Below the pieces are notes generated by a model. That model saw nothing but the letters and a program-made list of their open reading frames with translations. It was not told where the DNA came from and searched no databases. From the NCBI RefSeq assembly GCF_023897015.1, contig NZ_JAMHFY010000002.1, positions 248,001 to 312,000 of the forward strand: a DNA stretch of 64,000 nucleotides, given 5' to 3'. The DNA is from Desulfosporosinus nitroreducens. Its GTDB lineage: Bacteria > Bacillota > Desulfitobacteriia > Desulfitobacteriales > Desulfitobacteriaceae. Numbering within the stretch: the stretch's first letter is position 1; every line of letters starts with the position of its first letter. Positions 1-64,000 of this stretch are shown one piece after another. Made by a program: the position numbers and the translations under genes.

Positions 1-126
1 AACAATTAAGTCCCCCATTTGTTGCTTAATAACTTCTTCAACCTTTTCCTTATGCCTTGATTGGTCAAGATGTCCTTTGCGATGCAAAGTCCAGTCATCA
101 CGGCTTACAATGATGTCATCCGCCAT
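1..126 (-). CDS. yhbH: YhbH-family sporulation protein, N-terminal 42 residues (cut by window edge)
   Basis: The frame opens with ATG at 126 and runs off the left edge. The visible residues include SRDDWTLHRKGHLDQSRH, which resembles the N-terminus of the YhbH/DUF444 family as I recall it. YhbH is a sporulation-associated protein of unknown biochemical role that is usually encoded next to the PrkA kinase. Here it starts 18 bp after the prkA stop on the same strand, so the pair is probably one transcript. Only the start of the gene is visible, so the von Willebrand-like C-terminal part cannot be checked. Confidence 0.8.
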   Translation of the reverse strand, partial: MADDIIVSRDDWTLHRKGHLDQSRHKEKVEEVIKQQMGDLIV

Positions 127-144
127 ACTAAATCCCTGTCCTCT

Positions 145-2046
145 CTATCGGTTAAGGAGGGCCCCTACATACTTCACTATCTCGTTGGCACAGATTGGGC
201 AGTATCCATGCTCTTTGACAAGTCGATCCATAACATTGTTGATTCTTCTCAATTGCTCCTGATCAGGATGAGCGACAGAGGTTGTGATCTTGACAATATC
301 CTTAAGATCCGCAAACAATTTTTTCTCAATCGCTTCTTTTAAACGTTCATGCGACTCATATCCGAAAGTTTTTCCCTTTCGAGCATACATTGAAATTCGA
401 ATCAGTATTTCCTCTCGGAAGGTTTTCTTGGCATTTTCTGAAACCCCAATTTGTTCTTCAATGCTTCTCATTAGTTGCTCGTCAGGTGCTAATTCTTCAC
501 TAGTTATTGAGTCATAAATTTTTGTAGAATTACAGAACGCTTCTACATTATCCAAATAATTATTTAAGAGCGACTTTGCAGATTCTTCATATGCATAGAC
601 GAATGCCTTCTGTACTTCTTTCTTAGCCATTTCGTCATATTCCCGTCTCGCAACTGAGATCAGATTTAGAAGATTCTCCTTTTCCTCCTTCATGATCGAT
701 GTATGCTGAGATAAGCCGTCTTTTAAAGCTCTTAAGATATCTAGTGCATTAATGCATTTATGTTCATCTCGAATTAAGGCTGTCGAAATTCGGTTGATGA
801 CATAACGCGGATCAACGCCACTCATGCCTTCGCCCAGTTCTTCTCCCTCCATAGTTAATTCTTTAATATCCTTTTGATTAAATCCTTCCACATCTTCTCC
901 GTCATAAATACGCAACTTCTTCACCAGATCCATGCCTTGTTTTTTCGAGGGCTTTAGCCGTGAAAGTACACTAAAGACTGAGGTTGCCCAAAGACTGTGT
1001 GGAGCCAGGTGCACATTTCTAATGTCACTTTGACTTATTAATTTTTCATAAATCTTAATTTCATCACTAACTCGCAGATTGTAAGGAATATGCATAACAA
1101 TAATTCTGGATTGCAGCGCCTCATTCTTCTTATTCCCGATAAAAGCCCGATATTCATTTTCGTTTGTATGTGCGATTACCAACTCATCTGCTGAAATTAA
1201 AGCAAAGCGCCCCGCTTTAAAATTTCCTTCTTGAGAAAGACTTAAAAGATTCCAGAGAAACTTTTCATCTGATTTAAGCATTTCCTGGAATTCCATCAAA
1301 CCTCTGTTTGCCTTATTCAGCTCTCCGTCGAAACGATAAGCACGAGGATCGGATTCTGATCCATATTCCGTGATAGAAGAAAAGTCAATACTGCCGGTTA
1401 GGTCTGCTATGTCTTGAGACTTGGGGTCTGATGGGGTAAACGTTCCAACTCCAACCCGTTGCTCTTCTGAAAATAATATTCTTTTTACTGGAAAGCGTTC
1501 TGTTTCACCGACAAACTCCTCATCCAAACGCAAGCGGCATACGGGGCATAAATTCCCTTCGATACGAATCCCGTACGTATCTTCAAATTGTTGACGTAAA
1601 GATACTGGCAACAAATGCAGGGGATCTTCATGCATAGGACATCCATCAATGGCATAAACTGCTCCTTCCTCAGTTCTTGTATAGTCTTCAAGTCCTCTTT
1701 TCAGTAGGCTTACGATTGTTGATTTCCCGCCACTTACTGGTCCCATTAAAAGTAAGATCCGTTTGCGGACATCTAACCGCTTGGCTGCACTATGAAAATA
1801 CTCTTCAATCAGCCTCTCTAAGGTCTTATCCAACCCAAAAAGCTCTTTGTCAAAAAAACTGTACTTTTTCGAGTCCCCAACTGTTTCAACCCCGGCCGCT
1901 TTGATCATCTCATAGATTCGAGCATGGGCATGTAGCGCTAATTTAGAGTTTTTAGTAACCATTTGCAAATAATCAGCAAAAGTGCCACTCCAAGCCAGTG
2001 CAGCCTCTACTTCGCGATATTCCCGCAACCATTTAATGACTTCCAT
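145..2046 (-). CDS. prkA: PrkA family serine protein kinase
   Basis: The 633-residue protein begins at ATG 2046, preceded by GGGAGGG at good spacing; an upstream in-frame ATG at 2136 lacks such a site. It has an AAA-type P-loop (GPVSGGKST, near residue 100), a zinc-finger-like CPVCRLRL segment near residue 180 and a second CPICANEIV near the C-terminus. The whole length matches PrkA kinases. In Bacillus, PrkA is made under sigma-E in the mother cell and is tied to sporulation; its targets are poorly known. The yhbH neighbour is the usual partner. A terminator separates it from the cobalamin adenosyltransferase gene upstream. Confidence 0.93.
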   Translation of the reverse strand: MEVIKWLREYREVEAALAWSGTFADYLQMVTKNSKLALHAHARIYEMIKAAGVETVGDSKKYSFFDKELFGLDKTLERLIEEYFHSAAKRLDVRKRILLLMGPVSGGKSTIVSLLKRGLEDYTRTEEGAVYAIDGCPMHEDPLHLLPVSLRQQFEDTYGIRIEGNLCPVCRLRLDEEFVGETERFPVKRILFSEEQRVGVGTFTPSDPKSQDIADLTGSIDFSSITEYGSESDPRAYRFDGELNKANRGLMEFQEMLKSDEKFLWNLLSLSQEGNFKAGRFALISADELVIAHTNENEYRAFIGNKKNEALQSRIIVMHIPYNLRVSDEIKIYEKLISQSDIRNVHLAPHSLWATSVFSVLSRLKPSKKQGMDLVKKLRIYDGEDVEGFNQKDIKELTMEGEELGEGMSGVDPRYVINRISTALIRDEHKCINALDILRALKDGLSQHTSIMKEEKENLLNLISVARREYDEMAKKEVQKAFVYAYEESAKSLLNNYLDNVEAFCNSTKIYDSITSEELAPDEQLMRSIEEQIGVSENAKKTFREEILIRISMYARKGKTFGYESHERLKEAIEKKLFADLKDIVKITTSVAHPDQEQLRRINNVMDRLVKEHGYCPICANEIVKYVGALLNR

Positions 2047-2150
2047 AGTAGCCCTCCCTTCTCTAACAACAGCAAGACTTGTTGGGATAATACTTAAGTA
2101 TATGCCCCGTCGAAGAAGATAAGTCATTGAAATCATTTGTGTATGATCAT

Positions 2151-2179
2151 GAAAAAAACACCTCCTAAGAGATGTTTTT
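2151..2179 (-). terminator. Rho-independent terminator after cobO
   Basis: On the minus strand a short hairpin (ACATCTC/GAGGTGT arms, loop TTAG) is followed by a run of seven T. It overlaps the stop codon of the adenosyltransferase gene and lies just upstream of prkA. Confidence 0.75.
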
Positions 2180-2711
2180 AAAACTCAATTCCTTGACGTG
2201 ACATGATGCCTTTATCATAGGGATGTTTCTTGTCCACCATTTCTGTTACTAAATCCGCTTTTTCAATCATGTCCTCTGAAGCATTTCGACCAGTCAAGAT
2301 CAATTCTACATGAGACGGTTTCTTGGTCAATAGTTCCATAACTTCACTTTCTGGAATCAGTTCAAACCAAATTGCATTAAGGATCTCATCCAGAATGACA
2401 ATATCCCAATTCCCTGAGAAGACAATTTCTTGAGCTCTCGAGAAAGCTTTTTTCGCTTCAACGATGTTTTCTTCGAGATTTTCTCCCTTGTGAACCCATC
2501 CTGCTCCCCCATAATGTTCAAGTTGACATTCAGGACTTAAACGTTTTATGCCATCTAGCTCACCATAGCCATCGTTTCCTTTCATAAATTGAATAATGAA
2601 AACCCGAAAACCATGGCCAACAGCCCGTAACGCCAAGCCAAATGCTGCTGTAGTTTTCCCTTTGCCATTCCCAGTATAAATTTGTACCAATCCTTGAGAA
2701 AGATTTGACAT
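2178..2711 (-). CDS. cobO: Cob(I)alamin (corrinoid) adenosyltransferase, CobA/CobO/BtuR type
   Basis: The 177-residue protein has the P-loop GNGKGKTTAAFG near residue 15, with IQFMKG, VILDEI and LTGRNA motifs in the order of the CobA/BtuR family. These enzymes transfer the 5'-deoxyadenosyl group of ATP to Co(I) corrinoids in adenosylcobalamin synthesis or salvage. The start is ATG 2711, after GGAAGG. It overlaps the upstream gene's stop by one base (TAATG), which implies translational coupling. No other cobalamin genes lie in the window. Confidence 0.93.
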   Translation of the reverse strand: MSNLSQGLVQIYTGNGKGKTTAAFGLALRAVGHGFRVFIIQFMKGNDGYGELDGIKRLSPECQLEHYGGAGWVHKGENLEENIVEAKKAFSRAQEIVFSGNWDIVILDEILNAIWFELIPESEVMELLTKKPSHVELILTGRNASEDMIEKADLVTEMVDKKHPYDKGIMSRQGIEF

Positions 2712-3241
2712 TATTGCACCTTCCGTATCCATTTTTCGAGTTGTGGATGGATATAAACAACATTAGGAGAAATAAGGATTTCCGGAAACCGCTCCACTGA
2801 TTGACGATTAAAAGCTATGGAAAAAAACAACTTAATTGATGACTTCTCATCAGTTGCTCTTAGCTCTACTTTGTCAGGATACAGATAATATGAGTAGTTC
2901 CCATCTCGCCAAGAGACCTCTAGTTCCCCTATCTTCATACAAATTTTACCAAATTCCTCAACCTTAACATAGGCTACACTAGCAAACGTTTGCTTAAGCC
3001 GTTCTGCTTCTATCGCAACCTGTCCAACTCTGAATTGAGATTCTAAGAGTTGCTCAACGATAAGTCGAGCTGGAATAGAAATATCTTCAAAAATCCTTCG
3101 CTCGCTTCTTATCTCAACAAGGAGTTGCTCAAATTTCTGGACATGGATCGAACGAACCTGATTAGCCTTCTTTAAGGCCTTTTCAAAGGTGTGATACACA
3201 TCTTCCAAGCACTCGAGAAGTATCGAATCTTCCTCTCGCAT
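2711..3241 (-). CDS. Hypothetical protein coupled to cobO
   Basis: The 176-residue protein is not recognised. The start at 3241 is preferred because a GGGGGG site lies nine bases upstream; an in-frame start at 3274 is less well placed. The first half is helical and charged, with a coiled-coil look (repeated E/L/K/R heptads to about residue 95). The second half is beta-rich with many aromatic residues. Its stop overlaps the cobO start, so the two are almost certainly co-transcribed. I found no catalytic motif or signal peptide. Confidence 0.7.
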   Translation of the reverse strand: MREEDSILLECLEDVYHTFEKALKKANQVRSIHVQKFEQLLVEIRSERRIFEDISIPARLIVEQLLESQFRVGQVAIEAERLKQTFASVAYVKVEEFGKICMKIGELEVSWRDGNYSYYLYPDKVELRATDEKSSIKLFFSIAFNRQSVERFPEILISPNVVYIHPQLEKWIRKVQ

Positions 3242-3340
3242 ATCGAATATCCCCCCGTCTCCTTTTAGAAGCAACTTCTATATTGTTATTCTAACTGAAT
3301 TGCGATAATTAATAAAGCTACTTTTATAAGATTTTGGAAA

Positions 3341-4603
3341 TTACTTCTTCTTGCGAAGACGTTTTGAAACCTGTTGCACCCTGTATTCTATCCAATCCGT
3401 TGCCACCTCAGCATCACGCCCCCTTTTCAAAGCCTTCCAGTAGCACTCCAAGGCGTCGCGATCATTATGGCGTTTTTCATAAAACTCTGCTAAATGTATT
3501 AAGGCCTCCAAGGTAAACTCCCTATGGAGTTTAGATCTGTCTTCCGGCATATCTTGGGTGTTTAGCGGACCTTCCTTTTGCTCACGCAACCCTTTTAGGA
3601 GAGCCAATGCTTCATAAACTTCACTTTTGCGCTGGTCATCGTGATACAATTCAAAGAGATTTCGTGCCTTTAAATAGTATATTTCAGATTTTGTAAAATC
3701 CATTGAAAGAAATAGTAAGCTTCCTAAATTTTGATAGCGTATAGCAAGATCTATAGTTTGCTCAGGATAAAAATGAACCGATAATTCAAGATAATATCTT
3801 GCTTCTTGGTAATCCTCTAAGTTTTGTTCAATTTTGCTAAGAAAATAACAGCTTTCACTGAAAACCTCCTTGGTGTCAAACTTTAAACAGAGACTAACTG
3901 CTCTTTGTTGACTTTCAAGGGCTAAACGCATTTCATTTTGGTCAAAGTAAAGTAAAGCCAAATATTGAAGTGTCGTCGATAAAGCGACCATATCCTGCAG
4001 TTGGGCAAATAGTTGACAGGCATGTTTTAAGTTTCCTAGAGCTTCAGTTTTCTGCCCAAGTCTAAAGCATAATTCTCCGGAAAGAACATCCAACTCTGCC
4101 TCTCCTTTTGGGAAACCATGCAAGCGACAAAGTTCTACTGCCTTTGCATATGAGTTCTTGGCGCTAGTCCATTTTTCAAGAGCGGTATAAACTTGACCCA
4201 TGTCAGCATAAAGCATTCCGAGCCTGAGCTGGGGGGATGATTTAGGGTAAACAGCTATTGCTTGTTCGTACTCTTCAACCGCTTTCGGAAGCATTCTCTT
4301 TTTAACTGAGATACTTGCCAAACCAGCCCAGGCTTCAGCCATTCCTTTAGAATTCTGAATCTCTTGGCAAATGCGTAAAGCTTCTTTAAACCCTTCTTCA
4401 GCAAACTCCAAATTCCCCAGGCGCACTCTTACCGTCGCTAGAAGTCGCAGGGTAAAGGCCACAATTTCTGGGACGGTTAATTCGTAGGCCTTTAATAAGC
4501 CCTGAATATAATATTTTTCTGCTTTAAGATATTGCTCATCTCCAAGACACTCTGTTCCATCTTCCATAAGGTTACGCCAGATGTATAAGTCAGCATCGTA
4601 CAT
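3341..4603 (-). CDS. Tetratricopeptide-repeat protein
   Basis: This 420-residue soluble protein is built almost wholly of TPR-like helical pairs (for example A-x-x-x-Y-x-x-A/G patterns such as LGNLEFAEEGFKEAL and LPKAVEEYEQAIAVYP). It has no signal peptide or enzyme domain. Such proteins are protein-binding scaffolds or regulators, and the partner cannot be deduced. The C-terminus is very basic (KRLRKKK). It reads in the same direction as the cobO pair but about 100 bp upstream of it. Confidence 0.75.
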   Translation of the reverse strand: MYDADLYIWRNLMEDGTECLGDEQYLKAEKYYIQGLLKAYELTVPEIVAFTLRLLATVRVRLGNLEFAEEGFKEALRICQEIQNSKGMAEAWAGLASISVKKRMLPKAVEEYEQAIAVYPKSSPQLRLGMLYADMGQVYTALEKWTSAKNSYAKAVELCRLHGFPKGEAELDVLSGELCFRLGQKTEALGNLKHACQLFAQLQDMVALSTTLQYLALLYFDQNEMRLALESQQRAVSLCLKFDTKEVFSESCYFLSKIEQNLEDYQEARYYLELSVHFYPEQTIDLAIRYQNLGSLLFLSMDFTKSEIYYLKARNLFELYHDDQRKSEVYEALALLKGLREQKEGPLNTQDMPEDRSKLHREFTLEALIHLAEFYEKRHNDRDALECYWKALKRGRDAEVATDWIEYRVQQVSKRLRKKK

Positions 4604-4864
4604 ATAAATCCCTCCGTGTCTGTTCCATCATATGCACGAGGGGATTTATTGGGCATATTATAAAGATATAAGTTTTAAATATGTGAAATCCAAGGTCCAA
4701 ACAAATGTTTTAGCAGAGTACGGCAGCTTTGGAATGTGACATGATGGCAAAAATTGTGACAGCTGAGATGCCTTGTATAAGAAATACTTTAGGGTGAACT
4801 AGCTTGTAATCTAGACATAAAAGTCGAAATATGATAATCTTAAGCTCAGAAGGGAGTGTTTGGC

Positions 4865-5116
4865 TTGAATACTTATCGTCCTGCACAGTCTTCAAATTAC
4901 TGGATGGTTGCCCTCAAATTAGTCATTCTCATTCTGGGACTATATGTCTCAGCCTTGGTCTTAAGTAAAGTGTTTTCTTTGGTATTTGCTGTAACATTTT
5001 TTGTAGTACGTATTCTTGTTTTTATAGCGGTTTCATTCGTTGTCCTTCATATTTTCCTTAAATTATTGTTTAGAGTAGATTTGATCCAGTCAGGTAAGCG
5101 ATTTATTCAACGCTAG
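4865..5116 (+). CDS. Small membrane protein, two hydrophobic segments
   Basis: The 83-residue protein is read from TTG 4865, eight bases after AAGGGAG. The in-frame GTG at 4856 overlaps that site and is less likely. After a polar N-terminus come two long hydrophobic stretches (about residues 15-40 and 42-65) and a basic tail. No family is recognised. It stands alone between divergent TPR and pdaB genes. Confidence 0.6.
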   Translation: MNTYRPAQSSNYWMVALKLVILILGLYVSALVLSKVFSLVFAVTFFVVRILVFIAVSFVVLHIFLKLLFRVDLIQSGKRFIQR

Positions 5117-5157
5117 AACATACTGGATTTTTCCCTAACGTAAATTTACAAAATTGG

Positions 5158-5292
5158 CTAACGCTGAACTTTTAAGACACCAGCTTTAACCTTAGTTACA
5201 CTCAATACTTTCTGCTCTGGAAAAATACTTTTCCATTCATCAATGAAGTCGCATAGCGGAATATAAGTCTGACTAGCAGTTTTAAAACGCCT
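5158..5292 (-). pseudogene. Start-less coding-like frame, possible gene remnant
   Basis: On the minus strand an open frame of about 44 codons reads as ordinary protein sequence (ending VKAGVLKVQR) but has no ATG, GTG or well-placed TTG. It is closed upstream by a TAA inside the 5284-5308 terminator hairpin. It may be the tail of a decayed gene or a chance open frame. Confidence 0.25.
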
Positions 5293-5308
5293 TTACAGGC
5301 GTTTTTTT
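5284..5308 (+). terminator. Rho-independent terminator
   Basis: AAAACGCC/GGCGTTTT arms with a TTTACA loop run into a T stretch on the plus strand. It lies between the small membrane protein gene and pdaB. Confidence 0.8.
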
Positions 5309-5369
5309 GTTTTACTTCTCATGATCTTGCTATTGTATGAATATCTTTTAGTCGAAGGAGGAGTGCCAA

Positions 5370-6158
5370 ATGCGAATTATTATTTTCAAACGTCCCTCAT
5401 GGCGAAATGTTGCTCTCTGGGGAATTCTTTTATTCGTCATGCTTGCTTACCGTGAAAATGTTACATCTGTTTTCTCTGGAAAATTAAAACCGATCTACTC
5501 AGTCAACGTTAACACCAAAGCTATTGGTCTAACCTTCGATATTAGTTGGGGAGAGAAGACGGCGGAACCCATACTAGACATTCTTAGGAAAGAAGAAATT
5601 CAAGCAACGTTTTTCCTTTCCAGTCCCTGGGCTGAAAAGCATCAAGAATTAGTGCGCAAAATGATAGTTGAAGGGCATGAAATCGGTTCGCATGGAAACC
5701 GTCATATCGATCTCAACACTTTAGGGGCAGAAGAAATAAGAAAAGAGATTACCAGTGCCCAGCAAGTCCTAGAAAAAATTACAGGTCAAAAAATACGACT
5801 GATTCGCACCCCTAATGGAGCCTATAATAATAAGGTTATAGCTACAGCCGATGAACTGGGATATCGTGTGATTCAATGGAGTGTTGATTCTCTTGACTGG
5901 AAGCGTCCCGGCCCAAGTGCCGTCGTTAACAATGTGCTTAATGGCCCTCGTCCAGGTACAGGAGCTAAACCTGGAGATATAATTCTATTTCACGCCTCCG
6001 ACTCTGCTCCTGATACGATTGAAGCCTTACCTACCGTGATTCAGAGCCTTAAAAGCAAGGGGAATACTTTACTTCCTGTGGGAAAATTATTATCTCAATC
6101 AAGCAGTACCTGGCCACCTGAAAGTAATTTGAAAGAAGAGGCTCTCCCTGCCAAGTAA
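5370..6158 (+). CDS. pdaB: Sporulation-type polysaccharide deacetylase (PdaB-like)
   Basis: The 262-residue protein has an N-terminal membrane anchor (about residues 12-28) and then a NodB-type carbohydrate esterase 4 domain. Its motifs are TFDISWG, SHGNRHIDL (H-x4-H metal-binding), RTPNGAYN and ILFHASD. TFDISWG is typical of PdaB, which is needed to keep spores stable and is thought to act on spore peptidoglycan. The first motif lacks the usual second Asp of TFDDG, as expected for PdaB-like members. The start follows GGAGGAG. Confidence 0.88.
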   Translation: MRIIIFKRPSWRNVALWGILLFVMLAYRENVTSVFSGKLKPIYSVNVNTKAIGLTFDISWGEKTAEPILDILRKEEIQATFFLSSPWAEKHQELVRKMIVEGHEIGSHGNRHIDLNTLGAEEIRKEITSAQQVLEKITGQKIRLIRTPNGAYNNKVIATADELGYRVIQWSVDSLDWKRPGPSAVVNNVLNGPRPGTGAKPGDIILFHASDSAPDTIEALPTVIQSLKSKGNTLLPVGKLLSQSSSTWPPESNLKEEALPAK

Positions 6159-6170
6159 CTGCCCGCCTGA

Positions 6171-7187
6171 CTACCATTGTTCATTGGTTTCAGCCACTGC
6201 GGCGCGAAGACTTTGATCCGCTTTTAGTCGCTCATTGATTTGATCAAGGGCTTTTTGGGCATCAACATTTAATTGACCCTCAATTCCATCTTTTATTGAC
6301 CGTTCCAGTAAATCCTTACCCTCTTCTAACTTCCCTTCTTCCAAAACGCGAATTCCATTCACATAGGTTATGCATGCATCCCCCTGGGGTAGGCCTTTTA
6401 GAGAGGCCAGGCTATTAGACAGAATCAATTTGTCGTCTTGATAAATACCAAGGATAGCTTTTTTAGTCTCAAATAACGTATTAGCAGGGCGCCATATTTG
6501 AGCATCGATTAATTGACTAAGCTCAAGAGCTTTCGACCATTGCGCTTCTTCTATTGCGACATTAAATGCCATAGACAGGCATGCAGGATTATCCGGATTT
6601 AACTGTTGAGCTGCTTTGAGCTCTGTTTGTGCAGTGTGAAGATCTCCCCCAATTATGGCTGCTTGCGCTAAGGTTAAATGCCTAAGGGTCTGCTCATCGA
6701 TCGATAATGTCTTCCAGTCCATATTAGTATCTGTCAGTAAACGTTGTGATTGCTGAGCATCCCCCTTTGAGATGGACATCAGACCTTTCCCCAGTGATAT
6801 AAGACTGCTGTCACTCATCTTAGCCAACACGTTCTGAGCTGAGCTTAATTTTCCCTCTTGCAAATAAAACAGGTATAACCAAAATTGATGTTTTCTGTCT
6901 TGATATGACGCCAACTTGGATTCGTCTATGTCCTTACTTCCCACATTAAGCGCCAACCACAGGTTTGTATCTTTGACAATTGCCAGATTTTTTAACAAGG
7001 CTGCATTCTTCTCTATCCAATGCAGTTCCTCTTGAACCCTCTGAACATCATAAACACTTTTTGCGTGTTTTAGTTGTTGCATACGCCAAACGAAGGGCCC
7101 CAGAGTGAACATAAAAACAATAACCAAGAAAAGTAAGAATACTGTCTTCCAGCGACTTCTCTGGCCTCTTTTGCGCTGACTAAACAA
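6171..7187 (-). CDS. Membrane-anchored TPR-like protein
   Basis: The 338-residue protein begins at TTG 7187, seven bases after GAGGG; the TTG at 7193 lies too close to that site. A basic N-terminus is followed by one transmembrane helix (about residues 15-33). The remainder is alpha-helical with TPR-like repeats (HTAQTELKAAQQLNPDNPACLS is the clearest). No enzyme motif is present. The protein is probably anchored and faces outward. It is convergent with pdaB, 12 bp apart. Confidence 0.65.
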   Translation of the reverse strand: MFSQRKRGQRSRWKTVFLLFLVIVFMFTLGPFVWRMQQLKHAKSVYDVQRVQEELHWIEKNAALLKNLAIVKDTNLWLALNVGSKDIDESKLASYQDRKHQFWLYLFYLQEGKLSSAQNVLAKMSDSSLISLGKGLMSISKGDAQQSQRLLTDTNMDWKTLSIDEQTLRHLTLAQAAIIGGDLHTAQTELKAAQQLNPDNPACLSMAFNVAIEEAQWSKALELSQLIDAQIWRPANTLFETKKAILGIYQDDKLILSNSLASLKGLPQGDACITYVNGIRVLEEGKLEEGKDLLERSIKDGIEGQLNVDAQKALDQINERLKADQSLRAAVAETNEQW

Positions 7188-7284
7188 TCTCAATCCCTCG
7201 TTTCAAAGTGCCCTAAAATGATTCAAAAGCAGATCTCTATCCTCAAACACTATTTTATATTATCTCTAATCATTAGATCGCTTC

Positions 7285-8151
7285 TCAGTGTCCCTTCCAC
7301 GAAGAAAAACCTTCCCCTACAACTTCAGGCACTTCGGAAATAGCTACAAAAGCTTGAGGATCCTGATCACGAACAATTTCCTTTATTTGAGACAGTTCTG
7401 AACGGTTAATAACGCAATAAACAACTTGCTTAGCTTCACCCGAGAAAGCGCCGATTGCTTGAAAAAGTGTTACCCCTCGCTCAAGCTTATCGATGATCTC
7501 CTCAGCAATTCTCTGAGGCTGAGCAGTTACCACCAAAACTGACTTGGATACACTTAAGCCCTCTTGAACAAGATCCACAACCCGTGTAGCAATAAACATA
7601 TAAATCATGGCATACATAGCCATTTCTGGGCCAAACAAAATGGCTGCGCCCAGAAAGATAACTGCATCAATACCAAGCAGGATTTGTCCAACGCTAAAAG
7701 AGGTAGTTCTAGTAAGCAATACTGCTAATATGTCAGTTCCGCCAAGCGATCCTCTGGATCGGAAAATGAGACCCATTCCGATTCCAGTAAGAACTCCGCC
7801 AGATATCGCGGCCAACAACGTATCATTAGTTAATGCGGGCAGATGTGTAGTCAGAGAAAGCGTCGCTGAGAGAACTCCCACACCTACAATACTGAACACT
7901 AAAAAATCTCTCCCCACCATACGCAGTCCGAGAAAAAAAAGTGGCAGATTTAAAAGGAGAACAGCCCAACTAACTGGCCAACCAAATAAGTAATGCAGAA
8001 TTATCGAGATCCCTGTGACTCCGCCATCAGCTATTTCATTGGGAATAATTAATGTATTGATACTTACGCTTACAATAGTTGAACCAATTACGATTCCAAA
8101 AAAGTGCTTAAACAAATACCATGTAAAATAGTCACGAAAACGTCTCAGCAA
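7285..8151 (-). CDS. YitT family membrane protein (DUF161 with C-terminal DUF2179)
   Basis: The 288-residue protein has about six transmembrane segments in its first 200 residues, with conserved SxNxLIIPNEIADGGVTGISIILHY and RGSLGGTDILA motifs. A soluble C-terminal DUF2179 domain follows (VVYCVINRSELSQIKEIV). This is the usual YitT architecture; the transported substrate is unknown. The start is TTG 8151 after GGGGG. Confidence 0.88.
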   Translation of the reverse strand: MLRRFRDYFTWYLFKHFFGIVIGSTIVSVSINTLIIPNEIADGGVTGISIILHYLFGWPVSWAVLLLNLPLFFLGLRMVGRDFLVFSIVGVGVLSATLSLTTHLPALTNDTLLAAISGGVLTGIGMGLIFRSRGSLGGTDILAVLLTRTTSFSVGQILLGIDAVIFLGAAILFGPEMAMYAMIYMFIATRVVDLVQEGLSVSKSVLVVTAQPQRIAEEIIDKLERGVTLFQAIGAFSGEAKQVVYCVINRSELSQIKEIVRDQDPQAFVAISEVPEVVGEGFSSWKGH

Positions 8152-8297
8152 TAGGAACCCCCGTTCTTCACCTGTAACAGTGCATTGTTATCTTTTAAAT
8201 TATACAGTAGAGTCTTTTAAGAAACAAATCCAAAGCTAACTTAGCTTTTACTATATCATAAAGAGAATATTGCATTCAATGGATCCTGCTATTTAGC

Positions 8298-8326
8298 TTG
8301 ACAAAATACTCATAATTGGATAAAGT
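8298..8326 (+). promoter_or_regulatory. Sigma-A-type promoter of tRNA-Arg
   Basis: TTGACA at 8298 and TAAAGT at 8321 are separated by exactly 17 bases. The -10 ends 20 bases before the tRNA 5' end. Confidence 0.75.
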
Positions 8327-8345
8327 ATTGAAGTGCCTCTTATAA

Positions 8346-8421
8346 GCGCTCGTAGCTCAGTGGATAGAGTGACGGTTTCCGAAGCCGGAGGTCGCAGGTT
8401 CAAATCCCGCCGGGCGCACCA
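8346..8421 (+). tRNA. tRNA-Arg (anticodon CCG), CCA encoded
   Basis: The acceptor arms GCGCTCG and CGGGCGC pair (one G-U), followed by A73 and CCA. The T arm GCAGG-TTCAAAT-CCCGC is intact and the D stem closes with one G-U pair. The anticodon loop TTCCGAA gives anticodon CCG, reading CGG. The anticodon stem has an A-G mismatch at its base. The length is 76 nt. Confidence 0.93.
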
Positions 8422-8431
8422 TGATAAAATT

Positions 8432-8459
8432 AGCCACAACTATTGTTGTGGCTTTTGTT
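8432..8459 (+). terminator. Rho-independent terminator of tRNA-Arg
   Basis: Perfect nine-bp arms AGCCACAAC/GTTGTGGCT with a TATT loop are followed by TTTTGTTG. Confidence 0.85.
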
Positions 8460-8502
8460 GTAAATATTATTCATTTATATTACAGCCCTTCGCTCAGTAA
8501 TC

Positions 8503-9489
8503 TTAAATAAAATGACAAGCTACGAAATGATCGTTTCCAATATCTCTAAAATTCGGATCCTGCTCCTTGCAAATAGTTTGTACCTTAGGGCAACGCGTAT
8601 GGAATCGACAGCCCGAAGGTGGATTAACTGGGCTGGGAACATCGCCTTTAAGAATTATGCGATCTTTTTTAACGGTCGGATCTGGAACAGGAATAGCTGA
8701 TAATAAAGCGATTGTATAAGGATGTTGAGGATTTTTATAGAGTTCCTCTGAATTTGCAAGTTCTGCAATCTTACCCAAATACATAACTGCAACGCGGTTA
8801 CTAATATGTTTAACTACTGATAAGTCATGTGCAATAAATAAATACGTCAAATGATACTCTTTTTGTAAATCTTCAAGTAAGTTAATCAACTGTGCTTGAA
8901 TCGATAAATCTAATGCGGATACTGGTTCGTCGCAGATAATCAACTTTGGGTTAAGCGCTAAAGCTCTAGCGATTCCAATCCGCTGTCGTTGTCCTCCCGA
9001 AAATTCATGTGGATAACGTGCTCCGTGATAAGGACTTAAGCCTACAACATCTAAGATCTTACAAACACGTTTCTCACGCTCGGCACGATTCGAAACTCCC
9101 TGAATCAAAATAGGTTCTGCAATGATATCCCCCACTCGCATGCGAGGATTCAAAGAAGCATATGAATCTTGGAATATCATTTGCATCTGACTGCGCATCT
9201 TGCGCATCTCTTCATGGGAAAGCTCATTCAGAACCTTTCCCTCGAAAATGACCTTTCCTTTGCTTGGTTCCAGTAATCTTAAGATTACCCGCCCAATAGT
9301 GGATTTTCCACATCCGCTTTCTCCAACTAATCCTAGTGTTTCCCCGCGACGAATTTCGAAAGAAACTCCGTCAACTGCTTTAAGATCACCTACATACCGC
9401 TGAACTGCTATTCCCTTCTTGACAGGAAAATATTTCTTTAGATTCTCAACCTTTAACAGGGTTTCAGTCGTTTTTTTAGTTTCAATCAT
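8503..9489 (-). CDS. oppF: Oligopeptide ABC transporter ATP-binding protein OppF/DppF
   Basis: The 328-residue ATPase has Walker [10 protein letters not shown] (about residue 55), Q-loop [14 protein letters not shown], signature [15 protein letters not shown] and Walker [13 protein letters not shown]. It also has the peptide-transporter C-terminal extension with four cysteines ([10 protein letters not shown]...C...C). It energises import through OppBC. The start overlaps the oppD stop by eight bases, and it is the last gene of the operon. The long Q-loop phrase is typical of OppF over OppD. Confidence 0.93.
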
Positions 9490-10477
9490 GTCGTTTACCC
9501 TCTTCTTTATATAAAAAGCAGCTTACGAAATGCCCTGCCTCAATCTCGAGCCAGGTCGGTTTTTGTTGTTCACAAATGGGCTTTTTTTGATTACATCGCT
9601 GTGCAAAATTACACCCCTGCGGTAAATTGCGCAGATCAGGGGGTTGCCCTTGAATAGGTTCCAGACGTTGCTTTGCCCACACATCAAGTTTTGGCAACGA
9701 ACCTAGCAATCCCCATGTATACGGATGCATAGGCTTGGTAAATAAAGAAACAGCATCAGTGTATTCGACCGTATTTCCAGCATACATTACTAACACTTTT
9801 TGGCACAATTCTGCGACAATCCCTAGATCGTGGGTAATCAACATAATGGCTGTACCAGATTCCCTTTTCAAGTCATTCATCAAATCTAAAATCTGAGCCT
9901 GAATAGTCACATCGAGCGCTGTTGTTGGCTCGTCAGCAATAAGAAGTTTTGGATTACAGGATAGAGCCATAGCGATCATAACACGTTGTCGCATACCACC
10001 ACTAAATTGATGCGGATAATTGTCTATGCGTACTTCCGCTTCAGGAATACCAACCCTTTTTAACATTTCGACAGCCTTTTTTTTTGCCTCCGTACGTCCT
10101 GCTTTCTGATGAAGCATAATAGCTTCCATTATTTGCTCTCCAACAGTAAGTACTGGATTTAAGGATGTCATTGGGTCCTGGAAAATCATAGCAATATCAT
10201 TGCCACGGATCCTCATTAATTCATCCTCCGAAGCCTTGAGCAAATCTTTGCCATCAAACATCACTTCTCCACTTACGATTTTACCTGGAGGCATAGGAAT
10301 CAGACGCATAATAGACATGGCCGTAACACTTTTTCCTGAACCCGATTCACCTACAACTCCAAGAGTCTCTCCAATTCGAATCTCAAGGTTCACGCCATCT
10401 GCAGCCTTTATAACCCCGGCATCCGTGTGAAAATTTGTTCTAAGCTCTTTAACACGGAGTAACAATTCTTGATCCAT
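9482..10477 (-). CDS. oppD: Oligopeptide ABC transporter ATP-binding protein OppD/DppD
   Basis: The 331-residue ATPase has Walker [13 protein letters not shown]-loop [18 protein letters not shown], signature [15 protein letters not shown] and Walker [13 protein letters not shown]. The C-terminal Cys-containing oligopeptide extension ([15 protein letters not shown]) is present. It pairs with OppF to drive peptide uptake. The start shares one base with the oppC stop (TAATG), so translation is coupled. Confidence 0.93.
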
Positions 10478-11376
10478 TACTTTATCCTCCTAAGGTTCAA
10501 GCGCGGATCCAGAGCATTACGCAACCCGTCACCTAATAAATTATAACCTAGTACAGTTAAAAAAATGGCTACACCGGGCCAAACAACCAGCCACGAAGCA
10601 TTAAAAATGAAGTCTTTGCCTTCTGCCAGCATGGATCCCCAACTTGGCGCAGGAGGCCGAACTCCAAGGCCTAAGAAGCTCAATCCTGCCTCAGCTAAAA
10701 TAACTCCTCCGATATTCAGGGCAGTGTAAACAATCACTGGTGCTATAGCGTTGGGAAGGATATGTCTTAAAATAATTCGTCTGTCTTTTGCCCCGATAGA
10801 GCGAGCTGCTTCTATATATTTACTTTCCTTAACCAAGATAACTTGTCCACGGACAAGTCGCGCATAATTTGTCCATCCCACTATACCTAAGGCAAAGAAG
10901 ATATTAAGCAAGCTTGGTCCTAAAAAAGTCATGATTGCAATTGCCAAAAGGAAAAATGGAAATGCTGAGAAAATATCCGTAATTCTCATCATTAGTGAAT
11001 CAAGCCATCCCCCATAATAGCCTGAAAAAGCACCAATGATGACTCCTATGACTACGGAAATACTTGTAGCCACCACCCCGATGATTAATGACGCCCTAGC
11101 TCCGTATATAATTCTGCTAAAAATATCCCGCCCAAGAACATCTGTACCCATTAAGTGAGCCAAGTTGGGTTCTTTTAGTGAATCTTTCAAAGCAATCTGT
11201 ACAGGATCATAGGGGGCAATAACATTGGCAAATAAGGCAACCAGTATCAAGAAAACAACCAGGAAAAGGCCGAATATCGCACGCCTATTTCTTTTCAGGC
11301 GAACCCACATTTCCAAGAAAAGTGAGGATGTCTCATATAATTCCAAGGTTTTATCGGCATCTGAATTAGTTGACAT
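10477..11376 (-). CDS. oppC: Oligopeptide ABC transporter permease OppC/DppC
   Basis: The 299-residue permease has the N-terminal OppC extension (LKRNRRAIFGLFLVVFLIL), about six transmembrane segments and the EAA cytoplasmic loop (EAARSIGAKDRRIILRHILPN). It ends in the typical RLNLRR-type tail. It forms the translocation channel with OppB. The substrate class (peptide, nickel or other) cannot be settled from sequence alone. Confidence 0.92.
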   Translation of the reverse strand: MSTNSDADKTLELYETSSLFLEMWVRLKRNRRAIFGLFLVVFLILVALFANVIAPYDPVQIALKDSLKEPNLAHLMGTDVLGRDIFSRIIYGARASLIIGVVATSISVVIGVIIGAFSGYYGGWLDSLMMRITDIFSAFPFFLLAIAIMTFLGPSLLNIFFALGIVGWTNYARLVRGQVILVKESKYIEAARSIGAKDRRIILRHILPNAIAPVIVYTALNIGGVILAEAGLSFLGLGVRPPAPSWGSMLAEGKDFIFNASWLVVWPGVAIFLTVLGYNLLGDGLRNALDPRLNLRRIK

Positions 11377-11395
11377 TTTCTTACCTCCTTAGCCG

Positions 11396-12328
11396 TTAAT
11401 CATATCGAATCCGCGGATTTAAAAATGCATAGGAAATATCTACAAGCAAGTTTATAACCACAAAAACGAGGGCTAGAAAGAGCGTAACCCCTTGGACAAC
11501 AGGATAATCTCTTCTGGAGATGGCATTAAAAAGCATGTATCCAATTCCAGGAAGCGAAAAAATTGTCTCAATTAAAATCGTGCCACCCATTAAGCTCGCA
11601 AAATCCATGCCTGCATGCGTGGACACTGGAATAAGAGCATTTTTCATTCCATGTTTGAAAACAACGACCTGTTTAGAAAGACCTTTAGCACGAGCAGTAC
11701 GAATATAATCCTCACCTAAAACTTCTAACATGCTAGAGCGAGTCAGCCCGGCATACATTGCCATTGACGCAAAACCTAGTGCAAATCCGGGCAAGATATA
11801 GTATTGAAGATGAAACCCTTCACCACCAGAACCACTGATCGGCAATATCCGAAAAATAACGCCAAATACTAATTGTAAGACCATCCCCAACCAGAAAGTT
11901 GGCAACGAGAGACCTATTAACGTAAAAAAGGTAGTAAAAGTATCCCAAAAACTGTATTGCCTAACTGCGGACAATACTCCAATAAGTAAACCAAATGTTA
12001 TCGCAATCGCTGAGGCTACCACTGCTAAACAAAAGGTAACAGGGATTTTATCTAAGAGCATCTGGGAAACCTCTTGATGTTGTATGTAGGATCGACCAAA
12101 ATCTCCATGAAGGACATTCCAAAGGTAATTTAGATAACGAGTTAAAAAGGGCAAATCTAATCCCAATTCCTGGCGAACACTTTCCATGGTTTGAGGAGAA
12201 ATATGTTGACCTAACATTAATGCTACCGGATCTCCAGGGACAAAAGACATCATCCAAAAAGTTAACATTGATATCCCTAAGATAACAGGTATCAATTGAA
12301 AAATACGCCGAATGACAAAACGTATCAC
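11396..12328 (-). CDS. oppB: Oligopeptide ABC transporter permease OppB/DppB
   Basis: The 310-residue permease starts RFVIRRIFQLIPVILGIS, typical of OppB/DppB, and has six predicted transmembrane helices. Its EAA loop is DYIRTARAKGLSKQVVVFKHGMKNALIPV. The C-terminal motif LVDISYAFLNPRIRY is conserved in the family. It lies between oppC and the intercistronic hairpin that follows oppA. Confidence 0.92.
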   Translation of the reverse strand: MIRFVIRRIFQLIPVILGISMLTFWMMSFVPGDPVALMLGQHISPQTMESVRQELGLDLPFLTRYLNYLWNVLHGDFGRSYIQHQEVSQMLLDKIPVTFCLAVVASAIAITFGLLIGVLSAVRQYSFWDTFTTFFTLIGLSLPTFWLGMVLQLVFGVIFRILPISGSGGEGFHLQYYILPGFALGFASMAMYAGLTRSSMLEVLGEDYIRTARAKGLSKQVVVFKHGMKNALIPVSTHAGMDFASLMGGTILIETIFSLPGIGYMLFNAISRRDYPVVQGVTLFLALVFVVINLLVDISYAFLNPRIRYD

Positions 12329-12381
12329 AAATTACCTTCCTCCTAAAAATTAAACAATTTACTCGAATAGTCGTACATTAA

Positions 12382-12417
12382 ATTGGAGTTTATGCATCAG
12401 TAAGCATAAACTCCAAT
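12382..12417 (-). other. Intercistronic hairpin between oppA and oppB
   Basis: Perfect 14-bp arms (ATTGGAGTTTATGC and its complement) flank an eight-base loop. There is no T run after it, so it is more likely an mRNA-stabilising or processing hairpin than a terminator. That would keep the binding protein message more abundant than the permease message, as is common for such operons. Confidence 0.7.
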
Positions 12418-12433
12418 ATTAATTGAACCAAAG

Positions 12434-14080
12434 TTACTTGGATAACCAGACTGTACGCATATCTTTATGGTCTAAAGCACTAATGGTCAGGTCATGAACT
12501 TTCTTTCCGAACAAACGCAGATAGTTAGGGTTAAATGTCCAAACGGCAGGCTGATCTTCTACGACTAATTCTTGGATCCTTTTGTAGATATCCATACGTT
12601 GGGTTGTGTCAGTTTCCTCTAAGCCTTGAGTCAGTAGACTTTCAACTACTGGGTCAGAATAAAAAATAACATTATTCATCCCCCATTGGGATTTGGAATA
12701 AAGAATGTTAAGAAAATTAGCTGGATCCGGATAATCCGCAACCCAGTTGACGCGAAACATTTGATTTTCGCCTGACTGCATAGCTTTAACGTAGGAGCCC
12801 CATTCCATGTTTCTTAACTCGATTTGAATTCCAATCTCTTTCAATTGGCCTTGGAAAGCTTCTGCAATTTTTTGATTTTCTTGATTAAAGTTGTAGGCAT
12901 ACTGGATTGGTGCGAGGCCTTTACCATCAGGGTACCCTGCTAAAGCTAAATATTCTTTAGCTTTAGCAGGGTCAAATTTTGGTGCTTTTAGATCTTTATC
13001 ATAGCCTGGCATTGTTGAAGGCAATGGTCCGTTGGACATAGTTGAGTCTCCCTCGAGTACAGTATCAATAATACTCTGGGGATCAAGAGCATAGGCAATT
13101 GCTTTGCGTAAGTTGACATTATCCTTAAACGGCGCCTTATTCAGGTTAAATCCGATAAACTGTGTAGTTAAAGTGGTTTGATTAATGGCTTGATCAGGGA
13201 ATTCCTTGATAATAGATTTTCTTTGACCCGGAGGCAACATGTCTACATAATCCAAGTTTCCGGCACGAAACTCATTTAAAGCCGTCGATTCATCATTAAA
13301 AATTTTATAGACGACTCTATCGACATGAGCCTTGGTTCCATAATAATCATCAAACTTCTCTATTGTTACGTCTTGATCGGAATTCCATTTTACAAACTTG
13401 AAGGCTCCTGTTCCAATTAAAGTTTCGGGAGTGGCGACAGGCCTACCAAAATCTTTACCCGCCTTTAGCGCAGACTCTATCTTATAAATACTGACTGCCG
13501 GGTGCCCTAAAGAGGTGAGAAAAGCTGCATTCTTGTCTCTTAAAGTCACTTCAATCGTAAAGTCATCAATCTTTTTTAGTCCTGAAATTGTCTTGGCTTC
13601 TCCACTATTCACTTCAGCGAATCCAACAATAGGTTCAAGTGGGAAGGCAACGGGGGAAAGCGTGTCTTTGGCAGCTAAACGATTCCAGACATCTAAAACA
13701 TCCTGAGCTTTTACTGCAGTTCCATCATGAAATTTAACGTCATCGCGAATATGAAATTTAATAACTTTCTTATCCGCAGAATAATCCCATTTTTCCGCTA
13801 TACCGGGCATTACTTCTAAAGAAGAAGGATCGTATTTTACAAGTCCGTCATATAGTTCTTTGCCAATTTGAATGCCATTAATTTCTTCTAAAAAGGCAGG
13901 TTCCAAAGCTGAAGGACTTGAAATCATCCCAAAACGAAATGTTCCACCATCAACAGGAGTTGCACCGTTTGGTTTATCCCCATTTGTCAGTGCAGCATTC
14001 GGTCCACATCCAGACAGGATTAAAGCTACTGCTAACAAAACAGCAATAACCAAATACCAACGTCCTTTACCCTTTAGCAT
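12434..14080 (-). CDS. oppA: Peptide-binding lipoprotein OppA (solute-binding protein family 5)
   Basis: The 548-residue protein has a lipoprotein signal (basic start, hydrophobic core, lipobox LSGC near residue 25). A family 5 solute-binding fold follows (DGLVKYDP, KFHDGTAVKAQDVLDVWNR, IAYALDPQSII). It captures the substrate outside the membrane for OppBCDF. ATG 14080 follows GGAGGAAAAAGG. It starts 12 bp after the thymidylate-kinase-like gene, so they probably share a transcript. Confidence 0.92.
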   Translation of the reverse strand: MLKGKGRWYLVIAVLLAVALILSGCGPNAALTNGDKPNGATPVDGGTFRFGMISSPSALEPAFLEEINGIQIGKELYDGLVKYDPSSLEVMPGIAEKWDYSADKKVIKFHIRDDVKFHDGTAVKAQDVLDVWNRLAAKDTLSPVAFPLEPIVGFAEVNSGEAKTISGLKKIDDFTIEVTLRDKNAAFLTSLGHPAVSIYKIESALKAGKDFGRPVATPETLIGTGAFKFVKWNSDQDVTIEKFDDYYGTKAHVDRVVYKIFNDESTALNEFRAGNLDYVDMLPPGQRKSIIKEFPDQAINQTTLTTQFIGFNLNKAPFKDNVNLRKAIAYALDPQSIIDTVLEGDSTMSNGPLPSTMPGYDKDLKAPKFDPAKAKEYLALAGYPDGKGLAPIQYAYNFNQENQKIAEAFQGQLKEIGIQIELRNMEWGSYVKAMQSGENQMFRVNWVADYPDPANFLNILYSKSQWGMNNVIFYSDPVVESLLTQGLEETDTTQRMDIYKRIQELVVEDQPAVWTFNPNYLRLFGKKVHDLTISALDHKDMRTVWLSK

Positions 14081-14092
14081 CCTTTTTCCTCC

Positions 14093-14776
14093 TTAATCTT
14101 CGCCATGGATGACTTTTGTTACAATTTCATAAATGTCCCTGTGAATATCTTCCTTACTTCGCAACTGTCCATTATGTACGCAATTAACCATTTCCCAGCC
14201 AAATGATGCTCTGATCTGAGTAGCATTGTTATATGAGTGAACTAAGTAATCATAATTCCTTTCATGTATGTCCTTCTCACCGTCGCCAAATTTGTTAGAT
14301 CTGTTGTTTAGTAGGATCTGACTGTATTGTGGATGCATATCGAGGAAAATTACGCAATCAGGTACTGGAAGTTTGAACTTTACGAACTCCAAGTCCCATA
14401 ACCAATTGAGATATTCGTCCCGTTCGTCAGGGTTGATTATTTTAGCCGCCTGATGAACCATATTGGATGTGGTGTACCTGTCGGCTAAAATGATGCCGCC
14501 ACTCTGATAGAAGTCTCCCCACTTTTTTTTATAGGAAGCATATCTATCAGTAGCATAGAAAGTGGACGCTGCATAGGGATTGACATCGTTCGGATTATTG
14601 CCAAATTCCCCATTCAAATACATTTTGATAAGAGCAGAGGACTCGCTCTGATAATCAGGAAATTCTACATGCTTAACGTTATAATTATTCAGGGATAGTT
14701 TATCAAACAATAATTTTGTTTGCGTCGCCTTGCCACTGCCATCTCCTGCTTCTATGACTATGAGTTTTCCCTTCAA
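14093..14776 (-). CDS. Thymidylate kinase family protein, first gene of the opp operon
   Basis: The 227-residue protein has the P-loop EAGDGSGKATQT at the N-terminus, a DRY motif (LADRYTTSN) and CVIFLDMHP, all in the order of dTMP kinases. The P-loop carries Ala where Ser/Thr normally follows GK; I recall this GKATQT form from other clostridial members. It starts at TTG 14776 after AAAGGAG. A linked peptide transporter is odd for a nucleotide kinase. It may be a second, specialised NMP kinase rather than the housekeeping one. Confidence 0.8.
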   Translation of the reverse strand: MKGKLIVIEAGDGSGKATQTKLLFDKLSLNNYNVKHVEFPDYQSESSALIKMYLNGEFGNNPNDVNPYAASTFYATDRYASYKKKWGDFYQSGGIILADRYTTSNMVHQAAKIINPDERDEYLNWLWDLEFVKFKLPVPDCVIFLDMHPQYSQILLNNRSNKFGDGEKDIHERNYDYLVHSYNNATQIRASFGWEMVNCVHNGQLRSKEDIHRDIYEIVTKVIHGED

Positions 14777-14827
14777 AAAAACCGGCTCCTTTTTATGCTT
14801 TATATCTACTGAAAAAATAAAGTTTGG

Positions 14828-14853
14828 ATTAAAGTAATTAGCGTTACTTTAAT
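14828..14853. promoter_or_regulatory. Perfect inverted repeat, candidate operator of the kinase-opp operon
   Basis: ATTAAAGTAA and TTACTTTAAT are separated by six bases and lie about 50 bp upstream of the first gene of the operon. A 26-bp palindrome with no T tail in this position fits a repressor site. The regulator is not identifiable. Confidence 0.5.
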
Positions 14854-14924
14854 GATTAGTCTATCAATAAAATTGCATTTCAACAACACTTTAATAGTTA
14901 ATTGTAAGATTTAATTACAAAATC

Positions 14925-14968
14925 AAAAGCACCTCTCTTTTGCCCTAAAGGTAAAAGGAGATGCTTTT
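14925..14968 (-). terminator. Terminator after spo0A
   Basis: AAAAGCA-CTC-CTTTT arms pair with AAAAG-GAG-TGCTTTT on either strand. It lies 31 bp beyond the spo0A stop. Confidence 0.75.
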
Positions 14969-14998
14969 ATAATTGAATTATTCAAGTCTTTTCTATTT

Positions 14999-15799
14999 CT
15001 AGCTAACCTTGCTCATAACTCTCAACTTGTCAGCTAACAAAGCTATAAATTCTGAGTTAGTGGGCTTTTGTCGCTCTATATTCATTGAATATCCGAAAAT
15101 TCTCTTCAAGGTATCAGTATGTCCACGTTCCCATGCCAACTCTATCGCGTGGCGAATACCACGTTCTACTCTGCTGGGAGCAGTATCGAATTTCTTGGCA
15201 ATGCTTGGGTATAGCTCTTTGGTTACCGCACCTAGCAATGAAACATCTTCAACTACCATCAGAATAGCGTCTCTAATATATTGGTATCCTTTTACATGAG
15301 CTGGAATCCCAATTTGATGCATCATCGTCGTCACTTCCACACACAGGTTCAACCCGCTTCCAACGGTTGAAACAACAATTGGTGAAGCAGAGGAATTATG
15401 GTTAGGCTGGGATGAAGGTATGTCTTGAGTTAAAGATCGAATACGTTTACTGAGAATATCTAAATCAAACGGTTTAAGTATAAAATAGTCGACACCCAGC
15501 ATCATTGCTTGATGAGTAAGTGATTCCTGTCCAAAGGCTGTTAGCATGATTATTTTAGGTCGATTTATAGTTGTACGCGAGTTGATTCTTTCTAATACAC
15601 CTAATCCATCCAAATTAGGCATCACTAAATCAAGAATAATTAAGTCCGGTTCCTGACTTTGAATAAGTTCCCACGCTTCTAAACCATTATTTGCAACTCC
15701 AACAACGATTAAATCTTCTTGGCCTTGGAGATAGTTTTGTAGCATTTGACATAAATTACGATTATCATCGGCAACAATTATTTTTATTTTCTTACTCAT
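14999..15799 (-). CDS. spo0A: Sporulation transcription factor Spo0A
   Basis: The 266-residue response regulator has acidic pocket D11-D12 and phospho-acceptor D57 (IILDLVMPN), with a Lys in FILKPFDLD. A Spo0A_C DNA-binding domain includes the recognition helix phrase SRVERGIRHAIELAWERG. It is the master switch of sporulation entry, binding TGTCGAA boxes. ATG 15799 is chosen because the product then numbers like known Spo0A; an in-frame ATG at 15811 abuts its own G-rich site. The usual upstream neighbour spoIVB is absent. Confidence 0.97.
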   Translation of the reverse strand: MSKKIKIIVADDNRNLCQMLQNYLQGQEDLIVVGVANNGLEAWELIQSQEPDLIILDLVMPNLDGLGVLERINSRTTINRPKIIMLTAFGQESLTHQAMMLGVDYFILKPFDLDILSKRIRSLTQDIPSSQPNHNSSASPIVVSTVGSGLNLCVEVTTMMHQIGIPAHVKGYQYIRDAILMVVEDVSLLGAVTKELYPSIAKKFDTAPSRVERGIRHAIELAWERGHTDTLKRIFGYSMNIERQKPTNSEFIALLADKLRVMSKVS

Positions 15800-16234
15800 T
15801 CTTAAAATCATCCCGCCTTAAATGTATTCCGGTCCAGCATTAGAGTCATAATTTACGTTTGCATCTCTCCGGTGCTTTTATTATACGCTATGGTTGATGT
15901 CGAAATCGCAAATAATAAGTCAACACTAATTTCCGCTTAAAAGTGAGATGCGACCTAACTTCAAAGGGTTTATTTGGATATTTATGGTATTTTTATTTAT
16001 CGCAAAATCTACCATCATTTTCCATTCAAGTTATTGACTGACATAAGATTAGCGAATTAATACTAACACAATCGAGATTTATCAAACTGCTGGGTATAAT
16101 AGAGATTTCCTTTAATCAAATACATGAATTGCAAAGAAACATTAAAAATAAAGTGTATTTCATGTTAAGTTTATTGTTATTTGTGGTTATACTATGGGCG
16201 AATGATACTTAAGAAGGTAAAGGAGGATGATATT
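15800..16234. other. Divergent intergenic region between spo0A and ferredoxin
   Basis: This 435-bp AT-rich region holds the spo0A promoter and Spo0A box (15880-15904) and, at its right end, a TATACT hexamer about 50 bp before the ferredoxin gene. I see no further gene, repeat or hairpin. Confidence 0.6.
15880..15904 (-). promoter_or_regulatory. Candidate Spo0A-controlled promoter of spo0A
   Basis: On the minus strand a perfect Spo0A box (TTCGACA, complement of TGTCGAA, 15904-15898) lies 12 bases upstream of a perfect TATAAT (15885-15880). The box covers the -35 position, where no good TTGACA exists. That is the layout of sigma-A promoters activated by Spo0A-P. It sits about 80 bp before the spo0A start. 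Confidence 0.65.
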
Positions 16235-16423
16235 ATGATAGCTGCAGTCGACAAAGATGCTTGTATTGGTTGTGGAGCTTGTCCGGAATTTTGCCCTGAG
16301 GTTTTTAAGATGGAAGATGACGGATTAGCCGTAGCCTATACTAACCCTGTTCCAAGTGAAGTTGAGTCAGCCGCCAAAGATGCTGCTGACGGCTGTCCGA
16401 CAGATGCTATACATGTCGAATAA
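16235..16423 (+). CDS. Single-cluster 4Fe-4S ferredoxin
   Basis: The 62-residue protein has CIGCGACPEFCPE near the N-terminus and a distal GCPTDAI. Three of the first four cysteines plus the distal one should bind one [4Fe-4S] cluster. It is a small acidic electron carrier of the clostridial/Desulfovibrio type. ATG 16235 follows AAGGAGG; an in-frame start at 16181 has no such site. A strong shared terminator follows. Confidence 0.93.
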   Translation: MIAAVDKDACIGCGACPEFCPEVFKMEDDGLAVAYTNPVPSEVESAAKDAADGCPTDAIHVE

Positions 16424-16454
16424 TTAAAATAGACCGAATGTAGATTAAGAGGTT

Positions 16455-16502
16455 AAGACAATCAAAACGCGGATGGCAATGCATCCGCGTTTTGATTGTC
16501 TT
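16455..16502. terminator. Bidirectional terminator with a perfect 21-bp stem
   Basis: Twenty-one-bp complementary arms (starting AAGACAATCAAAACGC) flank the loop GCAATG. The right arm contains the last bases of the convergent siroheme-protein gene, whose TAA stop is at 16503-16501. Confidence 0.9.
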
Positions 16503-17382
16503 AGTGTTTTGTTTGCTCCGCAAATTCACGCAGTCCATCTATTCCGATTCGGTCAATGAGACGACCAATCCGTTCTTGAGGCTTGGCATTTTCTTTATAA
16601 TACGAAATGACCGCATCCATGACTGACAATACTTGCTCTCTCTGCAAATTTTCCAAAAGGATATTACCCGGTCTTGGCTTAACTCCGCCATTTCCGCCTA
16701 CATACAAATGATATCCTTTGCTAGTACCCATCAATCCTAAATCGACCGAAGCTGAGTCTGTACATTTATTGGGACAACCAGCAACCCCGATCTTAAATTT
16801 AGAGGGTAACTGCATACCATGATAACGTTTGTCAATTTCCATCCCTAGAGATAGCGTTTCTTGCAGACCTCTTTTACAAAAAGTATCGCCTGGGCAAACT
16901 TTTACACTTCGCACACATAATCCGACAGCATGTCCAGGGTCCATGCCAAGTTCATCCCAGATTTTAGGGACATCCTCGGGTTTTAGTCCAACGATAGCAA
17001 TACGCTGAGCAGAAGTCACCTTAATTGCTTGAGCATGATATTTTTCAGAGACATCAGCTATCTTACGCAGGATTTCCGGAGTGGCAACACCAGCCGGTAT
17101 ATGAGGAGCAATTGAATAAGTTTTCTTATCCATTTGCAAAATCCCTCCCGCTGGTTGAGCTTTTGCAGCAGCCTCCGCCGACATCTCGCCTTGTTCCACA
17201 GAATTTACTTTTTCCAACAAAACATTAGGATCTAAATTATGCATTTGGGCTGCATTGGCCAGGGTTTCATTGACTGAAAAAGCACACCCCAGACAGTGTA
17301 ATCCTAATTCCTGCATTGCTTCTGCTGTTTTTGGATTGGAGGACATTATGTCTTTTAATTTCATATCTAGTGTAAAGCGCAT
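16501..17382 (-). CDS. DUF1858 domain fused to a nitrite/sulfite-reductase-like siroheme [4Fe-4S] protein
   Basis: The 293-residue protein starts with a DUF1858 redox-disulfide domain (residues 7-65, HCLGC motif). It continues into a ferredoxin-like half domain of nitrite/sulfite reductases (about 85-150). A siroheme/[4Fe-4S] ligand pattern follows: CPGDTFC (C-x5-C) and GCPNKC (C-x3-C). It has only one set of the two repeats of large sulfite reductases, as in small anaerobic reductases. The role is probably anaerobic redox or sulfite/nitrite chemistry; the substrate is not proven. It is co-transcribed with a small zinc-ribbon gene 11 bp upstream. Confidence 0.82.
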   Translation of the reverse strand: MRFTLDMKLKDIMSSNPKTAEAMQELGLHCLGCAFSVNETLANAAQMHNLDPNVLLEKVNSVEQGEMSAEAAAKAQPAGGILQMDKKTYSIAPHIPAGVATPEILRKIADVSEKYHAQAIKVTSAQRIAIVGLKPEDVPKIWDELGMDPGHAVGLCVRSVKVCPGDTFCKRGLQETLSLGMEIDKRYHGMQLPSKFKIGVAGCPNKCTDSASVDLGLMGTSKGYHLYVGGNGGVKPRPGNILLENLQREQVLSVMDAVISYYKENAKPQERIGRLIDRIGIDGLREFAEQTKH

Positions 17383-17393
17383 CTACTCAACTC

Positions 17394-17540
17394 CTAACCA
17401 TGAATGAGCATTGGCAAACAACGCGTACATACATGTTTTTCTTCACCTTGATGAGCATAAGTCAAAATAGGCGCTAATTCGCTTGTAGTACCACAATGAT
17501 CGCACTCCATCTCAGGAGCCTCTTTTTTAACGTCTGCCAT
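17394..17540 (-). CDS. Small zinc-ribbon protein (48 aa)
   Basis: ATG 17540 follows GAAGGAGG at ideal spacing and the frame ends in TAG 17396-17394. The product has two cysteine pairs, CDHC and CTRC, about 24 residues apart, a likely metal-binding knuckle. Its stop is 11 bp before the start of the siroheme-like protein, so they form an operon. It may be an electron-transfer or assembly partner, but I do not recognise a family. Confidence 0.75.
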   Translation of the reverse strand: MADVKKEAPEMECDHCGTTSELAPILTYAHQGEEKHVCTRCLPMLIHG

Positions 17541-17846
17541 TGAAATAACCTCCTTCTTTATGATCATAGATTAACATGCCAGCCATCGCTTAAGTGTGAC
17601 CTAAAACACATTTCTGAGTGTATTTAAGCACGCTCCAAAGTAAACCTATTTCAGCCTCAGTTTAAACCATTATTCGATAAACTATGCAATGTCTTGTACT
17701 TATTCTTTAATCTGGTCAGTGTTCTAACTAATACCTCAACAAGTTTTCGTTATGAATTTATCTATCTCAAACTTATACTGCAAGAAACACGGTTTACCCC
17801 AATGAGGTACACCGTGTTTCAAACTATTTCCTTCAAAGCCTAAAGT
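17541..17846. other. Intergenic region with one terminator hairpin
   Basis: About 306 bp with no convincing frame on either strand. The left part should carry the promoter of the zinc-ribbon/siroheme operon, although I could not pick a confident -35/-10 pair. The right part holds the hairpin at 17784-17820. Confidence 0.5.
17784..17820 (-). terminator. Hairpin terminator after the 42-aa membrane protein gene
   Basis: GAAACACGGT pairs with ACCGTGTTTC, plus TACC/GGTA inside. It lies just past the small membrane protein gene on the minus strand. The T run is weak. Confidence 0.55.
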
Positions 17847-17975
17847 TCAGTTGGCAAACAGATATAAAATTAACCCAATAACTAAGTAGACAATACCCAC
17901 AAATAAGCGTAAAGGTGCTTTACTCACTTGAGTACTTGAACTCATACCGGTATAAGGTCTAAACCGACCCTCCAT
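17847..17975 (-). CDS. Small single-span membrane protein (42 aa)
   Basis: ATG 17975 follows GGGGGGATCAAG and the frame ends in TGA 17849-17847. The N-terminal half is polar and basic; the C-terminal 20 residues are one hydrophobic helix (LFVGIVYLVIGLILYLF). The first 17 bases overlap the end of the upstream gene in another frame, so translation is probably coupled. The family is not recognised. Confidence 0.65.
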   Translation of the reverse strand: MEGRFRPYTGMSSSTQVSKAPLRLFVGIVYLVIGLILYLFAN

Positions 17976-18441
17976 CTTGATCCCCCCCAATATACGAGAG
18001 ATCGTTGATTTGCTTAATTCCTTGAATTTGCCAACCCTTTTCAGTTTTAGCCAGACTCATGGAAAATGTTGCCTGCTGAACTTTTTCTAACGACGATGTC
18101 CATGAAACACGCACAATGATATCTTGCGAACTGTCCAAGTCAGGATTCATAAACTCCACTTTTTGTAATGACAGCATTGGATCCTTGTTCATTAAGGTCT
18201 CCCAAACCTTAAACTCACTTTCATCCGCAGAACCCTTTGGTAAACTTACCAGATCACGAGCTAAGTCAATTTGGCGCAAATCCATATACTTCCAGAACTG
18301 TTGGATTGTTGTCCTTTGAGAATTCCCGTAGTGTGGATCCGCTAGAGTCGATATCACTGCTTGAGGTGTTTTCAAGACGACTATTGTCATTAGACATAAG
18401 AGTGATATCCCAATTAACCATACATAACGACTTTGACGCAT
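17959..18441 (-). CDS. Membrane-anchored hypothetical protein
   Basis: The 160-residue protein has a basic start and one N-terminal hydrophobic helix (about residues 6-24). An extracellular domain follows, with alternating polar/hydrophobic strands (IIVRVSWTSSLEKVQQATFSMSLAKTEKGWQIQGI), like DUF4878/NTF2-type lumicins of secreted proteins. ATG 18441 follows GGAGGG. No function can be assigned. It overlaps the downstream 42-aa gene. Confidence 0.65.
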   Translation of the reverse strand: MRQSRYVWLIGISLLCLMTIVVLKTPQAVISTLADPHYGNSQRTTIQQFWKYMDLRQIDLARDLVSLPKGSADESEFKVWETLMNKDPMLSLQKVEFMNPDLDSSQDIIVRVSWTSSLEKVQQATFSMSLAKTEKGWQIQGIKQINDLSYIGGDQDGGSV

Positions 18442-18504
18442 AATTTCCCTCCTTGCTTGTCTCTACTATATATTCTAGGAGGGAAAAGTAAATTTCAGAC
18501 CACT

Positions 18505-18570
18505 TTAGCCAAAAACTTTTCTTAATACATTAAGCACGAACTCCGGCAACCGAACATAATAAATTCGCAT
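18505..18570 (-). CDS. spoVM: SpoVM-like sporulation peptide (21 aa)
   Basis: ATG 18570 follows GGAGGAAGGAG, and TAA 18507-18505 ends a 21-codon frame. Against the 26-residue Bacillus SpoVM as I recall it, the peptide keeps M1, Y4, L8, P9, F11, R17 and G21 without gaps, including Pro9, which is critical for SpoVM. SpoVM is an amphipathic peptide that marks the convex forespore membrane and anchors the SpoIVA coat basement layer. This copy lacks the basic C-terminal tail. A sigma-E-like promoter lies 49 bp upstream. Confidence 0.8.
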   Translation of the reverse strand: MRIYYVRLPEFVLNVLRKVFG

Positions 18571-18618
18571 AGTCTCCTTCCTCCTTTGCATCCCTTTTAA
18601 TATCCATTACTTAGTGGT

Positions 18619-18646
18619 AATGTATGCAGACAAAGCGGGGAATGAC
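18619..18646 (-). promoter_or_regulatory. Sigma-E-like promoter of spoVM
   Basis: On the minus strand GTCATTC (18646-18640) and CATACATT (18626-18619) are separated by 13 bases. CATACA is the core of the sigma-E -10 element and GTCAT fits its -35. It lies between the end of the upstream gene and spoVM, matching mother-cell expression of spoVM in Bacillus. Confidence 0.55.
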
Positions 18647-18649
18647 CTT

Positions 18650-19000
18650 CTAAACGGATTGGTAATTCTTTACTGCCTCTTCGAGTTGAGCAACAAGTAA
18701 ACGCTCCTCCTCTGTATTTGCTGTAAAATAAAGCCGTCCAATAATACCGGTTATAACTTTTAGGACGTCTTCCAAAACTAGCTTCTCTTTCATAGCTAAT
18801 TGGGCACTGGTTTCTATCAAGGCAATTCCGAATTGATGCCCTACACCCTCTTTAATCATGCGGGTACAACTCTTTCCTAACAACCTCATGACTAAAGAAG
18901 CTTCCTGAACATCTAGTTGACGAACTGCATCAATCGTTGTCGTTAAGCCTTGCACCATACGTAATCCCACGCTATTCCAACTTATTTGTTGATTTTCCAT
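18650..19000 (-). CDS. Hypothetical helical protein
   Basis: The 116-residue protein starts at ATG 19000 after GGGGGG. It appears wholly alpha-helical and amphipathic with no Cys cluster, signal peptide or recognised family. It sits directly upstream of the spoVM promoter on the same strand. Confidence 0.6.
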   Translation of the reverse strand: MENQQISWNSVGLRMVQGLTTTIDAVRQLDVQEASLVMRLLGKSCTRMIKEGVGHQFGIALIETSAQLAMKEKLVLEDVLKVITGIIGRLYFTANTEEERLLVAQLEEAVKNYQSV

Positions 19001-19062
19001 TAATATGTCCCCCCTAAACATTCAGTTCCCGTGCCATACTATATGCCTGAAGCGTTACAAGG

Positions 19063-19104
19063 GTGAAAAAAAGAGTAGAGAAGGTAAATACCTTCTCTAC
19101 TCTT
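19063..19104 (-). terminator. Strong minus-strand terminator
   Basis: Perfect 16-bp arms (AAGAGTAGAGAAGGTA and complement) with a two-base loop are followed on the minus strand by TTTTTTT. The nearest minus-strand source is psd-pssA, so that transcript would cross the structured element at 19243-19625. Confidence 0.85.
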
Positions 19105-19242
19105 GAGAGATTCGTTATTTATAGCTTGTTATTTCCAGATACAGGTCATGAACACCAAGACCCATGCCGGAAGGCGCACATGAAATGTGCCTTCTCCCCA
19201 GCAACGTCACCCCGTTCCAATGCCCCAAAAGCCCAGGACGCA

Positions 19243-19625
19243 GTGTGACACGAGCGCGACGTCTTTACGTAAGCAGAAAAGCAAACTTCCGTTTAAGCGA
19301 CCCCAGATACGGGGCAGTGTACAAGGTCCCCTCCCGCCATCCTTAGCTCCGGGGACACTAGTCCATCCATGGACGTCGGATGTACACTGCCACCAGTGAG
19401 CCAAGGCCCCATCTCGCCGTCAATGGCTACAGGGGCACTAGACACCCATCCATGGTCGTCGGACGACGGCACAGGACGTGCCTAGTGCAGGGTGAGCCAT
19501 GGACGGCATAGCAAACTGCCAGCTCATCTGGCGGAACACTCACCCGTATTCCGCCCGCTCCCTAGAGAAACGAGCTTAAACGGTTAGTTTGCTCTGCGTC
19601 GTAAGCATCGAGCGCTGTGTCACAC
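19243..19625. other. 383-bp multi-helix structured element, candidate large ncRNA or MITE-like repeat
   Basis: The ends form a long imperfect stem: GTGTGACAC/GTGTCACAC, AGCGC/GCGCT, TTACG/CGTAA, AGCAAACT/AGTTTGCT and CCGTTTAAGC/GCTTAAACGG, about 41 bp with small bulges. Inside are GGCAGTGTACA/TGTACACTGCC, GTCCCC/GGGGAC, GTCCA/TGGAC, GCACTAG/CTAGTGC, GGGTGAG/CTCACCC and GCCAG/CTGGC. AGCCA/TGGCT and GCCCC/GGGGC could form an H-type pseudoknot. It is GC-rich beside its neighbours and carries no convincing ORF. The transcribed strand is unknown. It lies 9 bp past the pssA stop, and no transposase or clear target duplication is seen. Confidence 0.7.
19326..19378 (+). repeat. Copy 1 of the 53-nt two-hairpin module
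   Basis: It reads GTCCCC...GGGGAC, then ACTA, then GTCCA-tcca-TGGAC. It aligns with 44242-44294, where the stems are GTCCCT/AGGGAC and GGCCA/TGGCC. Both stems differ by paired, compensating changes. Confidence 0.65.
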
Positions 19626-19634
19626 AAGTCCCCT

Positions 19635-20171
19635 CTATTTTCCCAACTTCGCCACCTTAAATGTCGAAACCATTAAAAAAGCCAAAATAAACATACTGCC
19701 TAAATAAATATACCATGGCAACATAGTTCGGAAAAACATTAACAGAGCCATAAAACCACCAGCGAAAGTAATCGGTACGCCAACAAAATAAGTCGTAATA
19801 TTAAGCATGTTAAAACGAGCTAAACGTACAGCACCGCATAAAGCAAAAACTGCAGCAATACCTAACCCGGTATACCTTACGTAATCTGGCTGAGGATACA
19901 AGATTGCTTGGTAAGTAAGAATAGCAGGTGCCACCCCAAAAGAAACCAAGTCACTTAGAGAATCAAGTTCTTTACCAAAATCAGAGCTCACAGAAAGTCT
20001 GCGGGCTACCTTTCCGTCCAAACTATCCATAAGAACAGAAAGCACAATCATAGCTGCTGCTAAAGTGTACTGCCCTTCAATAACCCAGATCAGTGCCAGG
20101 AAACCAAACAGCAAATTTGCCAAGGTGAAGATACTTGGGATCATGCGTGCAGTAATCGGATTTTTCCTCAT
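19635..20171 (-). CDS. pssA: CDP-diacylglycerol--serine O-phosphatidyltransferase
   Basis: The 178-residue integral membrane enzyme carries the CDP-alcohol phosphotransferase signature D-G-x2-A-R-x8-G-x3-D-x3-D (DGKVARRLSVSSDFGKELD, about residues 52-70). It has about five transmembrane helices. It makes phosphatidylserine, which the adjacent Psd decarboxylates to phosphatidylethanolamine. The start overlaps the psd stop (ATGA). Confidence 0.95.
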   Translation of the reverse strand: MRKNPITARMIPSIFTLANLLFGFLALIWVIEGQYTLAAAMIVLSVLMDSLDGKVARRLSVSSDFGKELDSLSDLVSFGVAPAILTYQAILYPQPDYVRYTGLGIAAVFALCGAVRLARFNMLNITTYFVGVPITFAGGFMALLMFFRTMLPWYIYLGSMFILAFLMVSTFKVAKLGK

Positions 20172-20806
20172 TCCACGCTCACCTTCCCAACTATAGTTAG
20201 TCCTCCTCGCACCTTGTCTCCTTGCTTAACCATTATTTCAACATTAGTAGGCACAAAAATTTCTGTACATGATCCAAACTTAATCAAGCCAAATCTTTCC
20301 CCTTTGGTCATGACGTCTCCTTTATCAACCCAGCACACTATGCGACGAGCAATAAATCCTGTCACTTGTGTCACTAAAATTTTCAAGTGACTATTTTCAA
20401 TTCCCACAAAGTTTTTTTCATTTAGCTCTGAAGCATGGCTTTTAAAGGCAGGAATCATTTTACCCGGGCGATAGGCACGAAAAACAACTTCTCCAGCCAT
20501 TGGACTGCGGTTAACATGGACATTAAAAACGCTTAAGAAGATTCGAACACGGATGCTTTCTCCGTTAAAGAATTGGTCCTCATAGACCCTTTCTACATCC
20601 ATAACTACCCCGTCTGCAGGGGAAACTAACGTTAATTCGTCAATAGGCACTTGTCTTTCCGGGTTTCGGAAAAAAAATAAAACAAATAAAAACAGAATTC
20701 CTGGTAAAATAATAAGCCACGGCCAAACCCAATAGGCTAAAGCCGTTAGCCCTGCTAATATCGCAAGATACAACCAACCATCACGGGAAATGGGATATTG
20801 TTTCAC
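20168..20806 (-). CDS. psd: Phosphatidylserine decarboxylase proenzyme
   Basis: The 212-residue protein has an N-terminal hydrophobic hairpin (about residues 12-48) and the short decarboxylase core (DGVVMDVERV, FLSVFNVHVNRSP). The cleavage site is KFGSCTEIFVP, where the Gly-Ser bond is expected to self-cleave to give the pyruvoyl prosthetic group. The length fits the compact family. It is the first gene of psd-pssA. Confidence 0.94.
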   Translation of the reverse strand: MKQYPISRDGWLYLAILAGLTALAYWVWPWLIILPGILFLFVLFFFRNPERQVPIDELTLVSPADGVVMDVERVYEDQFFNGESIRVRIFLSVFNVHVNRSPMAGEVVFRAYRPGKMIPAFKSHASELNEKNFVGIENSHLKILVTQVTGFIARRIVCWVDKGDVMTKGERFGLIKFGSCTEIFVPTNVEIMVKQGDKVRGGLTIVGKVSVE

Positions 20807-20860
20807 CTAAAAATTGACCTCCTCCTCTTGATTTACTCTAGTTTATCATTTTTAGGACGA

Positions 20861-23641
20861 TTATAAAAGCTCTTCACTTAAATCCCTGGTATATTCCTCG
20901 ATTTTTCGAAATACGAGTGCATTCTCTCCTCGAATATGGGTCCTTATTGGCAATGAACCTAAAAAGAATCTTCCGTAATATTTTTCAATGACCCGATCAT
21001 CCAGTAAGATGACGACCCCTCGATCCCCCTTAGACCGAATCAGACGCCCGAATCCTTGTTTAAAGCGAATAACAGCTTCAGGCAAGAGGAGTTCATGGAA
21101 AGGATCTCGTCCTTGAGATTTTAGATACTCTGAGCGAGCCTCAATTAATGGCAACGAAGGAGGCCAAAATGGAAGCTTAACTAAAATGACACAAGATAAT
21201 GTATCGCCGGGGATATCAATTCCCTCCCAAAAGCTGTTAGCCCCCAAAAGAACACTCTTAGGATTCCTCTTAAAAGCTTCAAGCAGCGTGCTGCGCTCAC
21301 CTTGTATTCCTTGAGCCAAGGATTCGATTCCATCCTTAGCCAGTAAAGGACTCAAATACTCATACGTTTGCCGGAGCATACTGTGGGCAGTAAATAGAAC
21401 CATCGTCCGACCATTCATTCGCCCTGCAACTTCAGCAATAAACTCAGCAAGTTCTATAGCCTTTTCCCCATCAGTATTTTGAAAGTTCATGCCTTTTTTA
21501 ACTACGATAAATTGCATCTGTCGCTCATAGTCAAAGGGGGAATCAACCTGTGCAGTTAAAGTAGACTTTGGCAATCCAATATCTTGAAGAAAATGTTCAA
21601 ATGAATTTGAGATGCTTAAGGTGGCTGACGTCAAAATGACGGAATCGAGACGAGAAAATATCTTTTCTCTTAGAATTTCACTAACTTCAATTGGTGAAGT
21701 CTTTAAATACAGTCTAGAAGATTGTTCAAGCCAGGTTACTTGTTTGGGATTATTTACATTTATCGCCAGTATAAGAGTGTCTACAAATGATTGTAAGTCT
21801 CTCTGATGACTATTTAAGGTATATTTTAATTCCTCGATCTCATCTGCGTCATCTCCACTTAAGACGCTTGTTAAACTTTCGAGGACGGTAAGCAGGCCTT
21901 TGAGTCTTCCCACTAAGTTTTCGATCTGAACGCTAAGTCCTGCCCACCAAGGTTTAACTGTATGTTGGGCAACAAATCGGAACGTTCGCTCCATTCCTAG
22001 AATCATCGACAACAACTCGAATAATTCCTTCATCTGTTCTAAGACATTTGCACAAGTTTCAGGAATTCCCTCCAACCGTTTAGTAAATATCTCCCAAGGT
22101 ACAGATGGCACACTGCTTGCAAGTGACTGCAGACGTTGTTTGACTGCCCCATAAAAATTTATTCCGGTTGGCCGATATATATTATCAATAATTCGTGTAA
22201 CATTTTCTACACTTAGTTCCGAACCGAGGTGTTGCAGTGCCGTTTGATAGATCTGATGGGCCTCATCAATCACTAATTGATGATATTCAGGCAAGACATT
22301 ATAATCTGTTTTTAGATCCGAGAAAAGGAGCGAATGATTCACAATCAGAACATCAGACTCTTCAGCTTTTTTTCTAGCTCTAAGCAAGAAGCAAACTCCA
22401 GCTTTCGAGCACCTTCCCGGAATACAGGTTTCATTATCCGCACTTATATTTGGCCAAAGTTCCATGAGTCCAGGAACTTTCGAAAGTTCTTGGATGTCCC
22501 CCGTTAAGGTTTCTCTTAACCAAACTAGGATACTTAATACTGCCAGTTTTTGTTGGTTGCCTAATATTTCTCGATTAACTAAGCACCCTTGCCATTTTTT
22601 GAGGCAACAATAATTACTTTTCCCCTTTAGTACAGAGGTTCTAAACGAAAACGGCAACACCGCTTCTAAAATCGGAATATCCTTTTTCTGAAGTTGTTCC
22701 TGAAGTGGAATTGTATGGGTCGCTACAACGACTTTTTGACCGGTTTTTTTAGCTGACCATAGGCTTGGAATCAAATAAGCAAATGATTTTCCTGTCCCTG
22801 TACCAGCTTCAACAACAACGTGCTGTGAAGAAGAAAGCCCTTTCGCTATTAATCTTGCCATCTTCACTTGACCCGGTCTGCTTTCATAACTTGGTAAATT
22901 TTGTTCGAGGTTCCCTCCTGGAGAAAAATTGTCTACAACCCAGTCTATAGATTCCGGAATACTTGTCGCTATCTTTTCGGCGGCAAACAGGCCCTCGTCT
23001 GTAAAAGGGGTAAGAACTTGATCCGTACGGATTGGGCGGTCAGGAAAGGACCTAATAATTTCTTTATGCAATTGTTCAATAAAATCTTTACCTACCCATT
23101 CCGCCATAAAGCCTTTGGCATGATCAAAAAAACTCAAATCGAACTTCATGCCTTTTTTCCAGCATGCTTCAAAAAGTTTCCAAGTTAACCAGGCCTTTTC
23201 TTCCGACAGATGCAGTGTTTCATCTTTTAATGGTAATGAAAGCTTATCAGCCAAGTATGACAGTTGGTAATGATGCATAGTTGGGAAAAAAACCTTGCTT
23301 AAGTCTAATGTATCCCATAAAGGTTGCTGAAAACGAACGTTTAACTTCCTTTCAAGCATAGAGAGGCAGACCGATATTTCATGACCAACTAAAACTGCAT
23401 CACCAAGAAAATTCATGATTTCTTGGTGATCACTAGATAATGGCAACTCATTACCAAGTTTCTCTATTTGAAGATCCGTATGCCATTTACCGGTTACTCC
23501 TTGGTCTGGTTGTAAAAGATAACGACATGATTCGTGAATCTGTCCGTTACGAACTCGAAGTGCAGCAAATTCAATGAATTTATCACTTTCAAGCTCCGAG
23601 TTCAATGTCTCCACATCAAAAAACACGATATCCTTATCCAC
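20861..23641 (-). CDS. dinG: DinG-family ATP-dependent DNA helicase with degenerate exonuclease domain
   Basis: The 926-residue protein has an N-terminal DnaQ-like domain (FDVET, residues 8-12) and then an XPD/DinG superfamily 2 helicase. Helicase motifs are Walker A EAGTGTGKS, an Fe-S cysteine set around CCLKKWQGC...CIPGRC...C, DEAH and QGFGRLIR. DinG unwinds DNA and R-loops 5'-3'. The exonuclease part keeps the first DxE, but the second motif reads HEISVCLS and the third HLSEEKAWLT, so later catalytic Asp residues appear lost. The start follows a GAGGGGT site. Confidence 0.92.
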   Translation of the reverse strand: MDKDIVFFDVETLNSELESDKFIEFAALRVRNGQIHESCRYLLQPDQGVTGKWHTDLQIEKLGNELPLSSDHQEIMNFLGDAVLVGHEISVCLSMLERKLNVRFQQPLWDTLDLSKVFFPTMHHYQLSYLADKLSLPLKDETLHLSEEKAWLTWKLFEACWKKGMKFDLSFFDHAKGFMAEWVGKDFIEQLHKEIIRSFPDRPIRTDQVLTPFTDEGLFAAEKIATSIPESIDWVVDNFSPGGNLEQNLPSYESRPGQVKMARLIAKGLSSSQHVVVEAGTGTGKSFAYLIPSLWSAKKTGQKVVVATHTIPLQEQLQKKDIPILEAVLPFSFRTSVLKGKSNYCCLKKWQGCLVNREILGNQQKLAVLSILVWLRETLTGDIQELSKVPGLMELWPNISADNETCIPGRCSKAGVCFLLRARKKAEESDVLIVNHSLLFSDLKTDYNVLPEYHQLVIDEAHQIYQTALQHLGSELSVENVTRIIDNIYRPTGINFYGAVKQRLQSLASSVPSVPWEIFTKRLEGIPETCANVLEQMKELFELLSMILGMERTFRFVAQHTVKPWWAGLSVQIENLVGRLKGLLTVLESLTSVLSGDDADEIEELKYTLNSHQRDLQSFVDTLILAINVNNPKQVTWLEQSSRLYLKTSPIEVSEILREKIFSRLDSVILTSATLSISNSFEHFLQDIGLPKSTLTAQVDSPFDYERQMQFIVVKKGMNFQNTDGEKAIELAEFIAEVAGRMNGRTMVLFTAHSMLRQTYEYLSPLLAKDGIESLAQGIQGERSTLLEAFKRNPKSVLLGANSFWEGIDIPGDTLSCVILVKLPFWPPSLPLIEARSEYLKSQGRDPFHELLLPEAVIRFKQGFGRLIRSKGDRGVVILLDDRVIEKYYGRFFLGSLPIRTHIRGENALVFRKIEEYTRDLSEELL

Positions 23642-23782
23642 AAATGTTGACCCCTCTCTTAATGATATTGTACACTATTTTTAACATTCGGACCAACAAA
23701 GCAGGATTTTTCAAAATCTATAGCGAATACTCTTTATGAATTTGAAATTCGACTATCTTTGATTAGGAAGAGGGATTCCCCA

Positions 23783-24283
23783 TTGTTGAAAAAAAAGATA
23801 TCGATGTTCGGACTCAGTCTCGCGATTTTATTCTCCTGTCTTTTCCTTAACGGATGTTCTCCCAAACCCTTTTTAACACAAGACGGAACATATGTAATCT
23901 TGACTGTTTCCCCTTCAGGAATGACCCAATCAGAGCTGGTAGAATTACCTTGGAACACGAATATGGCGGTACTGCAAAAATTCCTCTTAGAGGCTTCATT
24001 TGTCCTGAGCGATTTACACACTCCCAGTTCATTGGAAACATCTACAGAGACCCCAGTCAAAGCAACGAGGATACAAGCTAATTTCCCTCAGCCAAAGCGC
24101 ATGAAATTTGTAGTAGACAGCAAAGTACTTACAATGGATGTACAGTCTATACAGATAGAGGTAGAAGGGGCAAATGTGGGGCAAGTCATCCTCAATCAGA
24201 CAATTATATTACAGGGGATTGAAAATCCCAACCTTCAACCAGCTTTTCAGGAGTTAACAGATGCGTTGCATAAAGTGGAATAG
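23783..24283 (+). CDS. Secreted lipoprotein, unknown function
   Basis: The 166-residue protein starts at TTG 23783, eight bases after AGAGGG. It has a lysine-rich start, hydrophobic core and lipobox LNGC, so it should be a membrane-anchored lipoprotein. The mature part is about 140 residues with strand-like segments (FVVDSKVLTMDVQSIQIEVEG). I do not recognise a family. It is followed at once by a terminator. Confidence 0.7.
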   Translation: MLKKKISMFGLSLAILFSCLFLNGCSPKPFLTQDGTYVILTVSPSGMTQSELVELPWNTNMAVLQKFLLEASFVLSDLHTPSSLETSTETPVKATRIQANFPQPKRMKFVVDSKVLTMDVQSIQIEVEGANVGQVILNQTIILQGIENPNLQPAFQELTDALHKVE

Positions 24284-24313
24284 AAAGTTGCATTAATGCA
24301 ACTTTTCTTTTTG
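24284..24313 (+). terminator. Rho-independent terminator
   Basis: The palindrome AAAGTTGCATTAATGCAACTTT overlaps the stop codon's last base and runs into TTCTTTTT. A second weaker hairpin (AAAGCTGG/CCAAGCTTT then TCTTTTT) lies at about 24358-24392. Confidence 0.75.
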
Positions 24314-24580
24314 TACTGTGACACTGAAATTAAAGAACATAAAACTGGCGTTAATGCACCAAAAGCTGGCGACTACCCCAAGCTTTCTTTTTAAGGAGTC
24401 TATTACAACTTTAAAAAGCAGTTCAGCTTGAAAGTCCATAATTGGATAAAGACTGCTTAACTAGAGACACTATATTGCATTAGAATCCTATAACTCAGAA
24501 CTAAAATCTTGACTATTGTTTTGCTTGACTATCATAGCTAAATCTAAAAATTTTGCAATGTGCGATAGGGGAAAAAATTT

Positions 24581-26611
24581 ATGATTTTTTTGCTGGATAA
24601 TCATGATTCCTTTACTTATAACCTTTACCAATACTTCGGTGAACTTGGTGAGGATGTCGTAGTCAAACGTCGAGATGCGTGCACTCTTAAAGATATCGAA
24701 GAGTTGCATCCCGACCTGATTGTGATATCGCCTGGTCCTTGTACACCCGATGAAGCTCCCCTATCCCTAGCTGTTATCGAACACTTTAAAGGTCGAATCC
24801 CAATTTTAGGGGTATGTCTCGGACATCAAGCTATAGGACAATTTTTTGGAGGAAAGGTTATCCGTGCCAAGCAACCAGTTCATGGGAAAACAATGCCCAT
24901 TCGACATGATCAACACGGAGTCTTCCAAGAACTTGTTAATCCTTTGGAAGTAACACGTTATCATTCTTTGATAATCGAGCGTTCTACCCTTCCTGAAGAA
25001 CTGATAATTACCGCAGAAACAACTGATGGTGAAATAATGGGTATTCGCCATACTGAACTGCCGATAGAAGGCATTCAATTTCATCCTGAAGCGATCTTAA
25101 CTCAGTCTGGTCATCAATTATTAAAAAACGCCCTTCGAAATGCCAAGTTATGGCAGTACCATAATTCCCCCTCACAATGGGTGGTTCAGCCACTCTCTTT
25201 GTCAATTCCCCCTTATCTCTTATTCCAAGCATTTAAAGAAGAGCCCTCCCCTTTTTTCCTGGATAGCGGAAATGATTACAAAGAACTCGGTCAGTATTCA
25301 TATATGGGGGCATCCCCTTTTTTAGAAGCCACAGCCTATCCAGATCAACTCGAACTAATATGGCCCTACCTTTCAAAGCGAGACTTAACCCCTCTTCAAC
25401 GATCTGAATGTCTAAACTTTCTTGATGATATAAATGGTAAATACCGTGTACCTAATTCTCCTTTTCCCTTTTCCGGTGGGGCCGTTGGATTTTTAAGTTA
25501 TGACCTAAAAAATGAAATTGAACATCTTTTAAAGTATGCTAAAGATGACTTAAACTTACCGCTGTGGCGTTTTGCCTGGTATGATGGAATTGTTATTTAT
25601 GATCATGATCAGTGTAAATATTGGATTGCAGCTTGTGGTATTGAAGAAGACGGAAGATGTGGTGCTGAATTAGCTCGTACTCGAATCCAACGCTTGGAAC
25701 AAAAATTAAATACATTTGCCAGAGAGCAAGCCCAGCAAAAAACATTTGACGCATTAGAAACTCAAACCCATTCTAAAATCGAACCAAGTGTCACGAGAGA
25801 ACAATATTTAGGAGATTTACAGCGTGTAATTGACTATATCTTCGCAGGTGATATTTACCAGGCCAATCTCACCCAACGCTTCTACGTGAATTGGGAAGGA
25901 GATGCCTGGGATCTCTACTCTCAACTTCATCAACAAAATCCTGCTCCCTTTGCTGCTTTTCTGCCTTACTCAGATTTTCAAGTTCTTTGCAGCTCTCCTG
26001 AACGGTTTATACGAATTAAACCGGAAGGACAAATAGAGACTCGTCCGATTAAAGGTACCCGTCCGCGTGAAGACTTACCTTCGGCTGATCAACAACAAGC
26101 CGTTGAGCTTCAAAACAGCCCCAAGGACCGTGCGGAATTAACTATGATTATTGATTTAGAGCGCAACGATATCGGGCGTATTTGCAAGTTTGGAACGGTT
26201 AAAGTTCCTAATTTGATTAGGCTGGAAAAATATCCAACAGTCTGGCATCTTGTCTCGACTATTACCGGACAATTGTTGCCAGGGTTAAAACCAAGTGAGA
26301 TTTTAAAAGCAGTTTTCCCGGGGGGGTCAATCACCGGTGCTCCAAAGATTAGAGCTATGGAGATTATCGAAGAGTTAGAGCCGCATACTCGCGGGCTTTA
26401 TACTGGAAGCATAGGTTATATGGGCTTTGATGGTGCCTGGGACTTTAATATTGTTATACGTACCATCTTATTAAAAGATGGAAAGGCCTTTATCCATGCT
26501 GGAGGAGGGATTGTCGCAGACTCCAGACCCGAGGCTGAATATACTGAGACTCTCGATAAAGCTAAAGCACTTTTTAGGGTTTTGAAAGGAAGTTTACATG
26601 ATTCCCGATGA
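24581..26611 (+). CDS. pabAB: Aminodeoxychorismate synthase, fused glutaminase and synthase (PabA-PabB)
   Basis: The 676-residue protein has an N-terminal class I glutamine amidotransferase (about 1-190): [16 protein letters not shown] with nucleophile C79, and FHPEAI. A linker then leads to the chorismate-utilising domain (about 420-670): [41 protein letters not shown]. It converts chorismate and glutamine to 4-amino-4-deoxychorismate for folate. The fusion order is that of pabA-pabB fusions rather than separate trp genes. It overlaps pabC by 14 bases. Confidence 0.93.
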
Positions 26612-27419
26612 GACTATTTTAACTAATGACCGTTTGGTTTTATTTGGATTTGGACTTTTCGAAACTCTTCTTATCACAGATCGCGGGCCATTATTTGCTG
26701 ATCTGCATTGGCAACGTATGAAAAAGGGAGCTCAGATACTCGGCCTCAGGTTGCCAGATAAACGAGAATGGTTACGACTTATTCAAGTGTTCATCCAACA
26801 AACTCTGGAAACCTTCCCATATGCCCTGAGGATCACTCTAAGCGGCGGATCACCCTTGACCCGTCATCCTGCCCAACTTCTACTTCACAAACGTTCAATA
26901 CCATACACACTCGAACAGTATACCTCTGGGATACAGCTTAACTTGTTGCCATACCCTAGGAATGAACAATCTCCTTTGTGCTCTATTAAATCAACAAATT
27001 ATCTAGAAAATATTTTGGCAAAGGAAGAGGCTGGTCGCCAGGGGTGTGAAGAAGGATTATGGCTTAATACCCAAGGATTTCTTGCTGAAGGGACAATGAG
27101 TAATCTCTTTTTTCTGAAAGATGGAACTCTCTTTACCCCTTCGCTTTCTAGTGGGTGTTTACCTGGAACTCGCCGTCAAGTTATTCTCAATTTAGCTCGC
27201 TCTCAACAAATCTCTATACAAGAAGGCTTATATACCTTATCTGACCTCTTATCGTCTGATGAAATCTTTATGACAAACTCCTTAATGGGTATAATGCCAG
27301 TTCGTAAAGTTAACGCTTCTTCCTTTCCGGTGTCTCCACTAGGCTCGCTAAATTCAGGAATGAGATGCCTTGAAACTGCGTACAAGAATTTTGTGAAGAC
27401 ATCCGCCTATCTTTTTTGA
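26598..27419 (+). CDS. pabC: Aminodeoxychorismate lyase (class IV PLP enzyme)
   Basis: The 273-residue protein has the fold-type IV motifs [19 protein letters not shown] (PLP Lys), [13 protein letters not shown] and CLPGTRR. It releases pyruvate from aminodeoxychorismate to give p-aminobenzoate. The overlap with pabAB in another frame shows they work as a pair. A branched-chain aminotransferase is the alternative by fold, but context favours PabC. Confidence 0.9.
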
Positions 27420-27433
27420 AACTTATTAATTCT

Positions 27434-27488
27434 AAATACAAGAGAGGTGCCCAGTTATAATTCCCCTGGCACCTCCCTTGTATTTTTG
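27434..27488. terminator. Bidirectional terminator between pabC and the ABM gene
   Basis: AAATACAAG-GAGGTGCC pairs with GGCACCTC-CTTGTATTT and is followed by TTGTT on the plus strand. Confidence 0.85.
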
Positions 27489-27498
27489 TTAAATCTTA

Positions 27499-27762
27499 TC
27501 AGTATTTTTCTTCGAGAACCTCAAACATTTGTGGCGATGCTTGTTTGAATGCCTTATTTTCTCCAACAGTATCTGCCCAATTTTCATAAGCGGAACGATT
27601 TTCCCACTTCGAAAAAAGCATAATATCTCTTGTGTTTTCCTGTTTATTGACGGATGCAAATTTAAATCCCTCTATATCTTCAAGGGATTGTATCCCGATT
27701 CGAACTTCGCCTAAAATTCGATCTGCGTCCGGACCGTTGAACGTATGAATAACTGTCAGCAT
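27499..27762 (-). CDS. Antibiotic-biosynthesis-monooxygenase (ABM) family protein
   Basis: The 87-residue protein matches the small ferredoxin-like ABM fold: a central FKFASVNKQENTRDIMLFSKWENRSAYENWA region with the conserved W and N-W pair. Members act as small quinol monooxygenases, haem-degrading enzymes or stress proteins, and the substrate is not predictable here. The start follows GGGGGG. Confidence 0.7.
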   Translation of the reverse strand: MLTVIHTFNGPDADRILGEVRIGIQSLEDIEGFKFASVNKQENTRDIMLFSKWENRSAYENWADTVGENKAFKQASPQMFEVLEEKY

Positions 27763-27987
27763 AATATACCCCCCATTATCCTTTATATAGTTAGCTTTTT
27801 CAGTTTGTCCTAAACTTACTTAACACATACGTCAAATCTCGTGAACTTTCAATCAACACTTAGCATAATTTAAGATAGGGCATAAATGGTCGAGGCAGTT
27901 AAAAATGCCCATCGTTTTATCATTCATTTCATGCTATACTAAACCTGATATGTCAGGAATCTCTGGAATTATCAGAGGGGGATTAAG

Positions 27988-28311
27988 ATGAAGCTGAGTT
28001 ACATACGAACCGATTTTCCTAACGGCCGTACACACATATTAATGCGTGATTCTGAATCTACGAATCCTGAACTGGTACATTTTTTACTGGTTTTAAGCAA
28101 CAATGGAACACTTTGGGTAGATGTTTTTTGGCCTTATGATGAGGAGTCTGAAGGCTTTACCCGTAGAATCTCTGAACAACAGTTCTGGCAGTTCTTCCGC
28201 GAATGGAGATTACAAGGAATGATTTTAGGAGACAATAGTAAAGTAGCCAATATGTTGGCACGGAAGCGTTTATCAAAGAAACAACGTGAAAAGGATGCTC
28301 TGTCAAATTAA
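27988..28311 (+). CDS. Hypothetical protein
   Basis: The 107-residue soluble protein is rich in aromatic residues in the middle (LWVDVFWPYDEE, QQFWQFFREWRLQGM) and ends in a very basic tail (ARKRLSKKQREK). No family is recognised. It follows an AGAGGGGGAT site and a TATACT -10-like hexamer about 40 bp upstream, and it has its own terminator, so it is a single-gene unit. Confidence 0.65.
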   Translation: MKLSYIRTDFPNGRTHILMRDSESTNPELVHFLLVLSNNGTLWVDVFWPYDEESEGFTRRISEQQFWQFFREWRLQGMILGDNSKVANMLARKRLSKKQREKDALSN

Positions 28312-28323
28312 TGAGTTAAGTAT

Positions 28324-28349
28324 AAAAAGCGGCAATTTGCCGCTTTTTT
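28324..28349. terminator. Bidirectional terminator
   Basis: AAAAAGCGGCAA/TTGCCGCTTTTTT arms lie between two convergent genes. Confidence 0.9.
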
Positions 28350-28357
28350 ATTATATA

Positions 28358-28801
28358 TCAAATATTATTGTAAAGCCCCTCCCGCAGATTTTGTAATTGT
28401 TTCAGATGATCATGTTCATCTGAGAATATTGGATTAAGCACCTCTTTCTCCGCACTGTTCAAGTACTGCTCAGAATACTGAACAGCTCTAGCCAACCCTT
28501 TATCTTCACCATCATAGAGACGTTCCAGCATTTCTGTTGGCGCTGTCTCCCTCAAATTAGTCAGACGGGTTTTCCAGTCTGCCACAATACCCACCAATCC
28601 TGCACCTTCCTCAACCTGCCCCCCATTGGTTTGGATGTAATATGCTATACGGCTTGCATGCTCTTTATGATCTGTGAGAATAGCGGTAAGATGGTTACGC
28701 AACGGACTGTCAGTCAGTGTGTCAATATATGCTTGATATTGTCTGATCGCCATATGTTCGCCCTTAAGGATCTTATTCAGCGCTTCAAATGATGTCTTCA
28801 T
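28358..28801 (-). CDS. Ferritin-like four-helix protein (DUF2383-like)
   Basis: The 147-residue, all-helical protein carries spaced Glu/His pairs typical of ferritin-like di-metal bundles (GEHMAIRQYQAY, DHKEHASRI, EDKGLARAVQYSEQY, SDEHDHLKQL). A role in iron handling or stress is likely by family, but the metal and reaction are unproven. The start follows AGGAGG. Confidence 0.7.
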   Translation of the reverse strand: MKTSFEALNKILKGEHMAIRQYQAYIDTLTDSPLRNHLTAILTDHKEHASRIAYYIQTNGGQVEEGAGLVGIVADWKTRLTNLRETAPTEMLERLYDGEDKGLARAVQYSEQYLNSAEKEVLNPIFSDEHDHLKQLQNLREGLYNNI

Positions 28802-28875
28802 AGAGAACCTCCTGCATCCTTATTTTCCTTCTTTTGATAGTTTGCGGAAGCGTACTATGAATTATGTATGGTTAA

Positions 28876-29181
28876 TTACGATCTAGATGAGGTTTTGGCA
28901 TTTTCTAAGCGATAAATAAACGCTAGTAACTCTGCGACTGCACGATAGAGTTGAGGCGGTATTTCCTTAGTCAGCTCCACTTGCATTAAGGCTTCAACAA
29001 GTACTGCATTCTTTTGAATAGGGATTCCCTCTGTTTCAGCGGCTTCAATAATTTTCCGAGCCACTTCTCCTACCCCTTTAGCCACTAGCCGAGGTGCCCC
29101 AGCTTGATCATATATTAAGGCTGTTGCCTTCTCTTCCTTCTTAATCTGCTTCTTGTCATTGTTTTCACTCTTATCTTTCAC
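28876..29181 (-). CDS. FlhB C-terminal-like (YlqH/FlhX) protein
   Basis: The 101-residue protein matches only the cytoplasmic domain of flagellar/type III export FlhB: ATALIYDQAGAPRLVAKG and PPQLYRAVAELLAFIYRL. The NPTH autocleavage motif is not seen. In Bacillus the free-standing homologue YlqH sits beside YlqG, as here. It may act in export-substrate switching. GTG 29181 overlaps the upstream stop (GTGA). Confidence 0.85.
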   Translation of the reverse strand: MKDKSENNDKKQIKKEEKATALIYDQAGAPRLVAKGVGEVARKIIEAAETEGIPIQKNAVLVEALMQVELTKEIPPQLYRAVAELLAFIYRLENAKTSSRS

Positions 29182-30290
29182 CTCGAAATATCAACTCCAG
29201 TACGGCGAGATCCTTGTAGGAAATGTTTAAATTCTAGATTTTGATCAAGTTCTCCCATCTCAACTCTCTCTATGTGAAATCCCAGCTTTGCAAACCTTTC
29301 CCTTGTTTCAGGAACAACTGCTTCAAGGAGAGCTGGCAAGAATTGCAAATCATTACTTAAAACACGGCATGTGAATGAATTCTCATTAAAAAAAGCATCA
29401 ATCCCTATCTCTCCGAGCTCCTGAGTTTCAACTAAGATAGCAATTCTACAGTGTTGTTCATCCATTTTTAGTCCCTTTCGCGCACTTTCAATGGCTATCT
29501 GGACGGGAACAAACTGCTCTTTATTTAACAGTGGAATGTGGAGCATCATATAAGCACTGTCCATAGTTCCAGTTTTAAACCACAGTTGTTGACCGGTTAT
29601 CTTCTGAAGTAATTGTAGTAGAGGACCATCAGAATCAGACATGTCCTCACTTGTTTGACCTCGGATTATTTTAAGGAGCATTCCTTTGAAGGTCTCCTGT
29701 AGCATTTGTTTCTCGATTCCCCGTGCAGGATAATCTAATTTCATCATTTGCTGTATTCGTTGTTCATAATTAAGACCAAGTTTTTTCAAACTCGACAATA
29801 GTTCTTCCATTCCATTATCTTCTGAAAAACTGTTCCATTGGGGAATCGCCTTTTTTAAGTTGGTTAATAATTCATCAGTTATTGAAGTCCCTTGCATACA
29901 CCCAAACAACGAACGAAACAACCCAATATTTGATGTCTGGAATGATTTTATTAGAGCAATAATTTCTTGGTTATTGGGTAGTCCCCTCTCTATGATCTGT
30001 TGTAATTGTTGAGGGGCTGAAGAAAAATCTTTCAATTTCCCAAGGATGGGCTCACGTATCAGCAGTAAGCCGCCCTCATTTAAACTTCCTACTTTAACCC
30101 AAAACTTCTCTCCCGCCTGAGTAGAAGTTTCTAAAAGAGCGTGCATATTTTGTCCTTTTACTCGAACAGTCCCTTCCCCGTCATTGAGTTTTTGAACGAC
30201 TTCCACCAATAGACGCTCTCCAAGCTGAAACTTATTAAGAAGGGATGCACTAATCGAACTAGGTGCTGCTGATATGTTGCTTACTTCCAT
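29178..30290 (-). CDS. FliK-like (YlqG-type) protein
   Basis: The 370-residue protein has an OB-like N-terminal part (LLVEVVQKLNDGEGTVRVKGQNMHA), a helical middle and a C-terminal region like the hook-length control domain of FliK (VPVQIAIES, CRIAILVETQELGEIGIDAFF, LPALLEAVVPETRERFAKLGFHIE). Coupling to a FlhB-C-like gene supports a flagellar export link. No other flagellar genes are in the window. Confidence 0.7.
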   Translation of the reverse strand: MEVSNISAAPSSISASLLNKFQLGERLLVEVVQKLNDGEGTVRVKGQNMHALLETSTQAGEKFWVKVGSLNEGGLLLIREPILGKLKDFSSAPQQLQQIIERGLPNNQEIIALIKSFQTSNIGLFRSLFGCMQGTSITDELLTNLKKAIPQWNSFSEDNGMEELLSSLKKLGLNYEQRIQQMMKLDYPARGIEKQMLQETFKGMLLKIIRGQTSEDMSDSDGPLLQLLQKITGQQLWFKTGTMDSAYMMLHIPLLNKEQFVPVQIAIESARKGLKMDEQHCRIAILVETQELGEIGIDAFFNENSFTCRVLSNDLQFLPALLEAVVPETRERFAKLGFHIERVEMGELDQNLEFKHFLQGSRRTGVDISR

Positions 30291-30382
30291 ACTTATACAC
30301 CTCTCGTATGCTGAACAGCTTATATAGCCATAAGTTACTAATATTTTCAGCCTGGCAAGACATGCGTCTTAAGCTGCTATAT

Positions 30383-30967
30383 TTACGATTTTCTTTTACC
30401 CTTTGCGTTAAGATTTTCAATCTTAACGGTTTCCAGTGATTTTTTAAACTGTTTCAAGGCCTTCAGTGTAGAAATGTCCAATCGGTCAGCAACATTCAGC
30501 GCATCATCATCTTTAAAATAAGACGGTACAGCTTTACAATGAGGGCGCTTTTGCTTTTTCGATTGACGCCTTGGCATGGAAGGTTTGTACTCTAATTTAA
30601 CCGCTGGTTTTGAGGAAATCTTTGATATCTTCTTTTTAGTTTCGTGGAAGTCATTTGGCGATATGCTTTCAGGAATTGTTGGTGGTGAATCGGGCGGAAA
30701 CTCCTTATTAACCCATTCCTGAACACGTTCAGGGTGTTTAGTTACTACAAAGGCTTCTTGGATGGATCCATTACTTTTAAGCAATAGCTTACATCCCGTT
30801 TGAGTTTCATATTTATAAACAATGCCTCTTTCTGAGGACCGATTAACATCTATAACACCAGGAATGATGTCTGTCACTTCCGCTAAACGGCTTAAACTTT
30901 CTAACCAGAGTAAAGCATTTTGAATAATACCGTGTTCACGTTTGACCTTATTCCTGCGATGTTTCAT
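30383..30967 (-). CDS. DUF2103-like basic protein
   Basis: The 194-residue protein starts KHRRNKVKREHGIIQNALLW and contains YKYETQTGCKLLLKSNGSIQEAFVVTKHPERV. This resembles DUF2103, described as a predicted metal-binding family. The second half is low-complexity and strongly basic (MPRRQSKKQKRPHCK), suggesting nucleic-acid contact. Function is unknown. It lies 14 bp downstream of the phosphodiesterase gene, so the two are probably co-transcribed. Confidence 0.6.
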   Translation of the reverse strand: MKHRRNKVKREHGIIQNALLWLESLSRLAEVTDIIPGVIDVNRSSERGIVYKYETQTGCKLLLKSNGSIQEAFVVTKHPERVQEWVNKEFPPDSPPTIPESISPNDFHETKKKISKISSKPAVKLEYKPSMPRRQSKKQKRPHCKAVPSYFKDDDALNVADRLDISTLKALKQFKKSLETVKIENLNAKGKRKS

Positions 30968-30981
30968 GATTTCCTCCGGAT

Positions 30982-31464
30982 TTAGAAATAAAGATGTTTG
31001 GCTTGGACCTGACCTTGCAGAATATCCATCAGTCCAAAAGAAAAGTATTGCTCGCGTCTTTTATCCGTTGGAGAACCCGGGTTAAACAAAAGGATACCGT
31101 TTCTCCATTCCAAATATGGAGAATGACTATGTCCAAAAACAATGATATTAACTGCAGAATCTGCAAATGAAGAATAGGCACGATCCGGGGTATTTTTCCC
31201 CTTTCCGGTATTGCCGTGAATTAAACCAATATTTAATGTTCCGCATTCAATTATATCATGATCGGGCAACGAAACATCCCAGCCATCACAATTTCCTCTA
31301 ACCGCTCGAACAGGGGCAATACAAGAAAGTTCCTCTAACAACCCCATATGTGTTAAATCACCGGCATGCAAAATCATATCAACTTGAGATAAGTGTTCCC
31401 AAACAAAACTAGGGAGAGACTTTCCTTTTCGTAAATGGGTATCTGACAATACTGCGATGTGCAT
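30982..31464 (-). CDS. YfcE/MJ0936-type metallophosphoesterase
   Basis: The 160-residue protein has all calcineurin-like motifs in order: SDTHLRKG, LHAGDLTH, VRGNCDG, and FGHSHSP. These bind two metals for phosphodiester hydrolysis; the natural substrate is unknown. ATG 31464 is chosen over GTG 31473, which lies inside the GAGGTGG site. Confidence 0.9.
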   Translation of the reverse strand: MHIAVLSDTHLRKGKSLPSFVWEHLSQVDMILHAGDLTHMGLLEELSCIAPVRAVRGNCDGWDVSLPDHDIIECGTLNIGLIHGNTGKGKNTPDRAYSSFADSAVNIIVFGHSHSPYLEWRNGILLFNPGSPTDKRREQYFSFGLMDILQGQVQAKHLYF

Positions 31465-31488
31465 CTTAACCACCTCTTGGTTCTAACT

Positions 31489-32592
31489 CTATTGAGGACG
31501 TACGGTCTTAATCACATTGTAATAGGTATCCCTCTCAACGGCCTCTAGGCCTAGTTCGTGAATCATGCTAATTAACTGCAATTCGCTTTGCATTTGTGGA
31601 CTTGTGGCACCAGCCGTATGATAAATTTTCTCTTCCCGAACAACCCCATCAAGATCATTAGCACCGAATGAAAGCGCCATTTGGGCCACTTGAGGACTTG
31701 AAGAAACCCAATAGGCCTTAATATAACGAAAGTTATCCAATATTAAGCGAGCAACTGCGATTACTTTTAAGGTGCGAATTGCACTGGCTTGAGTCAGATC
31801 TTCAAATTTTGTATTTTTGGGATGAAAGGCCGTAGGGATCAAGGCCTTAAATCCCATTGTTTCATCTTGCAAATCCCGTAACGCTAAGAGATGATCAATC
31901 AGTTCTTCATCTGTTTCAATAATACCATAAAGCACGTTGGCATTAGAAGGAATGCCGAGCCGATGTGCAAGACGATGAATCTCTAACCACCGCTGACCGC
32001 TTAGTTTTCCGGGGCAAATAATTTCTCGTACTCTTGGACTGAAATTTTCTGCTCCCCCGCCCGTAATAAAGCTCAGACCGGCGTCCTTTAATGTTTTAAG
32101 AATTTCTATTACAGGCACATTCTCAATCTGAGCAAAGAAATCATATTCTGCCGCCGTGAAAGCTTTTAAGCTAACTTGAGGAGCACGTTCTTTGATCTTT
32201 CGGATCATGTCCAGATAATACGAAAAAGGAAGATCCGGATGTATTCCCCCTACAATATGAAGTTCGGTAACTCCTTGCTCTGCGAATTGTCCTGCTTTAT
32301 TGACAACTTCTTCGATTGACATTGTATAAGATCCCTTTTCACCAGAGTCTTTTGCAAAGGCACAAAGTCCACACCGCACCTTACATACATTACTATAGTT
32401 AATATGAGCATTATTGTTATAAAAAACTTGATCACCAGTCATAGCGCGTTTCCGCTCATTCGCTAGGTGACCAAGACCAAGTATATTAGTCGTTTGTAAA
32501 AGTTCTAAACCGTCTTCTCTGTTTAGTCTTTGTTCGTTAATAATTTTTGAATATACCTTTTCTAACCCTTTTAATACTGGATTAAATTCCAC
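31489..32592 (-). CDS. mqnE: Aminodeoxyfutalosine synthase (radical SAM)
   Basis: The 367-residue radical SAM enzyme has C-x3-C-x2-C (CKVRCGLCAF, about residue 71). Conserved MqnE phrases follow: HIVGGIHPDLPF, LKAFTAAEYDFFA, GGGAENFSPRVR, IIETDEELIDHLL and FGANDLDG. It joins the enolpyruvyl product of MqnA to SAM to give aminodeoxyfutalosine in menaquinone synthesis. mqnA and menG lie elsewhere in the window. The start is GTG 32592 after GAAGGG. MqnC is the close alternative, but the motifs favour MqnE. Confidence 0.9.
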   Translation of the reverse strand: MEFNPVLKGLEKVYSKIINEQRLNREDGLELLQTTNILGLGHLANERKRAMTGDQVFYNNNAHINYSNVCKVRCGLCAFAKDSGEKGSYTMSIEEVVNKAGQFAEQGVTELHIVGGIHPDLPFSYYLDMIRKIKERAPQVSLKAFTAAEYDFFAQIENVPVIEILKTLKDAGLSFITGGGAENFSPRVREIICPGKLSGQRWLEIHRLAHRLGIPSNANVLYGIIETDEELIDHLLALRDLQDETMGFKALIPTAFHPKNTKFEDLTQASAIRTLKVIAVARLILDNFRYIKAYWVSSSPQVAQMALSFGANDLDGVVREEKIYHTAGATSPQMQSELQLISMIHELGLEAVERDTYYNVIKTVRPQ

Positions 32593-32685
32593 TATGGACC
32601 CTTCTTTCCTGAAATTGTTACTTATTCTTATTATAACATAATTCCTGAAATTCGAGAAAAGATATAGAAAGGATGTCGAATTAAA

Positions 32686-32715
32686 TAAAAAAAAGACTGT
32701 AAATACTTTACAGTC
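32686..32715 (-). terminator. Terminator for the 32726-33100 gene
   Basis: GACTGTAAA/TTTACAGTC arms are followed on the minus strand by eight T. Confidence 0.85.
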
Positions 32716-32725
32716 AGGCTAATGT

Positions 32726-33100
32726 TTAATGATAATATTTCATTGCTTTGCGTTGGCGCTTGATAGCTTTACGAACCTCGTTGGCCACACGCCAGGTCTC
32801 AGGTTGGTCTGGTGTTATAAGTTCTAACCGTCCAGATCGTTTGTCAATTAATATATCAACTGTCGGTTTCCTGCCCTGTGTCTTCTCTTCTCCAGGGTGT
32901 AAGATATCGATTCCTATTTTATTTTCATCATATTGTGGCGGAACGAGGTAGTTTAATACTTCTTCGGTGGCATCCATTAATTCTACAACTTGTTCTTGAG
33001 GATATCCTTCTTTTAGCAGAATTTCTCGCACATGTGTTAAAGGATGGTCCAGAGTGAGTAGCATCTGGGCGCGCTGTACCAAATTATAATCAATGTCCAT
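32726..33100 (-). CDS. Hypothetical protein
   Basis: The 124-residue protein starts at ATG 33100 after AAGAGGTG. The N-terminal half is helical and UBA-like (HPLTHVREILLKEGYPQEQVVELM). The second half has two strands (TVDILIDKRSGRLELITP) and a basic C-terminal helix. No family is recognised. It is a single-gene unit with its own terminator. Confidence 0.6.
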   Translation of the reverse strand: MDIDYNLVQRAQMLLTLDHPLTHVREILLKEGYPQEQVVELMDATEEVLNYLVPPQYDENKIGIDILHPGEEKTQGRKPTVDILIDKRSGRLELITPDQPETWRVANEVRKAIKRQRKAMKYYH

Positions 33101-33231
33101 GATGCACCTCTTTTTCAAATATTTTTACGATACTTACATTTTCCCCTTAACCTTGGTAATGAATACTGATACATCTTAACGGAAATGGCTTTATTCACCA
33201 TGCTTCCAAAAACTTATTCAGGAGGTATTAA

Positions 33232-33675
33232 ATGTCAAAATTGCTTTCTCTTCCTTTTTTAATAGCAGCAATTTCAGGGGTTGCTATGGCTGTTCAGGGC
33301 ACCATAAACTCATCGTTAAGTCAAAAGACATCCTTACTTTCGGCGACACTCGTTGTCCATATCATTGGTACCATTGTCTCTCTGGGTGCTGTTCTCTTGT
33401 GGCGAGCACCATTCTTAACCCATAATTGGAGTTCAACTCCTTGGTATCTATATCTGGGCGGTGTTCTAAGTGTCATCATAGTCGGACTTGTTGCAGTGAG
33501 CATCCCAAAAGTGGGGGTGTGTAATGCCACCACAGCGATTATCATTGGCCAAGTCAGTACGGCAGTACTCATCGACCATTTTGGCTTGCTAGGTGTGAGC
33601 AGATTGCCATGGAGTCCATGGCAACTGCTGGGGATTGGCTTCTTCGCCGTAGGAGCCAAGTTGCTCTTCCGTTAA
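33232..33675 (+). CDS. DMT-family membrane protein (YdcZ/DUF606-like)
   Basis: The 147-residue protein has five hydrophobic segments and the half-size DMT pattern: VAMAVQGTINSSLSQKTSLLSATLVVHIIG at the start and LLGIGFFAVGAKLLF at the end. Such half-size transporters act as dimers or pairs; the substrate is unknown. The start follows CAGGAGG. Confidence 0.8.
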   Translation: MSKLLSLPFLIAAISGVAMAVQGTINSSLSQKTSLLSATLVVHIIGTIVSLGAVLLWRAPFLTHNWSSTPWYLYLGGVLSVIIVGLVAVSIPKVGVCNATTAIIIGQVSTAVLIDHFGLLGVSRLPWSPWQLLGIGFFAVGAKLLFR

Positions 33676-33681
33676 TAATTT

Positions 33682-34203
33682 CTAGGTATTATTACGATTT
33701 ACGATTAAAGCCATATTAGTAATAATGGCGTATATCTCTTGACTTACATTATACTTGCTTATTTTGCCGTTTGAAGATAATATCATCGTAATTTTTCCGG
33801 CAGCATTTACATCACTTTCTATTAAGCTAAGTAAATAGGTGTAGGTATTACTGCTAACTGACAACTGTTTGAATTCTCCGTCAGCAACAAAGATAACCCA
33901 ATAACCTATGGATACTTCGTTATTACTATTATTGTACAGTGAATTAGACACACTGGAAAAATCTTGGCCAAAGAAGTTCTGATCTGTCAAATCAGAATTT
34001 GTATTAATTGAATTATTTAGAGTATATTGATCGTTAAGAGTACTAGTTTGCGTAACAGGGTCCGCCAGATGAGAGTAGATATCTTTAAAAAAGCTTGGGA
34101 AAAGAACGTAACCCACAACTCCAATAATCAATATCCATAAAGCAAGGGCTTGTAAATCCCGCCATATTTCATTGCGCGGTGGTCGTCCCCAAGTATTAGA
34201 CAT
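33682..34203 (-). CDS. Single-pass membrane protein with Asn/Ser-rich linker
   Basis: The 173-residue protein starts at ATG 34203 after GGAGGGG. A short cytoplasmic tail is followed by one transmembrane helix (about residues 20-40) and a linker unusually rich in Asn, Ser and Thr (NNSINTNSDLTDQNFF, YNNSNNEVS). A small globular domain ends it. No family is recognised. It is convergent with the DMT gene, six bp apart. Confidence 0.6.
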   Translation of the reverse strand: MSNTWGRPPRNEIWRDLQALALWILIIGVVGYVLFPSFFKDIYSHLADPVTQTSTLNDQYTLNNSINTNSDLTDQNFFGQDFSSVSNSLYNNSNNEVSIGYWVIFVADGEFKQLSVSSNTYTYLLSLIESDVNAAGKITMILSSNGKISKYNVSQEIYAIITNMALIVNRNNT

Positions 34204-34352
34204 ACCTTTCCCCTCCATTTGTACTTGTACTTCAGGCCTACTATGACACCCGCAATCTCATTACCATATATACGTATGTCAGAGCAAAGATATGATTAAT
34301 AAACTTGCATCTCATAATTCCACCCTCTAAAATAAGAGTTGAGGTGGGGAAC

Positions 34353-36128
34353 ATGAATCTTCTTCGACAAAAATTGACCTTGTTGCCAGAAAAACCAGGG
34401 GTCTATTTGATGAAAGACTATCAGGGGCAAATTATATATGTCGGTAAGGCAAAAATACTCAAAAACCGAGTTAAATCTTATTTCACAGGATCACATGATG
34501 GTAAAACCGCCCGATTAGTTAGTCAAGTTGTTGATTTTGAATATATCACGACAGATTCCGAAGTTGAGGCCCTCGTTTTGGAATGTAATTTGATTAAAAA
34601 GTATAACCCCAAATATAATGTTCTCTTACGTGATGATAAGACTTATCCCTACCTAACAATTACTGAGGAAAGTCATCCACGGGTCCTTGTGACCAGACAA
34701 ATAAAAAAAGACAAATCTAAATACTATGGACCTTACCCCAATTCAACAGCCGCTAAGGAAGCTGCACGTTTGCTTAATAGATTGTTTCCTTTTCGAAAAT
34801 GTCGTCAGATCCCCTCACAGCCTTGCCTATATTACCACTTAGAGCAATGCTTAGCCCCTTGTATTGATGACATTTCTCCCCATGTGTATTCAGGAATGCG
34901 GAAAGAGGTCTCCACTTTTCTAAAGGGTGATCAAAGCGAGATTCTCGCTCTCTTAAATGGAAAAATGCTTAAAGCTTCAGAAGCGCTTCACTTCGAACGG
35001 GCCAAAGAATATCGGGACCTAATTAACGATTTGAAGCAATTAGGAGAAAAGCAAAACATCACGCTCAATGATTTTATTGATCGCGATGTTTTAGGATATG
35101 CTATAACGACAGACCAGATGTGCATTCAAGTTTTTTATTTGCGTCAGGGCAAATTGTTAGCGCGAGACAGCTTTATTTTCCCCTATTACGAGGATCCGGA
35201 AGAAGCCTTCATTTCCTTTGTCGCTCAGTTCTATATTGAACGCAAAGTATGGCCCAAAGAAATTTTGCTCCCATCTATTGAATCTCTGGTCTTATCTAGA
35301 CTATTTCCCATCGTTGTCCCCCAAAAAGGGAAGAAACGAGAATTAATCCAAATGGCAATGACGAATGCACAGACCACCCTTCACGACTCAATTACTATTG
35401 AAGTTAAGCAGCAAAATGAAACAGGGCAGGCTTTAGCAACACTTGGAGAAGTCTTAAGCATCCCAGCTCCCAGCAGAATCGAAGCCTTTGACATTTCAAA
35501 CATTGCGGGAACTCATAACGTTGCTGGTATGGTACAATTCGTCGAAGGTAAACCTCAACGCAGGGGGTACCGTAAATTTAAAATTCAACCCATGGAAACA
35601 ATGGACGATACTGCTGCTATGAATCAGGTAGTTATGCGCAGATATTCAAGGTTAGTATCAGAAAACGAACCTCTTCCAGATTTAATTCTAGTTGATGGAG
35701 GGAAAGGACAAATAAGCGCTGCTTTAAAGGCATTAAAAGAATTAAACTTATCCATCCCCGTTGCAGGCATGGTTAAAAACGACCGGCATCAAACTCATGG
35801 ACTTCTAGATCAGTCGGGGGTCCAAGTCCCATTAACTAAAAATCATCCCACGTTTTTTTTACTTGGCAGAATTCAAGATGAAGTCCATCGCTTTGCAATT
35901 ACCTTCCATCGCCAACAACGAACTAAAAATATGACCTTCTCTGCACTAGACAGCATCCCAGGTATTGGCCCTAAACGCAAGCAGCAACTGTTACGTCATT
36001 TTCCATCTCTGGATGAGATTCAGGGTGCCAGCCTTGAAGAACTTCAAGCAGCTGGAATTCCACAAAATGCAGCAACCGCAATCTATGAATATTTTCGCGA
36101 TACTAAGCCAACCTCAGCTGTCGAATAG
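34353..36128 (+). CDS. uvrC: Excinuclease ABC subunit C
   Basis: The 591-residue protein has an N-terminal GIY-YIG nuclease (GVYLMKD...IIYVGKAK), a Cys-rich link, a UVR motif (about residues 200-235), an RNase H-like nuclease (DISNIAGTHNVAGMVQF, DGGKGQ) and a C-terminal helix-hairpin-helix (SIPGIGPKRKQQLLRHF). It makes the two incisions in nucleotide excision repair. ATG 34353 follows GAGGTGGGG; an in-frame start at 34305 lacks such a site. Confidence 0.97.
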   Translation: MNLLRQKLTLLPEKPGVYLMKDYQGQIIYVGKAKILKNRVKSYFTGSHDGKTARLVSQVVDFEYITTDSEVEALVLECNLIKKYNPKYNVLLRDDKTYPYLTITEESHPRVLVTRQIKKDKSKYYGPYPNSTAAKEAARLLNRLFPFRKCRQIPSQPCLYYHLEQCLAPCIDDISPHVYSGMRKEVSTFLKGDQSEILALLNGKMLKASEALHFERAKEYRDLINDLKQLGEKQNITLNDFIDRDVLGYAITTDQMCIQVFYLRQGKLLARDSFIFPYYEDPEEAFISFVAQFYIERKVWPKEILLPSIESLVLSRLFPIVVPQKGKKRELIQMAMTNAQTTLHDSITIEVKQQNETGQALATLGEVLSIPAPSRIEAFDISNIAGTHNVAGMVQFVEGKPQRRGYRKFKIQPMETMDDTAAMNQVVMRRYSRLVSENEPLPDLILVDGGKGQISAALKALKELNLSIPVAGMVKNDRHQTHGLLDQSGVQVPLTKNHPTFFLLGRIQDEVHRFAITFHRQQRTKNMTFSALDSIPGIGPKRKQQLLRHFPSLDEIQGASLEELQAAGIPQNAATAIYEYFRDTKPTSAVE

Positions 36129-36145
36129 AAGGGAGAATTCGTCCT

Positions 36146-36310
36146 GTGATCCTAAATTACCGAGTTGAAGTATGTCGCAAATGTTACTTTAAACGAACTC
36201 ATAAATGCTCAATTACTGATTATTATATCCAGAATTCGTCGTTTGCTTTTGCTAAACCAGGCGGGGAATGCGTTAAATTCAAACCTATCCCCTGGTTACC
36301 ACAACTTTAG
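36146..36310 (+). CDS. Small Cys-containing protein downstream of uvrC (54 aa)
   Basis: GTG 36146 lies ten bases after GGGAG and the frame ends in TAG 36308-36310. The product has four cysteines (CRKC, KC, GGEC) and many basic and aromatic residues, suggesting a small metal- or nucleic-acid-binding protein. It begins 18 bp after uvrC and precedes a strong terminator, so it would be the last gene of that transcript. No family is recognised. Confidence 0.5.
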   Translation: MILNYRVEVCRKCYFKRTHKCSITDYYIQNSSFAFAKPGGECVKFKPIPWLPQL

Positions 36311-36329
36311 AACAATTTTTGAAAGTAAT

Positions 36330-36381
36330 AGTACAAAAAGGTCCAGCAAGAACTCAAATTCTTGCCGGACCTTTTTGTACT
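36330..36381. terminator. Bidirectional terminator
   Basis: AGTACAAAAAGGTCC-GCAAGAA pairs with TTCTTGC-GGACCTTTTTGTACT between convergent genes. Confidence 0.9.
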
Positions 36382-36406
36382 GTTCTAGTTTCCCTCATTA
36401 GGTAAA

Positions 36407-37207
36407 CTAGTTGACTCGACGTGCCCCCAGATAACGGCTTGAATAATAACCATCACTAAGGCTTGTTGTACGCACACCACTGTTGGACGCATGTACGAAA
36501 TTTCCACCGCCGATATAAATGCCAACATGGGACGGTCCCTTTGCATACGTCGTGAAGAATACCAAATCACCCGTTTGCAGTTGATCTTTCTTTATAGGTG
36601 ACCCCACATTAAATTGCGCTTGAGATGTCCTTGGCAAGGATATGCCTGAACCCTTGAAAACATACTGAGTGTATCCCGAACAATCAAAGCCACTCTTGCT
36701 AGTTCCTCCAAAGACGTAAGGTACACCTTTTAGACTTAGAGCATTACTCACAAGAGTAGGGCTACTGGATCTAGATACCTGTTGTTTAGGCGGTTCTGTT
36801 GCCACTACTACTTTTCCTTGTACTGCGGCTACGACTTGAACAGGTTCTGGAACTTTTTTAGCTGTCTGTACTTTTTTTATTGTTTGTACATCATTGCTTG
36901 GTTGAGTTGTTTTCTCAGCGACTGCGACTGGCTCGCTCGGTATAGATACAGATTCTTCAGGTATAGAAGCACTTTCCACACTGACATTGGTGATCGGGCT
37001 TTCGACCCATTGCATTTGCTTGCGTACTGTCTGCGTATAACTTTCTGCCGATAAACTATCAGCAACAAGCAACAAGGGCTTCATAGGAGTACGAATAATC
37101 GTCGTACTGGGTTGAGCTGAAACTAAAGTAGGAAGGCTGCTTGCTAAAAGCAGGCCTGACAAAGCAACGCTTCCCAACCACTTGCACGTAGAAGAGGAAA
37201 CCGCCAA
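36407..37207 (-). CDS. Secreted NlpC/P60 (C40) cell-wall peptidase
   Basis: The 266-residue protein has a signal peptide (cleaved near SLPTLVSA), a low-complexity Val/Pro/Glu/Ser linker and a C-terminal NlpC/P60 domain. The catalytic Cys is in FDCSGY and the His in SHVGIYIGG, with a further His in FVHAS. It should hydrolyse peptidoglycan stem peptides. TTG 37207 is eight bases after GGTGG; GTG 37219 overlaps that site. A c-di-AMP riboswitch lies immediately upstream. Confidence 0.88.
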   Translation of the reverse strand: MAVSSSTCKWLGSVALSGLLLASSLPTLVSAQPSTTIIRTPMKPLLLVADSLSAESYTQTVRKQMQWVESPITNVSVESASIPEESVSIPSEPVAVAEKTTQPSNDVQTIKKVQTAKKVPEPVQVVAAVQGKVVVATEPPKQQVSRSSSPTLVSNALSLKGVPYVFGGTSKSGFDCSGYTQYVFKGSGISLPRTSQAQFNVGSPIKKDQLQTGDLVFFTTYAKGPSHVGIYIGGGNFVHASNSGVRTTSLSDGYYSSRYLGARRVN

Positions 37208-37221
37208 GAAAAAATCCACCT

Positions 37222-37340
37222 TTCTTAGCTTACGAGGTTAGTTGACGGATTCGGGCAGCAGGTGTAAGCCCTACACGTGAATAGACCACGTGATTCACCC
37301 CCATAATAATCCCCCGCTCCAAAGTACAGGATTTGGATTC
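37222..37340 (-). ncRNA. Cyclic di-AMP riboswitch (ydaO-yuaA type)
   Basis: The minus-strand leader carries the signature blocks of the ydaO aptamer in order: GGAGCGGGGGA, GGGGGTGAATC, TAGGG...CCTGC, CCGAATCCGTCA and CTAACCTCGTAAGC. It ends at the ribosome site of the NlpC/P60 gene. Such riboswitches reduce expression of wall hydrolases and osmotic genes when c-di-AMP is high. No separate T-tailed terminator is seen, so translational control is possible. Confidence 0.9.
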
Positions 37341-37721
37341 AGCTTTTACTATAATTAATACTATTCGAGACAAACCTAAAATGTCCTGCAAAATTCCTAA
37401 GGGAAAAAATTCCTCTCTGCGGAAAAATATCTATTCCAGTTATTATATGTTTTGAAATTTTCTAAGACCTAAATCAAGATATAGGGGTTAGTCTATCCAG
37501 CAGACGATAATCATGCCTGTAATCACTATCTGAATGGTCTCACTCAAATCCCTACAACAGTGTATCCCAATTTAAATCTGCCATCCAACCAATGTTTACC
37601 TAAGGAGAATTTTTTTAGTTCTTATCTGACAAGAGACTTGTTTCTTCTCCTTAAGTAACACAAGAAAAAAAACCTCCTAAGAGGTCTTTTAACATTACAA
37701 ATATTTAGCAGCAATTTCGAA
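37341..37721. other. Intergenic region upstream of the riboswitch
   Basis: About 380 bp. Near 37345-37365 lie AT-rich promoter-like hexamers for the riboswitch transcript. At 37601-37653 TAAGGAGAA and TTCTCCTTA close a loop that contains a smaller ACAAG/CTTGT hairpin. The terminator at 37663-37690 belongs to the UPF0210 gene. I see no gene. Confidence 0.5.
37663..37690 (-). terminator. Terminator of the UPF0210 gene
   Basis: AAAAGACCTC/GAGGTTTTTTTT with loop TTAG on the minus strand. Confidence 0.85.
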
Positions 37722-39089
37722 TTAGTTAGTAAGGCTTATAATTGGCGCAGGAATTCGACCTCCGCGATGCACAAACAATTTTGAAGAATAGGGATGTACA
37801 GCTATAACAGGTGCTCCTCCCAAAAGTCCTCCAAATTCTACTCGGTCTCCGGCTTTTTTACCAATCGCAGGAATCACTCGCACTGCCGTTGTTTTCTTAT
37901 TAATCATCCCTATGGCCGCCTCATCTGCTATGATGGCCGAAACCGTTTCTGCACTAACATCACCCGGCAACGCAATCATATCCAAACCGACTGAACAGAC
38001 ACAGGTCATTGCTTCCAACTTATCAAGGGTCAAAGCCCCTTCTTCAACAGCCCTTACCATTCCTGCATCCTCCGAAACAGGTATAAAAGCGCCGCTCAAC
38101 CCTCCAACATGAGACGAGGCCATCGCTCCCCCTTTTTTAACTGCATCATTGAGCAGAGCTAAGGCTGCGGTGGTTCCATGGGTTCCACATCGTTCAAGAC
38201 CCATATTCTCAAGTATTTCTGCTACACTGTCCCCAATTGCGGGAGTAGGGGCTAAGGAAAGATCTATAATTCCAAACGGAACATCTAAAGCCTTTGATGC
38301 CGCGCGCGCAATTAACTCTCCCATACGGGTAATTTTGAAGGCGGTTTGTTTTATCAAATTTGACAGTTCACTAAAATCTGCCTCAGGATATTTTTTTACA
38401 ACCTTTGCGACAACCCCTGGGCCGCTGACACCAACGTTAATAACTGTATCTGGTTCGCCTACACCATGGAAAGCACCCGCCATGAAAGGGTTATCTTCTG
38501 GCGCATTACAAAATACCACTAACTTAGCAGCTGCAATCCCGTCATTGTCTGAAGTGAGTTGAGCAGACTTTAGAATTACATTGCCCATTTTAAGTACCGC
38601 ATCCATGTTAATTCCAGCTTTTGTTGTTCCGATATTCACTGAAGAACAGACAAATTCCGTCTCACTAAGTGCTTGTGGTATAGCATCTATAAGTGCCAAA
38701 TCTCCTGAAGTAAATCCTTTTTGAACTAGTGCAGAAAAACCGCCGACGAAATTAATTCCAATCTCGCGGGCAGCCCGGTTCAATGTCTTAGCAATCCGTA
38801 CCATTTCATCCACATTCATTTGTGCTGCTGCGATCGCTATGGGGGTAACAGAAACCCGTTTATTTATAATGGGAATCCCATAACGTGCCGAGATTTGCTC
38901 GCCAACTTCAACTAATCTCCCTGCATTTTTGGTAATCTTATCATAGATTTTCTTTTCCATCTTGCCAATATCATCGGAGCTACAATCAAGCAGACTAATT
39001 CCCATTGTAATAGTCCGAATATCAAGGTTTTCCTTATGGATCATATTAATTGTTTGTTGTATTTCTTCTCGTGCGAATGTGATTGTCAT
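37722..39089 (-). CDS. UPF0210 (PFL/DUF711) family protein
   Basis: The 455-residue protein matches UPF0210 throughout: [64 protein letters not shown]-like [14 protein letters not shown] and the C-terminal [13 protein letters not shown]. The fold is related to glycyl-radical enzymes, but the reaction is unknown. It is nearly always paired with an ACT-domain protein, as here, 52 bp upstream. Confidence 0.92.
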
Positions 39090-39141
39090 GACTTACCTCC
39101 ACTATTCACTTAACTCCATCTGTCTGATTTCACAATACTAA

Positions 39142-39435
39142 TTAGATACGGTGCATAAACTTAAAAATATCTTCGTGTTGAACCTTTACCTGTAACCCTT
39201 TGTTGTCCCCCTCTTGTTCCAGGGTGCTTGCTAATACGTCAAGCTTTAATGCAGATGGCTCTAAGTCGACGACCATGATCATTGTGAAAAATTCATTTAA
39301 TATTGTCTGACTAATATCTAGAATATTTACGCGATATTCAGCAAGACGCCCGGAAACCCAAGCAATAATTCCAATCTGATCACGCCCTATTACAGTTATA
39401 ATTGCGTGGTTAGATTCTTCTCGTGGCATAGTCAT
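39142..39435 (-). CDS. ACT-domain protein (UPF0237)
   Basis: The 97-residue single ACT domain (AIITVIGRDQIGIIAWVSGRLAEYRVNILDISQTIL) probably senses an amino acid or similar ligand. ATG 39435 follows GGGAGG; an in-frame extension to 39573 has no ribosome site and is not protein-like. It is the standard partner of the UPF0210 gene downstream. Confidence 0.9.
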   Translation of the reverse strand: MTMPREESNHAIITVIGRDQIGIIAWVSGRLAEYRVNILDISQTILNEFFTMIMVVDLEPSALKLDVLASTLEQEGDNKGLQVKVQHEDIFKFMHRI

Positions 39436-39615
39436 GGTTCTTCCTCCCTTTATCGGCAATGTATCTATTATGGGGATTAGACTAACATATTTACTTAGTA
39501 TACTCAAGCCCCATTCAAGTTTTATGTTTATAAATGTATACTGAAAATGACTGAAACCGCAAGTTTTGACCAAATATAAGATTTGGACATGGGATAAAAG
39601 GTTCCTTTTAAGGTA

Positions 39616-39646
39616 CTAAAAAAGAGAGCTCACAGAGCTCTCTTTT
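39616..39646. terminator. Bidirectional terminator after the selenoprotein gene
   Basis: AAAAGAGAGCTC/GAGCTCTCTTTT arms with a short loop; T runs on both strands. Confidence 0.9.
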
Positions 39647-39655
39647 ACCGAACAA

Positions 39656-39982
39656 TTACGAACAGCTTCCGCCGCAACTATCTCCACAACCACCACCGGA
39701 CTTCGCCGTTCGAATTTCGAATCCACCACCATTGTTAGATTCAATAAAATCGACGACTGCCCCTTCTAAGTGGGTGGTAAGTTTTTTATCCGTTAGAATA
39801 GAAACACCATGCTCAACATCAAGAACATCTTCATCCGTTTTTGACTCTTCCAGAGTCATGCCGAAATTCGGCCCACCTCAGCCAATACCTACAAGATAAA
39901 GGCGAAGAAATGCATTTTCTTTATTTTGATTCTTAAGCACTTCTTTAACTTTTTGGGCAGCTATTTCAGTAATATTAACCAT
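39656..39982 (-). CDS. HesB/IscA-like selenoprotein with in-frame UGA (Sec35)
   Basis: ATG 39982 follows AAGGAGTG. The frame reads 34 codons to TGA (39880-39878), then 73 more in the same frame to a normal stop at 39656. The protein is a HesB/IscA-type fold (LRLYLVGIG-U-GGPNFGMTLEES...). The TGA takes the place of the first conserved metal-binding Cys. Both halves are needed for one domain, so read-through as selenocysteine is likelier than two genes. A UGACUC-UGGAA-GAGUCA hairpin (39858-39842) with G in its loop lies 25 nt after the UGA, as a bacterial SECIS should. The C-terminus is GGGCGDSCGGSCS. HesB-like selenoproteins are known in Sec-using anaerobes. Confidence 0.88.
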
Positions 39983-40074
39983 TATCTTCACTCCTTTTTA
40001 ATCCAATTAATTCTTAATATACCATACTTCTAGTTTTTTTAAAAGTATCGCATAAATATAACTCTTATTGATTA

Positions 40075-40314
40075 TTATACTTCTTTGCCGTCTCCATTTG
40101 GTTGGAAATCTTTCCAAAGACGACGAACTTCAACTTCTATACTCGCCGGGAGATCCTGGGATAATTCTTGCCATTGTCTTAGTTCCCCTTGAATCGTTTG
40201 TACCCAATTTTGTTCTTTTGGCCAGACAATAAAGGTTTTCGGTTCTGGAACTAATAAAGTTCGAACGAGTCCCAGAAAAACAAGGAGAGTTAACAGTCGC
40301 CAAAACCAACGCAT
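40075..40314 (-). CDS. Small membrane-anchored hypothetical protein
   Basis: The 79-residue protein has a basic start, an N-terminal hydrophobic helix (about residues 4-22) and a charged, Trp-rich remainder (FIVWPKEQNWVQTIQGELRQWQEL). No family is recognised. It lies 24 bp downstream of the HD hydrolase gene and is probably co-transcribed with it. Confidence 0.55.
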   Translation of the reverse strand: MRWFWRLLTLLVFLGLVRTLLVPEPKTFIVWPKEQNWVQTIQGELRQWQELSQDLPASIEVEVRRLWKDFQPNGDGKEV

Positions 40315-40338
40315 TATTTTGATTCATCCTTTCAAGCT

Positions 40339-40968
40339 TTATATAGTGTCAGCTTGTCCAGAATCAGATAATTTAAGTCTTTCGGCACGTAATTGTTGCC
40401 AAAATCCTTCCATATAAAGAAATAATGGATCAAAATATGCTTTAGCCGACTGCGTGAATAAGTGATCTCTGTAGCTGCAGATTCTCTCATGGTAAAATTT
40501 CTCACAGGAGTTTTCTCCTACTAAAGTCCACCCTTGGACTCCAGCCCAAGTAAACAAACGTCCCAACCCGATTGCACCTACAAAATCTAATTTATCAGCA
40601 TCATACAGAATCTTCGCTTCAAGGGTCTTCGGTTCATGCCCCGCCTCACGAGAATGAGAAATAATTGCTTCTTTAACTTGTTTGACTATCCCGTCAGAAT
40701 AACCGTTTTTTTGCAAGATATTCACGGCTAACCCAGCACTGCTTTCTGCATGAGTTTTTTCCACTGCACCAGAACGACCAATATCATGGAGAAGTGCAGC
40801 CAATTCAATGACAATTATATCTGCGCCTTCTTCCAGAGCCAGTTTTCTGCCCCACTCTCTAACTCTCAAAGCATGTTCTAAATCGTGGGCACGATCTTTC
40901 CGAGCGTAGAATCCTTGCGCAACTTGAATAATCTGTTGCAAGGCATCTTGTGATAAAACATCAGTCAT
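40339..40968 (-). CDS. HD-domain phosphohydrolase
   Basis: The 209-residue protein has the HD metal-binding set: HDLEHALRV, LLHDIGR, ISHSRE and DADKLDFVGA. These fit the YedJ-like class of HD phosphohydrolases acting on nucleotides; the true substrate is unknown. The start follows GGGGGG. Confidence 0.85.
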   Translation of the reverse strand: MTDVLSQDALQQIIQVAQGFYARKDRAHDLEHALRVREWGRKLALEEGADIIVIELAALLHDIGRSGAVEKTHAESSAGLAVNILQKNGYSDGIVKQVKEAIISHSREAGHEPKTLEAKILYDADKLDFVGAIGLGRLFTWAGVQGWTLVGENSCEKFYHERICSYRDHLFTQSAKAYFDPLFLYMEGFWQQLRAERLKLSDSGQADTI

Positions 40969-41204
40969 TTTTATAACCCCCCATTCCAGAGGATAAACAC
41001 CATTTACACTTGATGGTAAGGTACAATACTCTAAAATTATCTTATTCCGCCATTCTTACCTTGTCAAGTTTTCCAATTGTGGAAATTTCCCATTTTATTT
41101 CTCAACTTAAGTCTATAGAGATGTTAATTATATATCTCTGTAATTATGCTATAATTAGCGAAGAATCCAGTTGGATCTATTCATATTTGCTCAAAGGAGT
41201 GCTT

Positions 41205-41945
41205 ATGCGTAAACGATTATCATCAAAAATCATCATTTCACTTGGAGTAGTCCTAGTTATTGCTATAACAGTTTTCTATACTTTACAAAGTAATTCCACG
41301 TTTTCCTTTACATCTGACTTTGACCAAACCCTATCCCCAACTGAACCAGAAGAAATACCTGCCGCACCTGAGAAAAGCCTTGATTCTTCATCTGAACCTC
41401 AAGATAAGGAGCTCTCCCCAACCTCAACTCTTCTTTTAGTCCATATATCAGATTCCCAAGCACTTGTTCTCTACGAACAGGGGCTTAAGCTTTATTACCA
41501 ACGCCAATTCGCGGACGCTCTTGATCTTTTCAATCAAGCCTTGCAAATTGATGATCATTGTTATGAAGCACTAAATGCCAAAGGAGCCGCTCTCGCTTTT
41601 CAAGGACACCACAATCAAGGGCTTGCCCTTATTAAGCAAGCCCTTGATTTAAATCCTTCGTTTGTCTATGCACATTTTAACCAAGGACTGGCTTATGAAC
41701 TAGCAGGTCGCTGGGATGAATCAATCGCGTCCTATCAAAACGCTCTGCAACTGGACAATCGAGATACGTGGAGCTATTATGGCATTGCCAGCATTTACGG
41801 TCGTCAAGGTAATGTTGACAAAGTGCTGGAATATCTGAAACTTGCGATCGCTCTTGATGCCGATGTCAAGGAAGTCGCCCGTAACGAACACGACTTTCTC
41901 CCCGTTCGTAATGATCCTCGCTTTCAAACCTTGGTCAAACCCTAA
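41205..41945 (+). CDS. Membrane-anchored TPR protein
   Basis: The 246-residue protein starts at ATG 41205 after AAAGGAGTG; earlier in-frame codons back to 41010 have no ribosome site. It has an N-terminal anchor (about residues 8-25), a Pro/Glu/Ser-rich linker and four to five TPR units (YEQGLKLYYQRQFADALDLF, YEALNAKGAALAFQGHHNQG, FVYAHFNQGLAYELAGRWDES). It is probably a surface scaffold. It converges on pepF with one base between stops. Confidence 0.7.
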   Translation: MRKRLSSKIIISLGVVLVIAITVFYTLQSNSTFSFTSDFDQTLSPTEPEEIPAAPEKSLDSSSEPQDKELSPTSTLLLVHISDSQALVLYEQGLKLYYQRQFADALDLFNQALQIDDHCYEALNAKGAALAFQGHHNQGLALIKQALDLNPSFVYAHFNQGLAYELAGRWDESIASYQNALQLDNRDTWSYYGIASIYGRQGNVDKVLEYLKLAIALDADVKEVARNEHDFLPVRNDPRFQTLVKP

Positions 41946-41946
41946 T

Positions 41947-43749
41947 TTACTTTAGGAGTTTCTCCAATTGATCTACAAGTTCCGCAAAAACCTGAAGAGC
42001 ATTCCCTACAGGTGCAGGGGTCTCCATATCCACGCCCGCTTTTCGCAGTAATTCGATTGGATAATCCGAACTTCCACCGCTTAAGAACTCTAAATACCGA
42101 GTCACGGCCGGTTGACCCTCCTCCAGTATCGCCCGAGCAAAGGCAATTGCCGCCGAGAAACCTGTTGCATATTTATATACATAAAAAGCGTTATAAAAAT
42201 GAGGTATACGTGCCCATTCTAAGGCAATTTCCGGATCAAGGACGACATCCTTGCCATAATAGACTGAATTTAAATCACGATACATTTCCGAGAGATTATC
42301 AGCGGTTAAGGCACCGCCTTGCTCAACAACTAAGTGAACTTTTTTTTCAAATTCCGCAAACATAGTTTGTCTAAAGATAGTACCTCGGAATTGCTCCAGA
42401 TAATGGTTCACTAAATATGCCAGAATTTTAGGGTCTGTTGTTTTTTTCAAGAGATGCTCCATAATTAATGATTCATTCAACGTCGAAGCAACCTCAGCGA
42501 CAAAGATTTTATATCCAGCGTAAATATGAGGTTGTTTCCGATTAGATAAATAAGTATGTAATGAATGTCCCATCTCATGAGCAAGGGTAAACATAGAATC
42601 CAGTGTATCTTGATGATTTAGTAACACATATGGATGAGCACGATATGTACCCCAAGAATATGCTCCACTTGTTTTCCCTTCATTTTCATAAACATCAATC
42701 CAACTCTTTGAAAATCCTTCTTCAAGAATGCTGATATACTCTTCCCCTAAAGGCCTTAATCCTTCAATGACCATATTTTTTGCTTCTTCATAGGTTATCT
42801 TCATGGTCGTTTCTGGGACGATGGGGACATAAATATCATACATATGTAATTCACTAAGCTTCAAGGCTTTTTTGCGCAATTGAATATATCTGTGCATATG
42901 AGGCAAAAACTCATGAACTGTATTAATCAAGGAATCATAAACCTTTAAAGGAACGCGGTCATCATCTAATGAAGCTTCAAGGGCTGAGGGGTAGTGTCTG
43001 GCTTTAGCAAAAAAGACGTCAGACTTTATGCTGGAGTTCAAGGTAGCTGCCCAGGTATTTCTTTGCTTCTCATACGTACCATAGAGCGTCTTGAACGCCG
43101 CCTTGCGCACCTCCTGCTGTTGGCTTTCCATAAATTGTATAAAATTACCTTTTGTTAATTCGATCTCTTGGCCAGATTCATCGACGATATTCGGGAATCT
43201 AAGGTCTGCATTATTAGCCATAGAAAAGATAGCCCCCGGGGCCTCTGCCAATTCACCAACTTCAGCTAATAATCTTTCTTCCACTGAACTAAGAATATGT
43301 TCTTTCTTGCGAAGAATGTCATCCAGCACATGATTATAAAGTTCCATTTTTGTGGACGTTGCCCGGAATTCTTTCAGTTTCCCTTCTGGCATGGCCAACA
43401 ATTCAGGAACTACGAAAGATGCCGCACTGCTAACCTTAACGGCGAGTGCACCCGCTCGATCTGTTAAAGCCTGATAGTTAGCAATTCTATTGTCCTCATC
43501 ACGCCTCATACGCGCGTATGCGTATACTTCTTCTATACGAAGACTTAAATCGTCCATCCACTCAAAACACGAGATTAACATATCCGCATTATCGGCTAAA
43601 TGCCCTTCAAATTTCTTTCCTTCTTCCAATAGTTTTTCGACATGAGAATACTCTGCCTCCCACTGATTATTATCGGAAAAAACGTCTTCCAAATGCCACT
43701 TATTAGCTTCTGGAATTTCTGCTCTAGTCTTTAGTTTTTTCTGATCCAC
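41947..43749 (-). CDS. pepF: Oligoendopeptidase F
   Basis: The 600-residue M3 metallopeptidase carries the zinc motif HEMGHSLHTY (about residue 390) with the downstream Glu (AEVASTLNE). The N-terminal helical region and full length match PepF. It trims cytosolic oligopeptides, and so could process what the opp transporter imports, though they are unlinked. GTG 43749 follows GGGGGGG. Confidence 0.95.
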   Translation of the reverse strand: MDQKKLKTRAEIPEANKWHLEDVFSDNNQWEAEYSHVEKLLEEGKKFEGHLADNADMLISCFEWMDDLSLRIEEVYAYARMRRDEDNRIANYQALTDRAGALAVKVSSAASFVVPELLAMPEGKLKEFRATSTKMELYNHVLDDILRKKEHILSSVEERLLAEVGELAEAPGAIFSMANNADLRFPNIVDESGQEIELTKGNFIQFMESQQQEVRKAAFKTLYGTYEKQRNTWAATLNSSIKSDVFFAKARHYPSALEASLDDDRVPLKVYDSLINTVHEFLPHMHRYIQLRKKALKLSELHMYDIYVPIVPETTMKITYEEAKNMVIEGLRPLGEEYISILEEGFSKSWIDVYENEGKTSGAYSWGTYRAHPYVLLNHQDTLDSMFTLAHEMGHSLHTYLSNRKQPHIYAGYKIFVAEVASTLNESLIMEHLLKKTTDPKILAYLVNHYLEQFRGTIFRQTMFAEFEKKVHLVVEQGGALTADNLSEMYRDLNSVYYGKDVVLDPEIALEWARIPHFYNAFYVYKYATGFSAAIAFARAILEEGQPAVTRYLEFLSGGSSDYPIELLRKAGVDMETPAPVGNALQVFAELVDQLEKLLK

Positions 43750-44025
43750 GAATATTTACCCCCCCAGAAATAATTACTTATCTTTTATTATATACATCCT
43801 GCTTGTAAATTACTATTTCTCACAAACTTTATAAGTAATAGGAGTGCTCTTATAAAAATCATAACCAAGATACCTATAAACATAGCGAAACAGACAGCGT
43901 ACGTACCACTGCCTGCTTCACCTTGTCCACTATCCCCTTGGAAGGTTCCCCAACCTTCCAAGATATATTTTACTCGATCACTGCGACCTATGCAAGTGTG
44001 TGATTCTTCTCTTTCGACTATAAAC

Positions 44026-44054
44026 TTGCCGTTAATCTCTATCTGTATTATGAT
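44026..44054 (+). promoter_or_regulatory. Candidate promoter of the pheA leader
   Basis: TTGCCG (44026) and TATGAT (44049) are separated by 17 bases. Transcription from here would give a leader of about 280 nt. Confidence 0.45.
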
Positions 44055-44138
44055 AGTAGAAATATATTCAATATTCATCAAGTATTTACATAATCGACTG
44101 AGAAATTGCTTAACGCCTGGAGGGCGGGCCGTAAAAAT

Positions 44139-44178
44139 TCCGACTCGTTCCTTAAACGGGATGGGACGGATTTTTTTA
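44139..44178 (+). terminator. First terminator-like hairpin in the pheA leader
   Basis: TCCGACTCGTTCC pairs at 12 of 13 positions with GGGATGGGACGGA, loop TTAAAC, followed by TTTTTTT. It lies inside the presumed leader, well before pheA. Confidence 0.7.
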
Positions 44179-44206
44179 CTTTCGAGAAGGCCTTTACCGC
44201 TGTTCA

Positions 44207-44241
44207 TGGCTCCAGGGACACTCGGCCATCCTTGGCCAGCG
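44207..44241 (+). repeat. 35-nt repeat unit A in the pheA leader
   Basis: It starts TGGCTCCAGGGACACTCGG and ends TTGGCCAGCG. It matches unit B at 44260-44294 in 34 of 35 positions. The 5' arm partner (GTCCCT) of the first hairpin is missing before this copy. Confidence 0.8.
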
Positions 44242-44294
44242 GTCCCTTCCCGCCGTCCTTGGCTCCAGGGACACTCGGCCATCTTTGGCCAGCG
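44242..44294 (+). repeat. Copy 2 of the 53-nt two-hairpin module (contains unit B)
   Basis: GTCCCT...AGGGAC then GGCCA-tctt-TGGCC. It is the counterpart of 19326-19378, with compensating changes in both stems. Confidence 0.7.
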
Positions 44295-44317
44295 CTTTAT
44301 GCTTGCCAAGTTTTTTT
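44284..44317 (+). terminator. Second terminator before pheA, overlapping the repeat module
   Basis: TTTGGC-c-AGC pairs with GCT-t-GCCAAG and runs into seven T at 44311-44317, about 25 bases before the pheA ATG. Its left arm is the right arm of the module hairpin GGCCA/TGGCC, so the two folds exclude each other. Confidence 0.65.
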
Positions 44318-44341
44318 ATTTAGAGAGGAGACAGACAGGAC

Positions 44342-45205
44342 ATGAAAAAAATTGGCTATTTAGGACCTAAAGGCAGCTTTTCTGAGGAGGCGATTCATTT
44401 ATTTATAGCCTCTCAGCCTGAATTAAATGATTCATCGCCTGAGCTTATCGCATTCTCAACAATCCCACGATTGCTGTTCGCCTGTAATGATAAAGAAATT
44501 GACTTGGCCTTTGTCCCTTTAGAGAATTCTACCGAAGGGCAAGTTGGAGTAACTATGGATACACTAGGTCAAACTGAGCACCTCTTTATCACCAATGAGT
44601 TTATCCATTCTATTGACCAATGCCTTTTAGCACACGAACCTATGCCTCTGGAACAAATCGAGCGGGTTTATTCTCACGAACAGGCGATTGGGCAATGCCG
44701 GGATTTCCTCGAGAATCATCTCCCTAATGCACAACAAATCACTTGCCTGAGCACAGCTGAGGCGGCCCATAGAATTTCTTCGATTCGGGAAAACTGGGCG
44801 GCTATAGGTCCTCGTCGAGCTGCTCAACTATATAACCTTCACCTTGTACGAGAATGCATTCAAGACGCTACATTAAATGCAACACGCTTTGTTTTGGTTG
44901 GTCATAGCCTTGCAGAAATGTCCGGCGGCGAAGATAAAACCTCTCTTTTGGTTATTGCAGAAAATACCCCCGGCGCCCTATATCGTATTTTAGGCGAATT
45001 TGCCAAACGCCATATCAATCTAAGTCGTATTGAATCCCGTCCCTCAAAACGAAAACTGGGAGAGTATGTTTTCTTTGTTGATGTAGACGGTTATGTCTTT
45101 GCTCCCCTCATTCAAGATGTACTCTGGGCACTTAAGGAAGAACATATTTCCGTTAAACTTCTTGGGTCTTACCCAAAGGCGCACCCACACGAGAGAATAT
45201 TTTAA
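44342..45205 (+). CDS. pheA: Prephenate dehydratase
   Basis: The 287-residue protein has the dehydratase domain (YLGPKGSFSEEA, PLENSTEGQVG, the TRF motif in NATRFVLVG) and a C-terminal ACT domain with ESRPSKRKLGEYVFFVD, the Phe-binding site. It converts prephenate to phenylpyruvate and is normally inhibited by phenylalanine. There is no chorismate mutase fusion. ATG 44342 follows AGAGAGGAG. The leader suggests transcriptional attenuation. Confidence 0.95.
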   Translation: MKKIGYLGPKGSFSEEAIHLFIASQPELNDSSPELIAFSTIPRLLFACNDKEIDLAFVPLENSTEGQVGVTMDTLGQTEHLFITNEFIHSIDQCLLAHEPMPLEQIERVYSHEQAIGQCRDFLENHLPNAQQITCLSTAEAAHRISSIRENWAAIGPRRAAQLYNLHLVRECIQDATLNATRFVLVGHSLAEMSGGEDKTSLLVIAENTPGALYRILGEFAKRHINLSRIESRPSKRKLGEYVFFVDVDGYVFAPLIQDVLWALKEEHISVKLLGSYPKAHPHERIF

Positions 45206-45238
45206 GGAGTGAGGGTAATCCTCACTCCTTAATCTTTA
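45204..45238. terminator. Bidirectional terminator between pheA and thrC
   Basis: AAGGAGTGAGG/CCTCACTCCTT arms with loop GTAAT; it overlaps the pheA stop codon. Confidence 0.85.
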
Positions 45239-45252
45239 CTAGTCCAGCTAGA

Positions 45253-46734
45253 CTAATCTATGAACATTTTTTCAATTAGCTCAGCAATCCCTTCTGGTAC
45301 ACATGATGTAGCTTTTTTCTCTGTTTTACTGTCTAATCCCTGCAAACCCCAAGGGATTTTCCATCCTGTCAATATATTCAAACGCTCAAGCGCTTCCCAT
45401 TCATCCTTACAATTCAACTCTCGCTCTCCATCTAACGCTCTAATGACATTAGAGGAGAATTTAAAGGGGCTTGCGGTTGAAGCAATAACCGTGAATGTTT
45501 GATCGTTTGTTGCGGAAAGATAATCCTCGTACACTTTCATAGCGACTGCAGTGTGTGGATCAAAAACATATTGATAGGCTTTATAACTTCTTGCTATTGT
45601 CTCAAGCGTTTCCTCCTCATTCGCCCATCCGGCATAAACAGTATCTTGACATGCTTTCAGGGTAGTTGGATCAACTGTAAACGTCCCCTGATTACTTGCG
45701 TCATACCATGATTGAATCTTCTCTGAATTTCGCCCACTCATTTCATATAGAAACCGCTCAAAATTACTTGAAACTAAAATATCCATTGAAGGGGAGATCG
45801 TCTGAAAAAAGGCACGTTGACTCTGATAAACTCCAGTTGCAAAAAAATCCGCCAAGACATTATTAGTATTTGAAGCACATATTATTCGATTAATCGGAAG
45901 ACCCATGAGCTTAGCGTAGTACGCAGCCTGTAAGTTTCCAAAATTTCCAGTAGGGACTACCACGTTCATCTTACCTTCTGAGGTGATTTTCCCCTGGCTC
46001 ACTGCCTGTAAATAAGCCCAGTAATAATATACAATTTGAGGCAGAAGCCGACCCCAGTTAATTGAATTAGCAGAGGAAAAGATGAAATTCTTCCCTTGAA
46101 GCTTTGCCTTCAAAGAATCTGAGGCAAAAATGTGCTTTACAGCTGTTTGACACTGATCAAAGTTTCCACCCACAACAGCCACAACATGAGTATTTGATCC
46201 CTCTGTTGTTGTCATTTGACGCTCTTGAACAGGACTCACGCCACCATCCGGGTAAAAGACAACAATATGCATCCCTTTTCTGTTTTTAAACCCTTCTAAG
46301 GCTGCCTTTCCAGTATCACCGGAGGTAGCTACAAGAATCAGAACATCTTCTTCCCGATTAAACTGTTCAAGGCTAACCTTCATTAAGTCGGGCAACACTT
46401 GCAAGGCCATGTCTTTAAAAGCAGCCGTAGGTCCATGCCAAAGTTCCAACACTCCGAATTTCCCTAAGGATACCAAAGGTGCTGGGTCTTCTCCATCGAA
46501 TCTTCCATCAGAATATACGTTGACTATTTCGGAAAGAGACTCCTCAGCGAAGTCCGCTAAATATGGCATCATGACACGTTTGGCGACATCACGATATGTT
46601 AACCCCTGAAGGTCTTTCCAATTCAAGTCGGGAAAAGTTGAAGGGACAAAAAGTCCCCCGCCTGGTACCATTCCTAATGTTATAGCTTGCGCAGCTGTTT
46701 GTCCATAAAGATTACCCCGTGTGCTTTCGTACAA
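45253..46734 (-). CDS. thrC: Threonine synthase
   Basis: The 493-residue PLP enzyme starts YESTRGN and has the PLP Lys in WHGPTAAFKDMALQ and the phosphate loop VATSGDTGKAAL. Length and N-terminus place it in the long (E. coli/yeast-like) class. It converts O-phosphohomoserine to threonine. TTG 46734 follows AGGAGGG. No hom or thrB is in the window. Confidence 0.95.
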   Translation of the reverse strand: MYESTRGNLYGQTAAQAITLGMVPGGGLFVPSTFPDLNWKDLQGLTYRDVAKRVMMPYLADFAEESLSEIVNVYSDGRFDGEDPAPLVSLGKFGVLELWHGPTAAFKDMALQVLPDLMKVSLEQFNREEDVLILVATSGDTGKAALEGFKNRKGMHIVVFYPDGGVSPVQERQMTTTEGSNTHVVAVVGGNFDQCQTAVKHIFASDSLKAKLQGKNFIFSSANSINWGRLLPQIVYYYWAYLQAVSQGKITSEGKMNVVVPTGNFGNLQAAYYAKLMGLPINRIICASNTNNVLADFFATGVYQSQRAFFQTISPSMDILVSSNFERFLYEMSGRNSEKIQSWYDASNQGTFTVDPTTLKACQDTVYAGWANEEETLETIARSYKAYQYVFDPHTAVAMKVYEDYLSATNDQTFTVIASTASPFKFSSNVIRALDGERELNCKDEWEALERLNILTGWKIPWGLQGLDSKTEKKATSCVPEGIAELIEKMFID

Positions 46735-46938
46735 TACATTTCCCTCCTAGACCTATTTAACTTGATTAATTATTTACAATCTATTCGCTGTATATTCGCC
46801 TTATAATAATAAATCTCCTTCTTAAAAGCTTAAATGTATTATTAAGTTCTGAAATTAAATCAAAGTTTTAAAGGAAACCTATATTCTATTGTTGAATACC
46901 ATTGTAAAATATAGTTAAAAATCGAAAGGAGATCAGGA

Positions 46939-48327
46939 ATGTCTGATTACTCAATCCGCAAATATCGGCAAACTCTAATTATTGGACTTATAGGAGTCAT
47001 TAAAGAGCTTTTCCCGAGCGAACAACTCATAATTTCTCACTCTATCCTCGATGGTGTATATTGTGAACTTAAAAATTCAGTACTGTCTTCAAGGGAAATT
47101 CAGAAAATTGAGGACCACTTGAAGACTTGGGTGAATACAGATCAAACTATTCACTATGAGACTGGTGATGATCATTTATTTCATTGCCAAATACAAGAGC
47201 AAATGATCACTACGATCTATCCTCCATTAGAGCAGTCTGGGTCTTTAAAGCACTTTAAATTGATCCACTTTTTACCTGGTTTTATTCTGCTTTTTCCTAA
47301 TGCCAATCATCCAGATTCGCTCTCTCCCTTTGTTCCACCGGAAAAACTTTCTGCAACATTCTCTGAAACCCAGCGTTGGCTGGAGAACTTACACCTTTCT
47401 AACGTTCAAGATGTCAATGCAATTATTTCAGCCAAATCTTCTCAGGACCTCATCTATTTAGCTGAGGCCTTACATGAAAAGATGATCTCCTCAATTGCTG
47501 ATCGTATCTTTAAGAAACGTTCTAAAGTCCGTGTTATCCTTATATCCGGGCCTACATCTTCTGGGAAAACAACGTTTGCCCAACGCTTGTCAACTCAATT
47601 ACGCGTTAACGGTCTTCGCCCAGTTGCATTATCTCTTGATAATTACTTTTTACCTCGGGAAAAAACCCCCTTGGATTGCAATGGACAGTACGATTTTGAG
47701 TGCCTGGAAGCCCTTGATTTACCCCTTCTTGCTGCCCATTTAAATGCTCTGATTGGGGGATCTGAAGTTGAAACTCCGCTCTTTGACTTTGTATGCGGCG
47801 GGCGATGTCCCGCCGGAAGAACTATGCGTCTAGGTCCCGATGAAATTCTTGTAATAGAGGGAATTCATGCACTTAACCCATCTTTACTGCCTTCACTTGA
47901 TCGTACTCAAATGTTTAAGATATATGTTAGTGCCCTTTTTCAGCTTAATATTGATGCTTATACTCGAGTTCCTACTACAGAGGTTCGACTCATACGCCGT
48001 CTTGTAAGAGATTATAAATTCCGCGGGAGTGATCCTGCTCGAACATTAGCCCAATGGGAAAGTGTTCGTCGAGGAGAAAACAACAATATCTTTCCATATC
48101 AGGAAGAAGCAGATGTCATGTTTAACTCTAGCCTGCTATACGAACTCAATGCATTACGACCCTATGCAGAACATTTACTGATCTCTATAACTCCAGAATG
48201 CCCTCATTATGAGATGGCCGTTCACCTCTTAACCCTTTTATCCTTTTTTGATTCATTAGATATTTCTACTGTTCCTTTCAACTCCATTTTAAGAGAGTTT
48301 TTAGGAGGAAGTGCCTACAATGTATAG
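46939..48327 (+). CDS. Nucleoside (uridine) kinase-like protein with N-terminal extension
   Basis: The 462-residue protein has a roughly 190-residue N-terminal region of unclear fold. A P-loop kinase of the uridine kinase/phosphoribulokinase family follows: GPTSSGKTTFAQRL (about residue 205), SLDNYFLPREKTPLD, ILVIEGIHALNP and RLIRRLVRDY. It probably phosphorylates a nucleoside. The start follows AAAGGAG. Confidence 0.85.
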   Translation: MSDYSIRKYRQTLIIGLIGVIKELFPSEQLIISHSILDGVYCELKNSVLSSREIQKIEDHLKTWVNTDQTIHYETGDDHLFHCQIQEQMITTIYPPLEQSGSLKHFKLIHFLPGFILLFPNANHPDSLSPFVPPEKLSATFSETQRWLENLHLSNVQDVNAIISAKSSQDLIYLAEALHEKMISSIADRIFKKRSKVRVILISGPTSSGKTTFAQRLSTQLRVNGLRPVALSLDNYFLPREKTPLDCNGQYDFECLEALDLPLLAAHLNALIGGSEVETPLFDFVCGGRCPAGRTMRLGPDEILVIEGIHALNPSLLPSLDRTQMFKIYVSALFQLNIDAYTRVPTTEVRLIRRLVRDYKFRGSDPARTLAQWESVRRGENNNIFPYQEEADVMFNSSLLYELNALRPYAEHLLISITPECPHYEMAVHLLTLLSFFDSLDISTVPFNSILREFLGGSAYNV

Positions 48328-48347
48328 CCCCATCTAGTCCCATAAAG

Positions 48348-48386
48348 GCAAAGTGCGAAGAGGAGGTACTCTTCGCACTTTGCTTT
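48348..48386. terminator. Bidirectional terminator
   Basis: Perfect 15-bp arms GCAAAGTGCGAAGAG/CTCTTCGCACTTTGC followed by TTT. Confidence 0.88.
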
Positions 48387-48407
48387 AAACTAAACCAGCT
48401 AATTAAC

Positions 48408-48593
48408 CTATTTGTCACAAGCAAGCTTACCTGCTTTAGCGTAATTTTCCTTTGGCATATCCCGAATAATTATTGAGACAGCTTCTGGGGCAGCCCCCGT
48501 TGATTCAATAATTGCCTGAGTGACTTTCTCTACGAGCGATCTTTTTTGGTCGAGTGTACGACCTTCTAATAATTCGATTTGTACAATTGGCAT
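48408..48593 (-). CDS. 4-oxalocrotonate tautomerase family enzyme
   Basis: The 61-residue protein begins PIVQIELLEGRTLDQKRSLV after Met removal, giving the catalytic N-terminal Pro. VSIIIRDMPKENYAKAG completes the family pattern. These tautomerases act as small oligomers on keto-enol substrates; the substrate here is unknown. ATG 48593 follows GGGAGGG. Confidence 0.92.
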   Translation of the reverse strand: MPIVQIELLEGRTLDQKRSLVEKVTQAIIESTGAAPEAVSIIIRDMPKENYAKAGKLACDK

Positions 48594-48625
48594 GAAATTC
48601 CCTCCCACTATTGTATTAAATGCTA

Positions 48626-48967
48626 TCAATTCGCCGGATTTACCGATTCTCGATAAACCTCTAAAATTGAAAACTTAAGCCCACGTCGCTCCGCAAGGTG
48701 GTAAATAAGTTCAGGTTGTTTTATTAATTGATCCTTTTCTATACGGGTACATCGTTTTATGGCATATTCCAAGCGCAAGGCTTCACTCCATGTTTCAACC
48801 TCCCAAGCTTGTGCCAAAGTAACTGGAAGATGGGAGGCAGTATACTTTGCTCCTTTGCCTCTTGCGGCACCACTGTTATGTTCTTTCACCCTCCGCACAA
48901 GATCTGTCGTTGCACCGGTATAGATTGTATTGTCACCACATCTTACAAGGTAAACCCAATATCCCAT
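48626..48967 (-). CDS. GIY-YIG nuclease-like protein (UPF0213)
   Basis: The 113-residue protein is one GIY-YIG domain: YLVRCGDNTIYTGATTDLVRRVKEHNSG, then KGAKYTASHLPV and ALRLEYAIKR. Its DNA target is unknown for the family. The start lies four bp after the mqnA stop and its AAGGAG site overlaps that stop, so the two are coupled. Confidence 0.9.
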   Translation of the reverse strand: MGYWVYLVRCGDNTIYTGATTDLVRRVKEHNSGAARGKGAKYTASHLPVTLAQAWEVETWSEALRLEYAIKRCTRIEKDQLIKQPELIYHLAERRGLKFSILEVYRESVNPAN

Positions 48968-48970
48968 GCT

Positions 48971-49789
48971 CTACTCCTTAGGCCAAAACTCAAGAACTGG
49001 ACGACTTGACAACAAATTCTGTTCAAAACATAAATCTAAATATTTATTTAGCCCTAAGACAAACGGATGATCTAAACCATAGTTAAACTGTGTAAAGTAA
49101 TCTCTCCAAAAATCCTGCGATCCTCCAAGCATGGCTCGGCATGTCTCAATGACATTCTCTATATGGCACAGTGCCTTAGCTTTAGCCTCCAAGAGCAACT
49201 GATAGATGGCCTGTATTTCTTGCTTTCTCTCTGTTAAGAGTTTTTTGGGGAATGCCCAAACCGCATATGTCATGGAACAACCAGTATATTTAAGCCACTC
49301 CTCACCTAAATCATAGATATAACAATCCGGATGAAGAAGCGCTGCTTGAATAGCTGCATCCCCAATTAGGAGCGCTGCATCAGCTTTAGCAAACATCTCT
49401 TGAAGATTAGCGGACATGGTCAAATAGTTAGGAACTACTCCATTGAAATGGTGGAGCAAAATCTTAGTAAGATTAACTGAGGTTGCAGATGTGTCAGTCA
49501 AAGCGACGGTCAAACCGTGCAATTCCTTTAAAGGCACTTTCGAAAATATCAGAATTGATCCTACTCGTCCTTTCGTAGAAACCGACAGATTGGGCAAAAT
49601 CGCATATTCTTTCCAATGCTCTCCATAGGAAAACGCACTTATCGGTGCCATATCAATCCGTCCATCAGCCAACATTGCATTATGTCCCGTGGGCTCAGCG
49701 GTAACCGCTTCTATTAAAGGATGGTCCTTTTGCAAAAAAAAGAACATAGGCAACATATTAGTGTTAGGGTTATGTCCGATGCGAATCAT
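48971..49789 (-). CDS. mqnA: Chorismate dehydratase of the futalosine pathway
   Basis: The 272-residue periplasmic-binding-like fold has MqnA motifs: RIGHNPNTNMLPMFF near the start, DMAPISAFSYGEH, LTDTSATSVNLTK, ALLIGDAA and YDLGEEWLKYTGCSMTYAVWAF. It dehydrates chorismate to 3-enolpyruvyl-benzoate, the first step of futalosine menaquinone synthesis. The next step, mqnE, is about 17 kb away. Confidence 0.88.
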   Translation of the reverse strand: MIRIGHNPNTNMLPMFFFLQKDHPLIEAVTAEPTGHNAMLADGRIDMAPISAFSYGEHWKEYAILPNLSVSTKGRVGSILIFSKVPLKELHGLTVALTDTSATSVNLTKILLHHFNGVVPNYLTMSANLQEMFAKADAALLIGDAAIQAALLHPDCYIYDLGEEWLKYTGCSMTYAVWAFPKKLLTERKQEIQAIYQLLLEAKAKALCHIENVIETCRAMLGGSQDFWRDYFTQFNYGLDHPFVLGLNKYLDLCFEQNLLSSRPVLEFWPKE

Positions 49790-49834
49790 GCTTGTACCCC
49801 CATATTATGCAAGTAATAAGTGTCATTCAATGAT

Positions 49835-50593
49835 TTATTTTACGGTATTGCGTAATTCCCCAATCATTTCAATTCTGACGATAACTTCATCCCCTGATTG
49901 TATAGCTCCAATTCCTTCAGGAGTACCTGTAAGTACTACATCCCCAGGATTAAGCGTCATGACCTGAGACATAAAGCTCACGAGTTTTGGCACTGAAGTT
50001 ATGAAATTCTGGGTATTCGAAGACTGCTTTATTTCACCATTGAGTATTGATTGAATGTCTAAGTGACTCGGATCAATATCTGTTACAACCCAAGGGCCGA
50101 TTGGACAAAATGTGTCAAATGATTTTGCGCGAGTCCATTGACCATCCTTTTTTTGCAGATCTCTAGCCGTTACGTCATTTGCACAAGTATAACCAAAAAT
50201 AGCCTCTGCCGCTTCGATTTCAGTGACGTCCTTGACAGTTTTTCCGATAACGACAGCCAATTCTGCTTCATAATCAACACGTTGGCTTATTTTGGGGCAG
50301 ATGATCTCATCATTTGGGCCGATAACGCTGGATTGAGGCTTAATAAAAATAACCGGATCGGCAGGCAACGAATGTTCTAACTCTTTGGCATGCAAAGCAT
50401 AATTAAGCCCTACACATATTACTTTATTGGGATCCACAGGAGCAAGCAAAGTAACCTCATTCAAGGATAATATAATATCGGTTGGTTTACTTGCGGGATC
50501 AAGAAAGGGTCCATCGAGAACTTGAATCCGCTCTCCTTCAATTTTTCCAAATCGAATTTCTTTTTTACTGTTTAAAAACCGAACGTATTTCAT
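49835..50593 (-). CDS. Fumarylacetoacetate hydrolase family protein
   Basis: The 252-residue protein has VICVGLNYALHAKELE, the metal site (DYEAELAVVIGK, YTCANDVTARDLQ) and GDVVLTGTPEGIG, all typical of FAH-family hydrolases and isomerases. The substrate is a beta-keto or dienoic acid of unknown identity. ATG 50593 is preferred over TTG 50602, which lies in the GAGAGGG site; the gene starts six bp after the nth stop. Confidence 0.9.
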   Translation of the reverse strand: MKYVRFLNSKKEIRFGKIEGERIQVLDGPFLDPASKPTDIILSLNEVTLLAPVDPNKVICVGLNYALHAKELEHSLPADPVIFIKPQSSVIGPNDEIICPKISQRVDYEAELAVVIGKTVKDVTEIEAAEAIFGYTCANDVTARDLQKKDGQWTRAKSFDTFCPIGPWVVTDIDPSHLDIQSILNGEIKQSSNTQNFITSVPKLVSFMSQVMTLNPGDVVLTGTPEGIGAIQSGDEVIVRIEMIGELRNTVK

Positions 50594-50598
50594 TGTGA

Positions 50599-51276
50599 TC
50601 AACCCTCTCTTTTTTCTGGCAAAATTACTTGACCGAATTGCGGGTACGTTTTACAGACTTTAGTAAGAGGACATTCTTCACAACGCGGTTTTCGAGCACT
50701 GCAGATTCGCCTTCCGTGAAAGATCATAAGATGATGAACTAAAGACCATCTTTCCCGTGGGAAAGTAAGCATGAGCTCTTCTTCAACCTTCTCTGGAGTT
50801 TTCTCGTGAGCTATCCCTAAGCGATTCGCAACTCGAAAAACGTGGGTATCAACCGCGATTGCCGGAATTCCAAAGGCATTGCTAACCACAACATTGGCAG
50901 TTTTTCGCCCTACACCCGGAAGAGCTCTCAATAACTCAAGATCAGCAGGAACCTCTCCCTCGAAATTCTCAACGAGCACCTTGCAAGCAGCTAGAATGTT
51001 CTTGGCCTTGTTATGAAAGAGTCCCAAAGAACGAATTTTATTTTCAAGTGCGGATTGCCCCAAGTTCATGATTGCTTCAGGAGTATTTGCCTCTGCAAAT
51101 AGAGAAGCAGTCACAAGGTTCACTCTTTCGTCAGTACATTGAGCGGATAAGATCGTGGCTATCAATAGTTCAAAAGGCGTGTGAAAGACTAACTCACAGT
51201 GAGCATCAGGAAATCGCTCTTGTAAAGCATCAAAAATATACTGGGATACCTGACCATCAGAACTAATCTTTGTCAT
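50599..51276 (-). CDS. nth: Endonuclease III
   Basis: The 225-residue protein has helix-hairpin-helix LRALPGVGRKTANVVV with the catalytic Lys, AVDTHVFRVANRLG with the catalytic Asp, and the C-x6-C-x2-C-x5-C [4Fe-4S] loop at the C-terminus. It removes oxidised pyrimidines and nicks the abasic site. The start follows GGAGG. Confidence 0.97.
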   Translation of the reverse strand: MTKISSDGQVSQYIFDALQERFPDAHCELVFHTPFELLIATILSAQCTDERVNLVTASLFAEANTPEAIMNLGQSALENKIRSLGLFHNKAKNILAACKVLVENFEGEVPADLELLRALPGVGRKTANVVVSNAFGIPAIAVDTHVFRVANRLGIAHEKTPEKVEEELMLTFPRERWSLVHHLMIFHGRRICSARKPRCEECPLTKVCKTYPQFGQVILPEKREG

Positions 51277-51292
51277 GTGTTACCTCCGCCAA

Positions 51293-52348
51293 CTAGCTTA
51301 AAACTTCCTGAATAAAGATAGTTCTTTTCTCTACCATGTTGTACTCTTTCACGACATTTGACCCAAAGTCTGATTCGTCAAAAACTCGTACGATCGGCCT
51401 GGCTGGCATGCTCAAATTCTGATCAACCACAACCCCAATCTCACCAGTATTTAATTTTACCGTAACCCCTGTCGGATACGCAGCAATATTTCTCATAAAT
51501 ACTCTGACCATTTCTAAGGGGTAGAGCATACCAGCCAGACCCATTAGAATTTCACAAGCCTCATGCGGCATTATACGTTTCACATTGCTGTGGTCAGAAG
51601 TCAACTTGTCATAAAGATCCGCAATCGCTACCATCTGCGCTAAAGGGTGAATTTCGCCTTCTTTTAATTGTCGTGGATAGCCTGTCCCATTCATATGTTC
51701 ATGATGTTGAAAAGCAATGTGGGCAATGACTAAATTTAGATCTTTTCTTTTCCTAAGATCCTCAAAGCCCAGTGTTGTATGTGTTTTGAGTGTCTCAACT
51801 TCTTCCGCTGTTAAGTCAACCTTAGCAATTAGCTTGGGATCCACTTGTACCTTTCCAATATCATGCAGGATTGCACCGATAGCCAAAGTCTCAAGTTTTT
51901 CACGGTCAAGTAACAGGGCCTTCCCTAAAATAGTCGAAAGTACACAAACATTTACTGAATGAGCAAACATTTGGTTGTCCAAACTGCGCATTTCCATCAT
52001 GTTAACTAGTATATCCTTTTTGAATAGAATCTCCTCGACGATTTTATTGATAATTCTTTTCAAATCAAAACCATCGAGCTCTTTTCCCAGTCGAACAGAC
52101 CTTGTACTTTTCTCTAAAATCTCCATGGCCTCACGACGATGTTCTTCACTAATAACATCTTCTACAATTACATCATCAAAACGATCATCCTCAATGTAAA
52201 GGATAGAAATCCCCATATCTCTTAATTTGGCAATATATAATGGAGTTAGTTTAACGCCTTTACCTAAAAGGATTCTGCCCGAGCTGGAGAAAATGGTTTT
52301 ACCCAAGACATCCCCCATTGTTAACGAATTAACACTTACTTGCCGCAT
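51293..52348 (-). CDS. HD-GYP domain protein, probable c-di-GMP phosphodiesterase
   Basis: The 351-residue protein has an N-terminal DUF3391-like region (MGDVLGKTIFSSSGRILLGKGVKLT), then the HD-GYP domain: LHDIGKV, HTTLGFEDL and HHEHMNGTGYP, with DLYDKLTS. The C-terminal small barrel includes TGVTVKLNTGEIGVVVDQN. It is expected to cleave c-di-GMP, opposing the GGDEF protein at 56.4 kb. No sensory domain is visible. Confidence 0.9.
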   Translation of the reverse strand: MRQVSVNSLTMGDVLGKTIFSSSGRILLGKGVKLTPLYIAKLRDMGISILYIEDDRFDDVIVEDVISEEHRREAMEILEKSTRSVRLGKELDGFDLKRIINKIVEEILFKKDILVNMMEMRSLDNQMFAHSVNVCVLSTILGKALLLDREKLETLAIGAILHDIGKVQVDPKLIAKVDLTAEEVETLKTHTTLGFEDLRKRKDLNLVIAHIAFQHHEHMNGTGYPRQLKEGEIHPLAQMVAIADLYDKLTSDHSNVKRIMPHEACEILMGLAGMLYPLEMVRVFMRNIAAYPTGVTVKLNTGEIGVVVDQNLSMPARPIVRVFDESDFGSNVVKEYNMVEKRTIFIQEVLS

Positions 52349-52515
52349 TTAGAGGTTTGCTCCTTCCTGTCGAAGCATATTATTTAACCACTATATAATC
52401 CTACACCATTTTTCGCTATTTTCACAGTCCATGTCATCCATATTAATAGAAGTTGATGACGGGGATTGCACTTGGTAGTATACTATAAAAGCGATGTCTA
52501 AAGTGAGGTATAATA

Positions 52516-53268
52516 ATGTTTCTTGATCTATTCATAGTGTGCATTCTTGGTTTTGTTGCAGCAATGGTCGATGCAATTGCTGGAGGAGGAGGACTTATTA
52601 GTTTACCAGCATTACTAATGGTGGGTGTCCCTCCCCATCTAGCACTTGGAACTAATAAATTTGCAGCTTCCCTGGCTTCCTTAAACAGTTCTATAACCTT
52701 TGCTCGCTCTGGGAAAGTTCACTTTCCGCTTGTCAAGTGGCAGATTCCTTTTACATTAATCGGTGCATTTCTAGGTGCTTGGACGGTTCTCAGTGTCAGT
52801 TCCGATTTTTTGAATAAAGCTGTCCTATTCCTAATTCTATTTGTTGGAATATACACTTTGTTCCATAAAAACTTAGGGATCGAGAATAAATTCAAAGAAC
52901 TAAGTTCTTCAAGGATAGTTGCAGGCTGTCTATTTGCGCTGATCTTCGGATTTTACGATGGTTTTTTTGGTCCCGGAACCGGATCCTTCCTAATTTTTTC
53001 ATTCATCGCACTGTTTGGATTCGATTTCGTCGTTGCATCTGCAAATTCCAAAGTTTTAAATTTCACGAGCAATATCGCTTCTCTTCTCCTCTTTGCTTGG
53101 AATGGGAAGATTATCCTTTCTTATGGAATCCCCATGGCCATATTTATGATTTTAGGCTCTTATGTAGGTACGAAGCTTGCCATTCATCGTGGTGTTGAAA
53201 TAGTGAAGCCTCTATTTGTCATAATGTCTTTATTAGTAGCTGCAAAACTTATTTTTCAGAATTTATAA
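52516..53268 (+). CDS. TSUP (TauE/SafE) family permease
   Basis: The 250-residue protein has about eight transmembrane helices, with the conserved GGGGLISLPALLMVGVPPHLALGTNKFAAS and GFYDGFFGPGTGSFL repeats. TSUP proteins export sulfite or other organosulfur anions or take up sulfate-type anions; the substrate is unknown. It is a single-gene unit with a terminator. Confidence 0.88.
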   Translation: MFLDLFIVCILGFVAAMVDAIAGGGGLISLPALLMVGVPPHLALGTNKFAASLASLNSSITFARSGKVHFPLVKWQIPFTLIGAFLGAWTVLSVSSDFLNKAVLFLILFVGIYTLFHKNLGIENKFKELSSSRIVAGCLFALIFGFYDGFFGPGTGSFLIFSFIALFGFDFVVASANSKVLNFTSNIASLLLFAWNGKIILSYGIPMAIFMILGSYVGTKLAIHRGVEIVKPLFVIMSLLVAAKLIFQNL

Positions 53269-53330
53269 GTTACTATCGCAGGAACAGAAGCAACTGCTTA
53301 TAACTGTTGTCATTTAGTCTACTGTAACAA

Positions 53331-53378
53331 TTGACTCCCGCTAGGGCTGCATAGCCTCCTATCGGGAGTCAATTTTCT
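53331..53378. terminator. Terminator between the TSUP and VanW genes
   Basis: TTGACTCCCG/CGGGAGTCAA with inner TAGG/CCTA, then TTTT. Confidence 0.8.
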
Positions 53379-53401
53379 ACATATAACAATATAAATAAGT
53401 T

Positions 53402-54523
53402 CTATTTTGGGTCTTTATCCCACGATTCCGGACCCCTCGGATAACCTTGCGGATTTTGAAGCTCTGGGTGTTTTTCATCAGCCAATCCGAACAATCGTAT
53501 TCTTAACCAGTTCGGACCAGTACGTGCACTTATTAATAAATACCCTTGAGTATTATTTCGAAAGCGAAAATCAAGAATTCCGTAGGATACTGTGGCATCT
53601 TGCCCTCTAATAACATAGGAAACCGGCAAAGAATGTGTGTGCCTCTCTTCAATAGACAGATTAGCTTGGAGTACAGCTTGATATAGCGTACTGGAGTCTT
53701 GGCAAATGCCTCCTCCAATGTCTTTGACCATCGACTGATTTACAAAGACAATGGCTGGGGAATAACCAGTAGCTACCGTTCGTTCTCCAACAACCTCATT
53801 GAATGAAAATACTTCTCCAGGTGGAATTAATCGATTATCCAACGCCATAGCGGCTAAACGCACATTATTAGTTCGTTGCCCATCCTGAGGATTAAAATAG
53901 GTCGTGTAATCTCCTAACTTATCCCCGATTTCCAATATGTCAGCTGTGCTGGGATTAGCCAGAATAACATTCACAACAGCCTCGACATTTTTTTGTACCT
54001 GTTCTTGGAAAATCTTTAACCAGGTCGCTTCAATATCAAGGTCTCTTCCCGATAGTCCGTCTGTCTTTTTCAATTGACCAGCGTCAAACTCAATTGTTGC
54101 TGCCTGGGCAGGTTGATTAATCAACCTGCTAAATTCTTGCAGCTGTGTAATAATTTCTGCTTGATCTAATCTAATGCTATCGGATGAAACGATCAAGGGT
54201 CGCGCCAGATTTTGAAAAATATCTCCAACCCGAGAGCCCGTTGTAGCAGGATAAACTTGATCTAACCAATGTTCAATCTCTGTATAAGTGCGTTCCCACT
54301 TCAAAGGATAAACTTGATCCACATACGTAACAGTATTCGGGAGTTTTTCTCTTAGTAGAGCAGATACTTGATCTCTACTTAATCCAGAAATATCCTGGTC
54401 CCATATCATTAACCCTGATGGCGCCCGGTCACGCGTATTGCCATACGAAACAACGGCTCCAAACCCCAGTGTAACACATAGTTGTAGCAATAAAGCTAAG
54501 ATAAGCAACCTTGTTTTTTTCAT
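53402..54523 (-). CDS. VanW-family secreted protein
   Basis: The 373-residue protein starts at ATG 54523 or 54538; the former gives a clean signal peptide (MKKTRLLILALLLQL). A peptidoglycan-binding-like region is followed by the VanW domain: FNPQDGQRTNNVRLAA, LIPPGEVFSFNEVVGERT, GGGICQDSSTLYQAVLQA and ERHTHSLPVSYV. VanW proteins act at the cell wall, but their reaction is not established. It follows the PRC-barrel gene closely. Confidence 0.85.
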   Translation of the reverse strand: MKKTRLLILALLLQLCVTLGFGAVVSYGNTRDRAPSGLMIWDQDISGLSRDQVSALLREKLPNTVTYVDQVYPLKWERTYTEIEHWLDQVYPATTGSRVGDIFQNLARPLIVSSDSIRLDQAEIITQLQEFSRLINQPAQAATIEFDAGQLKKTDGLSGRDLDIEATWLKIFQEQVQKNVEAVVNVILANPSTADILEIGDKLGDYTTYFNPQDGQRTNNVRLAAMALDNRLIPPGEVFSFNEVVGERTVATGYSPAIVFVNQSMVKDIGGGICQDSSTLYQAVLQANLSIEERHTHSLPVSYVIRGQDATVSYGILDFRFRNNTQGYLLISARTGPNWLRIRLFGLADEKHPELQNPQGYPRGPESWDKDPK

Positions 54524-54547
54524 AGTAGCTACATCCATTTATCTTTC

Positions 54548-55345
54548 TTAGTTTTTCTGCAAATGAGAGGTAACTTCCATCAAAGTGCTTCTAGTTTTAA
54601 TGTGAGTCACCATTTCAGGCGTAATGTATTCTCCAGCACGCAAAATATCCCCATTGTCTAAAACAATATCATTCTCAACTTTTTTGCCGATGAAATATTG
54701 GAGTTGGCGTTGTTCAAACAGGTTAAAATCAGCTTCAAGCCCTTCAACTACATCCATTTTCTCAATAAAATCTTCGGTACCGATGCCATCTTCATTTTCC
54801 GCAATATTCTGTAACAGATCAGGATTCTCTATCTGAGATATTAGTTCATCGTTGAATTTGGAATTGTCAGAGTCTCGGGGAATCGCTTCCCCTTCAATAA
54901 TCAGTAATTCCTTACCTAAAGTAATGATTTTTTCAGCCTCAATCTTTTGCATCTGTCCCTCTGATTCAAAAAGACAAGAAGCTATATAGCCGGTTTCCTC
55001 ATCAATTATTATTTCTTTGACTTCTCCAATAAGTTGTCCCTTTTTTGTTAACACTTTTGTTCCTATTACTCGGATATCTTGCTTTAACAAATTCTGAATC
55101 TCTGTATTTTGCGCAACATCTTGTATTACTCCCTGATGTGGGACAGTAATTGCAAATTCTCCAATGCCTAAGATATCAGTGAAGGAAACGACCTTCGCAC
55201 CAAAATAATCTGAGGGTTGGTCGATAATTATAAAATCTAGGGATTTGCTCTGTTGGTTAAGAACCAAATCCTTCACAACCCCAATTTGTGTCCCGTCCGA
55301 AATACTAATAACACGCAAGCCAATTATTACTTTTGTCATCTTCAT
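54548..55345 (-). CDS. PRC-barrel domain protein
   Basis: The 265-residue protein has two PRC-barrel-like domains (about residues 5-80: GLRVISISDGTQIGVVKDLVLN; about 85-160: GTKVLTKKGQLIGEVKEIIIDEETGYI). A long acidic linker and a third short barrel-like segment (YFIGKKVENDIVLDNGDILRAGEYIT) follow. PRC barrels bind RNA or partner proteins. Starts at ATG 55345 after GGGGG. Confidence 0.75.
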   Translation of the reverse strand: MKMTKVIIGLRVISISDGTQIGVVKDLVLNQQSKSLDFIIIDQPSDYFGAKVVSFTDILGIGEFAITVPHQGVIQDVAQNTEIQNLLKQDIRVIGTKVLTKKGQLIGEVKEIIIDEETGYIASCLFESEGQMQKIEAEKIITLGKELLIIEGEAIPRDSDNSKFNDELISQIENPDLLQNIAENEDGIGTEDFIEKMDVVEGLEADFNLFEQRQLQYFIGKKVENDIVLDNGDILRAGEYITPEMVTHIKTRSTLMEVTSHLQKN

Positions 55346-55358
55346 AGGCGAAAGCCCC

Positions 55359-56158
55359 CTAATCATTAAAATATTTGTTAAGATTTTCTTTGATCATCCA
55401 TGCATCAAAGCGATGCTGAAGCTCTGGATTAAATCGTGATATATTAGTTTTAACATGTATCTTTAACTCCGTTATAGCATAATCACGTTCCCCTAGATTA
55501 TTTAGCAACCAATAACAATCCATGATTAAACATAAGGCCAAATCTGGCATCGGATTAAGAGCTAATGCACGCAAAAAATAATAGGCTGCCTGTTGAAAGT
55601 TATCTAAGTTTTTCTCTTTAAAACCTAATTCAATAAGTTCATCGATCGATGGCGCGTTTTCAGAATCACGAATACTCTCTTCCTCGACAGCCAGTTCTTC
55701 TTCAATTATGACCATTTCTTCTTCTACAAGTTCGTTTTGAACCGTGATCATTTCCTCTACTACAACTTCTTTTTCAACCGTGATCATTTCTTCTACTACA
55801 ACTTCTTTTTCAACCGTGATCATTTCTTCTACTACAACTTCTTTTTCAACCGTGATCTCTATCTCTGAATTAACGGAGATAGCCTCATGTACATCCTGTA
55901 ATTCTCTGTTGTTTCTTGTATTTCTATATAATTGTATTTTTGACCATATTGTACCCGAAATAATTAAAATCAGCACAGACAATATCCACCAAGTTGTCCA
56001 ACCTGACCGAAGAGCTAAAGGAAACAATAACACAGCACAACTCAATAAAACCGAAATTGCAAATGCTCTCATTCGGGATATACCAAATACCCTCGCTTGC
56101 CAAATCAAAAACGCAACAAATGGAACACTTATTAAAACAACGGCAATTTGATATGTCA
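55359..56158 (-). CDS. Membrane protein with Glu/Val repeats and TPR-like C-terminus
   Basis: The frame has TTG at 56108, but coding-like hydrophobic sequence continues upstream to CTG 56158, eight bases after GGGGGGG and just below an in-frame TAA. CTG is therefore the probable start, which adds a first transmembrane helix. Two more hydrophobic stretches follow, then three perfect 12-residue repeats (TVEKEVVVEEMI) with decayed copies, giving a very acidic linker. A short TPR-like C-terminus follows. Function is unknown. It ends 13 bp before the PRC-barrel start. Confidence 0.6.
55745..55855. repeat. 36-bp in-frame tandem repeat, three near-perfect copies
   Basis: The unit runs AACCGTGATCATTTCTTCTA then CTACAACTTCTTTTTC on the plus strand. 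A diverged fourth copy lies beside it. The 36-bp period keeps the reading frame, so copy number can vary without breaking the protein. Confidence 0.85.
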
Positions 56159-56388
56159 GAACATGGGCCCCCCCTTATATTAAACAGTATTTATAAAAAT
56201 TCGACAGAAGTCTTGTTTCTCCTTCTTATTACTCTTTCGAATTACATTCTTTACTAAAGTTTCTTTTCGGAAATAAATATATTATCAAAGGATTATTCAA
56301 ATTTAGAGAGAATAATATAAACATTGTAGCCATATACAACATGTCTGCTCATCATACATGCTTAGATTTCGGTTTAGGGGGCATATCT

Positions 56389-57441
56389 ATGTCTAGTGAT
56401 CGGAGAAACGACCCAGAAAATACTTCTATATTATTGGAAAGAATACAAACCTTAGAAAGTCAACTAGAAGAAATACGTCTACAGACTAATGTTCTTTTAG
56501 ATATTGCACGTGCACTTAATGCGTCGCTTGATCCAAGAGTGATTGCTGCCAATATTATTAGTGCCATTGCTTCACTTATTAGCATTGATCAAGCAAGTGT
56601 TTGCCTTTACAATGAGAAAACGCAAGATTTTGAAGTTATTGGAGTCTTTGACTCACGTACAATATACCCTCAGATGCCACCAAATCTCGATTTGTCTTTT
56701 CTCGCTCAAGTATTATCTGAAGGTGTTACTTATTATTGCTCCCCAGGAAATAGAGCACAGGATTGGGAATGGATATGTTGCTTACCCCTTCAGAATGCCC
56801 AGCACAAAACAGGCACAATAAATATTCACGCGATTCGACAAGCGGAGATAACTCCAGAACAAATGCAATTCTTAGAAACAGTTGCTGGTCACGCCACTTC
56901 TGCCTTGGAGAATGCTCTTCTTTATGCCATTGTAGAACGAGAATCAATTACTGACGGATTAACTGGCGTATATAATCATAGATACTTTCAAAAACGCTTG
57001 CATGAATATATTTCACTTTGTCAACGTCATAAACGATCGGTTACTTTTGGCTTACTCATGATTGATGTTGACAACTTCAAACAATTTAACGACCGCTTCG
57101 GACATCAATTTGGAGATACTGTATTACAAATTATCGTGAGAGAACTTAGAAACAATTTAAGAGAAGAAGATCTCATTGCCCGTTATGGAGGAGAAGAATT
57201 TGCCATTCTTATTCCAGAGGCAACACAAAAAATCGTATTATTTATCAGCGAGAAAATTCGAGAAGTCGTGGAGAAAACCCAAGTTTACAATCAAATAACG
57301 GCTATGAATGTTTCTGTTACTGTAAGTATTGGCGTCACACTTTGGCGTTCCACCGATACTCCTGCTTCCGTAATAATGCGAGCAGATCATGCCCTGTATG
57401 AAGCAAAAACAACGGGCCGAAATCAAAGTATCTTTAGGTAA
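56389..57441 (+). CDS. GAF-GGDEF diguanylate cyclase
   Basis: The 350-residue protein has a short coiled coil (about residues 10-35), a GAF-like sensor domain (about 45-180) and a GGDEF domain (about 190-350). The active-site loop is RYGGEEF and the inhibitory I-site RxxD (REED) lies five residues before it. It should make c-di-GMP with product inhibition. ATG 56389 follows GGGGG; an earlier in-frame start at 56341 lacks a site. Confidence 0.93.
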   Translation: MSSDRRNDPENTSILLERIQTLESQLEEIRLQTNVLLDIARALNASLDPRVIAANIISAIASLISIDQASVCLYNEKTQDFEVIGVFDSRTIYPQMPPNLDLSFLAQVLSEGVTYYCSPGNRAQDWEWICCLPLQNAQHKTGTINIHAIRQAEITPEQMQFLETVAGHATSALENALLYAIVERESITDGLTGVYNHRYFQKRLHEYISLCQRHKRSVTFGLLMIDVDNFKQFNDRFGHQFGDTVLQIIVRELRNNLREEDLIARYGGEEFAILIPEATQKIVLFISEKIREVVEKTQVYNQITAMNVSVTVSIGVTLWRSTDTPASVIMRADHALYEAKTTGRNQSIFR

Positions 57442-57475
57442 ATAATTCGTCTTTTTTGATGCCTGCGCAAAAATC

Positions 57476-57506
57476 AAAAACACCCCTCTAATCAAGGGGT
57501 GTTTTT
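57476..57506. terminator. Bidirectional terminator
   Basis: AAAAACACCCCT/AGGGGTGTTTTT arms between convergent genes. Confidence 0.9.
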
Positions 57507-57538
57507 GGGTGATTACATTTAACTAGTATTACCATTTA

Positions 57539-57685
57539 TTAAGCTTCAATCGCTCTAGGCATTCTGCCATCATTTTTCGGTAAATTAACAGTTACTTTAA
57601 CAAGCTGAACGCATGAAGCAGCGATAACAACTGCGCATCCTCCCAGAAATCCACCGATGATTAGTATAGGAATGAAAGCTAACAT
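57539..57685 (-). CDS. Small membrane protein (48 aa)
   Basis: ATG 57685 follows AGGGGGC; the longer frame to 57772 is not protein-like. The first 25 residues are one Gly/Ala-rich hydrophobic helix (IPILIIGGFLGGCAVVIAASC) with two Cys, and the tail is charged (NLPKNDGRMPRAIEA). No family is recognised. Confidence 0.55.
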   Translation of the reverse strand: MLAFIPILIIGGFLGGCAVVIAASCVQLVKVTVNLPKNDGRMPRAIEA

Positions 57686-57863
57686 AAAAACGCCCCCTTC
57701 ACTCAGAATTTTGCTCTTCTTTTCACTATCATATTTAACCATGCCATTAATTGTTCTGATCCTCATCATCATATTATCATATATGGATAATAAAAGAAAG
57801 TGATTGTGTTCACTTTCTTAAAGTTCTACTCTTCTGAATTATTTAAATTTTATATGTTTTTAG

Positions 57864-58478
57864 TTATCTCCAGATGGTGCCTTGACTCTCACAACGAACT
57901 TGTCTTCTAGTAAAATCATCAACCCATTTTTGAAATACCTCAGCTTCTTGTCCATGAACATGAACAAGCATTTCAATCACTTCTCTAAAGTCTTCCTTTT
58001 CAATTATCCAATTATGTTGGTCAAATTGATACTTAAGCATTTCAAACCATTCATAAGGCACACTTAAAACATATATTTGATAGAGTGCCAATTCCTTTAG
58101 TTCTGTCTCATTAATTAGTTGCCGGGCAGTTCCCCCATAAGCTCTAGACAGCCCGCCGGTTCCCAGTAATACTCCTCCAAAATACCTTACTACAACCAAT
58201 AATACGTTCCAAATATTTCGATGTTGCAGAATATCAAGTATTGGCCGGCCACCTGTCCCTTGAGGTTCACCATCGTCTGAGGATTTCTCAATAAACCCGT
58301 CATGCAGTCGATATGCATAGACATAGTGACGTGCATTTGGATACTCTTCGCGAATATTCTGCATAGCTTTATCAATTTGCTCCGCAGTTGTCAGCGGAAC
58401 TGCAATACCAATAAAGCGAGATTTATCAATTATCTGTTCCCATGTTTTCCTCTCAGATAATGTATTAAATCCTTCCAC
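57864..58478 (-). CDS. YigZ/IMPACT family protein (UPF0029)
   Basis: The 204-residue protein has the IMPACT N-terminal domain: KSRFIGIAVPL, ARHYVYAYRL, SDDGEPQGTGGRPIL and VVVRYFGGVLLGTGGLSRAYGG. A ferredoxin-like C-terminal domain follows. It is linked in other organisms to translation or nucleotide control; the exact role is unknown. GTG 58478 is seven bases after GGGG and one base past the previous stop. Confidence 0.9.
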   Translation of the reverse strand: MEGFNTLSERKTWEQIIDKSRFIGIAVPLTTAEQIDKAMQNIREEYPNARHYVYAYRLHDGFIEKSSDDGEPQGTGGRPILDILQHRNIWNVLLVVVRYFGGVLLGTGGLSRAYGGTARQLINETELKELALYQIYVLSVPYEWFEMLKYQFDQHNWIIEKEDFREVIEMLVHVHGQEAEVFQKWVDDFTRRQVRCESQGTIWR

Positions 58479-58479
58479 G

Positions 58480-58869
58480 TTACATCCCCTGTTTGCGAGT
58501 TTGTGTTTTAGCAAGAAAAGGTTCAATATCGATTATAAAACGTTCATGCATTCCAAAACCAATTTGACCCGCTTCATCACAAACTTCAACTGAAAAAACA
58601 AGTCGCCGACGGTCTATTTCAACAAGTTCAGCCGTTGCAAAGACGTTAGCGCCCAAGGGTGTTGCAGCACTATGTTTAATAGTCAAGGAAGTCCCCACAC
58701 TGGATTGTCCAACAGGCAATGCTAAAGAATTTACAGCAGCTTGTTCCATTAGTGCCACCATTGCTGGCGTTGCGAAGACTTCAAGTTGTCCACTTCCCAT
58801 TGCCTTAGCAGTATTTGAAGCAGTTACCGTTGTCTGAGCCTGACCTTTTCTTCCGACATTTAAATCCAT
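58480..58869 (-). CDS. Hotdog-fold thioesterase (FlK-like)
   Basis: The 129-residue protein matches small acyl-CoA thioesterases of the fluoroacetyl-CoA thioesterase-like group: VFATPAMVALMEQAAVNSL, VGTSLTIKHSAATPLGANVFATAEL and FGMHERFIID. The substrate is unknown. ATG 58869 follows GAGGATG. It is coupled to the YigZ gene downstream. Confidence 0.85.
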   Translation of the reverse strand: MDLNVGRKGQAQTTVTASNTAKAMGSGQLEVFATPAMVALMEQAAVNSLALPVGQSSVGTSLTIKHSAATPLGANVFATAELVEIDRRRLVFSVEVCDEAGQIGFGMHERFIIDIEPFLAKTQTRKQGM

Positions 58870-58923
58870 AGTGAACACATCCTCTTCTCGTAATGTTGTA
58901 GGTATTGTCATTATTTTATCATA

Positions 58924-58970
58924 AAACAACTAATAGCGTCGTGAATTTTTCACAACGCTATTAGCTGTTT
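58924..58970. terminator. Terminator hairpin between the small-protein and thioesterase genes
   Basis: CTAATAGCGT/ACGCTATTAG with GTGAA/TTCAC inside and partial AAACA/TGTTT pairing outside. It lies beyond the 41-aa gene on the minus strand. Confidence 0.75.
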
Positions 58971-58982
58971 TATGGCTCTATT

Positions 58983-59108
58983 CTACATCCTAGCGATCCA
59001 ATAGCCGATGTACCCAACAACAATTATCCCTACAATGTGAAGTACCCACCATCCTGTTCGAAACGCTCCCCAAGTCCCTAAGTCAATTCGATCTCGTAAA
59101 TCGCTCAT
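58983..59108 (-). CDS. Small single-span membrane protein (41 aa)
   Basis: ATG 59108 follows AGGTG and the frame ends in TAG 58985-58983. A charged N-terminus (SDLRDRIDLGTWGAFRTG) precedes one Gly/Trp/Ile-rich helix (WWVLHIVGIIVVGYIGYWIA). It lies 23 bp downstream of the CBS protein gene on the same strand. No family is recognised. Confidence 0.65.
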   Translation of the reverse strand: MSDLRDRIDLGTWGAFRTGWWVLHIVGIIVVGYIGYWIARM

Positions 59109-59131
59109 TTTTTTCACCTAATTGTTATTTT

Positions 59132-59554
59132 TTAATGATGAGCACCTTGTGAAATACCACTAAGGGCATCACCAGCTTCATTCACATGAATTTTTTCAGT
59201 GGCTAAGTCACCTAATGCAACTATCCCAATTATCTTACCCTGCTCAGTGACCGGTAATCTCCTGATTTGATATTCAGCCATTATACGTGTGGCTTCATGA
59301 ACATCTTGGTCAGAAGTTACTGTGATAACCTCAGAATTCATAATATCTTTGGCAGATGTGCTTTGAATGTTTTTACCATCTGCTATAACCTTAAGGACAA
59401 TATCCCGATCGGTAATGATACCTAATACTTTATTCCCTTCACAAACAGGAATTGACCCTACATCACTGCTCCTCATCAACCGTGCTATGTCTACAATTGA
59501 AGAACTCGGAGTGACCGACTCAACTTGGCTAGTCATAACGTCACGAACTTTCAT
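59132..59554 (-). CDS. CBS-domain protein
   Basis: The 140-residue protein is a CBS pair: VRDVMTSQVESVTPSSSIVDIARLM with GIITDRDIVLKV, and AKDIMNSEVITVTSDQDVHEA with GIVALGDLA. Such pairs bind adenine nucleotides and act as energy sensors. No effector domain is attached. The start follows AAGGAAGG. Confidence 0.92.
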   Translation of the reverse strand: MKVRDVMTSQVESVTPSSSIVDIARLMRSSDVGSIPVCEGNKVLGIITDRDIVLKVIADGKNIQSTSAKDIMNSEVITVTSDQDVHEATRIMAEYQIRRLPVTEQGKIIGIVALGDLATEKIHVNEAGDALSGISQGAHH

Positions 59555-59681
59555 ACTTATCCCTTCCTTTTCACAATATTCCTATGTAACATCGATAGTA
59601 TGGACATCTTTGCAAAGAATCATGCAGAGAAATTAAGAAACACAGCTCCTCTTGTGGGCAAAAAATTAGTAAGATAATAAT

Positions 59682-59710
59682 AAAAAACCGTTTAGCAACG
59701 GTTTTTTATT
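59682..59710. terminator. Bidirectional terminator after menG
   Basis: AAAAAACCGTT/AACGGTTTTTT arms with loop TAGC. Confidence 0.9.
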
Positions 59711-59742
59711 TATCAAAAGGATTTAAACAGGATTAGACCAGC

Positions 59743-60459
59743 TCATGGTTTTTTCCCTGAAACTATGGCGACAACACCACCGGCTAAATTATTAAAGCTT
59801 ACATCTTTCAAACCGCACTCTGTGAAGATACGGGCTAATTCTTCTTGAGCCGGGAACTCTCGGGCTGAGTCGTGAAGATATTGATAGGCACTGGCTTTTC
59901 TTGCCCAAACCTTGCCCATTAAGGGAACGAGCTTATCGAAATATAACCAATATGCTTGTTTAAAACCTAGCAGTGATGGTTTTGCCATATCAAGAGATAC
60001 AACTTTCCCGCCCGGCTTAACCGTTCTCGCCATTTCTCGCAATCCCTGTCTCAAATCCGGCAAATTTCTTAATCCCCAGCCCACAGTTGCACCGTCAAAC
60101 GAATTATCTGGAAAGGGAAGCTCCATTGCATTCCCTTGAATAAATCGAATATGAGCCGGATTAGATACTTGGCGCAAGGATTTTTCTGCTACTTCCAGCA
60201 TCTTTTGCGAAAAATCCAATCCTGTTACATTCCCTTCAGGCCCAACAACATTTCCAATTTCCATTGAAAGTTGTCCTGTCCCACAGCAAACATCAAGTAT
60301 ATGCATACCAGGCTTTGCCCCGACCTTTTGAACCGCAAGACGCCGCCATCTTTTATCCATTCCTAAGCTCATTAAGCTATTCATTAAGTCATAACGCCCT
60401 GCTATAGCATTGAACGTCTCTTTCACATAAGTGGCCTTATCTTTCCCTGCAAAATCCAT
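59743..60459 (-). CDS. menG: Demethylmenaquinone methyltransferase
   Basis: The 238-residue SAM methyltransferase has UbiE/MenG signatures: RYDLMNSLMSLGMDKRWRR, the SAM loop LDVCCGTGQL, GWGLRNLPD and YYxFxKLVP-like YWLYFDKLVPLMG. It adds the last methyl group in menaquinone synthesis and fits the mqnA/mqnE genes in the window. The start follows GGGAG. Confidence 0.94.
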   Translation of the reverse strand: MDFAGKDKATYVKETFNAIAGRYDLMNSLMSLGMDKRWRRLAVQKVGAKPGMHILDVCCGTGQLSMEIGNVVGPEGNVTGLDFSQKMLEVAEKSLRQVSNPAHIRFIQGNAMELPFPDNSFDGATVGWGLRNLPDLRQGLREMARTVKPGGKVVSLDMAKPSLLGFKQAYWLYFDKLVPLMGKVWARKASAYQYLHDSAREFPAQEELARIFTECGLKDVSFNNLAGGVVAIVSGKKP

Positions 60460-60606
60460 CGCAATCTCCCTATCTGTTGATTTTGTTTAAAATAGTATTG
60501 ACATTTTCTTAAATACTACCCCTACATTAACTATTTGTCTAGAGACTAGTCTATTTATGTTCAATGTATTACATTTCAATATTCATGATCAATATATTGT
60601 TTTAGT

Positions 60607-60663
60607 TTGACCGTATTCCTGAAAGCAATTATACTGTAACAAACAGTATGCTGTAATAAACAG
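60607..60663 (+). promoter_or_regulatory. Promoter and twin operator of the padR-MFS operon
   Basis: TTGACC (60607) and TATACT (60630) are 17 bases apart. Overlapping and following the -10 are two palindromes with the same arms, CTGT-aacaa-ACAG (60634-60646) and CTGT-aataa-ACAG (60651-60663), spaced 17 bp. They fit operators for the adjacent PadR repressor. Confidence 0.7.
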
Positions 60664-60680
60664 TATAAGGGGGCATAGTC

Positions 60681-61052
60681 TTGAATCGTTCAAAACAAAG
60701 TCGTCACACTAACGCATTTATTCTCCTCTTTCTAGAGGAATCCTCATCGGCCTATGGAGCACAGATCCTCTCTAGCTTGCAGACAGAAATACCATATTGC
60801 TTAACGGACAGTCCCAGTGTTTACCGCGCCCTTCAGGACATGGAAGAAAAACAATGGGTAAAATCAACTTGGCAGACCTCAGAGAAGAGTCCTCCTCGAA
60901 AATGGTACACCATCACTACCCGCGGAAGAACTGCACTTCATGATTATGCTGAGGATATTGTCCAACGGCATGCTAATTTCGAATTTTTTCTTACCCACTA
61001 CGCCCTTATTAAAAATAACAAGACCGAAAGGAGCTCCCAAAATGAAACCTAA
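60681..61052 (+). CDS. PadR-family transcriptional regulator
   Basis: The 123-residue winged-helix protein (AFILLFLEESSSAYGAQILSSL, SPSVYRALQDMEEKQWV, RKWYTITTRGRTAL) fits PadR regulators. The start is TTG 60681 after GGGGG. It is followed in overlap by an efflux gene and preceded by a twin palindrome, so it probably represses its own operon until an inducer binds. Confidence 0.85.
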   Translation: MNRSKQSRHTNAFILLFLEESSSAYGAQILSSLQTEIPYCLTDSPSVYRALQDMEEKQWVKSTWQTSEKSPPRKWYTITTRGRTALHDYAEDIVQRHANFEFFLTHYALIKNNKTERSSQNET

Positions 61053-62226
61053 GCAACCTATTGAGTATTCAACGATCGGAATATTATCTTTGGCTCACAT
61101 GCTTAATGATATGTACAGTAACTATCTGCCTCAAATGCTTCCTTTTCTGGTTGCAGCAACGGCTCTCAGTACCACTAGAGCAGCCATTTTAGTATCAGCG
61201 TTTACTATTAGCTCTTCGTTCATTCAGCCAATCTTTGGTTACTTCCTTGACCGGCAGGGGAAGCGTTGGCTTGTCCATGTGGGCACCCTATGGATGGCGA
61301 TTATGCTCAGTTTAACGGGTCTTGTCACTAACTATCTCCTGCTTGTTCTCCTAGCCACCTTGGCAGGTCTTGGAACTGCCGCCTTCCATCCCCAAGCTTC
61401 AACAATGATTACTGTTGTCAGCGGTGACCGAAAAGCAGTTCTCTTATCTACTTTTATAGCTTTTGGAAATATTGGCTTTGCTCTCAGCCCGCTTTTACTG
61501 GTTCCCTTGTTTCAAACCTATGGTCTTAGCGCTACTGTTTATACGGTTATACCGGGAATATTAGTCGCTTTGTTACTCTTTTTCTTTGCTCCCAAGAATA
61601 ATGTCCTTGGCGGAAACGTCCCTACTTTATCCGAAGTATTACATTCTTTACAAACCGCACGAAAAGAACTCTTAGCTATTACCAGTGTTATTGCGATTCG
61701 TGCATTAGCATATACTGGATTGTTAACCATCCTTCCCTTATATTTTCAAGCACAAAATCTTTCTTCAATTGCCTCTAGTCATTTAGTTTTCATTATGCTG
61801 TTTTCTGGAGCAATTGGCGGAATCTTAGGTGGATATATTTCAGATCGTTATGGCCGTAAACTCTTAATTGTCAGTTCGCTGGTCCTAGCTACTCCTCTTT
61901 TTTATGGCTTTTCACACACGCAAGGCATTTTGAGTATTGTTTTCTTAGCCCTTGCTGGCGCTTCTCTATTATCTAGTTTTTCTGTGACCGTTGTTGCAGC
62001 CCAAGAAGCCATTCCAAATAATAAGTCTTTAGCAGCCGGATTAACCATGGGCTTTGCCGGAGGAATCGGAGGTCTGCTGGTCATTATAATCGGTCATATA
62101 GGAGATCTTTACGGTTTAGCAACGGCAATTTCCGTTTTATTCTTTCTTCCCCTTGTTGCAGGAATTATCGCCTTATTTATGAAAAACCGACCTTCAGCAA
62201 AAGCAGAACGAATAGCCGCACGATGA
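61042..62226 (+). CDS. MFS efflux transporter, fosmidomycin-resistance-like
   Basis: The 394-residue protein has twelve predicted helices and resembles the Fsr group: HMLNDMYSNYLPQMLPFL at the start, FTISSSFIQPIFGYFLDRQGKRW, and GGILGGYISDRYGRKLLI in the middle. It probably exports a toxic compound. ATG 61042 follows AAAGGAG and overlaps the padR end by 11 bases. Confidence 0.88.
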   Translation: MKPKQPIEYSTIGILSLAHMLNDMYSNYLPQMLPFLVAATALSTTRAAILVSAFTISSSFIQPIFGYFLDRQGKRWLVHVGTLWMAIMLSLTGLVTNYLLLVLLATLAGLGTAAFHPQASTMITVVSGDRKAVLLSTFIAFGNIGFALSPLLLVPLFQTYGLSATVYTVIPGILVALLLFFFAPKNNVLGGNVPTLSEVLHSLQTARKELLAITSVIAIRALAYTGLLTILPLYFQAQNLSSIASSHLVFIMLFSGAIGGILGGYISDRYGRKLLIVSSLVLATPLFYGFSHTQGILSIVFLALAGASLLSSFSVTVVAAQEAIPNNKSLAAGLTMGFAGGIGGLLVIIIGHIGDLYGLATAISVLFFLPLVAGIIALFMKNRPSAKAERIAAR

Positions 62227-62251
62227 CCATTATACAGTATAGCTGAGACAA

Positions 62252-62284
62252 ATGAAGAAAACCGGTAAGGTTTCCTTCATGTTT
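62252..62284 (+). terminator. Weak hairpin after the MFS gene
   Basis: ATGAAGAAAACC/GGTTTCCTTCAT with one mismatch; only a short T run follows. Confidence 0.45.
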
Positions 62285-62298
62285 GGGACGGGATCTTC

Positions 62299-62340
62299 AA
62301 AATAAGAGCCTTTCACTTTTTTGATTGAAGTGAAAGGCCT
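62299..62340 (-). terminator. Terminator of the tetR gene
   Basis: GCCTTTCACTT/AAGTGAAAGGC arms, followed on the minus strand by CTTATTTT. Confidence 0.7.
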
Positions 62341-62375
62341 TACAATTCTTATAACACTTATGAGGTAAACTTGAG

Positions 62376-62963
62376 TCATTGTTTGATTTTAAAGGCTCCC
62401 CGCATTAGCTCAAACACTAATTCTTCAATACCTTCCAAAGGACGAGGTTTCTTAGAACTCACCCAATCACTGATTGCAGCATCTAATGTACCGAAGAACA
62501 TCTGTCGACCCACTTTTACGTCAGCTAATATGATTTCTTGTTTCTCCACACCTTCTGTTAGAACTTGCTCAATTAAATGGAAATATTCGCGTAGAGGCCC
62601 AGAAATAGCCTCCCTAATTTTCGGGTCTGATTGTCTAAGCTCAATCTGTGTAACTATAGCTAGCGAACGATTTTCCTCCATGTATTTGAAGTGAGTTCGA
62701 ATTATACAGAATAATCGTTCTTGGGTTGTCTGACATTTGACTATCGACTGACGAATTTCTTGAATAAAATTCCCCATTCGATCCGAAAAAAGACTGACCA
62801 AAATATCTTCTTTATTCTTGAAGTACAAATAAATGGTTCCATCAGCAACTCCAGCTAATTTAGCAATTTTGGATACTTGGCAGGTAAAATAGCCATATTC
62901 TGCAAAAGCCTCCGTGGCTGCATCTAAAATTGCCTGATATTTTTCCTCACGGGGCTTACTCAT
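62376..62963 (-). CDS. TetR-family transcriptional regulator
   Basis: The 195-residue protein has the N-terminal TetR helix-turn-helix: AILDAATEAFAEYGYFTCQVSKIAKLAGVADGTIYLYFKNKEDIL. The C-terminal ligand domain resembles FadR/YsiA-type fatty-acid regulators (PLREYFHLIEQVLTEGVEKQEI). The target is not known. ATG 62963 lies 11 bases after GGGAG. Confidence 0.88.
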   Translation of the reverse strand: MSKPREEKYQAILDAATEAFAEYGYFTCQVSKIAKLAGVADGTIYLYFKNKEDILVSLFSDRMGNFIQEIRQSIVKCQTTQERLFCIIRTHFKYMEENRSLAIVTQIELRQSDPKIREAISGPLREYFHLIEQVLTEGVEKQEIILADVKVGRQMFFGTLDAAISDWVSSKKPRPLEGIEELVFELMRGAFKIKQ

Positions 62964-63040
62964 TAGTTCACGAGCTCCCTTCTTCACAGTAAAGATAGAC
63001 CTAATACTTTAGATCATATCATATTTCGAAACTTCTCACA

Positions 63041-63331
63041 TCATCTGCCGGGATACTGTCTTAAAATTATTTGCCCCTTCTCTGTGAGTACCCAAAAAGT
63101 AAACGCCTGAGTAGAAAGAAAACCACAGCCTTCACAGTGACCGCTGCATTGATCTATTCCACAACCGGGACTGCAAGCTTGTCCTAAGATCTCACGACGA
63201 ACATATCCCATATGTTCCATTTGCTCCAGAGCACTTTCAAGCTCTCTAACTGAATAGCCTACCTCTGTAGCAAGCTGTGTCATTGATAATGATTCTTTTC
63301 GTGATAGCACTTCCATAATGCCTGTAAGCAA
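63041..63331 (-). CDS. Cys-rich winged-helix protein, FeoC-like
   Basis: The 96-residue protein has an N-terminal winged helix (LSMTQLATEVGYSVRELESALEQMEHMGYV) and then six cysteines in a short stretch (CSPGCGIDQCSGHCEGCG). The fold and place next to feoB fit FeoC, which is thought to sense iron or redox state through cysteines or an Fe-S cluster. The start is TTG 63331 after GGGGGTG. Confidence 0.75.
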   Translation of the reverse strand: MLTGIMEVLSRKESLSMTQLATEVGYSVRELESALEQMEHMGYVRREILGQACSPGCGIDQCSGHCEGCGFLSTQAFTFWVLTEKGQIILRQYPGR

Positions 63332-63361
63332 TCCGCTTCACCCCCAAAGGGTTTTTTTCAT

Positions 63362-64000
63362 TTATTGAAAGCCAAAAAGCTGTCCTCCATGAAAAATAAG
63401 CCAGCCTATGATAAAACTAAGGATTAGGTTATAAGCAACTCCAAAACTTGTCCAACCCAAGCTTCTTGATTCCTTATAGGTTGTAACAACGGATGCCAGG
63501 CAAGGGATATAAAGCATATATACTACCAGAAAGGTATATGCCCCTAAAGGAGTCATTGCCCCAGTCATTGCCTGTGCGATGGACTGCGACGCATCAGCAG
63601 CAACACCGTATAAAATACCTAAGGTCGATAATGTCGTTTCTTTAGCAGTAAATCCAAAGACAATCGCAACCATAATCCGCCAGTCGAATCCTAACGGCTG
63701 CCCGATAAAAGCTAACCAACCGCCCATTTTCCCTGCCCACGTTTCATTCATCGGGACTCCTTGTGGATAAGAGCTTAGGACCCAAACCACAATCGAAGCT
63801 ACTAAAATGAACGTCCACGCCCTTTTCAAGAAAGAATATGTTTTTTGCCACGTAGGCAAGAGCACATTGCGAATAGTGGGAACATGGTATAGGGGGAGTT
63901 CCATGACGAAGGCAGAGCGTTCCTTTTGCCTAACCACTCTTCTTAAAAAGAGCGCGGAGAACATTACGAGAAGCATACTTAATAACAATAGACTTACCAT
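63362..64000 (-). CDS. feoB: Ferrous iron transport protein B, C-terminal part (cut by window edge)
   Basis: The visible 212 residues are the end of the FeoB membrane domain: about six transmembrane segments with ELPLYHVPTIRNVL, the second gate half FGFTAKETTLSTLGILYGV and a CLASVVTTYKE Cys segment. FeoB imports Fe(II) under anaerobic conditions. The GTPase domain would lie beyond 64000. The FeoC-like gene follows 30 bp downstream. Confidence 0.95.
   Translation of the reverse strand: MVSLLLLSMLLVMFSALFLRRVVRQKERSAFVMELPLYHVPTIRNVLLPTWQKTYSFLKRAWTFILVASIVVWVLSSYPQGVPMNETWAGKMGGWLAFIGQPLGFDWRIMVAIVFGFTAKETTLSTLGILYGVAADASQSIAQAMTGAMTPLGAYTFLVVYMLYIPCLASVVTTYKESRSLGWTSFGVAYNLILSFIIGWLIFHGGQLFGFQ

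Follow-up and report, generated by a model that had tools for sequence, protein, structure and literature searches.

The minus strand of the window, by which we mean the whole 64-kb stretch of DNA that was analysed, carries a HesB/IscA-like gene with an in-frame UGA codon, and from the sequence evidence we consider it highly probable that this gene encodes a selenoprotein and that the UGA is decoded as selenocysteine 35 (Sec35). With the TGA taken as a residue, the frame yields a protein of 108 amino acids that bears U35 inside the motif GIGUGGPNFG and ends in the tail GGGCGDSCGGSCS, where the Cys-rich motif CGDSCGGSC provides Cys99, Cys103 and Cys107 as candidate ligands. As proposed in a sequence-only reading of the locus, the frame runs through the TGA from a proper start, with ATG, AAGGAG, TGA and stop codon all present, and domain sequence lies on both sides of the TGA, where a match to TIGR00049 (71.2 bits, cut-off 58.8) spans residues 2–104. 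The same reading expected standard gene calling to truncate the gene to 67 residues; indeed, a gene caller without readthrough returns 67 aa from an ATG at position 39859, located 18 nt past the UGA. Ordinary annotation thus cuts the gene short, and reading it with Sec corrects the annotation.

A scan of the 64-kb window for frames with one internal TGA gave 49 candidates, 11 of which passed an overlap filter, and the HesB/IscA-like gene was, as judged by eye, the only convincing one. The AAGGAG upstream of the ATG is Shine-Dalgarno-like by direct reading, and a promoter scan returned one site against a shuffle mean of 1.4, that is, no excess. Directly 3′ of the stop codon, the region 39655–39612 folds with −17.5 kcal/mol (z −4.80, 0/200 shuffles as good), and transcription probably ends here, because a strong hairpin and a T-run follow the stop codon; the hairpin was unreported in the consensus scan. 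The coordinates of the gene, its signals and its conserved neighbours are collected in Table 1.

Table 1. Features of the selenoprotein locus, in positions of the window.
Feature	Position	Strand	Remarks
DUF711 (PF05167) protein, downstream	37722..39089	(-)	conserved neighbourhood
ACT-domain protein, downstream	39142..39435	(-)	conserved neighbourhood; start codon tentative
Terminator-like hairpin and T-run	39618..39646	(-)	directly 3′ of stop codon
HesB/IscA-like selenoprotein gene (very probable)	39656..39982	(-)	108 aa with Sec35, plus stop TAA; start ATG 39982-39980, in-frame TGA 39880-39878, stop 39658-39656
SECIS apical hairpin UGACUC-UGGAA-GAGUCA	39842..39858	(-)	UGACUC 39858-39853, UGGAA 39852-39848, GAGUCA 39847-39842; G in second loop position
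Possible lower helix holding the UGA	39860..39882	(-)	39882-39875 with 39867-39860, below apical hairpin
In-frame UGA, very probably selenocysteine 35	39878..39880	(-)	first conserved Cys of HesB/IscA fold
Shine-Dalgarno-like AAGGAG	39991..39996	(-)	8 nt upstream of ATG
79-aa protein, upstream	40075..40314	(-)	no Pfam family; conserved neighbourhood
HD-domain protein, upstream	40339..40968	(-)	conserved neighbourhood

The stem of the apical hairpin starts at nucleotide 20 after the UGA and the hairpin spans nucleotides 20–36 behind it, leaving a spacer between the UGA and the apical loop of 25 nt with a 6-bp stem or 26 nt with 7 bp. A hairpin with a G in its loop had been placed 25 nt downstream of the UGA; this distance holds for the loop, whereas the stem itself is closer, at nucleotide 20. 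Bacterial SECIS constraints are set out in the Fig. 2 legend of PMC13188914 as an apical loop of 3–9 nt on an upper stem of 4–16 bp, a G at loop place 1 or 2, a spacer of 16–37 nt and a minimum free energy of at most −7.5 kcal/mol and, checked by hand, the hairpin lies within all four. It can be drawn as a 3-nt loop on 7 bp or as a 5-nt loop on 6 bp, the loop accordingly reading GGA or UGGAA, and its energy is −7.7 kcal/mol for a 25-nt hairpin piece (z −3.34, 1/200 shuffles as good) and −16.4 kcal/mol for the 50-nt UGA region (z −3.06, 1/200 shuffles as good).

Homologues were sought in 45 genomes, 29 of which (the window's genome and 28 others) are grouped in one genus, and matches were obtained in 41. 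After two C-terminal fragments (G023:C112 and G033:C247) had been dropped, 74 full-length copies were left, with UGA at position 35 in 43, Cys in 30 and Ser in one, such that Cys or Sec occupies in 73 of 74 homologues the place that the sequence-only reading had assigned to the first conserved Cys. The UGA copies, including that of the window, are distributed over 38 genomes of the family, a recurrence far beyond chance, and two genomes besides the window's carry the UGA gene at 99% identity; the closest named organisms among the matches listed are Desulfosporosinus sp. SRJS8 and D. lacus (99%), the latter having the same UGA gene. In 17 of the 45 genomes a UGA copy coexists with a Cys copy, and three genomes have matches without a UGA copy (G006, G036 and G037), among which G006 (82% complete) has selB and tRNA-Sec with only a Cys copy found. 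In the Ser copy (L066/L156, genome G022), which reads ESSDGPNFG at position 35, the first ligand is lost because Ser replaces Cys/Sec.

Beyond the family, a phylum-wide search gave matches in 82 of 398 genomes, and the best loci read outside the family (n=23) comprise 17 with UGA and 6 with Cys; the 80 loci among the matches listed divide into 22 UGA, 57 Cys and 1 Ser. A quick tree of 107 rows contains at least eight Sec/Cys state changes, to which no direction is assigned because the tree leaves 39 of its 100 inner branches unresolved. The 12 canonical rows used as outgroup are separated from the HesB-like rows with 98% SH-aLRT, and L165 falls among the HesB-like rows.

The codons that encode the hairpin are frozen only where position 35 is UGA. 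In the main group of UGA copies (39 of the 43, with the distant L087–L090 left out), codons 43, 44 and 46 are ACT, CTG and GAG in 39/39 copies each, the codons just behind the hairpin vary, and in the non-UGA copies the same hairpin codons vary as well. Over 55 conserved codons, the one-codon mean of these UGA copies is 0.93 for the 10 conserved codons within 36–47 versus 0.63 for the 45 others (Mann-Whitney p 5.7e-6), whereas the 30 Cys copies (Ser copy left out) exhibit no freezing, with 0.60 versus 0.65 (p 0.79); shared descent inflates these p-values, and the controls are the remainder of the gene and the Cys copies. This pattern bears directly on whether the UGA could be a true stop, in a pseudogene, through a sequencing error or between two small genes. 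Such a reading could draw on the separate 67-aa frame of the gene caller, with its ATG 18 nt after the UGA; however, the same UGA recurs in 43 copies from 38 genomes, including the two at 99% identity, the frame is conserved on both sides, and the hairpin codons are frozen only in UGA copies. We therefore reject pseudogene, sequencing error and split gene on the strength of the 43 UGA copies and their codon freezing, and hold a true stop to be scarcely credible.

The pairing of the apical stem points in the same direction as selenocysteine decoding, with 98.1% of cells paired in the 27 distinct rows among the 43 UGA copies and 76.1% in the 30 distinct rows among the 31 non-UGA (Cys/Ser) copies. 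The UGA rows contain five double-sided compensatory cells in two pairs, with A-U replacing G-C in four rows and G-C replacing A-U in one; 0/500 shuffles reach five cells and 6/500 reach two pairs, and as the five cells come from four related genes, the compensatory events themselves are few (about two). Further pair types show no excess in the UGA rows, where 500/500 shuffles reach the count, the covariation in the 30 distinct Cys/Ser rows is not above that of shuffles, and the outermost stem pair is broken in 3 of the 27 distinct UGA rows. The central GGA of the loop is kept in all 43 UGA copies, and the six outer pairs are intact in 38 of them. Since these six pairs are also kept in 11 of the 31 non-UGA copies, as remnants or through shared coding, the stem alone fails to separate UGA from non-UGA copies. 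Below the apical hairpin, RNAalifold also pairs the possible lower helix around the UGA. The case for this helix is weak, since it is kept mainly by one-sided changes and its covariation does not exceed that of shuffles (58/500); a small alternative hairpin, GCCGA/UCGGC, competes for its 3′ strand, and either of two alternative pairings may fit this region.

All four genes whose presence had been suggested as a check, selA, selB, selC and selD, are found in the genome of the window, and neither of the two outcomes that were to speak against a selenoprotein, a genome without selB/selC or homologues that never carry Cys/Sec, came true. The genome has two selA, two selB matches above cut-off and two selD, both of which contain an in-frame TGA within a GU[GA]CK site. 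Three Infernal matches to tRNA-Sec exceed the gathering score, two of which are tRNA-Sec (anticodon TCA) by ARAGORN and the third tRNA-Ser. This machinery, together with the SECIS-conforming hairpin, argues against the UGA being read without selenium as another residue, by Trp or a near-cognate tRNA, as does the observation that Trp occurs at position 35 in 0 of the 31 non-UGA copies (30 Cys, 1 Ser). On the latter ground we reject UGA-as-Trp, and consider any other residue highly improbable.

Across the family, a selB or a tRNA-Sec match at strict thresholds (selB E <= 1e-75; tRNA-Sec E <= 1e-9) accompanies the UGA copy in 37 of 38 genomes. At these thresholds, part of the machinery goes undetected in five of the 38, whose completeness is 79–99%: G025 gives no selB match, G012, G032 and G033 give no tRNA-Sec match, and G026 (79% complete) has a UGA copy with neither match.

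The Sec-decoding genes of the window's genome (G000) form two sets, L091 (G000:C95:88000-107000) and L092 (G000:C66:44001-64000). The C95 set comprises selA, the alpha and beta subunits of glycine/sarcosine/betaine reductase component C, selenoprotein A (with in-frame TGA), thioredoxin, thioredoxin reductase, selB and tRNA-Sec, and has a G+C of 0.479; the selB/tRNA-Sec pair on C66 has a G+C of 0.40, the same as the window. We take the C66 pair for the native set, and infer that the selA-selB-selC set of the glycine-reductase island on C95 looks horizontally acquired. The two SelBs share 36% identity, and the two tRNA-Sec agree in 63 of 100 alignment columns. Among the 45 genomes, a pair of selB matches is confined to G000, G017 and G027; a pair of tRNA-Sec is also present in G003 and G004. 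In addition, a selD containing an in-frame TGA adjoins selA at G000:C55:173868-176455, and the second such selD lies on the window's contig, outside the window (C22:28795-29712). For D. orientis, a passage of PMC5330540 lists two tRNA-Sec and 13 selenoproteins.

The order HD – 79 aa – HesB – ACT – DUF711 marks 37 copies of the locus, namely that of the window and 36 others for which one or more neighbours were matched. Position 35 is UGA in 35 of them and Cys in two (G036 and G037; completeness 87 and 91%), and in these two genomes neither selB (E <= 1e-75) nor tRNA-Sec (E <= 1e-9) was detected. A single syntenic locus thus offers a clean natural comparison of Sec with Cys. The shared HD, ACT and DUF711 neighbours provide no link to Fe-S assembly. 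Elsewhere, the Cys HesB duplicates L047, L055 and L057 stand right behind long frames resembling, by eye, formate dehydrogenase alpha, and L051 lies downstream of what we take to be a SelD-like frame with Cys for Sec. We also note a c-di-AMP riboswitch (RF00379, 89.9 bits) at 37212-37354 (-), just upstream of the frame 36407-37219 (-).

The protein belongs to the HesB/IscA domain by PF01521 (40 bits, cut-off 26.3), by TIGR00049 and by fold search. A fold model built from 79 sequences, the window protein and 78 of the 80 listed loci (L128 and L171 left out), has a mean pLDDT of 83, with the tail 96–108 under 50. At E <= 0.001 the fold search returned eight PDB chains, exclusively of HesB/IscA/SufA type, including HI1723, E. 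coli IscA, IscA with a [2Fe-2S] cluster, AQ_1857 and SufA. The solved relatives found by sequence are HI1723, AQ_1857, IscA and SufA, and U35 aligns to Cys in the three for which alignments are shown.

During translation, SelB would bind the hairpin (nucleotides 20–36 past the UGA) and deliver Sec-tRNA(Sec), upon which the ribosome, rather than terminating, would insert selenocysteine as residue 35, a step that the sequence strongly supports. The product is predicted to fold as a HesB/IscA domain, within which the selenolate of Sec35 would take over as ligand from the first of three cluster-binding Cys, and the remaining ligands would be supplied by Cys99/Cys103(/Cys107) of the glycine-rich tail. 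In the A-type family, the cluster is bound by one N-terminal and two C-terminal Cys, as described in part of PMC7144353. That the protein holds and passes on an Fe-S cluster or iron by means of a Sec35 selenolate ligand is a prediction to which we give an even chance. We favour such Fe-S or iron handling because Sec35 occupies the place of the first ligand Cys and because Cys99 and Cys103 are kept, each in at least 90% of the 73 rows of the homologue alignment (73 of 74 copies, L041 left out). The ligand reading is limited by the low pLDDT (under 50) of the Cys-rich tail and by L087–L090, distant UGA copies from the same bacterial family that have a single tail Cys.

The HesB fold could instead be a mere frame for a selenoprotein engaged in selenol redox chemistry or in the binding of a metal or metalloid, which we regard as possible, if somewhat improbable. 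Most uncharacterised selenoproteins are expected to be redox proteins, and some to bind metals, according to a passage of PMC13188914, and the three tail Cys could pair with Sec35. However, the UxGP motif, as worded in the same source, is no UxxC redox pair, both the fold and the position of the Sec match the cluster-binding Cys of A-type proteins, and two of the tail Cys are conserved as described above.

With Fe-S or iron handling as the favoured reading, the repertoire of the genome becomes relevant. A PF01521 search and a second search of the window's genome revealed no further HesB/IscA-type gene; the statement that this is the only one found rests on both, because PF01521 misses known copies, for example in G008, where a homologue search finds two and PF01521 none. 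Pro38 is present in 74/74 full-length matches (41 of 45 genomes), and among these 74 no canonical A-type carrier was seen. We suggest, as an unlikely and speculative extension, that HesB-like proteins with Sec/Cys and Pro38 took over the role of A-type carriers in Desulfosporosinus and its family. If this were true, selenium would be needed for all or one branch of Fe-S maturation, and other species would have in their Cys duplicates a back-up that works without selenium. A selenoprotein alone is nothing unusual in an anaerobe that uses selenium; a genome in which the Sec form is the sole HesB/IscA-type protein detected is well suited to testing the part of selenium in Fe-S handling.

HesB-like selenoproteins were, as stated in the sequence-only reading, already known: descriptions date back to the mid-2000s, and 75Se labelling has been reported for one archaeal member. 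Since the family had been described, the window gene is a further member of it. Passages of PMC1242214 and PMC1914089 count HesB among the known selenoproteins, and PMC1794560 lists 11 HesB-like selenoproteins and two Sec-to-Cys events, one of its figures depicting a Cys form with a remnant SECIS in Desulfitobacterium hafniense. Sections of PMC13188914 and PMC9312934 place the family under TIGR01911. In the former, the HesB-like motif is written UxGP; the window protein bears it as UGGP at 35–38 with the UGA at the first conserved Cys. The window's Desulfosporosinus gene was not found by name in the portions of the literature covered, which included work on Desulfosporosinus together with selenocysteine. 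A 2009 survey of A-type carriers (PMC2682760), in the portion concerned, set aside truncated PF01521 proteins, for example in Firmicutes; some of these may, at a guess, be Sec genes that annotation had cut at the UGA.

With the HesB-like selenoproteins of TIGR01911 (HesB_rel_seleno), the window protein shares the HesB/IscA domain, Sec at the first conserved Cys, UGGP, a downstream SECIS and Cys-containing relatives. It nevertheless scores 52.6 bits, below the curated cut-off of 66.35, as do ten members tested apart, both Sec and Cys (35.5–54.0), and its tail reads CGDSCGGSC, whereas L087–L090 end in a single Cys. Similarly, NF038090 (IscA_HesB_Se) aligns over residues 1–100 with 65.6 bits, yet below its curated cut-off of 85, under which the ten members also remain. 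The HesB-like selenoprotein of M. maripaludis, likened here by description, is of the same kind and, according to passages of PMC11097638, was recognised through 75Se labelling and mutagenesis; these passages call its function "not clear" and mention, as an unpublished observation, that the mutant still fixes nitrogen. That member is archaeal, and its SECIS and Sec machinery thus differ, according to part of PMC13188914. The A-type carriers IscA, SufA and ErpA (PF01521) have the same fold and the same places for cluster-ligand Cys, the first of which is taken by Sec in the window protein. They differ from it at position 38, which is Pro in the window protein but mostly F, L, M or Y in the canonical rows fetched, and in the tail, which is CxxxCxxxC rather than the mostly CGCG/CACG of canonical carriers. 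With Sec in place of the first of three Cys and the non-CGCG tail CGDSCGGSC, the window protein is not a canonical member, and may thus act in a carrier-like manner without belonging to the canonical A-type carriers.
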